From Eutreptiella sp. 'Long Island Sound 2002' (lineage: Eukaryota; Euglenozoa; Euglenophyceae; Eutreptiales; Eutreptiaceae): a stretch of DNA of 64,000 bases. The stretch is taken from positions 158,290,283-158,354,282 of the forward strand of contig OZ038381.1 in the NCBI GenBank assembly GCA_964036045.1. The letters run 5' to 3'. Each line of letters starts with the position of its first letter. The stretch's first letter is position 1. Positions 1 to 64,000 of the stretch are shown here, piece after piece. Under the pieces are notes generated by a model that did no database searches, was not told the DNA's origin, and saw only the letters and a program-made list of their open reading frames with translations. The translations under genes were made by a program, and so were the position numbers.

Positions 1-1200
1 GCGTGGTTTGGCGCTCTGTTCAGAGTGTGTTTACACGCCTATTTATCCCGCTTATTGCTTGTCTTTCTGTTCCCCAGGATATGTGCATTTGTATGTCAGC
101 CCATCACTGAAGTGTGGACCCCCCCCGACGGGATGCGAATCGACTACGAAGGCGCCATGAGTCGCCGTTTGCATGCTCTTACATATGGTCCAGCCTGGAC
201 CAGTACCTAATTACAGATTCTTCTATTTGAGTGCCCGTGATACAGTGTGCCCTATTTGCTGTGATGTGGAGATCCTGATGGCGCCAGGCGGGAAGCCCAG
301 TTGCCTGACTACACTCCCAGCGGTCCGCCACTGTCAGTCCCAGTGTGAGCCTACCGACTCGCAGACGCACTTGCAGTCGGATGGCGGCCTCCGGTGCTCC
401 TGACCTCGGTCAGTCTGCCTGGGAAACTGGTGGTTTGAGGAGTCGACGCCTCCGCCCACAATGCATGAGGACTCCCTCATGTATGGCCTTCGTGGTAATA
501 GGGCGAGGGAAAAGACGGCCTTGACGCCCGATCCCTTAAGGAGGAGCTCGTTCGGCTGTAACACTCTGGACTCGCGTCGTATGGATATGGACATGGTGCG
601 CCCGAGGAAGGACCCGTGGGGACTCTCCCCCCGCCGGCGGGCCTTGGGAAGCTTGGGGTAGCCTGATGGATCTTTGTGGTCGCTTTCGACCTGTGGGACC
701 ACCTCGGTCGTCGTGTGACGCCTATGTTGGCCTTGTATGCCACTGCCACTGTGGTGGTGACCGTCGCAGCCGGCACCCGGTGCGCCTGGTATGGGTTAAC
801 GGGTCCTTTAAATGCCGAACAATCGCCGCCAGGACCCGGGACTTGATACTGGATACTATACTTGCAGTTACTAACAGCTACAGCACCGTACTTGTCTTAC
901 TGTGGGATTTGGACAGCCTAACCTGCGAATCGCCTGAAGTGAGGATTTGACACCCCCCCCCTTCAGGGGATGGTCCTGGGTACCCGCTGCCATGCGTGGA
1001 TGTTATCGAGCCCCCCCAGGGTTTGCTCTAAGGAGGGGGGTGAAGCGGTACCCAGAACCCCATGGCTAGGTTAGGGCATGCAACCGGTCTCCGGTCCACT
1101 AACCCCATGTACGGAAGGGAAGACGCCCGTTGACGCCCGGTGCGAGCCCGGCGGGAGCGTGTTCCGTGCCGTAAAGCCCCGCATCGGCAACCGATGCACC
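1..1200. other. No gene recognised; one long inverted repeat
   Basis: Short open frames exist on both strands but none resembles a known family. Positions 976-987 (CTGGGTACCCGCT-like) and 1044-1055 (AGCGGTACCCAG) form a 12-bp inverted repeat with one bulged base. They enclose a C-run and a complementary G-run, so this stretch can fold on itself. The function is unknown; it may be transposon debris. Confidence 0.4.
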
Positions 1201-1307
1201 GCCAGCGGAGATATATATATCAGAATATCAGGAATCAACAGGGTTTTTTTTTCATATTGTTTCCGTCAATTTTTACGCTTCCGTTCTGATATTCACTGTT
1301 TTGACAG

Positions 1308-2030
1308 CTGGCGGTTAGCTCGCGACTTTAGCGTAACCGCCAGTTTAACTGTTATATACAGATATTTTAGCGCAAATCGTGACGAAGACTCTAAAGTCTT
1401 CAGGAATTGCATTGATGCATCCGCAATTTTCACATCTTACACTCGCAACCTTAATCCGAATTTTTCAGGATGTCGAAATCGGAATTTCGACTTCGACATC
1501 CCCGCACTTGATTTGACCTCTTTCGAGTGGACCTACGTGCTTCCCTATGCACGAATCAACTTTCCTTTTGTCTTGCCCTCCATTTGTCTTAGAGATATGG
1601 GCAAAACAAAGTTGATTCGTGAGGCCACTTGTGAGGGTCATATCTCGTGCCGCTTGCGAGGAATGAGAATAAGGAAACGTGGGATGTATTCACAATACTC
1701 CTGACGTAATTTAGAAAGCATTATGCGCCTTGGGTCTCCACACGTGCGCGCTAGCGTAATGGATCATGGTCAAGAGGGTAGAATTTGTGTTGTAATTCTT
1801 TGGCCATGATATTGCGTGCGTTAAGATAACTTTCGAGTGTAGCGCGCGAGTGTTGGTGTTGCATAGGAACTCTCCTTGAGTTCCTATGAGCGATTGACAC
1901 AAAGTTATGCCCTTGGAGGGGCATGACATATCGTGGGGGGAGCTACTTTTTTGAGCAATATGGAGTATGTGCCTTGTGTTGTGTTGCGTGCCCATTTGGC
2001 GGGTCCATCGCTCTAAGCCAAACCCGCCAA
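1308..2030. repeat. Cluster of perfect and near-perfect hairpins
   Basis: Five stem-loops can be read directly. 1308-1343 has 10-bp arms CTGGCGGTTA. 1468-1501 has 10-bp arms GGATGTCGAA. 1550-1621 has an 11-bp perfect outer arm CACGAATCAAC that continues imperfectly inward. 1862-1888 has 11-bp arms CATAGGAACTC with a 5-nt loop. 1996-2030 has 9-bp arms TTGGCGGGT. An open frame at 1078-1704 crosses the first three and matches no family I know, so I do not call it a gene. The density of foldbacks suggests foldback-element debris or structured non-coding RNA. Confidence 0.6.
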
Positions 2031-2466
2031 TGGACCTCATATTGTGCAAGCCCCTTCTCCATACTCCCTACGAGCAATTGCAAGCCTAACCTTCGTGGAG
2101 GGAAGCTTGTGTGGCGATCCCAAAGCGATGCGTTGGGAGCAAGGTGTGTGTTTTGCAATTTTCCATATTTTCATGTGCCCACTTGGGAAGTAGCGCTCGT
2201 AACCTTTCAAAGCGCCCCAAGTGGAGCACATATGTGGAATCGAAGGTCATTGGTGTCAAGTCATTGTGTTTAGAAGGATTGGTCGATTACTCAATCCAAG
2301 CCGAAGATATTATAATATATTTTTGCGCCTTTCAAGGCACTTTTGGCTGTTTGTTCGCCAATATTGCTGTTTTTTGCCCGTCATGATGTCAAGTGGCGAC
2401 CGTGTATCTCAACGTTGCGCTCAATTGACATCATGACCCAAGTATGATATGAGGGTACATACTTCG

Positions 2467-2631
2467 GTGCCCAACATATCTTGGACCCGGCGGATAACTC
2501 CTCTTGGGCTTGGCATACCATGGCCGCCATGTTGCCGATTTGGGACTATCCCAAATCATGGGCTCACTTGGCGACCCTGCCATTCCCAAAACCGGAGGAG
2601 TTGGGCGACGCCCAAAAGATATGTTGGACAC
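2467..2631. repeat. 165-nt imperfect foldback (long hairpin)
   Basis: The ends are GTGCCCAACATATC on the left and GATATGTTGGACAC on the right, which pair almost completely. Inner segments around 2495-2505 and 2596-2612 (GGAGGAGTT against AACTCCTC) also pair. The centre, 2537-2557, is a perfect 9-bp stem with a 3-nt loop (GATTTGGGA-cta-TCCCAAATC). The whole is symmetrical about position 2549. It could be a miniature foldback transposon or a small-RNA precursor. No gene overlaps it. Confidence 0.65.
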
Positions 2632-3295
2632 ATATGACTTGATACCAATCCTATGGCACACTCCGGTCCAAGTCGGGCATGTGCCTCATTTGCCCCAACC
2701 ATGAGTGTGCGCATTTTCGGCCATTTTGAGCAATTTTCCACATTTTCTGCCCGCCGTGCACTATATTCAGCCCACCCGTGCACGCCGGACGCATGGACCA
2801 ATGGACCATATATGACATGGGTGTTATGCATATTGGTCCCCATGGTTCATACACCACGTGGGCGAAGCGGAGCAGCCTTCGTTAAGGTGCTAGCCCAAAG
2901 TGAGTGTGGGCAATTTTGCCATTTTGGCATTTGTGGACCCAATTTGGATTGTCACCACGCCAAGTGGCATGGAGATCTTAGGGGGCCAAGTGCATGGGAG
3001 TCTCAGTTGGACTCCCGGTGGATCGCGTATGGAATGGCGGATCTGATCTTCAAGCCAGCGTGGAGATATACTTTTCGGAGCACCCCGAATTTTGGCTCGT
3101 TTCGAGCAGCCAAAATGACCCCCTTTTGGGACCCCAATTTCAACCCCCCGTGTGGTCAATTGGCGGTCCCATATGTCTATGCCCACAGGGAGCCCGGACC
3201 TAATTTGGGTTGTACACTCATATATAAGTCCTAGGTCCAGCCTCCTATCCTGTGAGCCATTGGCCATGCTGTGGCCGGGCGAGCCACGCGTGAGA

Positions 3296-3326
3296 ATGAT
3301 GCCAATTTTGGTGATTTTGGCATCAT
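3296..3326. repeat. Perfect 10-bp-arm hairpin
   Basis: ATGATGCCAA at 3296-3305 pairs perfectly with TTGGCATCAT at 3317-3326 across an 11-nt loop. It is isolated from any recognisable gene and follows the same foldback-rich style as the preceding 2 kb. Confidence 0.7.
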
Positions 3327-5740
3327 GACTCCACTTGACGAACCCGTGGTGCCCTGATGCCGGGACCTCAGAGGGAACCAGGTTGGGTGAGGGCTCCAGG
3401 GAGTTCATACTCGAAGGGCATAGGGTCAGTTGCCTCGTCCCTACCCCTGGCGGTTCCAGACAAGGAGTCAATTTTGGAGATTTTTGAGCTAATATCAGTT
3501 TGGGCTGAAACAGCCCATTTTCAGCTACCAACTCCTAGGGAATAATGGCGGGGCCATATCTCTGGCTCAGAGAGGAGTTGGGACCTGCAGTTAAGGGAGC
3601 ATAGGGAGCCACTGTCGGTTGACCTTGGAGCTCCTTGGTTCCCAGGAACTCGCCTGTGGCTGGGCGGGACACCTCCCCTATTGGCAGGGTTTCAGGGTCC
3701 GGACTGTGCAGGGCATGGGTTGCGTTTGAGCCCCCGCCCCCACCAGCCACTGGGAGGGTCGGACCTGGGATTGGGATACGAGTTGGGACTGAGTGTTCAT
3801 TGTCCTGTGATGCCCTTACCCCAGTCCAGTCTTAACCCCATGTGTACATATCCTGATGTGTTGCTGTACATACTTTCGTTCCCTTGTTGCAGAGTGGCAA
3901 GGATCCTGAAACGCTGTGTCACATGACACGAGCGTAATGATGCCCTTGTGAGCGTAGTGCTTTGCCTGCCTGCTCACCTGTGCGCGTCACCCGCAGCGTC
4001 CTGTGGCCGGCCCCCCACGTGAAAAAGTCAATAGGCTGAGACCTTCCAGTTTTCAGCTTCCACGATGCTGAGCGCCATAGGCCAAAAGCCGTAGGCCCTC
4101 AACAAGGGCGCTCTTGCCACGATGCTAAGCGCCGCCGGTGTATTTCACTACCTTTGGCCCTCGACGAGGGCGTTGCTTGCGTCCACGATGCCCTGGCATG
4201 CTGCCCCAGGACGAGGCATGCGGCGTTCAGGCCAGTGTCCGCCTACAAATAATTCTGAGAACCTTGGACGGTCCTCCCATATGACACAAACCTGAACGTC
4301 AACGACAAACAGATTCCGTAACATACAGAGTTAACATACACGACGCAAATCGCATATATTATGCTACAGAATTTAACTATATAAAAAATAAATGCCAAAT
4401 AAAAACACGTAACGGCAGCTATTGGCTGCCTTCAGTCACTCTCCTGATGCAAAATTGCGTCATTTGCGTGGACTTCGCGCTATGCGCCCGAAGCCTTCGC
4501 GACGCTAAGCTCTGCTACAAAAATGCATACGCGGGGATCGTTACCTATTCCGCTTCACGCCCCTCCTAAGAGCTTAGCCAGGTTGTCGGCCGCGAAGACG
4601 GGCTTCTCCAGCGTTACTTGGCGACTCTCGCTGAGACCTCGAAGGTTGAACAAAGACCCGCATCAACGTTGTCCCCTCGGACGCATCATGGCCTCCGTGC
4701 AGCACAGATGCTGGCCTTGTACACCTTTCTTCACCGCGCGCTGTAACTGTGGACCATGGTCGGGAGCACCCATACTGTGTACACGCTGGCACGGAAGGTA
4801 TACCCCTCGAAGGATTCGGGAATCTTCGGTTTTGTTGTCCACTCCACACGCGGCTGCTTGCAACATATGATCGAACGCGTCGAAGGCAGCTAGACGCTCC
4901 TTCAGAATTCTTTTGAAGAGGTTGGGGGGTGGGGACGGAGATACCTCCAAGCTTCCCTTGGCATGCACAACCCCAATCCCATGAAAATCCAAGAACTCCT
5001 CTTCAAATTCGTGCTGAAGTACCATCAGTTTGGGTTTCTCCAAAGAATTCTGTGATCCTTGCCTCGGCCATGACACAATCTGGCGTCCTAGGCAAGAGAT
5101 GAAGGTATATGTAGACAAAGGAGACATGTAGACTAGTATTATGTACATGTATCACATCTAAACTATAAAATAGCTTAGAAAAGAGGACGAAATGAGGGCG
5201 GCGGGGTCGCCGCCATCAGAAAAACTGACGGCTACGAGTCGTCGCCATCAGGATCTCCACTGAGATCCTGCCCAAACTGGGCCAAACAGTGATTTTTGGG
5301 CAAAAAACAGTGAAATATAGTGTTTTTTGAGTCGAAAACACTCTTTTCGCGTGTCTCCCCCCAACGTGTCGTGTAGCCGACACGACGCGTCTCTTTCCCA
5401 ATTCATATTATATATGAAAAGGGCCACTGTTGGGCCACCCCTTGGGCGCCTGGCTGATTCCTGGGATCGCCTCAGGACTTTCTGGAATATCTTTTACCTG
5501 ACCAATTTCGTCAAAAATTGACCCTCGCGGAACGCCGCAAAAATGGTCACGGCTCATTTCTAAAATTCTGAAAACGATAGATCAATAATAAAATTGATTA
5601 AAATCTTCGTAAATCGAGAAATGGAGCTTCGATCTGGTGCTGCGACGCGCAGGCGACGAAGGTCGGTGCCAGCCCAAAAATGACGATTTCTGGGGTATTT
5701 TACAAGAATTCCCCAAGAAATCAGTGAGATCTCAATGAGA
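3327..5740. other. Gene-free stretch with local repeats
   Basis: No protein family recognised on either strand. Visible structure: a near-palindrome around 3910-3933 (CGCT-GTGTCA-ca-TGACAC-gAGCG), and the phrase CCACGATGCTRAGCGCC repeated near 4062 and 4118 with a partial third copy near 4182. Positions 4320-4410 and 5540-5620 are AT-rich. The stretch lies just beyond the truncated integrase end of the 5.8-14.8 kb element and may contain remains of other insertions. Confidence 0.4.
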
Positions 5741-5759
5741 GATGCTGAAATTCAGCATC
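5741..5759. repeat. Short perfect palindrome
   Basis: GATGCTGAA-a-TTCAGCATC is a perfect 9-bp stem with a 1-nt centre. A second palindrome, TGAGATCTCA, lies at 5725-5734. Both sit just outside the truncated end of the minus-strand retrotransposon. Confidence 0.7.
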
Positions 5760-5790
5760 CCCAAGCACCACTATCACTGTGGCGCCAGCG

Positions 5791-5813
5791 GGTAGGGTGG
5801 AGGCCACCCTACC
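5791..5813. repeat. Hairpin at the truncated retrotransposon end
   Basis: GGTAGGGTGG (5791-5800), loop AGG, then CCACCCTACC (5804-5813): a perfect 10-bp stem. Similarity of the minus-strand integrase frame to the other chromovirus copy in this window stops at this point. The last codons of the open frame are only a translation of the hairpin, so it marks the truncation junction. Confidence 0.65.
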
Positions 5814-7000
5814 GCTTCAGTACGCTCTTGTTTCATCAGGATTCTTAAGTTTTGCTCCACCACACGGTTCTGTCTCTCACAGAGAGGGTTAGACGTGTGG
5901 GTATAGGGCACACCTGTGGTTACCTCCGCGTTGGGGGCATTTAGCACTCGTTTGTACCACCCAGTGTCACTGCGGATGCGTACATCTTCATCAGAGTGCA
6001 CCTGCTTAGGTGCTCCATAGGGTTCGAACCATTGTTCGACCAACATTTTCACAGTCTGCTCACCTGTGATTTTCTTATTGCAAGGGAACACACGGGTGAA
6101 GCGAGATAGGCCACAGGTGACCACTAGGCAACTATCATAGCCGCCGAAGCGTGGTAGGCCGTGGATGAAATCCACGTAGAGAAGAGAGTTAGTACAATAG
6201 GGTATGGGTAAGCTGGAAATCAGGCCCCTATCCCTACTGTCGCTCTGCTTGCTGGCATGACAGCCACAAGCATCCACAATGGTCTGCATACGCGACCTCA
6301 GTTCGGTCAGCGTTAGACTAGAGTAGAAACACTCACGGAAGAAGTCCACTGAGCGATTAGCGCCAGTGTGACCAGAACTGAGATGGGACCACTGTAGGCA
6401 CCCATCCAGTCGTGCCTCAGGCACAACAATCCGGTCCTCGTAGAAGAGGTACTGATTGTTTTTATACCACTGGTGCCCGTCAATGAAACGGGGTTCCAGA
6501 CCAGTGCTGAGGGTTTGGAGAATTTCTTTGTACTCTGACTGATAGTCGGTTAGACTCCAACCCTCCAGGATTCCAGCAGGGCGCCCCGACAGGTCACGTT
6601 GGACATCCATACGCTGGAAAGCCTCTTTGGCGAGCGCCTCGGAGCTCTCACCTATAAGCGCGTCGAAGTTATTGCGCGATATATAGTCAGACAGTTCATT
6701 TTTTTTACCGGGGATATGATGAACTGTCAACCTGAACTGGCTCACGTAAGTCCACCACCGCTTTAGCTTTGCTTTCTCTGGCGGTGGGCCCTTCTGAAAA
6801 GACTTCACAGGTTCCTGGTCACATAGCCAGACAATAGGATTAGATCCCAGGAGTCGGGATTGTGACAAAAACACCAACATACCGGCCAGGAGTTCCTGTT
6901 CATAGGTGCTGTAATTGGAACGCGCTTGGTTCCATTTCCAATTCCAGTGTCCTAGTGGCACCAGCCGCCACTCACTGGTAGGATAGTCGTGTTTCAGCAA
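5814..7000 (-). pseudogene. Retrotransposon RNase H (3' part) and integrase, C-terminally truncated
   Basis: Residues 1-110 carry the connection/RNase H region, including VWLCDQEPV and the conserved VHHIPGKKNELSDYISR. The integrase zinc domain follows, with His206, His211, Cys245 and Cys247; the CxC spacing is tighter than the usual CxxC. The catalytic triad is visible: Asp277 (YVDFIHG), Asp337 (HSDEDV) and Glu375 (NPLCERQ), with about 37 residues between the second and third, as expected for the D,D-35-E family. Integrase would insert the element's cDNA into host DNA. Similarity to the related copy at 17.1 kb ends near residue 396; the final 12 residues are hairpin translation, so the DNA-binding C-terminus and any chromodomain are lost. 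A frameshift separates it from the upstream frame. Confidence 0.88.
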
Positions 7001-7041
7001 GCCATCACGGTGTAGTCCACTAGTACGATAATGACAGTGGG

Positions 7042-7635
7042 TTAGTTCAGCGGGGTTAAGCTCTTGCCATTGGTAGATCGTTCCACCCCCCCTACATCAC
7101 TGGCATCAATGATCAGGACTATCTCGCCCTTAGGGCGGGGCACTCCCAGGCAGTTGGAGGAGGCAGTTTTCTTCTTCAACTCCAGGAAACATTCCTCCTC
7201 CCTGGCGGTCCACCTCCAGGGAGTAGTTTTCTCGATTAGGTCAGTGAGGGGGGCAGAGGAGCAGGTAAAATTGTGGATGTGACGCCGATAGAAATTACAG
7301 GCGCCCACAAAACTCCTCACATCGTGTAGACCCTTCTTAGGGTCATCGCGAATCTGCCTGTCCTGTAGGGGCTGCATCTTAGACGCGGCTGGTTTCCACC
7401 AGCCATAACCCACGTAGAAACCCAAATATTCCATCTCCTCTTTCATAAACTCACATTTTTTGAGTTTGAGTCGGAGATGGTTTTCCTGAGAAACAATGAA
7501 AAATTCACGGAGGAGAAGGACATTGTCCTCTTGAGTATTAGGACCCAAGCTCACGTCGTCGATGTGGGCCTCCATTTCTGCACCCCGAGAAATCAACTCC
7601 TGTACTAGAGGCCTGCGCCTCAGTATGTACAAAAT
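7042..7635 (-). pseudogene. Retrotransposon reverse transcriptase (palm/thumb) and start of RNase H
   Basis: The frame continues the polymerase after an in-frame TAA at 7636-7638. It contains the polymerase active-site motif as HIDD (residues 23-26, where YxDD is usual), then the connection segment with FVGACNFYRRHI and the tether leading to RNase H (IVLIIDASDVGG). The frame then degenerates: after DVGG the related copy at 15.9 kb continues with a different sequence, which indicates a frameshift near 7.08 kb. The product would have been the catalytic centre of reverse transcriptase; in this copy it cannot be made as one polypeptide. Confidence 0.85.
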
Positions 7636-8166
7636 TTAGTTCATTAGCTCCTGGAAGAGCGCTGGGGAATTAGCCACCCCGAAAGGCATGACCTTCCACT
7701 TAAACACACGACCCTTAGGGGTTATAAAAGCGAGCAGCTCCTGAGCCGCGGCGGTTAGGTCCACCTGCCAGAAACCAGAGCGTTTGTTCATTTTGGTCTT
7801 GTACCTGCATTTAGCAATACGCTCCAGGGTATTTTCCATGTTAGGAATACTCCCTGAGTGGTTCTGGGTTTTCTTGTTGACCTCACCATAGTCAACAACC
7901 AGTCGTAGGGCAGTCAACCCTGGTTTAGCAACCATTAAACAGGGACTGCAGTGATGGGGGTAGTCCCCCTTCTTATATTCTTCAACGAGGCCAGCATCAA
8001 TATATTCCTGGATCTGGCGCTCAATTTCTTCAACCTGTTCCTGTGAAGCAGGATAGGGACGACTCCTCACTCGCGTCCTTTCAAATTCAGATTTCAGTTT
8101 CAGGTCCATCTGGACCAGTTTTTTACAAGAGAGGGGGGGGGGGCAAGGCGCCAAACACCTCCTCAT
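7636..8166 (-). pseudogene. Retrotransposon reverse transcriptase, fingers and palm
   Basis: Reverse transcriptase of the Ty3/gypsy type. It shows RSRPYPASQEQVEEIERQI, the LRLVVDYGEVN motif at residues 88-98, and the KMNKRSGFWQVDL segment. In active enzymes that segment carries the first catalytic aspartate; here residue 127 is Asn, so this copy looks catalytically dead unless the lineage tolerates it. The PFGVANSPALFQELMN motif ends at an in-frame TAA (7636-7638), after which the same frame continues. The upstream junction at 8133-8143 is an 11-G run (C-run on the coding strand) where the previous frame slips into this one, so the two open frames were one polyprotein. Confidence 0.9.
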
Positions 8167-9321
8167 AGGTTATCAGCAGTTTCTTCAGTCGGGGGTCAAG
8201 GTTAAGACTCTCGAGTTTCTGCAGGAAATCCTCCTCAGCATGGAGGTTGCTCTTTCCATGTTCTGTCTTTTTCTGCCGATCAGCAGTGTCGGCAGGCACA
8301 GAACCATCGTCCCACTCAGAGGGACATTGCTGCCCATAGTGCAGAGAATACACTAGCGGTATCTCAGGATCAGGCAGCGTATTGAAATTATCGTCCTCCT
8401 CAGACCAGATGGAGGATTTCCAGGTCTGTCTGAGGTATTGCAGCCGCTCTTGGCGCTTAATACCTTCGGCCTTCAGGTACAACAGCCGCCGGAGTTCCTG
8501 AGTGTCATGCTCAGACAGTGGCATGTTATTAGAAGCAAGCCGCGCCAGAGCATCAGGACTCCGGGCCACGGGTTCACCTGTGTGCATAGGCTGCATGTGT
8601 AGCACTGGCTTCCCAACATGGGGAGCGGGTTCTGAGGTCAACTTTAGATCTACCTCCTCCAGCAACAGCTTGGCTAGGAAGGCACTGTGTTTTAGGTCAA
8701 CACAGCTGGGATCAACAGGAGGGATAGTGCTGGCGATCTCAGACAGTTGGTCGTCAGCATCCTCCTTAACAGCTGCAGGTTCCAGATAGCCATCGGGAGA
8801 TTCACACCCTGTAGGTGTGGCAGATAGGTGCTCAGGAGATCGGTTTTTGAGATCATAAAGGGTCAGGCCACGATTTTGGGCCATGATCTCTTTCAGTAGC
8901 ACCTGGTCTAGGTCACACAGGGGTACAGGATTGAGAGATCCATCAACGATGGATAAGAAACTGGCCCACTCAGGGGCCTGCATAGCTGTGTCTGAGTCCT
9001 CAGGCACATAGATGGGACCGTCAGGGAGTTGCACTCTTCCCACGGTCATTCGATCTAGCATACGGCGCCAGTAAGCGTGTTCACCAGAGCAGCCCCAGTC
9101 AGGGGTGCACATGACAACCCTTCCTTCCTCATAAGCGATTTTGGTTAGAACCTTCGCGAGCAGGGAGAAGGGAGGGTTGGCATACGCTAGGCCCATTGCT
9201 TTCCAGAAGAAACGGAAAGCGTTGTTTAAATGTTTCGAGCAGTACAACTGCATGATGTGCTGTTGTCCGCTCGCAACAATTCGACCTGGATATCATCCAG
9301 GCTTACCTGAAGGGCCGCCAT
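8123..9321 (-). pseudogene. Polyprotein segment with Dam-like (N6-adenine methyltransferase-like) domain between protease and RT
   Basis: From the ATG at 9251-9253 the frame reads through a region with AFRFFWKAMGLAYANPPFSL, then a helix (LAKVLTKIAYEEGRVV) and MCTPDWG. The NPPF tetrad (residues 26-29) matches motif IV of N6-adenine methyltransferases. The spacing of the preceding aromatic/Trp segment and the following strand resembles the Dam-type domains known from some eukaryotic retroelements. An in-frame beginning lies upstream (ATG at 9319-9321, ...DDIQVEL), separated by an apparent 1-nt deletion near 9277. After the domain comes a long acidic linker (about residues 70-350) and then YEEVFGALPPP, the usual lead-in to reverse transcriptase. 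Whether it is an active methyltransferase is unproven: I cannot identify a complete cofactor motif. Confidence 0.6.
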
Positions 9322-10292
9322 CTTCTAGAACGTGACGGGCCAATTGGTAGTTTTCAGTACGATAGTTAGTCTTGGATGCGTAGCGCAGCCCAGACTCTTT
9401 TCGCCCTGACAGCTCCGAAGGTACGGAGAAGAGCCCACCGCTAAAGTCGCAGTGGAAAGAATAAGGGCGCTGGAGAGACAGCATTTTTACCTGGGGGTTT
9501 CTTCGTAGGAAGTCGGTACCAATGACGATGTCAAAGGCATCAGTGTCCAGCACTCTGCAGTGTTGGGTCACAGTTTCGTCGCCCAAGCATATAGTCACAT
9601 TGACTCCCCCCAAGGAATGGATGGTACCCCCATCCCCTACTCTTATGGCCGCGGTCTTAGTTTTCTTGAAAGTCCTTAGCAGGCGCCGGGCCACTATGGA
9701 AAGTGTTGCACCGGTGTCAAGCACCGCTCGAAAAACTCGAACCCCCATTTTCACTAGGATCGAGAAAACCAAGTCCTCCTCTTCGGAGCCGCCCCCCTGC
9801 TCCTCATCAGCAAACTTGACATCCATCCCTGCAGCCATGAGGGACTTGGCCATCCAGGCCAGTCGCCTCTTCTTGGAGTTATTCCCCTCAGGGGAAGCGT
9901 TATCCCCCTGTGGGCGCTTCTTGGGGTCACCTGCGGCAGGAGGGGGAGTAGCAGCGGGCGCTGATGAGCGTCTCTGGGGGTTAGGGGGTCCACCTTTGCC
10001 ACCCCCCTTGCCACCTCCTTTACCACCTTTATCCCCATTCGGGGGATTTCTGGTGGGTGTTTTGGTCTTCTGGCGTTCAGCCTCCTGTCGCTTGAGTTTA
10101 TCACTCTCGCGTTTGTTTATGTGACATTCGTCTTCGTAGTGACGACGTTTGCCACAATAGCCACAGGTGATGGTACACCTGAAATGATCCTGATGGGTCA
10201 CAGGTTTCCCATCCTTGGTATGCTGCTGTCGTTTCATCTGCAGCATACAGCTACTGCGGTGATCGCAGTCAGGGGCATGACACGGCCCCCCC
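9293..10292 (-). pseudogene. Retrotransposon gag C-terminus (zinc knuckle) and aspartic protease
   Basis: The frame is open upstream of its first ATG to the edge of the nested insertion and there shows Cys/His pairs (PCHAPDCDHRSSC). It continues with a second Cys/His group (CGYCGKRRHYEDECH), a retroviral-type zinc knuckle for binding RNA. A Lys/Gly-rich and Pro-rich linker follows. The pepsin-like retroviral protease shows LDTGATLSIV (catalytic Asp in DTGA) and the second hallmark IVIGTDFL. Protease would cut the Gag-Pol polyprotein. The frame ends at TGA at 9293-9295, overlapping the first codons of the next frame, so a frameshift or an internal break separates it from the Dam-like segment. 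Confidence 0.88.
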
Positions 10293-10319
10293 TTGTCATT
10301 AGATTCGGGCCACCTCGCC

Positions 10320-10925
10320 CTCCTGTCGCCATCCTGTCGCCTCCCTGTCGCCTCCCTGTCGCTGTTTTGGCACTTTCAGCCCCCTGTCGCTCCCCTGTCG
10401 CTTGCCTGTCGCCTCCCTGTCGCTGTCCTGTCGCTCCCCTGTCGCTCTCCTGTCGCTTCCCTGTCGCTTTCCTGCCGCCCTCCTGTCGCTATCCTGTCGC
10501 TTCCTGTCGCTTCCTGTCGTTTCCTGTCGCCATGCTACTTTTTGCCTGGCGCCTTCCTATCGCTCTCCTGTCGCTCTCCTGTCGTTCCCTCCTGTCGCTC
10601 TCCTGTCGCTATTTCCTGTTGCCTCCCTGTCGCCCTCCTGTCGCTTGCCTGTCGTCTTCCTGCCGCCTCCCTGTCGCCTCCCTGTCGCCTCCCTGTCGCC
10701 TCCCTGTCGCCCAACGTAGTAACCTGTCGCTCTCCTGTCGCTTGCCTGTCGCTTGCCTGTCGCTTGCCTGTCGTCTTCCTGCCGCCTCCCTGTCGCCTCC
10801 CTGTCGCCTCCCTGTCGCCTCCCTGTCGCCCAACGTGGTAACCTGTTGCTCTCCTGTCGCTTGCCTGTCGCTTGCCTGTCGATTGCCTGTCGCCTTCCTG
10901 TCGCCTCCCTGTCGCCCAATGTGTT
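10320..10925. repeat. 11-bp minisatellite, left block
   Basis: The unit is TGTCGCCTCCC with variants (CTGTCGCTTGC, CTGTCGCTCTC), in dozens of copies. A higher-order period of about 120 bp is marked by the phrase CGCCCAACGTRGTAACCTG near 10707, 10826 and, in altered form, 10912. Because 11 is not a multiple of 3, all three frames read the same repeating peptide, and no stops arise on either strand. The long open frames here are artefacts of the repeat, not genes. Confidence 0.9.
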
Positions 10926-11420
10926 ACCCTATCGATGGAAAGCCATAGATACCTCAAACAGGCAGTTCGATAGTACTAAAAATGTTCTTTGTTCATGCCA
11001 AATTGTGAGATCTCACCTTAGCAAACCTCCCCAAACGTGTGCAAAGCAATGATGCAAATCGTAGATCGATGGTTCAATCATTTGCATTGTTTGGCAATCC
11101 TAAATTCCTAACACTCTTGGTGATCTACTATGCACATTTGCATGGCCGCTCAGCTGTAGGACAAACCCCGAAATGACTTCATTCTCGCGTGTCCAAGTGC
11201 GGCCCATTGCAGCCAGCATGGCCGTCACCACACGCAGCTGGTACGGCACTTCACTGCACAGGCTCCATGTTCTGCCACTCTCAGTGACCAAAAGACAATG
11301 AGGATCGAAGGGTTGGTCAGTGCCTGCAAAGTAACAGGTTGCGTGTAGCAGGGTCGGTTACTGTCCAACAGGCGAGTGGTCTGCTCCTTGCCGCGTGTGC
11401 CCTCGCTGGTGTGCACAGTT
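10926..11420. other. Unique spacer between minisatellite blocks
   Basis: Non-repetitive DNA inside the nested insertion. No open frame in it resembles a known protein, and no transposase motif was seen. Confidence 0.5.
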
Positions 11421-12018
11421 GTGCTGTGCTGTGCCGTGCGGTGCTAAATTGTGCTGTGCTGTGCCATGCGGTGCTGAGTTGTGCTGCGCTGTGCCGTGCG
11501 GTGCTGATTGGTGCTGTGCTGTGCCGTGCGGTGCTGAATGGTGCTGAGCTGTGCCGTGCGGTGCTGAATGGTGCTGTACTGTGCTAAGTGGTGCTGTGCT
11601 GTGCCGTGCGGTGCTAAATTGTGCTGTGCTGTGCCGTGCGGTGCTGAGTTGTGCTGTGCTGTGCCGTGCGGTGCTAAATTGTGCTGTGCTGTGCCGTGCG
11701 GTGCTGAGTTGTGCTGCGCTGTGCCGTGCGGTGCTGATTGGTGCTGTGCTTTGCCGTGCATTGCTGAATGGTGCTGTACTGTGCTAAATGGTGCTGTGCT
11801 GTGCCGTGCGGTGCTAAATTGTGCTGCTGTGCCGTGCGGTGCTGATTGGTGCTGTGCTGTGCCGTGCGGTGCTAAATTGTGCTGTGCTGTGCCGTGCGGT
11901 GCTGAGTTGTGCTGTGCTGTGCCGTGCGGTGCTGCATTGTGCTGTGCTGTGCCGTGCGGTGCTGAGTTGTGCTGTGCTGTGCCGTGCGGTGCTGAATGGT
12001 GCTGTGCTGTGCTGTGCG
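11421..12018. repeat. 30-bp minisatellite (about 20 copies)
   Basis: The unit is GTGCTGTGCTGTGCCGTGCG followed by GTGCTGAATG or GTGCTAAATT, about 20 head-to-tail copies with few differences. Since 30 is a multiple of 3, each frame encodes a 10-residue repeat (for example VLCRAVLNCA). There are no spacers, so this is not a CRISPR array, and codon content follows the repeat rather than selection on protein. Confidence 0.92.
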
Positions 12019-12644
12019 GGAGAGCTCAGAGAGAGACCTGGGAAACAGGGCAGAGACGTTGCCTGTTCCTGGGGTCGTGAACGCGTTGTTGCCGGGCTCC
12101 TCCGGAATCCTCGGATAGGCGATAGATCAGTGCAAGGAAACCTGTGAGGAAAAATAGGTCCTGATCTTGGGGATAGAAATGGGTCGGCTATCACTGCGGC
12201 ACACTGATCGAGCAGCTAAGTTGTACACACACAAGGACCTTTTCTTTCTTGCTCTTATTTGTTTCTGACTGTGTTATTTTTGTCCTCTTCTTGCCACATT
12301 TTCTGTTTATTGTTTATAGTGAGTTCTCGTGAGTTCTTGCTGTCGGGACGAGTTCTTGTTTTCGGGATGTCGGGACCAGTCATGATCGGGACAGTTTGCA
12401 GTTGAAACTTATCTTTATCTTTATCATTTGGCTTTCAGTTTCAGGTGAAATCTACCTGCTGAATGTAGTGATTCCATAAAAGATTAAAATTCACCAAATG
12501 GTAAACGTTTATCCATGTAACAATGAAATGACATCTTCATAAGAATCCCAATAAATCTAAAACATTGGTTCTCATTTTCTTTACATATATCCACCTATAT
12601 AAAAAACCATGTACTATTTTGTCTCACTTGTTGTCCTCCACAAG

Positions 12645-13096
12645 CCTGTCGCTCTCCTGTCGCATCCCTGTCGCCTTCCTGTCGCCTTCCTGTCGCCTTC
12701 CTGTCGCAAAAAAACACCCTGCCGCTCTCCTGTCGCTCTCCTGTCGCTCTCCTGTCGCTCTCCTGTCGCTTTCTCCTGTCGCTTCCCTGTCGCTTCCCTG
12801 TCGCCGCTAGCCCTGTTGCCCTCCTGTCGTCTTCCTGTCGCTTTCCTGTCGCTTATCCTGTCGCTATGTCTTGTTTCCTGTCGCTTCCCTGTCGTCTCCC
12901 TGTCGCCACCCTGTCGCCGCCCTGTCGCCCTCCTGTCGCCCTCCTGTCGCAGCTCTCCTGTCGCCTTCCTGTCGCCTGCCTGTCGCTTCCTCTCGCTTTC
13001 CTGCCGCTTTCCTGCCGCTTTCCTGTCGTCTTTCTGTCGCCACCCTGTCGTCTTCCTGTCGCCACCCTGTCGCCTTCCTGTCGCTCCCTGCCGCAT
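12645..13096. repeat. 11-bp minisatellite, right block
   Basis: The same CCTGTCGC-based repeat as the block at 10.3-10.9 kb, in the same orientation, ending about 20 bp before the right terminal inverted repeat. Copies are more diverged (CTGCCGC, CTGTTGC variants). Having both blocks in direct rather than inverted orientation distinguishes this from Drosophila-type FoldBack elements. Confidence 0.9.
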
Positions 13097-13130
13097 TTAA
13101 CCGTCGCCTGCCTCGCGTGGCCGGAATCTA

Positions 13131-14632
13131 TTGACAGCTTTACAGTAGAACAGAGGGGGTGTACCTGCATCAGGTTTAACCTCATTCATGGCACGTAGGT
13201 TATCCCTCCCTTTAGCACCTCCCTGGTTGGTGTTAGTGGGATTTTTAGGCCCTTTCCCTTCGCCACGTTCGGGGGTAGGGGTACCACCTCGACCCAAGTG
13301 CTTCTTGAGGAATTTCTCCCTGTGGGAGTCATTCTCCCTGTCAAGAGCTAGCTCAATCAGCAGGTCCACCAGTTCGTCCTACGAGTCGGTCCGGCTTTTC
13401 CTCTCAGAGGTAGCGCAGCAGTCATCCCACGTACGTTGGGGGATCTAACTCATGAGCCACAGATGGGGCTCAGTGGCTCCGTAGGAGCCCACGTTCATCC
13501 GTGAAAACAGATACTCCAGGTCGGACACATATTCAGAGACTCGCGCAGCGAAAGGAAACACAGGGAGCATAGGTAGCTCCTCTATCTGTGTGCGCACACT
13601 GAGGTCAGTCTCATAGACTGGGAATGTTTTCTCCAATCTCTGGAGTACCTCTACCCAGGTTGAACAGTTTTTCACAATCTGTTTCACCTGTTTTTGCGAA
13701 AATTTCTTTTTGCACGAGCGTTTCAGCAAGGAGCATTTGGTGGCCACATCCACATGGGATTGGCCAGTGAGCAAAAGAAACTCAGAAAATTCTTCTGCCC
13801 ATTCAGGCAGATTTTTCGGGTCGAACTCCGGCAGTTCTAGCTGGATGTTCGCCTGGGCAATAGGTCTGCCCATCTTCCCACCCCCCGGGGTTAGGCCAGA
13901 AGGAGAAGGAGATACGCCGGCAAGAGGTGCCAGGGCTGACAGCCCTCTTTTCTCAGTCTCCGTCACCGGCACGTCCTGTAGTTCAGCAATAGGGACTGTC
14001 CTGGCGCGAGGATGAAAAGGGCTGGGGCAAGTGACCTTGGGTAGCAACCTGGACACCCTTGATCTTTTGAGATCATCAGCCAACGTGCTCAATCCGGGTG
14101 AAGGTGAGAGTAGCGCTGGCTTGGGTAAGGGTTCAGTGATACCCAATTTAGCCTTGACAGCCTCTGACAGAGCTGTCACATCCGGGTCTTCCGATCCGGA
14201 TAGAAGTTTGGCCAAAAGTTCGGCCGTACGATCCAGAGCCCCATGGGTGGGCTCTGGGCGAAGTGGATCCATTATTGGCAGGTCTGGATGCCTTGCTCTC
14301 GGGTGTTCCTGTACTCTCGATCGTCTCGGTAGTGATACTGTGTCCGCCATGTCTGTAGATGGACCAGAATAGAGGAAGGAGCCCATCTCAGTTTGGAGCG
14401 GCGACCCGAGAGCATCAAGAGGTATTTCCCCATCTTCTCCTACGGTGGACTTGTGGTACTCTTCGTGGAGCATGAACTCGTCCATCCTCCTTCGTAGGTC
14501 CTCTTGTTCTTCAGGACCGACTCCAACTACGGTAGAAGACGAGGCCGGACAAGCGGACCGGGCGATGGAAGCTTCGACACGCCTGCGGAGCCTTTGCAGG
14601 CTGTCTTCACCATGGGCCGCTAAGGTTTCCAT
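13131..14632 (-). pseudogene. Retrotransposon gag, N-terminal part, with two in-frame TAG codons
   Basis: The first ATG is at 14630-14632; the frame is open further upstream to about 14755 without an ATG. The middle contains a typical gag capsid region (LPEWAEEFSEFLLLTGQSHVDVATKCSLLKRSCKK is interrupted here for length; see 13.65-13.84 kb), preceded by a Pro/Ser-rich disordered segment. The frame meets TAG at 13445-13447 and again at 13379-13381, then continues in the same frame through RENDSHREKFLKKHLGRGG to ...PLFYCKA at the edge of the nested insertion, beyond which the zinc knuckle resumes at 10292. Gag would form the particle that packages element RNA. This copy is broken by the two stops and the insertion. 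Confidence 0.8.
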
Positions 14633-14760
14633 GGTTAATGGGATTGTTCTGGGCGTATTTAGTTCCGCCCTTCTGTGCTCTGGATCTTCCTGAGACCCAG
14701 ATGCTGCTCTGAGTGGCGGTTCACTCTTTGGGTGGGCTACACTGCCATGTTGCACTTGTA

Positions 14761-15600
14761 CACTTCTGATCGGCCAGGTTCAGGAGGACAGTTGAGTGGA
14801 CATGTTCAATGTGCTTTTCAGTGTGCTTTTCTTGTGCTTCTGCTCAGAGTCCGTTCGAAAGGTTCTCAGGGTTTGCCTCTGCTACCGGAAAGATGTCCTT
14901 GGTTAGTGCCCTATAGATTTTGATGAAATCCTGCAGGTTTTTGATGTTGAAATCCCAAAACCAAAGGAGCAAAAAGTGCAAGAACAGGATGTGGATCGAA
15001 TCAATGAAAAGTTTGAAATCCAGTGTAACACAGAAGGGCTGCAGATAGACAAAGCAGGTATAAACACAAAGATTCAATCACAAATGGATAATACAAAAGA
15101 TTTAATATGAAAACTGGTCTGACTCTAGCCTCCAAGTTAGCATCAAGCACTTCATGTGCACTCTTTTGGGTGAAATGGTGCTGGTTAGGAATGTGGGGCA
15201 TAGGTGTCAGGCCAGACACAGAATATGACTTGGCCAAGCAACTGAATTCAGAAACAGTTAAAAAGTAGAACCACATTAAGTGGTAGTAACAATTGAGTAT
15301 AGGGGTCTTGGGGTGGGAGACCACTAGGCTTAACCTCCAAGGCTTAAAGCATGAAATGCCTATTTTATTTCGGTATATCCTCCATGAAGGAGAATACCTC
15401 CGCTCAGTTGAGTGGTAGGGGTGAACTTCATGGGGGGCTAGGGTTACAACCCTAGTTACTTTGAGAAAGTGTACTTTAAGCTTCAAAAGAGTGATAAAAA
15501 TACTTAAGTTAGTCCTAGCATCAACAAAAGGGTTTTAAAGGGGGCTTGGCCTGGATCAACCCCTCCAAGAAAGACAAGGCAGTGACTTTTTCTTACTGAC
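14761..15600. other. Junction between two divergent retrotransposon remnants
   Basis: The 5' leader of the minus-strand element should lie here, but I found neither a convincing primer-binding site nor a long terminal repeat matching the other side. Positions 14900-15110 are AT-rich. Around 15370-15470 there are short self-complementary stretches. Coding similarity to the plus-strand element starts abruptly near 15602. Confidence 0.4.
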
Positions 15601-15601
15601 C

Positions 15602-15928
15602 CCAGCGGCCTCTAAGGCCAAACCCCTGATGGACGCTAAGGTACGACATGAAGACCCCAAGAAAGGACTCCATGATGTACGCAGTTTCATTGGGGCGTGC
15701 AACTTCTACCGCCGCCATATCAAGAACTTCACCTACACCAGCGCCATTCTGACGAACCTGGTCAAGAAGAGTACTACTTGGCGCTGGGGCCCACAAGAGC
15801 AACAAGCGTTTGACGAGCTCAAAGACAAGGTGGCCAACGCTAAGTGCTTGGGTAGAGCACAAGGTGAGATTATCCTGGTGTCCGACGCCAGCAATGTGGG
15901 CGGTGTTGGAACGTTGTTCCAATGGTAA
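15602..15928 (+). pseudogene. Reverse transcriptase thumb and start of RNase H
   Basis: It shows GLHDVRSFIGACNFYRRHIKNF, split here only by the length rule as HDVRSFIGACNFYRRHI, followed by the tether TTWRWGPQEQQAFDELK and the RNase H start (IILVSDASNVGGVGTLFQW), which holds the first catalytic aspartate region. It stops at TAA 15926-15928, in frame with the next segment. The corresponding region of the 5.8-14.8 kb element is about 7.1-7.4 kb. Confidence 0.85.
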
Positions 15929-16966
15929 GCACTGGAGAAGGAGGAGTTCGACTCGGCTATTTCCCAATGGGGGACTGAAGGTCTCAACCGAGATGGAACT
16001 CTCAAGCACAGCTACCCTGACGACAAGTGGGTCCTAGTACCTCTGGGCCACTGGAACTGGAAATGGAACCAGGCCAGGGGGAACTACTCCACCTATGAGC
16101 AGGATTTGCTCGCGGGTGTGCTGGTGCTATCCTCTCAGGCACGACTGTTGGGGAGTAACCCTGTGGTCTGGCTGTGCGACCAAGAGCCGGTCCGCACTTT
16201 CCAGAAGGGTCTGCCCCCTGAGAAGGCCAAGCTACGGCGCTGGTGGACCTACCTCAGCCAACTACGGCTGACGGTGCACCATATCCAGGGAATGAAGAAC
16301 GAGTGTGCAGACTACATCAGCCGCAACAACTTCGATCCCCTGATTGGTGCCCGGTCTGAAGCGCTAGCTAAGGAGGCTTTCAGCCGTATGGACGTACACC
16401 TGGACCTGAACATGACTATGATACGCCCCCTAGATGGACTCCAACAAGCGGAATACCTGAACGAGTTTGGGGATATCTACAAGCGCCTGGAGAAACGCCT
16501 TGAACCCCTCCTGGTCAACCAAGAGCAGTGGAAGAGGGACAAGACCTACCTCTGGCATGAGGACCGCATCGTGGTACCTAGTGACAGAGTCCCAGCGCTG
16601 CTGAAGTGGACCCATGAGTCCTGCGGTCATGTGGGTGCTGACCGTACCCTGAGGCTATTCAAGCAGTGTTTCCACACTACGTTGACTGATGACCAACTGC
16701 GCAAGACCCTCCAGCCTATCGTGGACAAGTGCCCGTGTAGGTCCTGCAAACCTGGGGATATCAGGGACAGGGGTCTCTACTCGACCCTGCCAATCCCCCA
16801 CTGTGCTAACAGTGTTCTCTATGTGGACCACACGGAGATGCCTAAAATTGGGGGCTATGACTTTGTCCTCGTGGTGACCTGTGGGTTGACCAGGTTTACC
16901 AGAGTGTTCCCATGTACCAAGCACATTACCGGAGAGGAGACTATCAAGATACTCCTGGAGGAGTGA
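15929..16966 (+). pseudogene. RNase H and integrase N-terminal half
   Basis: The frame continues after the TAA through WVLVPLGHWNWKWNQ, VWLCDQEPV and VHHIQGMKNECADYISR (RNase H and connection), then the integrase zinc domain with His in WTHESCGH and Cys in KCPCRSC. The first catalytic aspartate is in LYVDHTE; this copy is a little shorter there than the other element. The frame is cut by TGA at 16964-16966, where the other copy has Trp (VEQWFEPYGAP). The enzyme would be split in two. Confidence 0.87.
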
Positions 16967-17998
16967 TTTTGTGTCTATGGGGCGCCCAAGGAGATCAACT
17001 CCGATGAGGACGTACAAGTACGCTCAGATACCGGTTGGTACAAGAGGGTCCTGAGATCCCTCAATGTCCAGGTGTCTACGGGGATTCCCTACTCTCACAC
17101 GAGCAACCCCCTATGTGAGCGACAGATCCGTGTCCTGAAGGAGAATGTAAGGATATGGTGCAAAACTGAACGCACCAGAGACTGGGTGAGACTACTCCCT
17201 GTCATATCCTTGATGATGAACTCCCAAGAGAGTTCAGCGACTGGCTACTCACCCCATGAGCTATTCCTAGGGCGGCCGGCGTGGTTCCTACATGCTCCCT
17301 ATCCAGAGGACACCCATTCTTCTGTGGGTGAGTGGGTCCAGGAGCAACAAGCGAAGGTGGACAAGGCCAAGGCTATGCTCCAGAGAGTGAGGGAGCGTCA
17401 GTGGAACATAAAGAACAAGCACCGGCTGCCTGCTACCTACCAAGAAGGGGACTGGGTGCTGGTGCACCACAGCCGACTACCGGCCTGGCCACGCTCTACC
17501 AGAGATGACCCCTACTTTGGGCCCTACAAGATTCTATCTGTGGATGGACACCGTATTACAGTGCGGTGTTCTCCGCATCTAGGGGGGACCCTGGTGCGCG
17601 CTGCTCAGCACCTGAAGCACTACTATGATCCTGAAGACCTCTGTGGGGAGGAGTGGGAGCTGAACGACGAGGAGATCGCCGCCTCAGACCTACAGGGGGC
17701 TGCCAGCCCTATGGAAGTGGAAGGGGACCTCCCCGACATGCACGCCGAGGAGATGGCTAAGGAGGGCTTCTACCTGGAGAAGTCTGTCCTACGCCACCGC
17801 TATCGCCAGGGTTGGCGCTTCCTCACCCTCTGGGAAGGGTTTGAAGTCGAAGAGGCCACCTGGGAGCCCTTCTCAGCGTTTGTTCTACCTGAGGGACGCC
17901 TAAACTCAGTTCTGGTAGACTACTTGTCCCAGAACAACCTTGGTGAGTTGCTGAGGCTCGCTGAGACGCTTGCCTCCAAGACGAAAGCTAGGGACTGA
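16967..17998 (+). pseudogene. Integrase C-terminal half with chromodomain
   Basis: Downstream of the TGA the same frame continues YGAPKEINSDEDVQVRSD (second catalytic Asp) and SNPLCERQIRV (catalytic Glu). A GPY/F-type module follows: GDWVLVHHSRLPAW and FGPYKILSVDGHRITVR. At about 17764-17885 there is a chromodomain: FYLEKSVLRHRYRQGWR, then LTLWEGFEVEEATWEPFSAF, with the conserved aromatic and W-E-P pattern. In chromoviruses this domain is thought to steer integration by binding modified histone H3. The frame ends at TGA 17996-17998. Confidence 0.87.
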
Positions 17999-19430
17999 AC
18001 CTTACCCTTACCTGCCTAAGCGTATGTGTGAGTGTGCTATTCCTAAGGTCCTGAGAGCAAGCCGCAGAAATGGTGTCCTAATCATACCAAAGTCTGCACG
18101 CTTGCTAAAACTGGCGGATGTCTTACCGTTGCCACGGGGTACGCCCCGGGTCTCTCCGCCCCCAAGCGCCCAATTTCTGTGCTGGCGCAAAACCTTTGGG
18201 GAATACCCAGCATACTCATCCAGGTATTGTTTTTCCCTACCTACCTGCCTACTACAGGGGAGGGGTGGCCAAAAGCTATGAAGGCATGAAAACGCCTGTT
18301 TGCTACGATGGCCGAAATCTAGCCTAACCACTGCCACTGCCCACCAACCCCGCTAAAATTGCAGGAAACGGGTGGGACAGTGACACACGCACTACAGTAC
18401 CTACACACCCTGCAGTGGCACCACCCTGGTGGGCGAGCGCTTGTTCAACTCGCTCAAGCCCCCACGCAGGACTACCACTCCTACACGCACGCTCTACTGG
18501 GTGGCGTTGAGGGTGAAGTCACGAGCCCTAGCGGCTCACCTGTGAGATTGCAAGAGAACACAGAGCTACTAAGCGTCTGTGGCCTAACAGGAACGCCACA
18601 ACACGTTTCCCTGCTAGGGCCTGTAGGGAAGGAGTGCTCTTTTGGGCGTGCACAGCGCAGATGTCAATGGAGTCGGACTCCCTGCTCTGCCACAGGCAGA
18701 GGCGGAGTTATCTGTTTGGTGTGATCAGCGCCCTTGTTTAGCAGGGCATGAAAAAACACTCGCTGCTGCACCAATCACCCTGACCTTCCCACCTGTAAAG
18801 CAAAGGCAAATGACTTGGGTTTGCGGCTGAGGAACCAAGACTACCTCCACGTATTATACGCTTCTCAGGTAGCCCTATAATACACTGTTCTCAAACCCAA
18901 GTGCAAGCAAGCAAGCTTTAGGAACTCCACCTGTTCTCTTATAGAACGTGGGGTGGAGCCCCTGGGTAACCCAAACAAGTGTTGTACCGAGAGCACCACG
19001 CGTGGCCTACCCTTTAATGAGTGTGTGAATGCACGAGCATGCACGAGTTTTCGAACCTGTCAAACAACTTGGTCCAATATTTCTTTTTTTCCTAACAATC
19101 TTACCCACAAACACGAAGTCCACCAGGGGGTGGCCCCACCTGGGCTTACCTACCTTACCTACCGCTGGAGAGTGAAGCAAGGTGAGGGAAAAAGCGAAGC
19201 ACAAACGAGACACGACGCTATGCATAGGTGTGTATGTTCTAATCAGTGCAAGAAAAAGGGTGGTTGTGCTGTAAGAGCAATTGTCACGGTTGCCCCGCAT
19301 TGCACCGCAGGGCAGGACCGGTAGCCCCCCGTGACAACCACTCCCTGGCCGAAGGCCATCTGTTTTCTCCCTAATCTCACCTCTAATTGCCTGCAATCTT
19401 TCTAATCTAGCCCTCTATCGTTTGTTAGCG
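17999..19430. other. Candidate 3' untranslated region and long terminal repeat of the chromovirus
   Basis: The region directly follows the integrase stop. A purine-rich tract (AGGGGAGGGGTGG, near 18256) could be a polypurine tract, and a TATA-like ATAATAC lies near 18876. Without a second copy of the repeat in the window, the boundaries cannot be fixed. No protein-coding gene was recognised. Confidence 0.3.
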
Positions 19431-22400
19431 CTGCTACAAGGCACGTTCACGGTGACACGAGACGAGCAATGTGCATGCTGCATACGAGACGAGCACACCT
19501 GTGGTTTATACCTGATTCATCGAAGTCTTTTCTTTGATTTTTGAATTCTTGGATTTTCGATTCTTCCTGTCAGTGTGGGTGGAATCTTTAGGTTTATTTA
19601 TTTATGTGTGTTTCGTCATTTTCGTCATTATACGTAACATACGTTTATAATCTTATTAATTCTTTGTTTTCCGGCGCTTCGCTAAGACCCGCTCCTGCGC
19701 GCCGTCTTTTTCTGCGTGGGAATTTCCTGATTTAAAAAATCGGGAGATGACCACAAATTTTATAAAAATGTGCATCTGATGCACAATTGGATTCTGTTCA
19801 GGTATGTGCTTTCAGAAAAATTCTAGGGCGTCATTTGACGGATTTAGGTGTTGTCGCTTCGCGTTTGCGTAGATTCGTCCCTCATCCTTCCATTCCTCTT
19901 TGGTACAGATATCCTCGCAAAGCTTCGCTGAGTAGGCCGCTGTTCGGGCCGAAAAGCAGCAGCAGGAGACGGAACCAGAACCAAGACCCCTCCAAGGGGC
20001 AATTGGAATTAAATCGTCGCACCCTCGCCCCAGTACCATGACAGGTGTCTCCATCAGGTTCCATGAGACTTGGGTCGAGCGTCCTATGAGAGTGTGGCGT
20101 CGGGTTGTGTTACGCTGCAGCTTGGAGGGAGGGATGCATATGCATATGGTCTTTGCATGCCCTATTCTAACCCCACCAAGCCACAGGAACCTTTGCAGCG
20201 CCAAGAGCGCTGACTTTTCTGTTGGAAATTGTCATTAAGAATGCAGCAAGAGTCGCTGGCCATGGTAAAGCGCTCTTTTCCAGTGTTAGGGAAGCTATAG
20301 GTATTTTAAAGTAGGTGTGGAAACCAAGGAAAGGCCAAGAAAAAATCCCTTTTTCCTGAAAATGCGACAGTGATGGCCACCACAGCGCAATGGGGGAGTA
20401 AGAAAAAGTGCTTTTCCAATGCTTTAGGGTATACTTTAGTTGTATTAGAGGTGCTCTAAGCACTCTTGCATTTTTATCTTAGTATTGGCCTAACCAAAAT
20501 GGGTGATAACACATTTTGACCTATAGAACCAAACACTAAATTAGGATATTGTGTGGACTCCTTAACCTCCAAGCAATGCGCACTAAAACATCTTTTCCTG
20601 GGTGACTGAGGCACTGATATACTGAAGGCACAGCCTATGAATTTATCTATGTTTTCTCATGAATTCTTAGCTATCCTAGTGGTATGCACCCTAGGGGGCT
20701 GGGGCACCTTTTTTTGAGAGGTCCTCGGTTCAATACCCAGTCAGCCTAGCTAAGTAGGAATATCCCATGTGACATGGCAGTGACCTCGACGCCACAAGCC
20801 ATGCCACCTCAGCACCTATGGAACCCAAAAACAAAGAGTGCACATCTCAAGATGGCACTATGGAAGAGTGTGTGCCCTTGGGGCAGTTTTCCAATCAGTT
20901 TTCCTCAAACATGTAAAATATTTCATCCTGAATTCCTTTGAATGTTAATTGCTGTGGTCGATTGTTGATAGCTCTCTTTATCTAACTCTTTGTGACTGCA
21001 GCCCTTCATGCTTTGATCCTGTTTATCTTCTACTTGCTTATCTCTGGCTTGGGTTATCCTGGATTGTTTGTATTTCAACAACAAAACTTTTTCATCATCA
21101 AAAACAAGCAGCAGGAACCTGACACCAGCAGCAAGCAGCAGGAGAGGCACAACAAAAACACAGTGCTGAAAACACTATAAAACTTTCTGAATCCGACAAC
21201 CGTTGCACATACAAAGTGGTCTCCCACCTCACAGCTTGACAAAGCGAGAATGGCTCAGCTAGAACTATCAAATAAAGAGTATTTATTGGAATACTTCAGG
21301 TAGCTGCCAATAGGGTAGACAAAATCATGCACACCAAAATAGATACAATAATGCGTACCAAAATAGACACTACACCAGTAACATAGACACAAAGACAAGC
21401 AATTTGATATGAACAATTCAAATTATGTTCCCTTGGCGGCAGTCTCGCGGAACACAATGTCGGAGCAATGAGGAGATACACACCGAACACAGAATACAGA
21501 GTAAACATCAAAAATTCACCCACAGCAGAAAACACACAGGAGAATTGGGCCTAAAACTCAACACAAAACCTTTGGATGAGTTGCGCAGACACCCTGACAA
21601 ACGTATTCAGGGTCAGAAGACAGGCATACACAGAGCCACTGCGTGTGAAAATGGTCGGCTGGGGCTCATATGCATGACAAGCTGCGTTCAAACTGCAACA
21701 CGAGTCATAACTGGGGTGTGGGGTGGCCCTCCAATGCACGCGGCCTTTATGCTTGGAACCTAAGGGTAGTATTGATGGTTAGTGTTCCATCACTTCAGCT
21801 ATCTTGGACAATGGGGTCGAGCTTCCTCCGCCGGTGCTTTGTGTATACAGAGCGTACTTGGTGTCCAAGAACCTGTTTGTCATTAGCGAGTAGAGGGTTT
21901 TCATTGTCGCTATCACCGCCACAGCTATCGCTTTGCACAATAGGACAGGGAAGCGAAAAACTGAACACATTGTGATCGTCAACAACTCTGTTGTGTTCTG
22001 GTTTTTGGACGGCGGTGTAGATTGTGTTTTCTATGGCACCACTTGCAATTGTGTTCTAGGCATAAACTGCAGATTTGTTGCATGCTTCGGTCGATTCAAA
22101 AAGGCGAGCTTGCGGTGAATACCTTTGCCATGTTCTTTTCTGCACAACATGGCAGATGCGGAGTAGAACAGCCGCAGCAATAGTGATTGTCAAGGTTTCA
22201 CTTTGGTGTGGCTGTATGGGCTGGGCTGTGGGTTGTGTCCTCAACGGCAGTGATGGTACGCGCATCCTCACCATGGGCCATAGGTTTACCATTGGCATTA
22301 GTTTTTGCGAGTTGAGTTCCTGTGGTGTCTTCGATGTTTACCTACAAAGTGACGAGCAAACCAAATGCATTTTCGGAAACAAACAATTTTGGGATGTTGC

Positions 22401-24297
22401 ATGCCTCTACGCTCGTTCGAGTTGTGATTGATTCGGCCGAGTCAATCCGTTTTTGTTTTGATAACTTGGCTGAATTTTGGACATTGGAATGAAGGTTTTT
22501 GCCTTTCAGTGATGGTTGTGTTGATAAAGGTACCAAGAGGTATCCCCGCGACAGCAAACGTTCCCATATCTGCATGGAATGCAAGAAAATTTGGCTGAAA
22601 CATTCCAGAAAAGTGGAACAAGAAATTGTACAATGACGAAGATTGTATCTCCCGGTGTTGCTGCGTGTTACAGTGTTAACCTTGTAATGATTGTGTGCTT
22701 CTAAAATCTATGGTGGATGTTGCCATGGTTGGAATTGCGTAGTTGGACGGTAATGCTTATGAAACCTGGCACAATCAGATTGGGCGGTGCAGCAGTAAAA
22801 ATCAGGCGTTGGAAATATTACAAATAAAAAATGCCAACGTATACAAACCTTGTAGATGCTCAAGTTGACGAGCCCATGTCCATGGCGATGAATCTGGCGA
22901 AATACATGCTGTTTGTGCGACCCACCACAACCCCTGTCTCAGAATGCTTGAATTCCCAAAAAAAATAAGTACAACAGAGGGGGGAGGGTTGGAGTATGGT
23001 GGTCTACTTTCCTGAATGCCAGGATGATGCATGACGAGAACCCTGGCGCTATCCAGTCCACAAGCTTAAGATGATCAGTGGTGGTGTTGCTCTAAGGTGT
23101 TCTGGTGCTCAGTACTTCAGAATACTAAGATAGCCTACTCAGAGAGATGGGAATCATGCAGCAAAAAAAACTGTAATTTGAAAATTGCATGTCTCATAGT
23201 TTTCTTCTTCGATATGCTGTTGTCTGTTAAGTGTCTTATACACAAAACAATTTTTTCAGATGGAAAATATGTTGTTAACATGCATATGCACTTATTTTGT
23301 ATGGATTTTTATATTTTTCTTCCAGAGGGATATCTATGTTTTTTTCTCCGCAAAGCCCTCCCCCCCAACTGCTGCTAAACTGTTTTGAATTAAAATTGAG
23401 ACATTTTGCCCCAAAATTTTAATACCTTTTGCAACTCGTAGCCCAACCCCCAAGAATGATTTGCACCTAAAAGAAAAAGGTTTCCCAAAATAAAAAGCAG
23501 TATCTCATTCCTGAGGGACAGCTGGGAGTGGGGCACAAGGCACAATACACTGTCCATACCTACAACTGTTCAGCACCTGTGCAGAGGAGCGGCCGCTATC
23601 TCAGACCAGGGTAGGCCGAAGCCCACAAACAGTTTCTTGCACAGCAACACAGCCTAAAACAGGAAAAAGCTGCCCATGGTGCTCCACGGGTGGCACAGGG
23701 GGAGACATGTGATGCTGGCAGTTGCTCACCATGTGCAACAACCCAGCCATTGCCGCAAGAGAGCACGAATCCCCTCTGTGGCAAACAAAAGCGGCTGGGC
23801 TCTTGCGAATGGCATTCAAAGATGGTAGCACATGCTGTATACAGGCAGACATACCCTCATTTCAACAGGGGTATGCGCAGGATATGCAACGTCAGGTTCC
23901 AGCTGTGAGCTGCCAATGCCACTAGGGAGGCAAACCCAAACAGCATGTGATGGATAATAAAGGGAAAAAATAAAAAATAAAATAGACAATTGCTCCGGAA
24001 CAATGTAACCTTCTGATGCAAAGGCAATGAGTGTGCAGTGATGTCGAATAATGCCATAAATGTATAGTGCAAGAGGGGCACACAGTGCGCACCTTTTAAG
24101 CCAATTACGGAAAGCACAGATTCTTCCCTCCCAGCCACAACAGCATCCAATAGCAGGTCGGCTTTCGCACTGACGAGAAATCCACACCATCATCTTTTGC
24201 AGTGACCAATGCACTATTTGATAGCACACTGAGGCACCAAGGACAGACGTATGCCTATGCCTAACAGGTGCAACGCACACGCACCATCTGCACTGTG
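19431..24297. other. Long stretch without a recognised gene
   Basis: All open frames are short and none matches a family I know. On the minus strand, short exon-like frames occur at 22.44-22.63 kb and 21.78-21.99 kb, but I could not link them with convincing splice sites. A tRNA-like element is listed separately at 20.68 kb. Base composition is mixed, with AT-rich parts around 19.5-19.8 and 23.1-23.5 kb. Confidence 0.4.
20676..20760 (+). repeat. Possible tRNA-derived SINE head
   Basis: GGTTCAATACC (about 20729-20739) matches the RNA polymerase III B-box consensus GGTTCRANNCC. An A-box-like CTAGTGGTATGCACC lies about 45 bp upstream. No cloverleaf good enough for a functional tRNA was found, so a SINE promoter is more likely than a tRNA gene. 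Confidence 0.3.
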
Positions 24298-24300
24298 CAT

Positions 24301-25023
24301 GGGGGAATCCTTGCACTGCGTGCGCACTGCGCGCTACTTTTAGACTATGTTCCCCCCGAAGAGCCCCTAGGTACGCCCCTTGGAAACACCCTTAGAATTA
24401 GGCGACCCAAACTGGACTGGAGGGGACCTTGAGGGGGACCTTCCCGGTTCTTGTGGCAGTGGTGAAGGACCAGGGGCCTTTGGGGGGGAACTTGACTGTG
24501 TGTTGGGCGGCGGAGATGGAGGGCACTCAGGTGGCGAGTCTGAACTTGGGATGGCAAAGGAGATGGACTCCTTCTTGCATTGCCGATTCACCACTCTCAA
24601 CCCATCTTGGTTGTATTCCAAGTGGATGAGTCCGTCTTCAGCCGTCCAAACCATCGTGGCAGGAGGTCGCAGGCCATTGGAGCGGGTATAGAACACCCTA
24701 TCCCCAATACTGAGATCCATGGAGAAAGTGGGCCTGAGAAATGAGGAGGGACGTATGATGTCCTGTAGCAGGCACCCTCAAAGTGTATCACCATATTAAT
24801 CAACCGTGTAAAAGAGTAGATGTGGTGAAAATGGGGGGAAAATGTGTGCAAAAAAGTAGAAATGGGTGAAACAGGGTGAACATCCAAAAATGCCAGATCC
24901 GCAATGCATCAAAACCTACTATCAAACAACAATGATACCCAAAGTACCACAAAGTATGGGTTTCTACTACAACCAAACGCCCAAATAGTTGCACTGCACG
25001 CGCACTGCGCTTAAGGCGCCCCC
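24301..25023. mobile_element. 723-bp GGGGG-ended DNA transposon (PIF/Harbinger-like, non-autonomous)
   Basis: It starts GGGGGAATCCTTGCACTGCG and ends in GCGCTTAAGGCGCCCCC, which are imperfect terminal inverted repeats. It is flanked by CAT on both sides (24298-24300 and 25024-25026). Just inside each end are GC-rich GCACTGCGCGC-type repeats and the phrase CGCTACTTTTAGAC on the left. The same ends occur at 57282-58044. A 3-bp target duplication with G-rich ends is typical of PIF/Harbinger elements; the superfamily call is an inference. It encloses one short open frame (24367-24720). Confidence 0.75.
24367..24720 (-). CDS. Transposon-encoded protein with small N-terminal domain and proline-rich tail
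   Basis: ATG at 24718-24720. The first 55 residues (LSIGDRVFYTRSNGLRPPAT, MVWTAEDGLIHLEYNQDG, LRVVNRQCKKESISF) look like a compact beta-rich domain, perhaps SH3- or Tudor-like. The rest is a Ser/Pro-rich low-complexity tail running into the left terminal repeat region. It lies wholly inside the 723-bp element and is probably the N-terminal fragment of a longer transposon protein whose remainder was deleted. I do not know its function; a nucleic-acid or chromatin-binding role would be a guess. Confidence 0.45.
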   Translation of the reverse strand: MDLSIGDRVFYTRSNGLRPPATMVWTAEDGLIHLEYNQDGLRVVNRQCKKESISFAIPSSDSPPECPPSPPPNTQSSSPPKAPGPSPLPQEPGRSPSRSPPVQFGSPNSKGVSKGRT

Positions 25024-25026
25024 CAT

Positions 25027-27035
25027 ACACTGCATCGGCTGCAAGCCCAGAGACATCATAAGCCCCTTTGGGCATTGGGAACCCCAAGCAGCATTAAATT
25101 GAAAATTGACACACCGGACGACTGACACCCTAGGCAGCTCCGCCGTCCAAGGACCCAGCATCTGGAATGGAGGTTGCAGCAATGTGACAGCCAAATTTAC
25201 GCCAGATGCTGGTGCTGCCGTGTCTGCCCTACTGCCACCCATGCTCCGTCCTTTACTGACCCTGATGGTGTGGTTTTGGTCTGTGCACCCTCTGCTGGGT
25301 GATAGTCAGAGCATGTGTCACACCGCTTTGTGCCTCCTCCCTGTTCGCTTTAAAAGCCTCTCTCCTTCAACTTCAGCAGCCCTCCTTTGCCTTCAAGCAG
25401 TGTCATTCTCCCTCGTTGCCGCAGCTCACCCACAGCAGTGCAAAACTCAGTACAGGTCTCTGCGTGCTTTGGGGGTTGTATGGTGTATAGGTATCGGAAG
25501 AGGTATCCAGGTTGTATCCACAAGTGCAAGCATTGTTGCACGGCTGCTACGGGAGCTGCCAGTGTGAGGGCGGTCTAAGGGCGCCTCAGGGTCGGATTCG
25601 TACTCGATTGAGGTATCGCCCACCAGGCCGTGCGTTGCGCCGAGAACATGCTTTCGCAAAGCCGCTCTCTGGGTACTCTTCGGATATTATACAGCATTTC
25701 TCTTGCTGTGTGGAACCTTCACCATCCCACAGACCAAGGATTCCCTATAAAACACCAACCATGGTTGGCCCCATGCGCAATGGCTTGAAGTTTGTGTGCC
25801 AATAGCAGCATGATATTCGGGTGCACTGCACCCCATCACTATGCAGGCCTCGTAGGGAATTGACTGATGGCGCCCGGTACCTGTGCCTGAGGTGCGTGGC
25901 TCTGCGTGTGAAAAGCAGTTTCACATTCCACGTACCTGGGCGTTGGGCAGGGCATTATATAAAGTTCCATGCAGTATGGTTAGGGCAGAAAATGCAGCAA
26001 ACTCCACACCTGTGGCCTTGCATAGGCCCACTGGTCGAGGTGGAGCTTTGCCTGTACACAGCACCGTCAACGGCGCCAGCGCTGGCAGTGAGTGGTCCAG
26101 GGCTGGGAGCACACTTGGTGGTGTTCTGATGGTGTGGTGGTAGTTTGTTCAGCACACCAGTAGGGAAGTGGCAGTGTGCCAATACGCCGCTGGTAGTAGT
26201 GAACATCCCGTCGGCCCCTCGGAGGAGCCAATGCCACTGGACTGCGGCTGTGCTCTGCGTGACACGTCTACTACTCCTTGCCTCCAGGAGTTACCCAAGG
26301 GGAGCATCCGCCACAAGGTTCCGCCGAAGCACCCCACATAACGTGTCTGCTACCCCTGGTCCCGCAGGTAGGTAAACCCACCCCTTGCCTTTCTGGCTGG
26401 AGGCAGGGGCTGACAGGGGAAAGTGTGATCAAGAGAGAGAGCAATGGTCGGTTCTGATTGACTGAATGCCCCCGCCATAGGCACTTCCAGCCTTTAGTCC
26501 AATGTGTGTTCTTCACAATAAAACTGCAAAACACTATGTACAGTGTGTCTCGCACCAAAATTAGAAGAGTCACTCATATCTACAGACCAAGGGCATACAT
26601 GCATATTATAGGACAGTGTCATCACGTGATCAAGGGGGGGGGGGCAAATCCTCCTACTATGTGAGTGGGAGGGTGGGGTCAGGGAATCGCTTGCATTGCA
26701 GGAGTCCTGGGGTTCAAAGCCGCGCGAACAGATGCGCGACGCTTCGGATCAGACTGTATGACAGACTCTCCCTCTAGTGCCAAACAACGCTTCACTGCTA
26801 TGCCTGCGCGACGGCTTCAGGGCGCCCTCAGACCCTCCTCAGCAAGCAATTCCCTCGAGGGGGGCAGGGGGGGCTCTGACTTTGGCTTTGGCAATGCGTT
26901 CGGATACACCGGCGCAGGCTCTGTCTTATTCACGGGGAGGGCGTGGGCTGAGTCGCTCCGTACAAGGGGTCTCAGGCGTCGGGGTTTCTGAACCCGAGCA
27001 GCAGCCCCACTGGATGCTGGCAGAGAGGGGGCCCT
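25027..27035. other. Stretch without a recognised gene, downstream of the DUF819 gene
   Basis: Many short frames in all phases and no family recognised. Positions 26630-26643 are a G-run. The DUF819 gene ends at 27036 on the minus strand, so 26.7-27.0 kb may be its 3' untranslated region. Confidence 0.4.
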
Positions 27036-29297
27036 TTACAACACCCCAAGCAGGAACTTATACATGACCAGCCCAATGCGTGTGCCCGCAACGTACCCCA
27101 CCAGCCCCACAGTGATGGCGGGGATGGTCAGGTCCGGGCGCTTGATACTCTCCGCCATGCTCGCGGCCGTGGCGGCCCCTCCGGCGCAGGCGTTGCTGGC
27201 CACCAGCATCGTGTCGGTGTCCATGCCGCGGCCCCGCGGCATGCACTTGTTGAACGCCCACCGCCCCGCCATCAGCAACGAGAGGTGCACCGCCAGCACC
27301 GCAGACATGGACCCGATGGCGGTGGCCCCCAGCCGCTCCAGCTCCTGCAGCGTCGCGGTGGCCCCCAGCGTCGCGAAGAACATGTTCATGAACAGCTCCG
27401 CAGCGGCCTCGATGGCGTTGAAGAGCCGCGGCTTCCAAGCGGCCGAGAGCGTGCGCTGCAGCACGGCCCCGATGCCGTAGGCCGTGAAGATCATGAGCAC
27501 GAGGGGCACAGAGGTGAGGGGGATCAGGTGTGCGAACACAGCGCACAGGCCCGCCAGCCCGAGGCCCGCCGTCCCCGCGAGCAGCAGCAGCGCGACGTCG
27601 TGGATGGACTTGGGGTTGGTGGCCTGGATGTGCTCCTTCCCCCCGGTGTCGTGGTAGGACTGGCTGTCGGGGGAGAACTGATGGATCAGCCGCAGTACGA
27701 AGAAATACAGCCCCATGACCGCGACGTCACCCCCTGCGAGGACCGTCACGTACTGCAGGCCCTCGGGGTCGGGGCCGATGAGCCGGACGGTCTCAAAGAA
27801 GTTGGCGGTGCCGCCGATGTACGAGGCCGTGAGGCAGCCCAGGGACAGGGCCATGAGGTGCGGGGGCACCCCCAGGCCAAGGGCCTGCATACCGGCGGCC
27901 GTGAGGAGGGCGCCCGTGATCGTCCCGACGGCGCCGAAGCACAATGCGGCGAACATGGGGCCCAGGCGGGACCCCTCCTTCGGGGGCGGGGGGGCGGGCT
28001 TGGCCTTCTTGGCCCGGGAGGAGACGAGGCCGCGGACCGGCTTGGTGGCCTTGGCGGGCTTGGGGGGCTTGGGGGGCTCGGCCTGGGCTTTGGGGGCGGG
28101 CGCCTGCAGGAGGAGGGAGAGAGCAAGGGAGCCCGGCAGAAAGTAGTCGAAGGCCAGGTCGACGTCCACCGGGAGCCCAGCCGTGAAGCCCAGGGAGGCC
28201 CAGACGGACGTCGCGAGGAAGCAGAGGAGCTCGGGGGAGACGCGCCGGGCGTACGCGTTGCGGTTGTGGAAGAGCATCGTGGCAGCGGCGACCCACCCGA
28301 TGAGGTACATTGGGTACAGGTGGGGGTTGAAGCGGAGGGCCAGCCCCAGGGCCGCGCCGCAGCACGCGGTGAAGGCGTAGGCGACCAGCCGACCGACGAG
28401 GCCCGACCGCGGGGCCTTGGACGCCGGCGGGGGCTCCAGCAGGGGGACAAAGGGGGCCTTGGGGCCCCGGCTGCCCCCTTTCGGGTCCCGCGGGTCGTTG
28501 CCTGGGACCAGTGTGGAAGAGGTGGCGCTGCCAGTGACCAGTGGGTCCCGCTCTTTGGGGTCTTGGGCGGCGCTTGGAGAGGGCGCCGCTGGGGGGCTGC
28601 GGAGCTCGGCTGTAGGAAGGGCGGGGGTGCCTGTTGCCAGCCCTGCCTCCGGGTCGGCGACCTGCGGGGGACTTGCTGGGGTCTCTGGTGCGCCAACGGG
28701 TTCCACTGCGGCGTCTTCGGTTGCCTTCTCGACCTCAGGGTCAACCAATGCGGTCCGATCGGAAGCGCAAAGGGCCATAGGCTGACGGTGGTGGTCTGTG
28801 AGGCACGGGATCCCTTCCTGGGGGGACGTGACGGCCACCGAGAAGAGGGCCTGCTGGGCCCCCGCGCGCTGCCTCCGTGCCACGTACGTGGCGAAGCCCA
28901 GGAAGCCACAGGCGACAAGCACGTCGCCTGCCCAGAGGCTCTGGGGCGGGGATGCTGGCGCCACATGTGGAATGCCTCCAGGGCTACGCACGGCGTACGG
29001 AGGCGCTGCAGGCGTCCGGGCTTTCAAGATGTCAGGCCCCAGCAGCTGTGAGGCCGTGGAAGTACGAGAGGCCTCTACAAGTGGAGGCTTGGTCAGAGCG
29101 TGGGGCGTGGCAGGGCGAGATCGGACGGCGTGGGTGGCCTGGCTTGGAGACCAGAGATGGGACTGACGCACCGCATGTGCCGGGGCTGTCATGACCAGGA
29201 CCCACAGAGCGGAGAAGCCCCCGAACACCAACAGCGGGTACTGCCAGCTTCTCGTGGGGGACATGTCGCTGACTGCCAATTGAGAATAATCTTCCAT
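27036..29297 (-). CDS. DUF819-family multi-pass membrane protein
   Basis: 753 residues from the first in-frame ATG (29295-29297). The frame is open upstream to 29492 but that part has no ATG; its Ser/Ala-rich composition could be a missed targeting peptide from an upstream exon. A hydrophobic segment (QYPLLVFGGFSALWVLVMTA) ending in APAHA looks like a cleavable signal or transit-type sequence. A long Pro/Ala-rich linker follows, then the DUF819 (PF05684) core of about ten membrane helices. Hallmarks are LTASYIGGTANFFET and, near the C-terminus, SNACAGGAATAASMAES and VGYVAGTRIG, which match the family's glycine-rich conserved motifs. Plant and algal members are predicted organelle membrane proteins; the transported substrate is unknown. 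The second low-complexity block (residues about 420-470) splits the core, and the usual proteins are about 400 residues, so this one is long. Confidence 0.85.
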   Translation of the reverse strand: MEDYSQLAVSDMSPTRSWQYPLLVFGGFSALWVLVMTAPAHAVRQSHLWSPSQATHAVRSRPATPHALTKPPLVEASRTSTASQLLGPDILKARTPAAPPYAVRSPGGIPHVAPASPPQSLWAGDVLVACGFLGFATYVARRQRAGAQQALFSVAVTSPQEGIPCLTDHHRQPMALCASDRTALVDPEVEKATEDAAVEPVGAPETPASPPQVADPEAGLATGTPALPTAELRSPPAAPSPSAAQDPKERDPLVTGSATSSTLVPGNDPRDPKGGSRGPKAPFVPLLEPPPASKAPRSGLVGRLVAYAFTACCGAALGLALRFNPHLYPMYLIGWVAAATMLFHNRNAYARRVSPELLCFLATSVWASLGFTAGLPVDVDLAFDYFLPGSLALSLLLQAPAPKAQAEPPKPPKPAKATKPVRGLVSSRAKKAKPAPPPPKEGSRLGPMFAALCFGAVGTITGALLTAAGMQALGLGVPPHLMALSLGCLTASYIGGTANFFETVRLIGPDPEGLQYVTVLAGGDVAVMGLYFFVLRLIHQFSPDSQSYHDTGGKEHIQATNPKSIHDVALLLLAGTAGLGLAGLCAVFAHLIPLTSVPLVLMIFTAYGIGAVLQRTLSAAWKPRLFNAIEAAAELFMNMFFATLGATATLQELERLGATAIGSMSAVLAVHLSLLMAGRWAFNKCMPRGRGMDTDTMLVASNACAGGAATAASMAESIKRPDLTIPAITVGLVGYVAGTRIGLVMYKFLLGVL

Positions 29298-29805
29298 TGG
29301 TGCACTTTCACACGTTATGACATGTATCGCCCCAGACTGGACCGAGAAAGCTGTTGAGACAAGGTTGCCAAATGGGCCCAGGCTCGAGGAAGCAGACAAA
29401 CTCGCAAATGAGGGTAGTCTCCGAGCCCCCTCATAGCCACAGCCATAGCAATTACCATCCACCCCACAACTTTCCACACCACCGCAGGCCAAAGAAGCTC
29501 GAGTTCCTTCGCTCGGGACACCCTAGCACACCCAGAGGTATGGAGGGCTCACGACATCATCGCCCCAAACTCCCTTTTTAACGTTTTTGTTTGCTGCACG
29601 GTGTTTAGCGATGCTCAGTCAGCTTGAGCCACAGCCTTATGGCCACGCCCTGGTCACGAGAGACAGGCAACTCTTCCAACGGCTCTTCTGATTTTCTTAA
29701 CCCCCGCTTCTCCCCCTGCAACAGTGATTGCAGTGATTCCATTCACCTTTCCTTCCCCGTACGCCCAAACATTGGGATGGCTCAATGAGTGCTAGCCTAC
29801 ATGTT
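29298..29805. other. 5' flank of the DUF819 gene
   Basis: Probable promoter and 5' untranslated region of the minus-strand gene ending at 27036. I see no clear TATA box. No other gene recognised. Confidence 0.35.
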
Positions 29806-30709
29806 GGGGGAACAATAGTGCCCGAGTGTGCGCCAGGCATGCCCTGGGTGCACGCTGGGCATCTTTTTAGGCTGAAATGTCCCTGACAAACACTACACTA
29901 AGTAACTAGGGGCTGTGCTGCTTATTATTCATTACTACCATCGTGCTGTGGATACCTGAGGAGGCAGGGTTATGTAGCTCCTTTGATTCAAAGAGGGTGA
30001 AAGCGTCACTTGCCCATTTTTCAGAAGAAATACAGTGGGAGGGTACCATGCACTTTGTACAGTAGACCGACGACTGACAGCAGCCAAATGCTGGTGTGAC
30101 TTGGCGGCGTCCCTCCAGGGCTGGAGGGGAGGGGCGCGCCGTCCTCAGAGCGATACAGTGTTGTGTTTGTTTGGTCTCGTGCTCCCAGCCCCGCCCCCCC
30201 TCTGTGCTGGACTTGGACCAAACCCTGCCAAACCAAGGAGTTGTAGTTTGCACCACTAGTAGGACGAAGTAGTGACGTGGTCGCCGACGAAGGTTCCTTG
30301 GCCAACCATACAATTCACACACCTCAAAAGGACGAGTGAGGTGTGTGACTGTTGTGTGGTTGGTTTCGCTTTGCGAAAGAAGATGGGGCACACATTCAAA
30401 GTTGTGCAAACCAACTCGTCACTCTTGCCCACTGTTGGCTCACTAACTGATGGCAAGGACGCTTTGTCGAAGGCCACGTCACTGTGTTTGCCAAAACATA
30501 GGCAGTGGTCGGAGGACCAATAGGGAACCAAAAAACACCAAGACATGCATACATGGACCCCGCCATAGTTGAGCAAAACCGTCATTAGCTTGCTCTGCTC
30601 ACCATAATACAGCAAGCCGTGGTTGTATTAGAACACGGCAAATTCGCACACTGAGCATATCAACTCATTCACCAATCACATCTAACACCATGATAAACAT
30701 GGTTGGCCC

Positions 30710-30717
30710 ACAAGAAG

Positions 30718-30747
<30 letters not shown>
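30710..30747. repeat. AAG microsatellite
   Basis: About twelve uninterrupted AAG (or AGA) triplets. It reads as poly-Phe on the minus strand and is not part of a recognised protein. Confidence 0.95.
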
Positions 30748-30748
<1 letters not shown>

Positions 30749-30847
30749 CGCTTTGACCAAACGACTTTAGACTACTAATGCAACCAACTTGGCTACGATG
30801 CAAGATGATGGAGGGGATGAGGTTGAGGTCCGCACATTTTGTTGTCA

Positions 30848-30943
30848 CCACTTTGTGGTGAATGTAATCACACTTATTGTGCGGAGTGTATTGACCCAAA
30901 CACTTGTTGGGACAAGCTTGTTTGCCAGGCACAATGCATGTCA
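30848..30943 (+). pseudogene. Cys-rich zinc-binding module, transposase C-terminal remnant
   Basis: The plus-strand frame starting at 30848 reads LCGECNHTYCAECIDPNTC then WDKLVCQAQC. The spacing C-x2-C...YC-x2-C-I-D-x2-T-C matches the module at about 35.2 kb in another element. Upstream the frame is shifted, and the module ends just before the GGGGG end at 30954. By analogy with the 35-kb copy it is the C-terminus of a Harbinger-type transposase. Confidence 0.5.
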
Positions 30944-31018
30944 CATGTGTGGAGGGGGAGTCCTTGCACTGCGTGCTACTTCTAGACTAGGTCGTCTCCA
31001 AAGAGCCCCCAGGCACTC

Positions 31019-31386
31019 CCTAGCTACCCAAACACCCCTCAATTTAGGTTACCCAAACTACCCTAGTTCAAGACAAATGCAAGCTACCTTCCCTTTATAT
31101 AAGACATCGTGCAAAATGCGGAAAGACGCACACATATCCTCTTTTCTGTTCCATTGAAAGCTCACTCACCCTACCAACTAGTCCCAAAGCCGCGTATGTG
31201 TCCACCTCATCCTCAAGTGGACCGGGCGGCAAAGTGGCTTGCAAGAGGGAATCCACGTCAACCTCCGTTTTCGACTTTTGGTACAACCACGCATCCTCAT
31301 CAGCAAGGATACAGTCTCGCATGGGGCATTCGATTGTGGTGAGGCAAAAATCGGGGAGTTCGTCACGTCAACTCGAGGGCCCACAC
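31019..31386. repeat. 368-bp duplicated segment, copy 1
   Basis: Identical as far as I can read to 33157-33524 (offset 2138), from CCTAGCTACCCAAACACCCC to CAACTCGAGGGCCCACAC. Identity stops abruptly on both sides. It lies inside a GGGGG-ended transposon copy, so either the two copies transposed recently or gene conversion or duplication has occurred. Confidence 0.9.
31095..31322 (-). CDS. Short transposon open frame, copy 1
   Basis: 75 codons from the ATG at 31320-31322. The protein starts MRDCILADEDAWLYQKSKTE and is acidic; it matches no family I know. It sits just inside the left end of the transposon and is repeated exactly at 33233-33460. It may be the remnant of a transposase or accessory protein exon. 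Whether it is expressed is unknown. Confidence 0.3.
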   Translation of the reverse strand: MRDCILADEDAWLYQKSKTEVDVDSLLQATLPPGPLEDEVDTYAALGLVGRVSELSMEQKRGYVCVFPHFARCLI

Positions 31387-31939
31387 CAAAGTGTGGGAGT
31401 CCATGGTGAAGATGAGCAAAAAAAAAAATTGAAAAGGGGTGCAAATGGGTGAAAGTGGGTGAAAATCCAAAAATGCCAAATGAATGGGGGCTTTTCTAGG
31501 CAATGGTAAATCTGTGACTACAAGTCTGGGGGAGGGTAAATTTGTGACCGAAGTCTAGGATACTTGGTATAAAAGTAGCATGCTAGACAAACACTCCCCC
31601 CAAAGTACCACACCAAGCGCGCATTGTGCAACAACACCCTTTGACTTTTTCTCATCAACAAAAGTGCCATCTGCACCAATTCTCAATATGTTTTGTTAGG
31701 AGCAGTTGGAGCCGCACAGTGCTGGTGGGTACGGGGCTTGCATGCTTCTGATAGTTCAATTCCCAATGGTGAATTTTGGGAACCACTACAAGGAGAAATT
31801 GAATACGTCACGATCCCTTCACTCTTGCAAACTCTCAGCAATCAAAGGACCAAATAGTTGCATTTCACTCAAGGTGTCCCCCCGAAAGATGCCCACCATG
31901 CACCCAACACACGAATGTTCCCCCCTTTTTGATGTTTTT

Positions 31940-32135
31940 GGATACTTTACTTGGTGAAGGGGCTCTCTTAAAACTACCATGGAAGGAATTCTTCTTGGAG
32001 GTGTGTGGATGGTTCCTAGAAGCTTTCAGATGGTTGTTACTACTCGTTGGTTTCCGGGTGGTTGCTACTACTTCTTTATTGCTTGCTAAGGGTTTTGGGG
32101 TGGTTGTTGTTAACTCCTACTAGCTTCTAGATGGC
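31940..32135 (+). repeat. Dispersed repeat shared with 56.1-56.3 kb
   Basis: The segment from TACTTGGTGAAG through GGTTTCCGGGTGGTTGCTAC to CTTCTAGATGG is similar to the reverse complement of about 56105-56280 (TTACTTGGTGAAG ... GGTTTCCACGTGGTTGCTAT ... CTTCTAGGTTA). It contains several imperfect copies of a GGTGGTTGCTACTA-like phrase. It is probably an internal part of the Harbinger-like elements. Confidence 0.55.
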
Positions 32136-32530
32136 TGCCGATCATGCTTGGAGGCTTTGGGATGGTAGCTGGAGGGGGATGGGCTCCTGATTTTGAACTT
32201 CGTAAGGTGGAGTGCAACAGCCTTGCGAAAAATTGCCCCTCCCCACTTCATACGTGATCCACAAAAAGTCCCCAAACTGTGGTGAAAGGCCAAAGACAAT
32301 GGTTGGAACTTGATGATTGGTATTGATGCAATGGTAGAAAACATGGGTATGAGAGGTAACCCCGAACACAGACATGGTAAATCCAAGATGACGGACCACA
32401 AACAATACGTGTGATGTGGCCATTTGTGACAAAACAACATGGAAAAATGGGCAGAAGAAAGTTGGAGGAGATTGCGTGCACCCCGGCACAGTACCCCCCC
32501 CCCCTTGTATAAGCTACGCCAATGTACACA

Positions 32531-32811
32531 ATTATTACGGTCCCTACACCTACTGTAGCTTGGACAAGGGCGTGGCTTGCATATAACTGCCAACACACAC
32601 GTGCGCAGGCCACGTGTGTTGAAATTGGCAATTTAGGCCCTATGGGATGCATCAAACTTCCAGCAGGGGGCCACATGTGCTGAAATTGGCAAACGTGACA
32701 ACAAACCCATGTCTTATGTGGCCACACAACATTTCGTAAGTAATTAAATTACTTACCAAATTATTAAGGTCCCTACGCCTACTGTAGCTTGGACAAGGGC
32801 ATAGCTTATAC
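32531..32811. repeat. Pair of 52-bp direct repeats flanking a palindrome
   Basis: Copy 1 (32531-32582) and copy 2 (32760-32811) share GGTCCCTACRCCTACTGTAG and CTTGGACAAGGGCRTRGCTT, 229 bp apart. Just before copy 2, 32736-32756 is a perfect palindrome, GTAAGTAATT-a-AATTACTTAC. The stretch 31.9-33.0 kb otherwise holds no recognised gene. Confidence 0.75.
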
Positions 32812-33038
32812 AAGAGGGGGGGGGGGGGACACATTACTGCAACACCGTGCCAATGGGCCTGAAATGGAGTACAAATGTAACACCCATGTACCTGACATAT
32901 GAAAATACGGTGCAAGTGCCGTGCATGCAACACCCTTTGGGGGGATGTTTGCCCAGCGCGCTACCTTGGTATTAAGCATCCTGGCCGTAGCCCCAATTTT
33001 ATCGTCACCTCAGGAAGTACCTTTAGGTGCCTGACCTA

Positions 33039-33524
33039 GGGGGCGTCCTTGCACTGCATGCGCGCCATGCGCGCACGTCGCGCTGCTTTTAGACTAGATT
33101 CCCCTCTGAAGAACCCCCATACCAACCCCTTCTAAACACCCTCAAAATTAGGCCATCCTAGCTACCCAAACACCCCTCAATTTAGGTTACCCAAACTACC
33201 CTAGTTCAAGACAAATGCAAGCTACCTTCCCTTTATATAAGACATCGTGCAAAATGCGGAAAGACGCACACATATCCTCTTTTCTGTTCCATTGAAAGCT
33301 CACTCACCCTACCAACTAGTCCCAAAGCCGCGTATGTGTCCACCTCATCCTCAAGTGGACCGGGCGGCAAAGTGGCTTGCAAGAGGGAATCCACGTCAAC
33401 CTCCGTTTTCGACTTTTGGTACAACCACGCATCCTCATCAGCAAGGATACAGTCTCGCATGGGGCATTCGATTGTGGTGAGGCAAAAATCGGGGAGTTCG
33501 TCACGTCAACTCGAGGGCCCACAC
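33039..33524. mobile_element. Truncated GGGGG-ended transposon copy
   Basis: It starts GGGGGCGTCCTTGCACTGCA and continues with the family phrase GCTGCTTTTAGACTAG, then the 368-bp segment identical to 31019-31386. Similarity ends abruptly at 33524 and no right end follows. About 100 bp upstream (about 32937) GGGGGGATGTTTGCCCAGCG resembles the left end of the 34988 element, so this copy may have inserted near another. Confidence 0.6.
33157..33524. repeat. 368-bp duplicated segment, copy 2
   Basis: Exact or near-exact copy of 31019-31386. It includes the minus-strand frame 33233-33460 (MRDCILADEDAWLYQKSKTE...). Confidence 0.9.
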
Positions 33525-34984
33525 TGAATTCCCTATTAACACTTGTCCCTAGAAGCACACGGCGTACTTCAGCTTCCTTTGTCACTCAATAGTGGCTGTT
33601 TAACCCTTGTCGTCTCAGGGCCCACTTGTGGGCGGAATGGCTACATCACCCTTGCCTTCTCGGGCACAATCATCCTTTTCCACTGCAAGAGTATCGGTGT
33701 GACTCAGGTATGTACAATGGGTTGGTGTAGGTATGTGCATATCACCTGGGCGACTAGCTAGGTACTGCTGTGAGTCATGAAGATTCTTCAGCAGCCGGCG
33801 CCACATACTCACTGCTTGCATACTACCACGGTGATGCAAAACAGCTCAGCTTGTGTGGTCCAAGGCACTTGTTCGGCCATATTGGACTGTTCCCTGGGGG
33901 GCTCGTGTGTGGGGAAAAGGCGGACAGGTTAGAAGGAGGCACGATGCTTTGCGCATAGGTGTTGGAGGGGGCGTTGTAGGCCCAGCCTCTGTGAGGCTCA
34001 AATCAAAACACGAGGGCTTGTACCGTCCGGGTGCCGGTCTGTAAGATGCTGGTGTACGATTAGGTAGTTTGGCCACCTCAGTGCAGCGGTAATGCTACCG
34101 GCAGCTGCCATGAGGGTCGCCGGTTTGATTCCGCTTGTGTCGAAGAAGAATACGACGAGGAGATGCGCCAACCATGGCTGGCGGCGCGGTGGTGGAGCGC
34201 GTTGCTGCAGGTGTGCCGCTATTACTTTTTCAAGGGGAAAAATACGACAAGACACGCCACCCATCCACCTACGGCACCAGTGGTGGAGCGGGCTATTGAA
34301 GGGGGCGGTGGCGGGGACCTCGCCAACGGGCCCCTCGACGGGCAGGGGAACTAGGGATCGAACCCTAACGATGACGATGCCAGTCAAAGGCGCATACTAC
34401 CAGACCATCCATGTCTCTTACTAACAATGGTGAAACAAAGTAAAACTAGTAAAAATCCCAAAACCACTACCATTATCAGACTTCGTCTCCTGAGTCACAC
34501 CCGCTGCATTCAGCGGAGCAGGCCGGTGAGAAACAGGCTAGCGTAGGTGCACTGCGGAGCCTTCTAAGTCAGAGAATGACTCAATGTGGGCTAAGCAGGT
34601 GCTAGCTGAGGTGGAGGGGGGCGTGGCCATGGCGGACAACCGAAATTCTTGCATGCGGTTGTGGAATTCTAGTGCAGAGAAAAAAGGCACCGTGGGTGCC
34701 ACAATTTGATTGAATTCGAGTACCTTACACACAATAGGTGTGAGGGGGTGCTGAGGGGTGATTTGTGGTCCCTTAATTTCAGGCGGTGGGCTATCAATGG
34801 CAGGGCGCCAACAGTGAGCACTTTCATGCGAATGAATTTTGAACAAACGTATGCTTGCTTATGCTCGTTACGGAAAAGCCCGTTGTGCCATAGGGGGGTG
34901 TCATAGGCCGGGAGGTCCTCTGAGACCCCTTTAATCGGTTGTTTGACTAGGGAGAAGGCTCGGGCACTGCATGCCAAGTATGGC
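33525..34984. other. Gene-free stretch containing two tRNA-like heads
   Basis: No protein family recognised. On the plus strand near 34074-34130, a D-arm-like CCTCAGTGCAGCGGTAATGC is followed by GGTTTGATTCC (one mismatch to the B box). On the minus strand near 34410-34340, GGTCTGGTAGTATGC is followed by GGGTTCGATCCC, a perfect B box within the small T-arm hairpin TAGGG...CCCTA. The two face each other. They look like SINE heads rather than functional tRNA genes. Confidence 0.4.
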
Positions 34985-35174
34985 ATAGGGGAAATGTTTG
35001 TCTGGCGCGTGCCCGGTGCGCTATTTTTCTATTACCTATCCCGACTTTAGCCCCACATTTACCCTCTCATGGATAAGCCCCCCAAGTAGACCACGTTGCA
35101 CCGCACACCTTCCCTACAAAGCACGTTGCAAAATAAAGCATCAACCGTGAATTCAACCACTCCAGTTGTCATTT

Positions 35175-36190
35175 GTATTGTACTTAACAAACAACATTGC
35201 TCCCACAAGTGTGGGTGTCAATACATTCAGTACAATACTGCTCTTTACACTCATCAGAAACTGCGATGGTGGAGCGCTTCTGGCAACACAACACACACAC
35301 ATCTGCCTCATCCTCTGCCTCATCTTGTGTGGCGGCCGAGTTGCTTTGGTCAGTCCAAACATGAGGCGGGACATGCTCCCATGGTCCAGGGGGGGGGGCC
35401 TGACGGACTTGCCTGCGAATGCAAAATTGGGTAAAATGCAACAAATACAGAGTGACGGGTGCAACTCATTGGGGCCGCAACGCCAGATGTTCCTAACCAA
35501 ACTCCAATGCCACAACCGAGCAAACAGCTGGTCAATGTGTCCCTGTACCAACCTTGCACGTCATTGTAAGATTGTTGGCGAGCTGTCAAAGTGCCATTCT
35601 TTATTCCAATGAATGGCACGATGACATGAATCCGGCCCTTACAAGCACCATCATGGCCCCCAACTTCGAAATCAAAGAAATCACCTCAGGTACGAGAAGG
35701 TCCATACCCATCCCAAATCAAAACATCAGCTGATGTCCCGGGGGCCAAATGGCAAATCCAAAAAATGTTGCCCAACATATCAATAGCAACAGTCACCTTG
35801 TAAACATGCGACGCATACTGAGGATTCCACAGGTCTACACTCCATATCCCGCCAATGGAAATGATGGGCATGGAGTCTGTGAAATGTGTCATAAAGAATG
35901 AAAAGGGGGGATAATGGTTGAAAGGATTCAAAGGGACGGCCCATCGAATCTCTTGAGCAACATGGTTCAAGTACTCGCCAAGTACTCGCGAACACGGGCA
36001 ACACTCTTCCGCCAAGCAACCTTCGGTGCAAGACATGAAAGAACCGCTCTCTGCAAGTGGGGTGTGTTTCATCCAAAAAAAAAACGAATTTCATCCAAAA
36101 AAAATTGAAAACACGACTCACGGCAGAGGATCTCAGTGTGCCCGTACCTCATCCAAAATTCCTCCAAGGTTTCTGCATCCGCCACATCCG
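35175..36190 (-). pseudogene. Broken Harbinger-type DDE transposase with C-terminal zinc module
   Basis: Read on the minus strand in several frames. About 36190-36138 gives ADAETLEEFWMRYGH, matching the N-terminal motif at 57.6 kb (SAEEFWLKYGH). The frame 36072-35686 gives HFTDSMPIISIGG and then VYKVTVAIDMLGNIFW and APGTSADVLIWDG, the spacing of first and second acidic residues seen in DDE_Tnp_4 (Harbinger) transposases. The frame 35619-35350 continues the C-terminal half. At about 35310-35190 comes CVLCCQKRSTIAV, ECKEQYCTECIDTHTC, a four-plus-cysteine module. Transposase would cut and paste the element. Frameshifts make this copy non-functional. Confidence 0.55.
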
Positions 36191-36371
36191 TGAAACTTGG
36201 GCACGCACACAGGTCGACTTACATTTCACCCACCACTGGACACCACCACCCTTGCCATCGTCCAAAACGGGGTGCAAAGGTTGTGCCAAATTCTTCGACG
36301 CAGCGGAAGGTACTCCAAAATCTCATCATGTGCATTCTTGTTCTCCCTCTCACACTCTCCCGTTGCAAAAC

Positions 36372-37200
36372 AGGGCGGAAATGCTACGTCACACCTGCAT
36401 TCTCCGGGATCCCCAAACATATGGGGGCAAAATCAGAAGTAGCTACCAAAAGCGTAACGAAGATTGTCCCGGTTTCCTCAATAGCACCGGAAGGTTGGGG
36501 CCCAAAAGAGAGCGGAGATGCTACGCCACCCCTGCATTCTCAGAGGTCCCCAAACAAAGGGGGACAAAATCAGTATTGGCGACCTCAACCCTGCTTTATC
36601 GGGGGCCCAAAAGAGGGCGGAAATGCTACATAACCCCTGCATTCTCGGGTATCCCCGAACAGATGGGGGCAAAATCAGAAGTGGCTTCCAACAGCATAAC
36701 GAAGATTGTCCCGGTTTCCTCGATAGCACCGGAAGGTTGGGGTCCAAAAGAGGGCGGAAATGCAATGTCACCCATGCATTCTCGGGGGTCCCAAAACAAA
36801 AGGGGATAAAATCAGAATTGGCTGCCCCACCACTTCCTTCTCGGGGCCCAAAAGAGGGCGGAAATGCTACATAACCCCTGCATTCTCCGGGATCCCCAAA
36901 CATATGGGGACAAAATCAGAAGTGGCTTCCAATAGCATAACGAAGTTTGTCCCGGTTTCCTCAGTAGCACCTGAAGGTTGGGGCCCAAAAGAGGGCGGAA
37001 ATGCTACATAACCCCAGCATTCTCGGGGGTCCTCAAACAAAGGGGGACAAAATCAGAAGTGGCTTCCAAAAGCATAACGAAGATTGTCCCGGTTTCCTCA
37101 ATAGCACCGGAAGGTTGGGGCCCAAAAGAGGGCAGAAATGCTACGTCACACCTGCATTCTCGGGGGTCCCCAAACAAAGGGGACAAAATCAGATCCCAAA
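36372..37200. repeat. Tandem array of 138-bp and about 105-bp units
   Basis: The phrase GAGGGCGGAAATGCTACATA and variants recur at about 36372, 36510, 36617, 36755, 36856, 36995 and 37133. The spacings are near 138 or 101-107 bp. The long units add AGATTGTCCCGGTTTCCTCA and CCGGAAGGTTGGGGCC. The 138-bp unit is a multiple of 3, so one plus-strand frame reads a 46-residue repeat. A single copy lies in the 57.3-kb element (57800-57920), showing that the array is an expansion within this copy. Confidence 0.85.
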
Positions 37201-37391
37201 ACCTATGCTAGGGGTAACAATGATGCCCCTAGTATCTCAAAGTATGGGTCTCTAGTGCGGGCAGACGCCCAAATAGCTGCACTACGCTAAGTGCACCCCC
37301 TTAGTGCTAAAAGGTCACGAGTGGGACACGGGTCAAAAAAGATGCCCGGCGCGCGTCCGGCGCCCTCCCGGCGCGCTAACGCTCCCCCATA

Positions 37392-38370
37392 GTCCGCCAA
37401 ACCACATTGTACCCTATGTGAAAGAGGGGGAGCTGTGAAGGTTCCACAAGCTGCCATGCAAGGCTTTGAAGTGCTGAAACTGCTAGTTTACAACAGGGTG
37501 CAGGGAGGTGGGTTCTGCGATGTGGGTAAAGAAAAAAGACGAGTGCTGCTAGTACAAGAAGACTTTCGGGGGGGCCGGATTGTAGCCCCTGCTTCTAGGG
37601 TGTGAGCCAGGATGCTGAGGGTGATACCCTACGAATTTAGGTTGAGCGTTGTTTTATAGATGGATGTGAGCAAATCTACCACCCCGTCTGATAGAAAAGC
37701 GACTTTGGCCACATGCACAAAAAGTGGTAGGACCCACAGCTTGAGCAGTGCAACGCGCTCTAGCAGAGATAGGGCCCATTTTTGCATAGCCTGTGCCTTG
37801 GCCATGCCTTTCTTTTTTCTTTTTTGGCTCAGACCAAGATGAGCTGGCGTAGCCTACTCACTTCACAGTACTCGAGGTGACCCCTTGGGATCAAGATTCA
37901 GAGCTGTCCAGTGCTACGATGATCCCACAAATGACTGTGGTAGCGGATCTGACACGTAGTGAGGATTAGCTGAGTCTGAAACCAGGTTATGCAGTGGGAG
38001 ACTGCCACGCCCGTAGGCTTCCCAGTGTGCATGAGGCACAATGACTGTAGCTTGTGCCTTGGCCATGCCTTTCTAGATGGCTGCACTATAGGACTGTTCA
38101 TGGGTGACATGTCCAATCTTGATGCCTTTTCAGGGTCCCCACATGGGGGACAAAATCAGAAATGGCTGCATCACCCCTGCATCCTTGGGGACGGATTGTT
38201 TGATGAGGTGGGGCAAAAACAGGCACGGTTGGGGGATGAGAAAAAAAAGATGCACGGCGCGCCAATACTCCCCCTCTATTGCTGCCACTAGCGGCTGCAA
38301 TTCAGCGTTGTTGTTGGTTTGTTGTTGCGACAGGTGTAAGGAAGTTGTGTGCGCGGCTTATCAACAACAA
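37392..38370. other. Stretch with transposon-end debris
   Basis: 38241-38274 (AAAAAAAAGATGCACGGCGC...ACTCCCCC) repeats the right-end layout of 37335-37388, and 38125-38195 repeats part of the tandem unit (GGGGGACAAAATCAGAAATG). No gene recognised. Confidence 0.45.
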
Positions 38371-38550
38371 GGCTTCGCAATGGTTTTCACCAATGGATCA
38401 GCTGAAGATTTCAATGGAGTGGGCCTAATGGCTGGCTTTGGGGTACCGGCTCTTGGGAGCTTGCATTGCATCCTCCGTCGCCCCTTGGTTGAGATGCAGA
38501 TGATGGCCATGGCTGTGGTTTTAACAAGAGTGCTAGATGGTCAAGCAACC
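38371..38550 (+). pseudogene. Weak RNase H-like fragment, possible non-LTR retrotransposon remnant
   Basis: Within an open frame (38104-38718) residues read FAMVFTNGSAEDFNGVGLM, AGFGV and, about 25 residues later, LVEMQMMAMAVVLTRVL. This resembles the RNase H pattern (F/Y-TDGS...AGxGV...AE) of LINE elements, but the catalytic Asp is Asn and the later aspartate motif is missing. It could be chance; no reverse transcriptase is adjacent. Confidence 0.25.
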
Positions 38551-38718
38551 CTTTTTCATTCAACCAGGCAGAGCAGTACAGAAAAGCTTAATGTCCATGG
38601 TAGCCTTGGGGAAATAGCCCAGGCCGGCCTCCCATTGCTCAAGGACAGAAATCCCTGCATGCAGAAAAACAGAGAGGAATACAGTACAGGAATACAATAC
38701 AGAGCACAGAGCAGTTGA

Positions 38719-41280
38719 CCACGATTGCTAACCAGCCCAACAGACCAGCTGGAAACAAAAAAGAGAGTGCCATGGATTGTGTTTGCATTGCTTTGACATG
38801 TGTGGCCCTCCCGGGTCTGCTGAAAAAAACTTGTCTATGATATCAAAACTACAGGCAAAAACCAAGATTTTGTAAGTATGTGTTCCATAGTTTCCAGCAG
38901 TGGACAAGTTGTTTCCTGGGGCTTCCGGTCTCTGAGCCTGTCTCCCCCACCTTCGACCTTTCAAATTGGGCAGGCAACGTCTTTGGAGGACCCCTTGAAA
39001 GAGAGGTGCAAATAGCGTTAAGCTCGCAAAGCTTCCAGCAACAGCATCACCTCCCCAGGGTAGCACTGTGGCCTGGATTGTGGGAACCCTGCCGAACAAA
39101 AGCGCTGCAGAGCACAAGGGGATTTTACAGAGGTTCAGCAAGGATGGCTGCAAGAGTGTGAATGCAGTGGTAGAGGATTTGCATTGGGGCACGTTGTCGT
39201 GCAAGGGGGACCATTAGGGGGATAGTGTTCATTCACTCTCGGTGGGAGACGGGTGCAGGCAAAGACCAGGGCTGGCATTCAGATGCTTCCGAATGAGTCA
39301 ATCGGGTGCGATAGCCCCGGATCGTGCAACACGCGTGTTGGTGCGCTTTGTGGCTGCAACCTCGCAGCGCGTGAACACCCTGCCCCGAAGGTGGAGTTGC
39401 TCCTGTGCTTTGTCCCAGTTACCTGCCTGCTCAGAAGCCGGTCCTCAAGGGGCGATCCTCAATGCAAAAAGATTGTTCGTGGACCACCCTGACGCAACTA
39501 TTGCTACAAGTTGGCTTCATCTGCAGGGCTGGGGGTTGTACTTGTGTCCCAGCGGTGCTCACAACCCCCACCCTTTGTGGGGACAGTGGACCCCAACCAC
39601 GAGGGTCTGGCTCTGGGGGTGTGGGGGGGGCGAAAGGGGGATGACTGCAAATGCGCAGAGCAGTTGCACTGGGGCAATAGCGAGAGGCCTGACGTTTCTT
39701 GTGCGAATGACTGGGCGAGAAGTAGGTATAGCCCACTGCTCCCTTCCCAGGAACAACAGACCCGAAGAGACAGCCAGCCAGGCCAGCCATCACTGTGTAT
39801 CTTTGCGTGTGTGTACGCACGTGCCAAAGAGTGATCATCCTTTTCCCATGTGGGCGTTGCAGTGCACACACAGCCGCTTTCGGCAGCGCCCTGTGGCGGA
39901 AAGGGCGTTCTCGGTGCGTAGGTGCTCGGATTCCAAGCAACCGAGAGTATGCGCTTGGTCTAGAAGACTGGATGCAATCCTGTAAGACCATCAGACAAGC
40001 TGTTGTTTGTCCTCGCGATTTGAACTTATGATATGACACACGATTTCCCATGAAAGGGAACTTGGAGGCATATGAGGTGAGCTGGACCCTCAGACAATCA
40101 AAGTATAGGAAGCAAAAGATTCACTACCTATTCATGGCCTACTAATCAAGACTTGCCATTGAGCAATTCACACGACACACACACACACACACACTGCGCA
40201 CATCAACCACTGAAGTAATACGGTAAGTGGAGCGCCGGACATGGTTGCCAACCACCACTTCTTCACGAGAGCGGATGCTTGGCAGAGGTTTGTCACTGGG
40301 TGTTATCTGTATATGTACATCGGACTGGGATGTGTGAAATTATGCGCTGGGTGCTGCTGCAACCAAGTGGCAGGAGCCCCCGGAAACGCCAGTGCAGTGT
40401 CCTCTTTGACCCCCCCCCCCCCCGCTGCCAGTCCTTCAGGTCCCCAGCAGCGCCGTGTGACCCAAAGGCTTTGAAGACACCGAAACCCGTCACACTCTTG
40501 AGCGCGCCATCTCAAGGGGGGGGGAGGGGCTTTTTCAGCAATGCTCGCATGTTCACTCAGCCACAGTCCAAGGGGCATAAACTCTCCCCCGCACAGTGCT
40601 CGGGAGATCCCCGACGTCTACCTGCAAAGCTATATGAAGGGATGAACCCCGAGCCATGAACCATATGGGGCAGGGCATGAGGGCTATGCGTTCACAGGCG
40701 TTTATGCGTCATGCACAAACATGTACGAGATCCGGGATTTACATAGTTCCTGCAAACTGCACACAGTGTCTACACACTAAACATCGCGTCTAGGGTCTAG
40801 GGGCCTGCAGAGTGCACACAGATAAAGATGGAGCCCTTGTTTAAAAGGGGAGATTTATGCGCTTACACAAAGACGTTTGCGGAAACATGCAAACCCATGA
40901 ATTCTGTTACCCATTGGCGCGTGAAATGTCGCAGAAACGTTTGCACATACATTTACGCGGTCCATCTCCACATAAACAAGTGTAAAAGAACAGGTGGTGC
41001 GGGGCACTTAGGCTCAAACCCTGACCCCAACGCCCCCTTTGACAATTTGGGCCCTGTGGGGGGGTGTGGGTGCGTGTGGGGGGGGGGGGGTACCCCCAAA
41101 ACATACACCTCAATGATCCCCTCGTCATGTTGATCATTTTGAATACAGATATGTGGGTTTCTTTAAAAAAAAAATGACACCCCGGGGGTCCGGTCCCAGC
41201 AACCAGGTTTGGATGACTGGATGGGGGACGCCAGGGGTCCAAAAAAAAAATGCAGGTTTTACAAACATATTTGGATTGGG
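38719..41280. other. Stretch without a recognised gene
   Basis: Overlapping short frames on both strands, none recognised. It contains a CA microsatellite at 40175-40194, C-runs at 40412-40425 and G-runs at 40517-40530 and 41075-41090. Confidence 0.4.
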
Positions 41281-41305
41281 GGAAGTGCCACGCGAGTGTT
41301 GACAG

Positions 41306-41333
41306 GTGTCACGCGAGTGTACTCGCGTGACAC
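41306..41333. repeat. 28-bp near-perfect palindrome
   Basis: GTGTCACGCGAGT-gt-ACTCGCGTGACAC: 13-bp perfect arms with a 2-bp centre. A partial third copy (GCCACGCGAGTGTTGACA) lies just upstream at about 41288-41304. No gene overlaps it. It could be a binding site or a transposon end; the right-hand flank is AT-rich (AAAATATATATCA). Confidence 0.85.
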
Positions 41334-42047
41334 TTAGAAAATATATATCACTACACCCCTCTCCCCTTAAATCTAGCTAGCAACAAGCAACAACAACAAA
41401 CAAGCAACAGTAACAAGCACTTCCCCTTTCCGTTTTGGCTATTACTCCCTCTCAACGGTTCGGGCTCTACTCTACTCTAGCCATCCTAGAGCCTAGGTGG
41501 TGGCCTTGCCAAATCCAAAGTTTGAGCCAAAAACTCAACACTGGCAACCCTAGGGTGGTGGCGCCAAGGCAGGGGGTGCCCTTCCAAAATTGCGTATTTT
41601 CTGCCCCAAAACAGCCTTTTTTGGCCCAAAACGGCCCTGGGACCCGTTCAAAACAACCAAACAAAGGGAAACAGTTGTACACTTCACGTGCGCCTTGACT
41701 TCCTTGTGACAAAGAGCCCTTTGGTGCCCTCTAACTCCACGACATGTCCGAGAAACGCCCCAAAAACGGCCAAGAATGGCCCAGATTGTGCGTTGTTTGT
41801 GTCCATCAGCCCAAAAACCAAGAATGGGCTGTATCTTGGGCTACGTGGCTCAAATCAGAGTTCCGAGGACACCTAGTCCACCCACAACCCCCCGCTTTTT
41901 GTGGTTCCCTAGCCTCAGAATCGCCCAACGAGACGCCTAGACACCAGCAGTCACTTGGTGGAGCTAGAGGGCAGCCCGTGCCGCGCATGGTCGGGGCCAG
42001 CGGTGGGCAAGCACTGTCTCTGGGGCATAAAAAAATATTTTTCCAAA

Positions 42048-42415
42048 ATTGTTCCTAGACCACTTGGAATGCTCAAACAAGTGTTAACAGCCCGTTTTGA
42101 GCCTGTGGTGACGCGTTTTGGCTCCTGGAAAATCCTTAAATGCCTTGAAAATGGGCCGTTTTGGGACTAAAAATGGGTCAAAAAAAAAGTAAAAAATGCG
42201 TTTTCCCAAAAGTGATTGTGTACCGTTTGGGGTGCACAATTAAGTGAAATGAGCCCATTTTGGCCCCTCTAAGGTCCCAAAAAGCCTTGAAAATGGGCCA
42301 TTTTGTGACAAAAAACGCATGAAAAATGGGTCAAAAGTGGGTTTTTCCAAAAATGATCTTGGACCATTTGGGGTGCTCAAACAGGATGCTTCCGCCCATT
42401 TTGACCCGGTTCAGC
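42048..42415. repeat. Degenerate tandem repeat (140-165 bp units)
   Basis: Three related units start near 42048, 42213 and 42353. They share CTTGGACCATTTGGGGTGCT-like and CCTTGAAAATGGGCCATTTT-like phrases. No coding function recognised. The preceding 41.4-42.0 kb has similar CCAAAACGGCC-type phrases but no clear gene. Confidence 0.6.
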
Positions 42416-42554
42416 ACATCTAGCCACATGAATGCACCAAGTTTGCTACTGTGCTGCCGTAGACACACATGGGGTACCAACAAAATTATGCGGAAAAAAA
42501 TTCTATTGCCTTCGGCAAGGCACCTCGAAGAGGGGAGAGGGACAGCCTTTTTTT

Positions 42555-43200
42555 GAGCTGCTCAGGCGGGAAAGCTGCATAAGTAGGTTGTGCCCTAGAC
42601 CCCTTGGGAGCCCCCCCCCCCCCCCCCCAAACACCCAAATAGGGTGAAAAACGCATAAAGAGGGGCTACAACATGCTTTGCATAGGATATTTGATCATTT
42701 TGGATGGTCAAGTTATCAACAAAATCAGTTTTGGAATTTTCCATTTTTGAGCTGCCGAGGCGGAAAAACTGCATGAGCAGGTTGTGCCCAAGACCCCTTG
42801 GGAGCCCCCCCCTCCCCCCAACACCCAAATAGGGTGAAAAACGCATAAAGAGGGGCTAAAACATGCTTTACATAGGATATTTGATGATTTTGGATGGTCA
42901 AAGTATCAAAAAAATCAGTTTCGGAAAGTTCCATTTTTGAGCTGCCGAGGCGGGAAAACTGCATAAGCAGGTTGTGCCCTACACCCCTTGGGAGACCCCC
43001 CCCAACACCCAAATAGGGTGAAAAACACGTAAAAGAGGGCTAAAACATGCTTTACATAGCATATTTCATCATTGTAAGTGGTCACAATATCAAAAAAATG
43101 TTTTGCAAAAATTTCCATTTTTGACCTGTAGAGGGTGGAAAACTGCTAAAGCAGTTTGTGCACACACCAAAGGCCATTGAACCACCTACAAACAGCAATT
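42555..43200. repeat. Four-unit tandem repeat of about 190 bp
   Basis: The phrase GAGCTGCCGAGGCGGGAAAA recurs at 42555, 42749, 42939 and, diverged, 43123 (spacings 194, 190 and 184). Each unit contains a C-run of 7-19 bases, AACACCCAAATAGGGTGAAA and AACATGCTTTACATAGGATA. The minus-strand frames through it simply repeat. Confidence 0.88.
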
Positions 43201-44200
43201 TTGAAGCTTTTGGGGGGCCCATGGCTCGGGCTAGATGGGCTTGGCAGCCACTATGTGGGTCCCCGTGGGTGCTCAAGTACCCGTATTGTCACTAAATCAT
43301 CACCCAAACCCATCCCAAGGGCGACAGAAGGGTTTCCGAAAAAGTCCAATTTCGGAAATCTTGCAGGTGTCACTAAACAGCCTTATCCAGCGTGAAAACG
43401 GCTAAGTCCTCACTAGCAAGGGCCCATAGGGGGGGGCGACCAGGGGTACCCGGAGTTCGGACCCGGGACCCCCACCATGGGTTAGGGGGTCCATGTACAA
43501 GGAAAAAGTTGCCCGGACCCGGGTCCAATTCCACACACAGCAGCCACAATACGCAAAGTAGTTTTGACCCCCCCCCCCGACACCCCCCCCACCCCCCCCA
43601 CCCACCCCCCCAAAAAGGGGTACCCGGGTACGGGGGGGTAAAGGGGTCAAAAACGAAAAATTCACTGGGGGATCATTTTCTCTCCTAAAAGGATGATTTT
43701 ACAAGGGGTTGGACATCCGGTACCATACCTTGGGGTATCGTACGCGAATGACCCCCAAAAAGGGGGGTATATGGCGTACGCACCTGCGCTTGATCTAACA
43801 ACCCTCTTCGAGGTGATTCCAGCTCCTTTGGCGCCCAAATTGGGGCCAAATGTGGTCCGGACCTCCTCAATGTTGTGGCTGCTCCCGCGGGGGGGGGGGG
43901 GGTCAGGGTCTGAGCGAGGCTGCCCCCCATGGCACAGGCTGCCAGGCGGGCTCCTTCTACAGAACAGGGGCTTTTGCCCCCAAAAATCAATGGGCTCACA
44001 CAAGTCCGATTTTCGCCCGGACCGGACAGTCAGCTCCTCGACGCCAAATGCCATGCCCACAGAGCGAGGGCTTGAGGAAGGGAAAATGCAGGACCCTGTT
44101 AAGCATTGAACCTCAGGACATCGTAGGTCGACCAGCAAAATGTTCCAAAGCAATTGCTTGAAAGCCCTTTGCCTTCAGTTCAGCCCAGACCCGTGGCTAT
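43201..44200. other. GC- and homopolymer-rich stretch, no gene recognised
   Basis: Contains C-runs (43569-43612) and a G-run (43898-43911) with pieces such as GGTACCCGG and CCGGACCCGGG. Open frames on both strands follow the composition. Confidence 0.4.
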
Positions 44201-44204
44201 CGTC

Positions 44205-44430
44205 GTATGCGTACGGCTGTCTTTTTTCAGTGCACGGTGACATACAGCTACGCTCAATACTTGCGTACAACTGTGTGCGGCAAGGCTAGGCACTTAAAGT
44301 GAAGTGGTCAACACAAAAAAACATGTGTACAGCTATGTACAGCTGCTCTGGAGAGCGGCGTACGGCTATGCACGGCTAGAGCTGGCTACTGTGTACAGCT
44401 ATGTACGGCTGGGGTAGATTCTTGTGTATG
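44205..44430. repeat. Degenerate 10-bp repeat TGTACRGCTA
   Basis: Recurring TGTACAGCTA, TGTACAGCTG, CGTACGGCTA, TGCACGGCTA, TGTACGGCTG and TGTATGGCTG, several as back-to-back pairs (for example 44330-44350, 44361-44380, 44393-44412). The function is unknown. Confidence 0.7.
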
Positions 44431-45289
44431 GCTGTAACCACAGATCTGGTCCAGCCACACATCGGTGGGGTAGAGAGCCGGTCGTCCTGGAGGTGCAACG
44501 TGCAAGGGCCCATATTCACTACCCTCCATGTGTTGCCTGCCAGCCCCTGAAAGACAGCTCTGGAGCTGGGCACAAGGGCCAGCAACACCGCTCAGGAGAT
44601 TTTTTCTGCAGAAATCGACCAGGAAAAAGAGAGTCTCTGTTACAGTGGGCTAAAGCGGACAGTGAAGGTTAGAGTCGCGTCACCAGCAATGCAGTTCAAG
44701 AAGGGGTAAAACGGGTCCGACAGGAAGTTGCTGTGAGCGGGCACTGGGTCTCTTCATATGTGGCGGCGGGCATGACTTCTGTGCTGACGGTGAAATGTCC
44801 AAAAAGCGAAGGCCGAGAGAGGACAAAGGCTCCAGAGGACCTCTTTCTTTTCAGACAGCTTTAGACAACCGCTCCCCAAACGGGAACGATGAAACCTGAA
44901 CCCTGGCAGTGTCACGCCTTTGGTCGCCTATCACCCCCCCCCGAAAATGACCCCTGGTCTACCCCCCCCCCTGCAAAAACGACCCCGATTACGAAAGGCA
45001 GGTGATACAAAAGAACTGGCACTAGACACCAGCCGTATATACACGGATCCCCCGCCCCCCCCCTTCCTTCAAGAAGCCCGTCATCTTCCAACTTCTTGGC
45101 GCAACATTGACGCGAACACGTGAGAACAAGCACAGAAACCGGAGAGGCTGCAAGGAACGGGCGGGAGGAGTCCCAAAGGAACAGAAACAGAAACAGAAGC
45201 TGTTGGGACGGGGCTTCTCCTCAACACTTTGACCGGCAGCGTAAATTCACGCCGAGGGAGAGGAGGGGGCACAGCATCGCACAGCTTGT

Positions 45290-45682
45290 TCAGTGGTCAC
45301 TCTCGTCCTCATAGTCCTCCTCCTCCTCCTCGTCATCATACTCTCCCTCGTTCTCCAGCTCCCCTTCAATGGGCCGCGTACCATCCTCCCTCAGGCCCTG
45401 GGACCCCACCTTCTCAGCAGACCCCTCCTCTTCAGTGTTAAAGGCGTGCTCCCTGTCCTCGAAACGCTGCAGCTCCTCCTCAAGCGACGCCCACCACGCA
45501 TTGGCCCCTGTGTCGCTGGGGTCATCCCCCTCTCCCCACAGGCCGTAGCCCCCGCAATCCCGCCGGTTGTCAATGATCGGTGTGTTCAGGCCCATGTACA
45601 ACACCCGGTCCACCCAAGAGGCCTCTGCAGGAACGTCCCAGTCAGGCAGTTCATGGGCATTGTCGTGGTCATCCTCATCCCC
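45290..45682 (-). CDS. Probable 3'-terminal exon of an acidic protein
   Basis: On the minus strand a good acceptor (CTCTCTCCCGTCCAG) precedes 45682, and from there the frame is open for 130 codons to TGA at 45290-45292. The protein segment includes GDEDDHDNAHELPDWDVPAE, then SWVDRVLYMGLNTPIIDN, and ends in a strongly acidic tail (EGEYDDEEEEEDYEDESDH). I do not recognise the family. The acidic tail suggests a nuclear or ribosome-biogenesis type protein, but this is only a guess. The upstream exon was not identified with confidence. A frame upstream at 45.70-45.81 kb (VVMPVVDGPDLDE) may belong to the same gene. Confidence 0.4.
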   Translation of the reverse strand, partial: GDEDDHDNAHELPDWDVPAEASWVDRVLYMGLNTPIIDNRRDCGGYGLWGEGDDPSDTGANAWWASLEEELQRFEDREHAFNTEEEGSAEKVGSQGLREDGTRPIEGELENEGEYDDEEEEEDYEDESDH

Positions 45683-46767
45683 CTGGACGGGAGAGAGCGT
45701 GCACTATGGGACGCCGGGCTCGAGGGCCTGCCTCGTCCAGGTCTGGGCCATCCACAACAGGCATGACGACTCGGGGCACGACGGGCGCCTGCTGCTCGTG
45801 TGAAGCCGCAAGAACACAAGCGCAGCCCTTTCACCGTCCATCCCATCCCCAACACCACAACGGCACAGGCACACGGGCAGGCGGAAGAGAGAAGGGACAG
45901 GCAGTGACCGAGTCCATGGCGCAGGCCATGCCCCCCACTCCATGCAGAGGCTGCACAGGGTTGGCGAGGCAAAGCACCCACCTCTCACCGCCCCCCCCCC
46001 CCCTCGTCACTTCCGTCGTGTGCAAAGTTCGGCGCTTGTGCTGCGGCAAATGACACTGCCGGCGAAACATCCGGATCATGGATGTTGTATGTTGTGGAGG
46101 AACTGGTGACGGGGGTGCCTTGGGGCAGTGGTGTAGCAGATGAAGGTTTGAGGTGGGAACCGCCACACCACAACCCACGAACCGCACGACATTGGGATGA
46201 CTGTCAAACTACTGCCTACAAATGAGCAGCAGGCCACACGGGAATGCCATGCAAAGGGCCTCGTTCTTCGGAATGGATGCTGAGGGCCGGTGTGGGGTTC
46301 CGGGGCTAATCAAAGTGGTGCCCATGAAAGTGCAGATGACAGGGCCATTGACAAGTGACACTTCACTCTTTGGTGCCAAGCGATGGCCATTTCAGTGATC
46401 TAAAGCAGCCGGACCATCTGCCTCGGAGCAATTTGTGTCCCGGACCATCAGTCTGCCTTGGAGCCCTGGGGTCCGTCGCACTGAGGACAAGCGCACCCCC
46501 AATGGGTGGCAACCGTCTTCCATGGCTCCCCTGCTCCAGCAGGCCGCAGGCCGTGAGTTTATCGCGTCCTGGTTTCAAAGCCGCAGGGCGGCAGCATGCG
46601 CAGCAACACACTGTCGGACGCATGCATTGCAATCTCTGTTTACAAGCGGGGGGGAGGGGGGGGGGAGGCTGCCACAACTCCCCAGCAATCCCCCCTCCAT
46701 TTCAAAACAGAATGGACCACACAATTTGGCTGGGAAGATGCCAATGCAAGGCTTCGCCGCTGTGGAC

Positions 46768-46946
46768 TCAATGGCACACCTCTTCAGACTCCTGCAGACA
46801 ATTGTCACTGTCGTAGTCTGCACAAACGTCCGCATCGCTGTCGTACTCGTGCCACCCTGTGAAGTCTGCATCGTGATCAACAATGTTGGCATCCACTGAC
46901 TCCTCTGAGCCGGACCACAGGCCCGACAGGTCCGGCAGCGACGCTC
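46768..46946 (-). CDS. Probable 3'-terminal exon of an acidic, Asp-rich protein
   Basis: A strong acceptor (CACCTCTTTGTGCAG) precedes 46946. After a phase of two bases, 58 codons read ASLPDLSGLWSGSEES, DANIVDHDADFTGWHEYDSD, ADVCADYDSDNC, ending EEVCH and TGA (46768-46770). The frame has no ATG. Composition resembles the exon at 45.3-45.7 kb, and the two may be related or belong to tandem genes. No family recognised. Confidence 0.4.
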
Positions 46947-47056
46947 CTGCACAAAGAGGTGACAGGAACAGTGAACGAAACCTCCCGCTCGAAATAGGGC
47001 TCCGGAAAACGCATTTGTGGGGGTGTTCGGGCCCCAGTGCCCCACGTCCTCCCCTT

Positions 47057-47097
47057 CACACACACACACACACAACATACACACACACACACACACA
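47057..47097. repeat. CA microsatellite
   Basis: Two CA tracts separated by ACAT, in the probable intron upstream of the 46.77-46.95 kb exon. Confidence 0.95.
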
Positions 47098-47121
47098 AAT
47101 AATGTGGCAAACAAGCACTGG

Positions 47122-47643
47122 TCAGAGAGTCAGACACAGACTGAAGGCCCAGATCTCGTCAGATGGAACATAAAACACGACATGTTCGACGCCATCACAC
47201 ACACATACACGTACACGTAGATGGCCCAAAGCGACCAAATCCCAGCGCAAGCAAAAGCAGGGCTGGCACTGGTCGGAAGTAGAATCTCGTAGGCCGCTGA
47301 CAGTCAAAGAAAAGTCAGGACCATCGGCGACTAGGCGCCTTTCTGAAGTGGACCGATGTAGCAGCTGGAAAGCAGTGCACTGGTCATCTGCACAGAGCAA
47401 TGGTATGCCGCACTGCCTCCTGCAGTGCAGCATTCGTTTAAGGTCAGAGCGAAGCATGTACACAAGGCAAGCCTTTTTTGGGGTCTGCCTCCGGGGCGTA
47501 CTGGCGTGCTGGAGGCCTGTATGCACTATGCGCACACGCCCGTGTGACCTCAGCTCTTCACACCCGTCGGTGATGGCGGTTGGACTTCCAATGCCACAGC
47601 TGGTGCTACTGCAAAAGGTGGTCCTAATGGCTACAATCAGCAT
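47122..47643 (-). CDS. Hypothetical protein, unrecognised
   Basis: An open frame of 173 codons from the ATG at 47641-47643. It contains several Cys and ends with a CV-rich segment caused by CA-rich DNA. The part TPKKACLVYMLRSDLKRML looks protein-like, but I recognise no domain. It lies next to two further minus-strand frames (47656-48255, 48505-48873), and together they may be exons of one gene or a decayed transposon. Confidence 0.25.
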   Translation of the reverse strand: MLIVAIRTTFCSSTSCGIGSPTAITDGCEELRSHGRVRIVHTGLQHASTPRRQTPKKACLVYMLRSDLKRMLHCRRQCGIPLLCADDQCTAFQLLHRSTSERRLVADGPDFSLTVSGLRDSTSDQCQPCFCLRWDLVALGHLRVRVCVCDGVEHVVFYVPSDEIWAFSLCLTL

Positions 47644-47655
47644 GTAAACGTCTAC

Positions 47656-48440
47656 TCATCTGTAAACCTCATACACCCCTTCCCAGGGGGATGCACACAC
47701 ACACATCCTTTCAGCAGGTAGCACGCGGTTAACATCACTTCCAATGCAGCAAAATATGTGTTCCACGTTGGCCTGTACACGTGCAGCATCTCCTCTTCCT
47801 GCTGCACCCAGGATGTGTACTCCTCCCCTTTCCAGCATGTACTGGACTTTTTTCTTCGGGATGCACTTTTTTGCAGGCATGTTGTATGACATATGGTTTA
47901 ATGCCTTTATTGTCCCTTGCACATTGTGTGGACTGTCCACATATGCCTGGTGTATACCCTGATGCATTGACCACATGGTGTCTTCCTGTGGGAACCTGAA
48001 CCCACACCAGAGCAGACACGATCTGCGAACTCTAGGTATGTGTCCAATCTCTCCATTCGTAAGGGCGCTGGCGAAGATCCCTCCCAGGTATCCCTTATAA
48101 CTGTGCTGCGGACTGATGGGGGTGGGTGCATGTCGCAAAGAACGGTCCACTTGCAGAGCCGCTGGTTGCACATGACTCATCCTGCCCCCTCTGGCATGCA
48201 TACCATGCAGCATCCCATGGCACGGCAAACAGGCCCCATACAGTGGCCCTGACATTCCCTTGTGTCATCGGCGCAGTCACATTGAACGGGGAAAAACGGA
48301 TTTGGAATTTCATTGATGATGTAACGCAAAAACCGTGTCATTGCTCTGGCAGCAACCCTGAGTTTCTTCTTACGGATCGGGGAGCGCTGCAGTTGGACAG
48401 TAGAGTATTTGGCCTTCATGGAGACTCTTCGCCTTTGCAA
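47656..48440 (-). CDS. Hypothetical Cys-rich frame(s), unrecognised
   Basis: Two overlapping minus-strand frames. The upstream one (48440-48177) reads RAMTRFLRYIINEIPNPFF, then PVQCDCADDTRECQGHC. The downstream one (48255-47656) has HSYKGYLGGIFASALTNGEI and GYTPGICGQ/VDSPHNVQGTIKAL-type segments with KKCIPKKKVQYML. A frameshift would be needed to join them. The protein-like look suggests a gene fragment, but no family is recognised. Confidence 0.25.
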
Positions 48441-48504
48441 TTATACACGAAACACATGCATCCCTTTGGGTTCATACCCCATCCCTAGTCGAAAATAAGG
48501 GCAC

Positions 48505-48873
48505 TTATTTCACTCTGAATGTCTTGGTTTGCACGTTTATGTACCCTTCCTCACGAAAAACCTCTTCAACAGAACCCCACAACCACCACTTGCAGAAACT
48601 CCACAGTTCCCTTGACCCTTTGCCCACCACTATAACGTAGAAGTGTTCGGCTATGGCCTCTGCATGGGGACGTGCATGCCGCAAAAGCTTACCAGTCTCT
48701 GGAAAAGTAGATCTAGGCAAGTAGACATCCAACGGAGTTAGGGTATCCTTCACCTCGTTTGCAAACTTTGTGACTGCCGACACAGTCAACCAACGAGCCT
48801 TTTTGGTGGGAATAGGCAAAGGATCCTTTGGATGTAAGGGCTGCCTCGTCAGGTCCTGAAGGGTGACAGGCAT
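48505..48873 (-). CDS. Hypothetical protein, unrecognised
   Basis: 122 codons from the ATG at 48871-48873. The sequence is protein-like (KARWLTVSAVTKFANEVKD, TLTPLDVYLPRSTFPETGK, EEVFREEGYINVQTKTF) with no low complexity. It is in the same orientation as its neighbours. It could be an exon or transposon gene; no domain recognised. Confidence 0.3.
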   Translation of the reverse strand: MPVTLQDLTRQPLHPKDPLPIPTKKARWLTVSAVTKFANEVKDTLTPLDVYLPRSTFPETGKLLRHARPHAEAIAEHFYVIVVGKGSRELWSFCKWWLWGSVEEVFREEGYINVQTKTFRVK

Positions 48874-49019
48874 AAGGGCCTAATGGCCGTCAATAATATT
48901 TCCGGTACCATAGGAATGCGCATTGCAATTGCATGCAGGCGCATGATCGCGTGTACGTGCTAGTTTACTGAAAGCTTTAAGCAAGCTGTTCGGACTGCTG
49001 CATACTGCCCTCACCAATT

Positions 49020-49537
49020 TCAACAACGCCTGCTTTTCCCACGCCTTTGATGATTCTTGCGCATGGCGTGGGAAACAACCGTTTTCTGCTCTGGTGTCAT
49101 GTTGGGGACAACTATATTACCAGCAACGTGTATTAGTATGGATAGGTCTTTCCCAGTCTCACCCAACTCCTGCTGTGAATATTTCATGCGCGCTGTATTC
49201 AGCGCGCCCTGTGAATCCCGCATGTCCTTCAGCAACTGAAGTCCTTCAGCAACCGAAGAACCTTGATGTTAAGCCAACCTCTATTCTTCGGGTTCTCATC
49301 ATCCGGAATCCCTGGGGCCACATAGGTGATGACCCAGCGTCGAAACATGTACCACCAGTACCTCTCCCATACTGCAGCCCACCACACGTCTTGAACATAT
49401 TCTAGCGGCACTATTGCCCAATCACAGAACCGTGTCTTAGAAATCAGAGGACGTAAGATTGCAATATCAGTGTGAGCCACACACGCGTGCGCGCGTCCTG
49501 GCAAACACATTCGCAAACATGTAAATAGCGTCCACAC
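49020..49537 (-). CDS. Hypothetical exon-like frames, unrecognised
   Basis: Two minus-strand frames with protein-like content: 49537-49229 (DIAILRPLISKTRFCDWA, VWWAAVWERYWWYMFRRW, GIPDDENPKNRGWLNIK) and 49235-49020 (MRDSQGALNTARMKYSQQEL, KDLSILIHVAGNIVVPNM, TPEQKTVVSHAMRKNHQRR). Neither has a secure start. They overlap by a few bases in different frames, so a short intron or a frameshift lies between them. No family recognised. Confidence 0.3.
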
Positions 49538-49707
49538 AAATTACTTTACGACCAAAACAGAACTGCAAAAGCGCGATAATCTCTTTCTAGAACAGATGCT
49601 CTGGAGTACAGGGGATGTGTAGTTGAAAACTGCCAGTACACAAACAGAATGGGGCAAGGATCAGCACTGACATGCACACACATGCATACAGTCGCTGGCG
49701 GTCGCCT

Positions 49708-49711
<4 letters not shown>

Positions 49712-49753
<42 letters not shown>
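49712..49753. repeat. CA microsatellite
   Basis: About 21 CA units, followed by other CA-rich tracts to 49902. It is read as poly-Cys/Val on the minus strand in an open frame that is not a gene. Confidence 0.95.
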
Positions 49754-49755
<2 letters not shown>

Positions 49756-49929
49756 CCAGACACAAATATTCACACCCACACAACCACGCACCTGCTCACA
49801 CGCACACGTACACGATGAACGCCGCAAGTGCGCGCGCGCACACACGCAAATACCCCTCGTACACACACCTACATCCCCACGGACACACACACACACACAC
49901 ACAGGTAAATGCAAAAACAATGATGTGAG

Positions 49930-50640
49930 CAAGTAGAGCATAACGTGGAGTCCAACTGGCTTTGAGGAATATGACGGAGGACAACCTCTAGCACAACCCT
50001 GTGGGGGTCGTCGGCAAAGGTGGTCCTCGAGCTCAAAGATGTCAGAGCCGCAATCGTAGGGGTTGCTGCCATGATCTGCTGTCAGAGTGTCTACGTTGAC
50101 AGGACTTGAGGCGCTCCATGTCATCATCACAGCGGCGGGGATCATCAATAGCACAGCCAGGCACTCCTGCAACTGCCCTGAGCCCTGGGAACAGAAATCG
50201 TGCAGCAGCGCGAACGAAATGTTGGGGCTGCACGGAATACGGAGGGGAAGATCTGGGCCTCCGAGGCTGCAGCAAGTGGGAGGGACATGTGCTGCAAGCG
50301 GGGCTTCCTAAAAGGCCCCCTGGTGGTTGCCGAGGCAGGTGTGCGTCTCATGTTGTGGCCACATTGGGGCTGCCGGCCCCTGTCCCAGGAATATGATCAG
50401 TTTCAGGGGTTTCAGTCTGAGGCCAAACGTTGAGCCCTACTTTTTGTAACTTTCTTCTGCACAATTTCAATTCGGGGCTCCCAGGATGTCAAATTGGGAG
50501 TCGAAGCGTGGCTGCCTGCGCCCTCCTGACCAGAACCCCTGGGACACCAGCAATGGTGGCGCTGAAGTTCAAGGGCACACAACCCCAGTCCTGCCCACAG
50601 GACGGTTTTTAATTGAAGGCGAAAATAAATCGGACTGTCC
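49930..50640. other. Exon-like minus-strand fragment and unrecognised DNA
   Basis: Around 50172-49980 minus, a frame reads NVDTLTADHGSNPYDCGSDI then FELEDHLCRRPPQ, similar in style to the acidic exons at 45-47 kb. I could not define splice sites for it, and nothing else is recognised. Confidence 0.25.
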
Positions 50641-50645
50641 AGTAG

Positions 50646-50903
50646 TATAGTTTCACCGAGACCGCGCGCCTCGTTTCACAAGGCGCGCAGGGGTGGGGGG
50701 GTTTGGCACTAACAAGGCGCACGCGGGGGGGGGGGGGATTTTGGCGCTAACGAGGCGCCAGGGGGGGGGGGGGGTTACTAACCATGCGCAGGGGGGGGGG
50801 GGGTTGGCGCTAACGAGGCACACAGGGGGGGGGGGGTTGTTAGTGCGCGCCAAGCCCAATATGCGCCTCGTGAAACGAGGCACGCAGTTTCAGTGAAACA
50901 CTC
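50646..50903. mobile_element. 258-bp G-rich inverted-repeat element with 8-bp target duplication
   Basis: Inverted repeats of 37 bp, 50650-50686 and 50863-50899, share GTTTCAC..GA.AC.GCG.G and CCTCGTTTCAC.AGGCGC; the five differences are all transitions. TCCAGTAG occurs exactly at 50638-50645 and 50904-50911, an 8-bp direct repeat consistent with hAT-type insertion. Between the arms are four or five copies of a unit of about 35 bp, GGCGCTAACGAGGCGC plus a run of 9-15 G. It has no coding capacity, so it is a MITE-like element. Confidence 0.8.
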
Positions 50904-50911
50904 TCCAGTAG

Positions 50912-52476
50912 CCAGCACAGTGTCTCTGTACACAATTGGACAGCATTTGAAGGGCAACCAAATATAGTTGGACGGTATCTACCGATAGTTGAAGAGGTAC
51001 CGACGGTGGTTAGATGTTAGCGCTTTTCAACATAAAACAAAAAGGAAAAACATGTCTAGTCAAAAAAAAGCCCTGCCTGTCCAGGTACACAGGGCCTTGC
51101 TTGAGCAGGGGGGGGGGGGATCTAGGGGGAAGGGGACCCCCCCCACCACCACCGTCGGAATGTACCCAATACCCAGCAAATAGAAAAATTGTTGGACAAT
51201 GACCCACTCATTACATGGAAATGTCATGTTGTTGACAAGAAACAAAGCAAAATCATTGTTGTAGGCCAATTCAGGGTTCCACCACTTAAGCAACACACAA
51301 CAATCACAAGAAATCTGGGCAATGCACATCACTAGCCATTACCCGCTATTTGTTTTGTTTTTTTCAAACAATTGACAGCATTGCATGAAATTCACCAGCT
51401 TACTTCACGGTCTGGTGCTGCTGTTTCCCACACCACACTGACCAACCACACAGTGTTGCCATTGGTACACTCAAAAGCAGTGTGGAACATGCTTTTTGCG
51501 CGTCGTTGTATGCTTCTTGTCTCTTCCACTGGTGAGCTCACCTTTAAGCCTAAAGAAAATTAGCATTTCGATTACATCTTTACGCATCACATGGGGCAGC
51601 GGATGGACCAGGGAGCGGAAATACACAGACAATGAGCGCTGGGTCATGGTAATCTGCAGGCCAATGAACATAGAGTACACATAGAACAATGCCTAAACAT
51701 GCTGTGATATGCGCCAAGGGCACAGAGAATTTTTTTTCAGGTCACTCAAAAAAGTTCCCAAAACCCAAGTTTTCAACTGATTTAGAGTGGAGGGGGGAGG
51801 GGGCCCAGGGGGGAGCCCCCCCTCCCCCTGCTGGAATGAAAATTAAAGCAAGACCCTGTCATGAACCCTCTCCTTGGAATTATTGCACTGCTGCCCCCCC
51901 CCCCCCCTTATGAAGCATGGCCAAGGTCAGGGGAAATGCAGGTTGGATGAGGATCTGTGCTCAGACAATGCCTCGCTTACAGGCCGGGATACAGCAGTCA
52001 TCGTCGAAGCCCATGCTTCCAGGTCACGGTGTGGTCAGTGGTGCAACTACAGGACTGCGGCACAGGTCCTGCTTCAACAAGGTCATTATTTCTCCTTAAG
52101 TCCATTGCGGGATGGCTTTCCACTGGGACCGTCCTTGCATGCATCCCCAGTGCCCCTCATAGCCCCATCACCATGGTGTCATCAAGAATGCTTCACCAAG
52201 GGGGAGTGGCTGTGTGGCCCAGGCCAATGCGCAGTTGCTGAGGCTTTTCTCCCCGAGCCAGACAATAGCTTACTGCCCCAAAGGGGGGCAGGAGGTGATT
52301 TGGGGCCCTGTTCAACACCTGTCGACCCAACCCCCCCCCACTCTCTTGGCCACAGACGCTGTGCTAAAAAAAACTGCGGCTAAATGGGGTCACCCCGCTT
52401 TGATAAGGCGGTGCTAATCTTCAAGTTGACTCGAGCCGTACCGGGACTCCCCAAGAACTACTGTGCAACAACACAC
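50912..52476. other. Stretch without a recognised gene
   Basis: Short frames only. Homopolymer runs occur at 51110-51118 (G), 51139-51148 (C) and 51894-51906 (C). Confidence 0.4.
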
Positions 52477-52551
52477 CAAAGTCGTGTAGACGTTCTGCAA
52501 GAATGCCCCAACTGAAGGGAGCTTTGTCGCATTTGCGCGCTCGGTTTCAAC
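52477..52551 (-). CDS. Possible internal exon (25 codons)
   Basis: On the minus strand, TTTTATTGTTCTTTGCAG is a textbook acceptor before 52551. The next 75 bases are open in phase 0 (VETERANATKLPSVGAFLQN, VYTTL) and end at a GTGTGT donor after 52477. Upstream, 52897-52649 may hold another exon (ESCGQLQEQEKLDARATATG), but the phases were not reconciled. The gene is not identified. Confidence 0.3.
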
Positions 52552-54569
52552 CTGCAAAGAACAATAAAATGGTGCAAAAGATGACATGAGATCCCTCGAA
52601 ATGCAGGACAATCCATCAATTACGTCAGTTGGGGGAGCAATCAAGAAATCAATTCAACACGCCGAAATACCTGTGAATAACATGCAAAGCAATGGTCAAC
52701 TTGCACGCCAAGCCTGCTTTCAGCAGTTCAGACATAGGATATGACATTTGGAGAGGGAGGGGGGGTGGGGGGTTCAAAATCAGTGAACCGTGGCTCACGC
52801 TGCTGTTGGCTGCAGTGACAAACCCTGTTGCTGTGGCCCGAGCATCCAGCTTCTCCTGCTCCTGCAGCTGCCCGCAACTTTCAAAGACATCATTCATTCC
52901 TCTTCAGGGCTCTCTCACATCTGAAGCCCCGAGAAGCACAAGCAACGGATTGTGGTCTGCACCTTCTGCATTAGATAAGTTCCTTGGGAGCTCACCGCGC
53001 GACTCATGCCTCAGAACGAGAGTACCCCTATCCCCCCCCCCCCAACCCAACAATCAGATACTGAGGCCTTGTGCCAGACCCCCCCCAACCCCCTTGCACA
53101 ACGACCAGCAATGTTTCACTGTTTGACCCACAGGTGAGAAGCGCCGTTTGACCAGAAGGCCGTTGCTGCGCAAGGGGCTGGAGCTGCCCGCATTGCAGTC
53201 CACCTGATGCAGATTCCCTCAGCAATACCAAAGAGACAGTGTACCCAGGTTTTGGCCGAGTCTTGGGGGTCAGACAGCAGAGGAGCAGCTGATGGTTGCG
53301 GCGTCTTGACAAACGTGTGTGAGCATTGGGACCGACAGATGGGCAGCAGAACAAAACATGCAAACACAGACTTGTGGCAGATCTCGTGCAACGGGTATCA
53401 CGGTGCTCGCATTCTGGCGAGGTGCATCCCCATGCCACACCACTTGGGACACGTTGCTGAGCCCGTCTTTCAGGGGAAAAGACAGCTTGGCAACAACAGA
53501 TGCCAGGGTTGGGGAGTCAGGCCTTGCCCACCAGACCCCAAGGCTCAGCAGGGCTACCAGGACTGACGTCACAGTGATGCAACACTGAGGAACAAATAGT
53601 GGCGCATTCGTTGGTTTCGTAGTGGCTGCTACATGGCTGGAGCAGTCCCCTGTGCAGCTGCATGTCGCCATGTGAAGGAAACGTCTGGGTTGGCAACAGC
53701 AGCACACAAACAGCATTGCAGGAAGGCTGTGCTTGGGGTAATTGCAGGGTCATGCACTGTGCAACGAGTAGGAGTACCCAGCCTCATTTGGCATAATTAA
53801 TATTTATCATCCTGTAGCCAGCAAGAATGCACAACAGGCATCCAGAAGCCACCAAAAATGAATAGTAGTCGTCCACAACCCTCAGAGCACTATGAGTAAG
53901 CAGTAGCCATCCACGGGTGTCTGGCAGTGAGTCCATTCAAGCCCCCCCAAGTAGTGAGTAAAGCACCAAAAAAAGAGGTCAAATTCATGTGCTCATTCAA
54001 ACCGCCGGTTAGAAGCAGTTCACGAAGATTCACCAACATTGTGGGGGTGTAGTATGGTCTGTATAGGCAAGAATATTGCCAATTGTAGCAAAAACCTCCA
54101 ATTTTTCCCTATCATATGCGTGTTGTGCCGACACGCCCCCATAGTCATGTCATCTTGATCAAGGGTGACACCCAGGCGCATTTCTGGACCAATTCATTTC
54201 TGGGGGGCGGGCCGTCATGCCATGGCACCCCCCCCCCCAAAGTAGATGTGGGCTAGATGCCCTTCAGGGGGGAGGGGGCTACTCTGAGGGGGATGGGCCA
54301 CCCCACAAGAGGGGGGGGGGGGGGCACTAATGGTGGTAGCCTTGGCTAGTGAAAGCCGTTTTTGTGGGATTGTAGGGACTGCCGATGCTTAGAAGTGTAA
54401 ACGATGACATCCAAGGCACTTGAGAAAACCAACCACATGAATGGAGCGCGAACATACCCTGAGCATGCAGGGCGTGCATTTGTCCTTGATTTTTCATAAT
54501 TTGCTCACAACGTGCTGCACAACGTGGTCCTATTGTGTCACCTCACACCACCTCACAACATAGTGAAAG
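52552..54569. other. Possible minus-strand gene fragments, otherwise unrecognised
   Basis: 53116-53560 minus contains protein-like pieces (LASVVAKLSFPLKDGLSNV, SQVVWHGDAPRQNASTVI; LSDPQDSAKTWVHCLFGIAE) that could be two exons, but no family or secure splice sites were found. 53.77-54.5 kb holds C- and G-runs (54225-54238, 54309-54323) and no gene. Confidence 0.25.
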
Positions 54570-56290
54570 TCACATGCATAATGAAGACATCAAGAGCAAA
54601 TTCTGAAACACGCAATTTTTCTCGATGTTTGAACTAACAACAACACAATATAATGATGGCTGATCATCAGGCAAGTCACACAAGTGATCAGCCATGCATT
54701 TATTGCACAGAAATAGATGGCACGGGGAGCACTCTAAAGTCTCCTTGTGTGCACACAATTGGCACAAATAGGTATCATTTGAGTCAGGCTCCAAACGAGG
54801 TACTTCCTCGTCATGGAGGTGCTTCCTCGTCACGCCAAATTGAAGAAGGAAAATGCTCCCAAGGTAGGCACGGTAGGCACGTAGCCCAAAGGTGGACGCA
54901 ATGGCTACATAACACAGGAAGTATGCACAGGAAGTATGCACAGCATTCTCCACATCCTCAACTAGAAAGGGGCCAATCCAAATCCAAATTCTTGATAGAT
55001 ACCATTTGATAGATGCCATGAAAATGCAAAACAACACAAACCAATACACTAGAAATGAGGGCAAGGCATTCAAGCAACTCATACAGATGCATAACACGGC
55101 TCATTGTTACTGGTACTTGGCACTACTATGCAGCTTGGGCACCGTCCTGTACAAACTTTGTGCACATGGCGCGCACAACACACAATACGCCCCCTATTCA
55201 TTCTTGTTGGCTTCAAGATGCATGTGAATCTCCGAAGCACTGTGGATGACTGGTATAAATTTTTGGTCATTTTGGTTGGTCAATTCTGGAGGTTCGTGGG
55301 TGACTACCATTAATTCTTGGAGGATTTTGGAGGATTGTTGCTAAGGCATATCAGCAAACGTGGATGGACACCAAAGGTGGTGAAAGAACGAAATGCACAG
55401 TGGCGTTCATTTGCTGTGGTGTGTAATGTCATAGCACTGTGGATGTAATTGGAATGCATGTGCCACCTTCTAAGGGGGTCCACGGCAAAAGGAGACGGAC
55501 AGTGTGGTGCATGGGCATTGTGGAGGGCAATGGATGGGCTGCATGACAACACCCAATCCAATGGAATATCCTAAGGCAATGTGAAGCTCCAATGCCTCCA
55601 TTAAACCACGTAAGTGGACCCTAAACCCCTTTGGTCATACGAGGAACGTCCCTTGTGCTCTCAACCCATCCCACAAACCATATACAGTTGCCTGGAATCC
55701 AATCCCTTGTGCCACAAAATCCTTCATGAAGAATGCTCAAAATCCAATATTTTGCAATTGACACATTGCACCCTCCCATGCCATGGCATCCCCACCCCCC
55801 CCCCCGCTCTTAAGAAATCCCCCCCAGCTGGAGCTTGCCTGGCATGGGAGGCCCCCCTCCCCATGAACGTGAATTGGTGATGCCCCAAACCTGGCAATAC
55901 TATCTTTCAAAGCCTAGGGGATGGGGGCGGGGGGTTGTTTGTGGGGTCACATACAAGGACCCCCCCCTTGCAGCGGAATGAAGCATTTTGTGGTCGTCAA
56001 AGGCATCCAAAAAAGTTGGCCGTGCACAGAGGGCTTCATCTGGTCTGTCATTCAAAGGGACTTTCCTTACACCATTGTTCCTGTCCACTTTTTGTTGGCA
56101 ATTTCCATATAACCTAGAAGCGACCACCTTTAAGCATCGGCGAGGCCACCATGAGTAATAGCAACCACGTGGAAACCACCAGCAAGGAATAAAAACCATC
56201 TAGGAAACCTAGGATTCATCCAGAAGCCTCTCGAAATTTGTGCTCCAGGGCTTTTGAGAGAGTATCTTCACCAAGTAAAATTTCTAAAAA
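54570..56290 (-). mobile_element. Degenerate Harbinger-like element with Cys module
   Basis: On the minus strand at about 54776-54688 the frame reads YLCQLCAHKETLECSPC then HLFLCNKCMADHLC, the same kind of module as at 35.2 and 30.9 kb. About 1.3 kb upstream in the same orientation, 56105-56280 matches the repeat at 31.94-32.13 kb. The frame 55900-56199 (DEALCARPTFLDAFDDHKML) may be transposase debris. The ends were not found, so the limits are approximate. Confidence 0.4.
54640..54830 (-). pseudogene. Cys-rich zinc-binding module
   Basis: C-x2-C, about 8 residues, C-x2-C, then LC-x2-C-x4-LC (QLCAHKETLECSPCHLFLCN, KCMADHLC). Treble-clef or B-box-like zinc binding is plausible. It is embedded in a 175-codon open frame whose N-terminal two-thirds is hydrophobic and probably not genuine. 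Confidence 0.4.
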
Positions 56291-57278
56291 AAAAACTTGC
56301 TGCATATTGCTTTGGATCATATCACATCATATCATATTAGTTCAAACCCTACAATGTGAGCTGTTTGAATTGATTCAACATGCAGAGATAGGTTGGAGAA
56401 GGTTAGAGGGTGTTGCATGCAACCCACCCCAACACACTTTACCACAACACACCAACACCCGCTAGATCACTGCAGGTCAGCTTGAATCTCTCCATACCAC
56501 TCGTAGACGCTGTGCCACGAATTATGCACACACTCCCCAATCAGGCAAAATGTTCAGCCCAATATCTATTGGTGCCTAGTTGCCACACTAGTTATGGATT
56601 TGCTGCTGGCATTCTGCGGTGGTCCATTACTCGCAACACCATTGCCCTGATCCGATCCCCTTAATCACCTGTTGGTACCCGTAAAATGTGACATCTTGCC
56701 CACCTTGTGCTCAAGACGGAATTCACCTGCTGTGCTCCACCACGGATCCGTGTGACTGAGCTCGCTGCTTGTGGTCCTCGTGCGGATCGGCATCACCACT
56801 AGCGTATCCCGGGAGATACTTGCTCCACATGATCTGTCGCATCATGCGGACCATTCTCCCCAATTAGCACTGTGAAGGCCCACTACACCATTTGCAGTGT
56901 GAGTACTGTGGCAGCACTGTCGTGTGCCTCTCATCCTACTGTTCAGAGCAGACTTCCGCTCCGCAACTTCGAGGATCCTTTCCGCTCCTGCTTTTGGCCA
57001 CGCCTCTTTTTAGCTTGACACTGATCACGGCTCGTGGCTCGTGGCTCGTCGTCATCATCTATCAACTGATATCGCACTCAGGTCCACTTGCTGTCGGAAT
57101 GGACGCTCCTACTGCTTCATCCCAACCCCCTCCACTCCAGCTATCTCATCACAACCCCCCCACACTTTCTTCTCCTTGCAACTCACTCACGACTCACTCC
57201 ATGCTAGAGAACTAGAATTCCCCAACCCCCCTTGAACGACCATGGATTGAATCACTGCACCCATGGTTTCAAATACTC
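56291..57278. other. Stretch without a recognised gene
   Basis: Only short frames and no repeats of note. It separates two transposon remnants. Confidence 0.4.
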
Positions 57279-57281
57279 TGT

Positions 57282-58044
57282 GGGGGAGTCTTTGCACTGC
57301 GCGCGCACGTCGCGCGCACTGCGCGCTACTTTTAGACTATGTTCCCCCTGAAGAGCCCCCAAGCACACCCCTTGGAAACGCCCTTAGAAATAGGTGACCC
57401 AAACTGCCCATCGAATTTCAGCGACAACACCATTCAAGTAAGAACGAACACGATGCACACTTGCCCACCAAGCCTCCTCAGAGCACCCTGTTGCTCCAGA
57501 GAGGAGATGAGCACACCTTTGAGGTGGAGTGTGCTTGAGGAAGAAAAAGAAGCGGAACAAATGTTCGCGTGGAAGTAAATCATCATGCCCATACTTTAGC
57601 CAAAACTCCTCGGCAGAGTGGGCATCAATACCCATTTTGCTGATTTGCGTCCTTAGGGACCGAGTTCCACCACAACGCTTAATCCACCACTCAACACCAT
57701 CTTTTTGCGGGTCAAGAGGGTGAGCTCCGGTGCTTTTCTCATGCACATGGAGCAACATCTCCGGGATCTTGTCTTCCGTTTGTTTGTTCAAGCGTGGATT
57801 CAAAGATTGTCCCGGTTTCCTCAATAGCACCGGAAGGTTGGGGCCCAAAAGAGGGCGGAAATGCTACATCACCCCTGCATTCTCGGGGGTCCCCAACAAA
57901 GGGGGACAAAATCAGAACTCAAAACCTCCGCTACGGGTCACCATGATGCCCCTAGGGGCCCCTAGTATCTCAAAGTATGGGTCTCTAGTGCGGCCAGACG
58001 CCCAAATAGTTGCACTGCGCGCGCACTGCGCTTGAGGCGCCCCC
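57282..58044. mobile_element. 763-bp GGGGG-ended DNA transposon (PIF/Harbinger-like)
   Basis: The left end is GGGGGAGTCTTTGCACTGCG, the right end ...GCGCTTGAGGCGCCCCC. The flanking TGT at 57279-57281 and 58045-58047 is an exact 3-bp duplication. Subterminal GCGCGCACTGCGCGCTACTT and TTTTAGACTATGTTCCCCC match the 24.3-kb copy almost base for base. It contains part of a transposase frame and one copy of the unit that is tandemly expanded at 36.4-37.2 kb. Confidence 0.8.
57384..57758 (-). pseudogene. Harbinger-type transposase N-terminal fragment
   Basis: The first ATG is at 57756-57758. The frame is open upstream into the repeat unit. It reads MLLHVHEKSTGAHPLDPQKD, then GVEWWIKRCGGTRSLR and DAHSAEEFWLKYGHDDLL, the last motif being shared with the 36.1-kb transposase (EEFWMRYGH). 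The remainder is CSEEAWWASVHRVRSYLNGV, then the left subterminal region. No DDE catalytic segment remains, so it cannot act as a transposase; the element is an internal deletion derivative. Confidence 0.5.
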
Positions 58045-58047
58045 TGT

Positions 58048-59839
58048 ACCACACCACCACTCCCATGTTCCATACCAGGGTTGCTGTGTTGTGGACATGT
58101 TTCCTGCAAATCATACCGCAAGCTACCTTTAAAAAAGAAGATCAGATCGTCCACAAAATGCATAACGACTACCCTTGGAACTGCTTGATGTGAGAAAACA
58201 CTTAAAAAACCACCAAAGCCAATAGCGCCAGGTATGACCAGTCTCCTTGTCTGGTCCCTGCCTCTAGTAACCGGAAACCCGCCGGCACATACCCCCTCCT
58301 CAGCCACAAAAGATAGGGCCGCTGACTACTGCTGTGTGTGTGTGGGGCTTAGGGATCCTGACTAAACAGAAATTGCTGGACACCAAACCAGGATTGGGAC
58401 TGCTTCAGACGTCAACCAGGCCCCCTTTGAAATTGGAAATTGGAAAATGGACAATCTGTGCAACGAGGGGGCTCACGAGACTCATTGCATTCCTCGTACA
58501 TGGTGAAATTTGTGCTTGACCAGTTTTTGACACCTCAGGCATCGGACCTGATTAATGGTCCAGCCTGTTGGGAGAGGTGCAAGAAAGCTTCGGTTTGCGT
58601 GAGTATGTGGTCATGCCTACCTGACGGTCCGGTCAACTGCAAGCAAAAAAGACCGCACATTGGAAACCAAATGAAATTCAGTGGGCTCACATCCACACAT
58701 CTGTTGATGCAGCAGAGGGATGACATGGTGCCGAAAAGGGCAGCGACGGTCGGACTTTCAGACTCATTCAGGGTGTAGCGGGGGCGGAAGTGTGCACGGG
58801 GGCAGCGGGCATACAGCCCTCTTGCCCTGAGCTGAAAGACCCATGGACTGTTGTGCAGAGTTGCAGAGGACTGTAAAAGGCTGCATAGGGTTGAAGAGGG
58901 TTGCGGGTGGCATCGGAGTATATAGAGGCTGAAAGGACAGCGGAGAGTCACAGGTGATAGTCACAGGTGGAGCGGGAAACCTTCACAGCGGGAATGATAA
59001 AGTACGGGGGGCATTGGTCCCTGTTGACACACGGAGGGAACAGCAGAGGGGTACTGCAAAGCTGTTGCTGCACTGCATGTGCACTACAAGACCTGCGACA
59101 GCGGCCGTACAAGACTGCAGGTCTCTGACATGCAAAAGCCCTCTGTTTACGTGTTGGGCACAGAACAGTGTCTGGGACCAGATCCCACCTCAAACAGCCC
59201 AGCCGGAGGGGGGCAGGGGAGGATGAACGCCAGGATCCAATGCCCTGCGGTGGCACGCAGTGCAACAGCATATACCCCCGACATTTCAGAAGAGCCTCGG
59301 AATCTTCCAAAAGGGGGAGAGTCCACCTGCGGTGCCACGCACGAAGACGGGGCAAATAAGGAAATCCCCTTGGAACAATGCCAATACATGTACAGTTGAA
59401 GATGTGAACAGGTGATGACGACAAAGGCCACACAGCCCGTTTTGGGTATGCTGCTAAGGTCCTTGGGGAAAACGCCATCCCCTTACCGACTGCTGTACGT
59501 GGCTCTACGGGACGGGACGGCCCGCTGCCGTACGTCATTCTTGCTCAGGCCTTCGTGACACTTTCGTCCTGTGCATCTGCCCTACAGCACGATGCATGAC
59601 GCCCTAATCGTGGATGGGAGCACCCCAATCGTCATTCTGGCCTCCCACTGTGACACGGCCATCGCAACGGCCCATGCAGTGGGCCCACTGGTCTGGGGTG
59701 TTGGGAACGGGTCTGCCTCACTACTGCATTGCACAACCTAACCAGCTACATGCCACTATGCAGACCCCTTCCCGTTTCTCGGAGCACAGGGGGCACAGAG
59801 ACACGAGGTGAGGGCAAATGCACTCTAACAACTCATCAC
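58048..59839. other. Stretch without a recognised gene
   Basis: Open frames on both strands are not convincing. A short direct repeat family (GTTGAAGAGGGTTG, AGAGTTGCAGAGG) lies around 58850-58910. Confidence 0.35.
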
Positions 59840-61243
59840 TCATACCACGTTCAGTGAAGGACTGCAGAGAACAGAAAGCAATGAGTGGTGTGACACCAGC
59901 ACAACCTGAGTCCTGGTGGAATGCCTGACCAGCCTGTGGCCTTCACTGGGATTCTCTTTGTGATATTGGACCTGCAACCAGGGATGTTCAATAGCCCACG
60001 AAGAGGTACCATACAGTACGTTCAGTCGTGTGGCGGCACCAACGATATGAGGGCGAGACAAGCCTTTGGGACATTCTGGTGGAACTGTGGTGTGTGGACG
60101 AACGAGTGATGGCCCTGAGTTGAATTGCTGCGACAAAAGTTGACTAATGTTGACAAACCCTTGTTGCGAAAAAATCGACAAAGGTGGACAAACAATGAGC
60201 CATTTCTTTTGCGAGGTAGATGTGCTTTTTCCGTTCAAGACGCCGGGATCCTGGGGGCTGTCGGTAGGGACTCTTTGACCGGCGTGATTCTGAGTGCCTG
60301 AACACGACATGCTCCGCGGCTCTGGGCATCGAGGGTGCTGAGGGAGATTCCAGAAACCGGAGTTTGCGATGCCCAGGCCGAGCGTTTGCGTTCCCGGCAA
60401 CGGGTACGTCCAGGGCCGCGTGGCAGGCAGTCTCCGGTCCTCATAGCCTGGGTCCCGCTTCGTGCATCGCAGCCCCTTGGCTTGCCCCTGTGGGCGCGCT
60501 ACGCGGCCCGTTTCCGCGTCGGTGGGATTCTGCGGATCTGCATTGTGTTGCTTGCCTTGGGACTTAAGCGGATCCTTCGCGGATCGTGACAGGGACAACC
60601 CGAAGTGTACCGGCACCACTACACTGTGCTGCCGGCCTCGCAACTGCACCCACCCACGTCCGCATCCTGCCCAGCCGCCCTCCGCGACGACACGTGCGTG
60701 TGACACACCCAAAGGGGGTACGCATGTCGTTGAGATCGTGTGCCACCGTCGGGACGCCGGGAGCATCCACCGAAAAGGGCAGATCTGACTGCGCTGCACG
60801 CGCGGAGTGCACACGGGCAGGCAATCGGCGTCTCGTAAAGTTGGAGATCCCTTGGTGTCAGGTCGGCCTCTCCAATGTAGCGCCCTGCCAATTTCGGAAC
60901 TTCCTTTCCAAAATGCACGACATATCTTTGAGGCGTCACTCCGTTCTGTGGCCACACAATGGACTCTATCAGGCCCCAATGCTGCCAATCGAGCGTCATT
61001 GTCACCCTTCTGCACCCTTTCTTTCACCAATTTAATGCACGTCCCCGGCTGCGCGAGATTCTGGGCACGCAGCGCAATTGCTGTGAGCGGCTGCAAAAGG
61101 TGCTTCAGATTCGCCCTGACAAGTTCGTACAGCCTGCAATCGAAGTTGTCCGCTCGCCCAATTTCGGCAATGGGGCGTTGGGCCGCGCGCGGGAGGGGGG
61201 GGGGAGGTCGCGTTGCTCGTGTTTTCAGGTCGCGTTTCCGCAA
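59840..61243 (-). CDS. Long unexplained open frame downstream of the globin gene
   Basis: 467 codons without a stop, beginning 6 nt after the globin stop, but without an ATG in the first 160 codons. The first 95 residues look protein-like (AEIGRADNFDCRLYELVRAN, LKHLLQPLTAIALRAQNLAQ, PGTCIKLVKERVQKGDND). The rest is Pro/Ser/Arg-rich and may be non-coding GC-rich DNA. An alternative minus-strand frame at 61005-60619 also has protein-like content (YVVHFGKEVPKLAGRYIGEA, DLTPRDLQLYE). A spliced gene using parts of both frames is possible. No family recognised. Confidence 0.3.
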   Translation of the reverse strand: MRKRDLKTRATRPPPPLPRAAQRPIAEIGRADNFDCRLYELVRANLKHLLQPLTAIALRAQNLAQPGTCIKLVKERVQKGDNDARLAALGPDRVHCVATERSDASKICRAFWKGSSEIGRALHWRGRPDTKGSPTLRDADCLPVCTPRVQRSQICPFRWMLPASRRWHTISTTCVPPLGVSHARVVAEGGWAGCGRGWVQLRGRQHSVVVPVHFGLSLSRSAKDPLKSQGKQHNADPQNPTDAETGRVARPQGQAKGLRCTKRDPGYEDRRLPATRPWTYPLPGTQTLGLGIANSGFWNLPQHPRCPEPRSMSCSGTQNHAGQRVPTDSPQDPGVLNGKSTSTSQKKWLIVCPPLSIFSQQGFVNISQLLSQQFNSGPSLVRPHTTVPPECPKGLSRPHIVGAATRLNVLYGTSSWAIEHPWLQVQYHKENPSEGHRLVRHSTRTQVVLVSHHSLLSVLCSPSLNVV

Positions 61244-61249
61244 ACGTGC

Positions 61250-61936
61250 TCACTTCTTAAGCTTCGCCGTCGTAATATACCGAGCCCAAGCCCCCCCACA
61301 CGCAGCTGCAGCAGCCAATAACAACAAAGCACTGCACTGCACTGGCACCGACGTGGACGTGAACCAACGAATGGTCTGCGAAAACAACGACGACCCATAC
61401 AGCGCTACGTTGCGCTCTTCAACTTCACACTGCTTCAGCTGTGCAGCTTGTGCCCCCTCTTGCCGTGCCTGTCGTGCGCACTGTCCTGCAACCAAAAAGA
61501 ATGCCATGTAGCGGAAGAAGTCCATGAGCGCCTCCTTGGCATCGGGATCTGCACCCGGGGGGACCGCCATCTCCTGCAGTGCAGCGCTCATGTGCTCCAG
61601 CCACCGCTTCGCACCCCCTTCCGTGACATTGAAATCGACGTGGCGCATCATGAGCCCCGGATGGCCCTTCCGGTGGTTGTACAGCGGTGGACCCCCGCAG
61701 CGCTGGATAAGCCACTCGAACTGATTCCTGACAGCCTCGTCCTCTGAGGCACCAGCGAAGACCGCACGAAATGAGGGGTCATCACTGTCCGAGAACACAC
61801 GTCTGTAAAACCTCGTGGACAGACTGACAAACCAATCGTACCCGAGCTGCCGGTACAAGTCCATGCTCTCGAATCGAAACGCCGATTCAAGAGGTACACC
61901 AGCGCTTTGGGACGCAATTTCTTGTAAGGTCTCCAT
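61250..61936 (-). CDS. Group II truncated haemoglobin (plant GLB3-like) with hydrophobic C-terminal tail
   Basis: 228 residues from the first ATG (61934-61936). The frame is open 13 codons further upstream but there it starts with TTG. Land-plant GLB3 proteins begin with a comparable METLQEIAS-type segment, which supports this start. Globin landmarks: Tyr44 (RFYRRVF, B10), QFEWLIQRCGGPPLYN and RKGHP (CD-E region), proximal His99 (MMRHVDF, F8) and Trp112 (KRWLEHM, G8). These place it in the 2-on-2 group II family that binds oxygen or nitric oxide at haem. After residue 150 comes a Gln-rich link and, at about 200-221, a hydrophobic helix (CSALLLLAAAAACGGAWARY) ending in a Lys-rich tip, as in tail-anchored proteins. 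The tail is absent from typical GLB3 proteins. The gene appears intronless. Confidence 0.9.
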   Translation of the reverse strand: METLQEIASQSAGVPLESAFRFESMDLYRQLGYDWFVSLSTRFYRRVFSDSDDPSFRAVFAGASEDEAVRNQFEWLIQRCGGPPLYNHRKGHPGLMMRHVDFNVTEGGAKRWLEHMSAALQEMAVPPGADPDAKEALMDFFRYMAFFLVAGQCARQARQEGAQAAQLKQCEVEERNVALYGSSLFSQTIRWFTSTSVPVQCSALLLLAAAAACGGAWARYITTAKLKK

Positions 61937-61975
61937 TTGCGCTATACTCGCATCTAAAAACAGATACCTGCGCAA

Positions 61976-62788
61976 ATTGAGATATGTTGCCTCTGCCTGC
62001 CGGTACGGCCTGGTTCATGGGTGTGGCTAACCTGGAGTCCTAGGACTGTATGTAGGACGGCAGGTATGCACAGTGTGCAATACCAGTGCATTGTTGACCC
62101 AAGGGGGGGCCAACGACAAATTTAGTACGAAAAAAAAAGTACGGCACACCACAATGATACAAATCAGGTTGGCACAGCTTGGGATAGCACGCTGTGTGCT
62201 AGGGTGAGCTACCCCGCCCGCTACGTATGGTTGAGATGTGGAGAAAGGAAAACAATGGTAATTGGGGTGTAATTGGGGTAGTTTCATCTTGCGCTGGGCC
62301 TGGCTGCTGTGAGGTTTTGGGTTGTGCACTGCATGGCAGGAGTCGTTGTCCAGATCCGACAACTTGGCTATGACTTAGCTTTTTGTCATTGACAGTGTCC
62401 TTGGAGGTTGCACTTTTCATGTTAACCCTCCTTGTGGACACTGGCAGAAAAATTGCTTGCTGAAACAACTGCTGTTGCCGTGTTGTCAGGACTCCTGCTG
62501 ATGCCCCACTATACAACATATGCAAACCACCAGGATCCAGGAGGTTGACCACAGCATTCAGTGTTGTTGATGCCAATTGTGAAACCAGTTGGAGTCCCAC
62601 ACACAACAGGATGCATGATGCGCCATGAGGCTCAAACGTGCAGTCTCTCTTGGTGCTGGAAAGCTGGCTCCCCTGGCACCAGCAACAAGCCCCCCCCCCC
62701 CCCCTCCAGAAAAAAGCAACAGCCAAAAAGGGGGGGGGGGCGGTGGTGTTTCCTGGGTGACCCCCATAATCTGCCATATTCCTTCACC
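61976..62788. other. Upstream region of the globin gene
   Basis: It should contain the globin promoter; I see no distinct TATA box. A minus-strand frame at 62199-62777 has some protein-like content (LVSQLASTTLNAVVNLLDPG) but low-complexity ends and no recognised family. Confidence 0.3.
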
Positions 62789-62901
62789 AGTCTCCCCAAA
62801 TGCTCACCAGGCCCCTGCCGCATCATATCATGGACAGAGATGCAGAACTGGTACCAACCTACCTCCGTGTGGGCTCAGGCAATTGCTTGCTGTCCCCCAA
62901 G
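62789..62901 (+). CDS. Possible exon with consensus donor
   Basis: Plus strand. A pyrimidine-rich stretch ending CACCAG precedes 62789, and AAG|GTGAGG at 62901/62902 is a consensus donor. The frame reads MLTRPLPHHIMDRDAELVPT, YLRVGSGNCLLSPK. It is too short to assign; GSGNCLL faintly recalls the active-site loop of OTU-type cysteine proteases, but I would not call it that. Confidence 0.2.
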
Positions 62902-64000
62902 GTGAGGGGTGGGGGTGGGGCAGTTAGGGCCTCGCCCTAGGTGCTTCAACATTGGAAAACTCAGTTGTTGCCCAAGGAAAAGGCAACAACTGACATTCAC
63001 TAAAGGCCCCAAAATTTTGAGGCTGGTGCACCAAGTTTTTTTTGGGGGGGAGGGGCATCCTACCCAGACATCCCCTGGTTGCCTTGCTAGGGATGCCTGT
63101 GGATTTGTGGAGTTGGGTGATAGCCCTGATAACACCTGAGCTCACAATTGAAAGCGATCTGTTCCTGGCTATCAACCAGAGGGTTACCTCAGGCTGCTTG
63201 CAGCTGCACCCCTACCATACAACAACATGTCCTACAACCCATTGCAGCCAATGATACAATTGTTGGATCATGGATAGTTGAGGCACTTCCCTCTCGTCCC
63301 CAGCAGTTTTGAGTAGGGAGAGTTTTCCTTGGGTGCCACACAGTCTGGTATGTATCCCAAAACAGCAACTTACACATGAAATTTGCCATGCAACCCCCGC
63401 TTACCCATGTTGCTCTACATGGCTTTTGGATTGTGTATTGTCTGTTTTTGCCCTAAATATAGCACACAGAACAACATGACCAGGTGGTTCTAAACAAAGG
63501 TAGCTATATTGATTATTGTACCCTGAAGTGGCATCAACATGAAATGGCATCAGATGGCATCACCAGGTGCGGCCATAGTATGTGAGGAAGCAAAGGCATT
63601 ATGCCTATTTGCAGACTTGTGCAGACATGCACTCTTGTGAGGTGCATGTGCCTGAGTAAAAAAATCTGAGTTAAATCTAAATGTGGATTACAAAACGTTA
63701 TAAAATTGTGTTCTTCAATGGCCATTTTAAAACCTGTGAAACTGCGCATTGGCCAAGAAGGCTCACCCATATTTGCTTCATGGCCTGATTGGACCCATTC
63801 AAAGGGGCATGCAGGTTATGGATGTTGCCTTTGGGATGCCTTTGTGGTTGGTCAACCTGGTTTTGGGTGTTGTAAAATCGCAGTGTGTGGGCAACCCTCC
63901 CCCTCCCCCTCCCCTGCCCCCCAGTCTGCCTCAGGATTTGGTGCTGGGGGCCCATGACATATTAATCAGTGATGGCATGGAAATTGAATGTACAATCCAG
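62902..64000. other. Stretch without a recognised gene
   Basis: Plus-strand frames at 62909-63139 and 63042-63254 have some protein-like segments (TIESDLFLAINQRVTSGCLQ) but no recognised domain or splice structure. Confidence 0.3.

Follow-up and report, generated by a model that had tools for sequence, protein, structure and literature searches.

A probable PIF/Harbinger transposon with long same-facing arrays of 11-bp units interrupts a gypsy gag gene in Eutreptiella

A block of repeats that splits a gypsy gag gene in a 64-kb stretch of the Eutreptiella genome (64,000 nucleotides; hereafter, the window) very probably belongs to a PIF/Harbinger (IS5-like, DDE_Tnp_4) cut-and-paste family, as a non-autonomous copy with an internal deletion; its two arrays of 11-bp units would be protein-binding sites. 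Repeat arrays in transposons are readily written off as products of slippage. Here two families with diverged transposases have arrays of equal period and orientation, with cores one base apart. This contrast amounts to a natural experiment that asks if the arrays act as recognition sites and, if so, which protein of the element recognizes them. The kind of transposon is itself known and is not a new class; what is unusual is the single-orientation 11-bp arrays that both families retain.

The window copy and its insertion site

The original prediction, that a block bounded by inverted repeats breaks the gag frame and is a mobile element inserted there, was borne out: the terminal inverted repeats (TIRs), AGATTCGGGCCAC and GTGGCCGGAATCT, are complementary at 12 of 13 positions. 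The limits proposed for the block, 10293–13137, give way to those in Table 1. Removing the block and one AAT (ATT on the + strand) leaves gag codons that read VND, and the target-site duplication is this 3-bp ATT; TTGTCA/TTGACA, suggested earlier as a possible duplication, was rejected, as these are ordinary native gag codons (GTC AAT GAC AAG, minus strand).

Table 1 Features of the window copy and its host element
Feature	Position	Strand	Remark
Gypsy-type retrotransposon hosting the insertion	5774–14779	-	Pfam RVP, RVT_1, RNase H and rve (several under the curated cut-off); gag relatives
gag in two pieces, then pol	13133–14779, then 9293–10297	-	Split by the element
Left target-site duplication, ATT	10298–10300	+	Same as 13130–13132
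Element (window copy), 2,829 bp	10301–13129		Within the gypsy gag gene
Left TIR, AGATTCGGGCCAC, 13 bp	10301–10313	+	Exact in 20 of 20 fetched copies
Left 11-bp array, 46 units	10322–10918	+	Core CCTG(T/C)CG; all units in one orientation
Junction of the internal deletion, joining what are positions about 885 and 8000 in the 10,047-bp copy	11160–11161		About 2 bp (GG) in common
Internal 30-bp tandem repeat	11419–12019	+	
Right 11-bp array, 36 units	12645–13097	+	Core CCTG(T/C)CG; oriented as the left array
Right TIR, GTGGCCGGAATCT, 13 bp	13117–13129	+	Usual form in the family, GTGGCCCGAATCT
Right target-site duplication, ATT	13130–13132	+	Same as 10298–10300

Comparison with empty gag sites, proposed as a check, defines both the insertion point and the ATT duplication. 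From 784 gag relatives found, of which 120 were listed, 16 proteins were fetched; among the 15 that cover the site (one does not), 13 have an uninterrupted VNDKGG and the remaining two have DNDKGG and TDDKGG. At the DNA level, 8 of 16 stretches from a diverged gypsy subfamily align on both sides of the predicted gag position, insert-free, with 68–74% identity; three align on one side only and five nowhere. Upstream of the block, the gag copy is also interrupted by stops, so that the block is not its sole damage. A search of viral contigs with the gag query gave no match.

Exact matches to CCTGTCGC number 68 in the window, against a chance expectation of 1.83; 66 of them lie within the element, all on the + strand. 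Summed, the three arrays (two of 11-bp units, one of 30-bp units) cover about 1.65 of the 2.83 kb of the window copy, so that the earlier description of an interior filled 'almost entirely' by repeats was overstated, although both 11-bp arrays are present and face the same way, as it had said. Periodicities of 119 and 134 bp within the arrays are a sign of past duplication.

Copies across the genome and target preference

The genome search that had been proposed as a check succeeded: the same ends recur at hundreds of places, and all 20 copies that were read past the left end have an array there. With up to two mismatches, the left-end pattern has 450 matches (214 + 236) and the right-end pattern 533 (268 + 265) in the 2.28-Gb host genome; the reversed-pattern controls gave 0 each. 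Exact left ends are accompanied by an exact right end on the same strand within 25 kb in 33 of 47 cases (0.12 expected; C1, C2, C3 to 89.65 Mb); because only exact ends were paired, copies with an altered end were missed, including the right end of the window copy.

From these 33 pairs, the survey of duplications dropped two that span 18.8 and 20.5 kb; L018 and L022 were already covered. Identical 3-bp duplications flank 35 of 39 complete copies and matching ones are absent from the other four; by our own arithmetic, assuming equal base frequencies, about 0.6 would be expected. The duplicated sequences are ATT (15), ACT (9), AAT (6), AGT (4) and GTT (1), that is, ANT in 34 of 35, in a CANTG-like context (preceded by C in 28 of 35 and followed by G in 21 of 35). 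Some copies are not fully independent, because L085/086 and L087/088 have a common left flank, and L037/038 and L039/040 a common right flank. Deletion derivatives are as small as 433 bp; in the copies of 433 and 530 bp the duplications are present and the right end is reduced to about its last 35 bp.

A full-length copy and its predicted proteins

A complete copy of 10,047 bp has a predicted spliced DDE transposase of the PIF/Harbinger type and a RING-like second open reading frame (ORF). The window copy aligns to positions 1–885 (95.9%) and 8000–10053 (93.1%) of the full-length copy and, judged by this alignment, is an internal deletion derivative. That the block lacks a transposase, as first noted, holds for the window copy; in longer copies one is predicted.

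The transposase gene model is a sequence prediction with two GT–AG introns, at about 1542–1460 and 1144–1057 of the 10,047-bp copy, and 296 amino acids, in which the N terminus is not fixed. It matches the whole Pfam DDE_Tnp_4 profile (1–158) at 7.2e-11 and 42.4 bits, against a cut-off of 24.8; the unspliced pieces score under the cut-off. The relatives P0122, P0127 and P0130 agree with the model in intron 1 and in the first two D residues of the catalytic triad; P0127 and P0130 also agree with it in the catalytic E. The second ORF (798 amino acids) contains a RING-like region (TRIM32 chain 2ct2, E 0.0024), and Pfam returned no Myb/SANT match in it.

Structure of the arrays

The 10-kb copy has 48 left and 37 right 11-bp units with the core CCTGTCGC, all in a single orientation. 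Its left array has non-consensus bases at 18 of 424 positions in the 8-bp core compared with 78 of 159 in the 3-bp spacer; units were located by core match (up to 3 of 8 mismatches), which biases this comparison towards a conserved core. Reverse-orientation units are absent from 19 of 21 stretches, with one each in L010 and L027. The direct arrangement, set apart in the original prediction from the inverted arrays of FoldBack elements, is thus confirmed.

Over the first 637 bp of the left end, 17 of 19 aligned copies are gapless relative to the majority sequence; L015 and L026, in which the left array is shorter (39 and 35 units, respectively), were excluded beforehand. Right arrays range from 32 to 37 units, and at the right end five of ten copies are gapless, and gap columns number 22 in four others and 76 in L024. 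We also considered deletion breakpoints that spare the arrays as evidence and found them uninformative (about 0.57 if random, a rough estimate of our own); retention of the left array is biased, because copies were located through it.

A second family with the same layout

The genome also contains a second family, in which the transposase exon is about 58–67% identical to that of the first. It has 11-bp arrays at both ends with the same layout, period and orientation; the core, CCTGACGC, is one base off CCTGTCGC. Its TIR is TGATTCGGGCCC, and the end core GATTCGGGCC is common to both families. ANT follows each of the 20 right ends that were read, and the duplication was checked at both ends in a single complete copy (L036). 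The family has a related piece of the RING-like ORF. Its internal 30-bp repeat resembles that of the first family (75–84% in aligned pieces), which is weaker evidence because the composition is simple. Because both families keep the layout, the end core and the ANT target, the arrays look like a conserved part of the lineage.

Two copies, L035 and L036, lie in two gypsy copies at codons that correspond to each other, as judged from translated flanks; the flanks are 71% alike over 340 aligned bases and the elements 96.6–98.5% alike in two main aligned blocks. A gypsy insertion hotspot was considered and a general one rejected, because 20 further right-end flanks share no similarity with each other or with those of L035 and L036.

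Relationship to known transposons

The family resembles PIF/Harbinger elements in its predicted D-D-E transposase domain, the 3-bp length of its duplication, its short inverted ends and its second ORF, and in the occurrence of miniature copies and deletion derivatives. The second gene of PIF/Harbinger elements encodes a Myb/SANT-like DNA-binding protein, whereas the second ORF here is RING-like, with no Myb/SANT match; to our knowledge, a RING-like partner would be unusual in this superfamily, and a literature search for a Harbinger transposase with a RING-finger second ORF found no paper. Long subterminal 11-bp arrays in one orientation are likewise unlike the usual PIF/Harbinger element. The plant duplication is described as TTA/TAA, and the TIRs as 14–25 bp, with G(N)5GTT in Medicago (PMC2213677); here the duplication is ANT, but for the one GTT, and the 13-bp TIRs (AGATTCGGGCCAC) are without the plant motif.

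The Medicago PIF/Harbinger subfamily MtPH-A6-4, with members from 431 bp up, is described as having subterminal tandem repeats of 2 to 35 units of 60 bp, which have opposite orientation if at both ends and are absent in 5 of 23 members (PMC2213677); the units here are 11 bp, in the same orientation and in two families. Given this precedent, as that source presents it, and the predicted DDE_Tnp_4 transposase, the earlier claim that no described transposon class has such a layout does not stand.

Proposed mechanism and alternatives

We propose that the transposase, perhaps with the protein of the second ORF, would cut at the inverted ends. The arrays would most likely be protein-binding sites, set in rows at roughly one per turn of the helix, on which the transposition complex would be loaded or through which the element would be regulated; the shared orientation would make the two ends non-equivalent. 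Short copies could arise from abortive repair following excision. The 433- and 530-bp copies suggest that an element may be able to do without a complete right array, unless their deletions post-date insertion. More tentatively, and less likely than not, the two families could form a separate branch within the DDE_Tnp_4 group. Transposition there would need two long same-facing arrays with an 8-bp core and an 11-bp helical repeat, the core would co-vary with the element proteins (CCTGTCGC versus CCTGACGC), a RING/Agenet-like protein would take the place of the Myb partner, and orientation would distinguish the ends.

It is unlikely, in our judgement, that the element is a Harbinger-type transposon in which both kinds of array, of 11-bp and of 30-bp units, are minisatellites that grew by slippage or gap repair and are carried passively. 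The loss of most of the right array from the 433- and 530-bp copies, the shorter left arrays of L015 and L026 and the earlier duplication indicated by the 119- and 134-bp periodicities are consistent with passive growth, as is the variation of MtPH-A6-4 repeats between 2 and 35 units, which is attributed to gap repair (PMC2213677). Against it stand the gapless left ends (17 of 19, without L015 and L026), a core that is kept beside a much freer spacer, and a second family that, with a clearly different transposase, retains both arrays, their period and their orientation with one core base changed.

A CACTA/En-Spm element would account for a 3-bp duplication and for short-motif arrays that are subterminal at both ends, but is very improbable: CACTA elements have ends that start with CACTA and a CACTA-type transposase, whereas the ends here, AGATTCGGGCCAC, have no such start and the predicted transposase is DDE_Tnp_4. 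Multiple subterminal TnpA sites inside the ends of En/Spm are thought to unite those ends (PMC9921582). The present element differs from En/Spm in transposase superfamily and in its ends. The high repeat content speaks for a FoldBack or Helitron/DINE-like element, a composite satellite or an artefact of assembly, but we give these readings next to no weight. FoldBack elements have long inverted arrays at their ends, and the arrays here are direct; Helitrons are without inverted ends and duplications, and the inverted ends and 3-bp duplications found here do not fit them; and the recurrence at hundreds of sites, with matching duplications at 35 of the 39 read, speaks against this whole group. 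Helentron elements with repeats are known (PMC7492417). Galileo/FoldBack elements have unusually long inverted ends, and in Galileo these long TIRs contain multiple sites that bind transposase (PMC3688188); the likeness lies in repeat-rich ends, but the TIRs here are 13 bp and the arrays direct.

Within the PIF/Harbinger-type family favoured here, the interior departs from that of the family in 6 of the 20 fetched copies (L009, L010, L014, L016, L020 and L026), and these interiors may be nested insertions or captured sequence.

Insertion of a transposon in gag

In the 2.28-Gb host genome, the gag gene of a gypsy-type retrotransposon is interrupted by a 2,829-bp block with inverted ends, as the original prediction had observed; apart from the block, this gag also contains stop codons of its own. 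We fetched 16 gag relatives, of which 15 cover the insertion site; 13 read VNDKGG (for example, FYCKPVNDKGGPCHA) and the other two read DNDKGG and TDDKGG. On the minus strand of the window, the codons flanking the block are TGT AAA GCT GTC AAT and AAT GAC AAG. As most relatives read VNDKGG and an AAT codon stands on both flanks, we conclude that AAT was duplicated by the insertion. The earlier candidate for the target duplication, TTGTCA/TTGACA, is ruled out: both are native gag codons beside the insertion. We also fetched 16 DNA stretches from a diverged gypsy subfamily: 8 of them align on either side of the site with no insert between, 3 match on a single side and 5 fail to align.

Features of the window
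Feature	Position	Strand	Remarks
Gypsy-type retrotransposon	about 14779 to 5774	-	protease, reverse transcriptase, RNase H and integrase pieces
Target duplication ATT (AAT on -)	10298-10300 and 13130-13132	+	flanking gag codons compared with relatives
Left inverted end AGATTCGGGCCAC	10301-10313	+	bounds the block in gag
Right inverted end GTGGCCGGAATCT	13117-13129	+	bounds the block in gag
Second gypsy-type pol	15539-17998	+	runs opposite to the interrupted gypsy copy; spread over several open frames, with RNase H matches
828-aa open frame	27036-29522	-	DUF819 domain
Nested tandem repeats	36366-37193		
190-bp tandem repeat	42550-43161		

Copies across the genome and their target site

Further copies of the ends, which the original prediction proposed to look for, are abundant. 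The 40 matches scored among 3,072 candidates for the left end are the window itself and 39 further places; these align at 98–100% from query base 190–201, no more than 12 bases from the inverted end. Allowing up to two mismatches, the left-end and right-end patterns occur at 450 and 533 places genome-wide, and reversed-pattern controls at none. Exact matches were paired on C1, C2 and C3 to 89.65 Mb, the part for which the exact places of both ends are complete. Of 47 left ends there, 33 are accompanied by a right end on the same strand within 25 kb (0.12 expected); the spans range from 433 bp to 20.5 kb, including two of 10,074 and 10,078 bp.

We compiled 39 complete copies (29 end pairs, nine other fetched copies and the window copy), which are not all independent because a few flanks are common to copies through local duplication; 35 have identical 3-bp duplications and 4 do not. 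The duplicated sequences are ATT (15), ACT (9), AAT (6), AGT (4) and GTT (1), in a C-A-N-T-G context (C in 28, A in 34, T in 35 and G in 21 of 35). Two copies of about 10.08 kb (L085/L086 and L087/L088; genome G000, C3, 63.0 and 63.1 Mb) have a common left flank and different right flanks, which suggests local duplication or recombination.

Full-length copy and deletion derivatives

Two fetched stretches (L017 and L029) together give a 10,047-bp copy with ATT on both sides. The window copy corresponds to its positions 1–885 joined to 8000–10053, and internal deletions also mark the other eight complete copies aligned to it, some of which contain additional sequence or multiple gaps. Copies of 433, 530, 775 and 1,446 bp still have both ends and matching duplications, together with a portion of the arrays whose units all face one way. 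Judged by sequence, the long and deleted copies represent the usual pattern of putatively autonomous and non-autonomous members of a cut-and-paste transposon. In six of the fetched copies (L009, L010, L014, L016, L020 and L026) the interior departs from the family sequence past the left array, with gypsy-like frames in some; these may be either nested insertions or captured sequence.

Predicted transposase and second open reading frame

Read on its minus strand, the full-length copy encodes, in order, pieces with IVDSTHV, LGDLHY and IENAFSNIKKF, joined by two predicted GT–AG introns. Relatives guided the first splice choice, as a piece ending in SWWYPP or SWWYSP continues into the second piece. 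The predicted 296-aa spliced model, the N terminus of which is provisional, matches Pfam DDE_Tnp_4 over its full length (7.2e-11; 42.4 bits, cut-off 24.8); an alternative splice choice gives 1.3e-9, and the unspliced pieces fall below the cut-off. The 248-aa frame with the first D has at least 95% identity over 247–248 residues in 26 of the 150 matches scored among 484 genome candidates, and 23 of these 26 are stop-free. In a second open reading frame, of 798 aa, one region is RING-like (TRIM32 chain, E = 0.0024) and the end weakly resembles Agenet (E = 0.37); all of its Pfam matches are below the cut-off.

Subterminal arrays

Counted by the core CCTG(T/C)CG, 11-bp units number 48 in the left array and 37 in the right array of the full-length copy, none of them reversed. 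In an alignment of the first 637 bp of 19 copies, 17 are gapless relative to the majority sequence; L027 has 6 gap columns, and the window copy is the most diverged left end (12 of 628 substitutions, 18 gap columns). Two copies with shorter left arrays, L015 (39 units) and L026 (35 units), were excluded from this alignment. Among ten aligned right ends, five contain no gap, four show 22 gap columns and one (L024) shows 76. In the left array, 18 of 424 core bases depart from the consensus, against 78 of 159 bases of the 3-bp spacer; the other three arrays give 12 of 304 versus 51 of 114, 24 of 328 versus 57 of 123 and 4 of 232 versus 19 of 87; as units were matched fuzzily on the core (up to 3 mismatches of 8), which favours this result, the contrast is support and not proof.

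A second family

Transposase matches around 58–67% identical to family 1 led to two further elements. One, in L036, is complete (6,042 bp): its terminal inverted repeat is TGATTCGGGCCC, it is flanked by the duplication ATT, and each end has an 11-bp array with the core CCTGACGC, the two facing the same way; this element contains no reverse units and no CCTGTCGC. The other, in L035, lacks its left end. The L036 element resembles family 1 in the transposase (58.6% over 133 aa, E = 3e-52), a piece of the RING-like frame (38%, E = 3e-6) and an internal 30-bp repeat (75–84% in DNA, of simple composition). The right end of family 2 occurs 248 times in the genome; ANT directly follows all 20 right ends read, with G next in 14. 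By our reading, the elements in L035 (at 7715) and L036 (at 8518) lie at one homologous RNase H codon in two different gypsy copies; the elements are 96.6–98.5% alike and their gypsy flanks 71% alike. A shared target of this kind is absent among 20 other family 2 flanks.

Classification and proposed mechanism

The inverted ends, 3-bp duplication, uninterrupted gag relatives and deletion derivatives are signatures of cut-and-paste transposition, and the long copies carry a predicted D-D-E transposase. The transposase and the 3-bp duplication place the element with PIF/Harbinger, so the view that it belongs to no described class was not borne out. As a variant of that class, the repeat-array ends kept in two families are new and merit a functional test. 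Plant PIF/Harbinger elements have TTA/TAA duplications and a G(N)5GTT motif at the ends, neither of which occurs here, and no Myb/SANT partner was found among the Pfam matches.

We treat the arrays as part of the transposition machinery mainly because two families with clearly different proteins keep them, with one core base changed. The transposase would act at the inverted ends, probably together with the second protein, and the arrays may be series of binding sites for one of these two proteins, spaced by roughly a helical turn. Arrays facing the same way would make the two ends non-equivalent. Since some short copies have few right units, the complete right array may be dispensable, unless those units were lost after insertion.

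Excerpts of published accounts describe 60-bp subterminal tandem repeats in Medicago MtPH-A6-4, in opposite orientation where they occur at both ends (PMC2213677), and discuss internal promoting sequences of mPing with the multi-site model of Spm TnpA (PMC9921582). Titles and abstract openings listed for Harbinger, subterminal or tandem repeats, minisatellite, MITE and RING finger contained no description of this element, in a search that most subscription papers lie outside.

Further features of the window

Elsewhere in the window, the 828-aa frame has a DUF819 match of 6e-13 and one relative found (protein P0121, 57%). The nested repeats, of about 105, 137 and 242 bp, are built on GGGGCCCAAAAGAGGGCGGAAATGC, and the 190-bp repeat has 3.2 copies and a C-rich tract.
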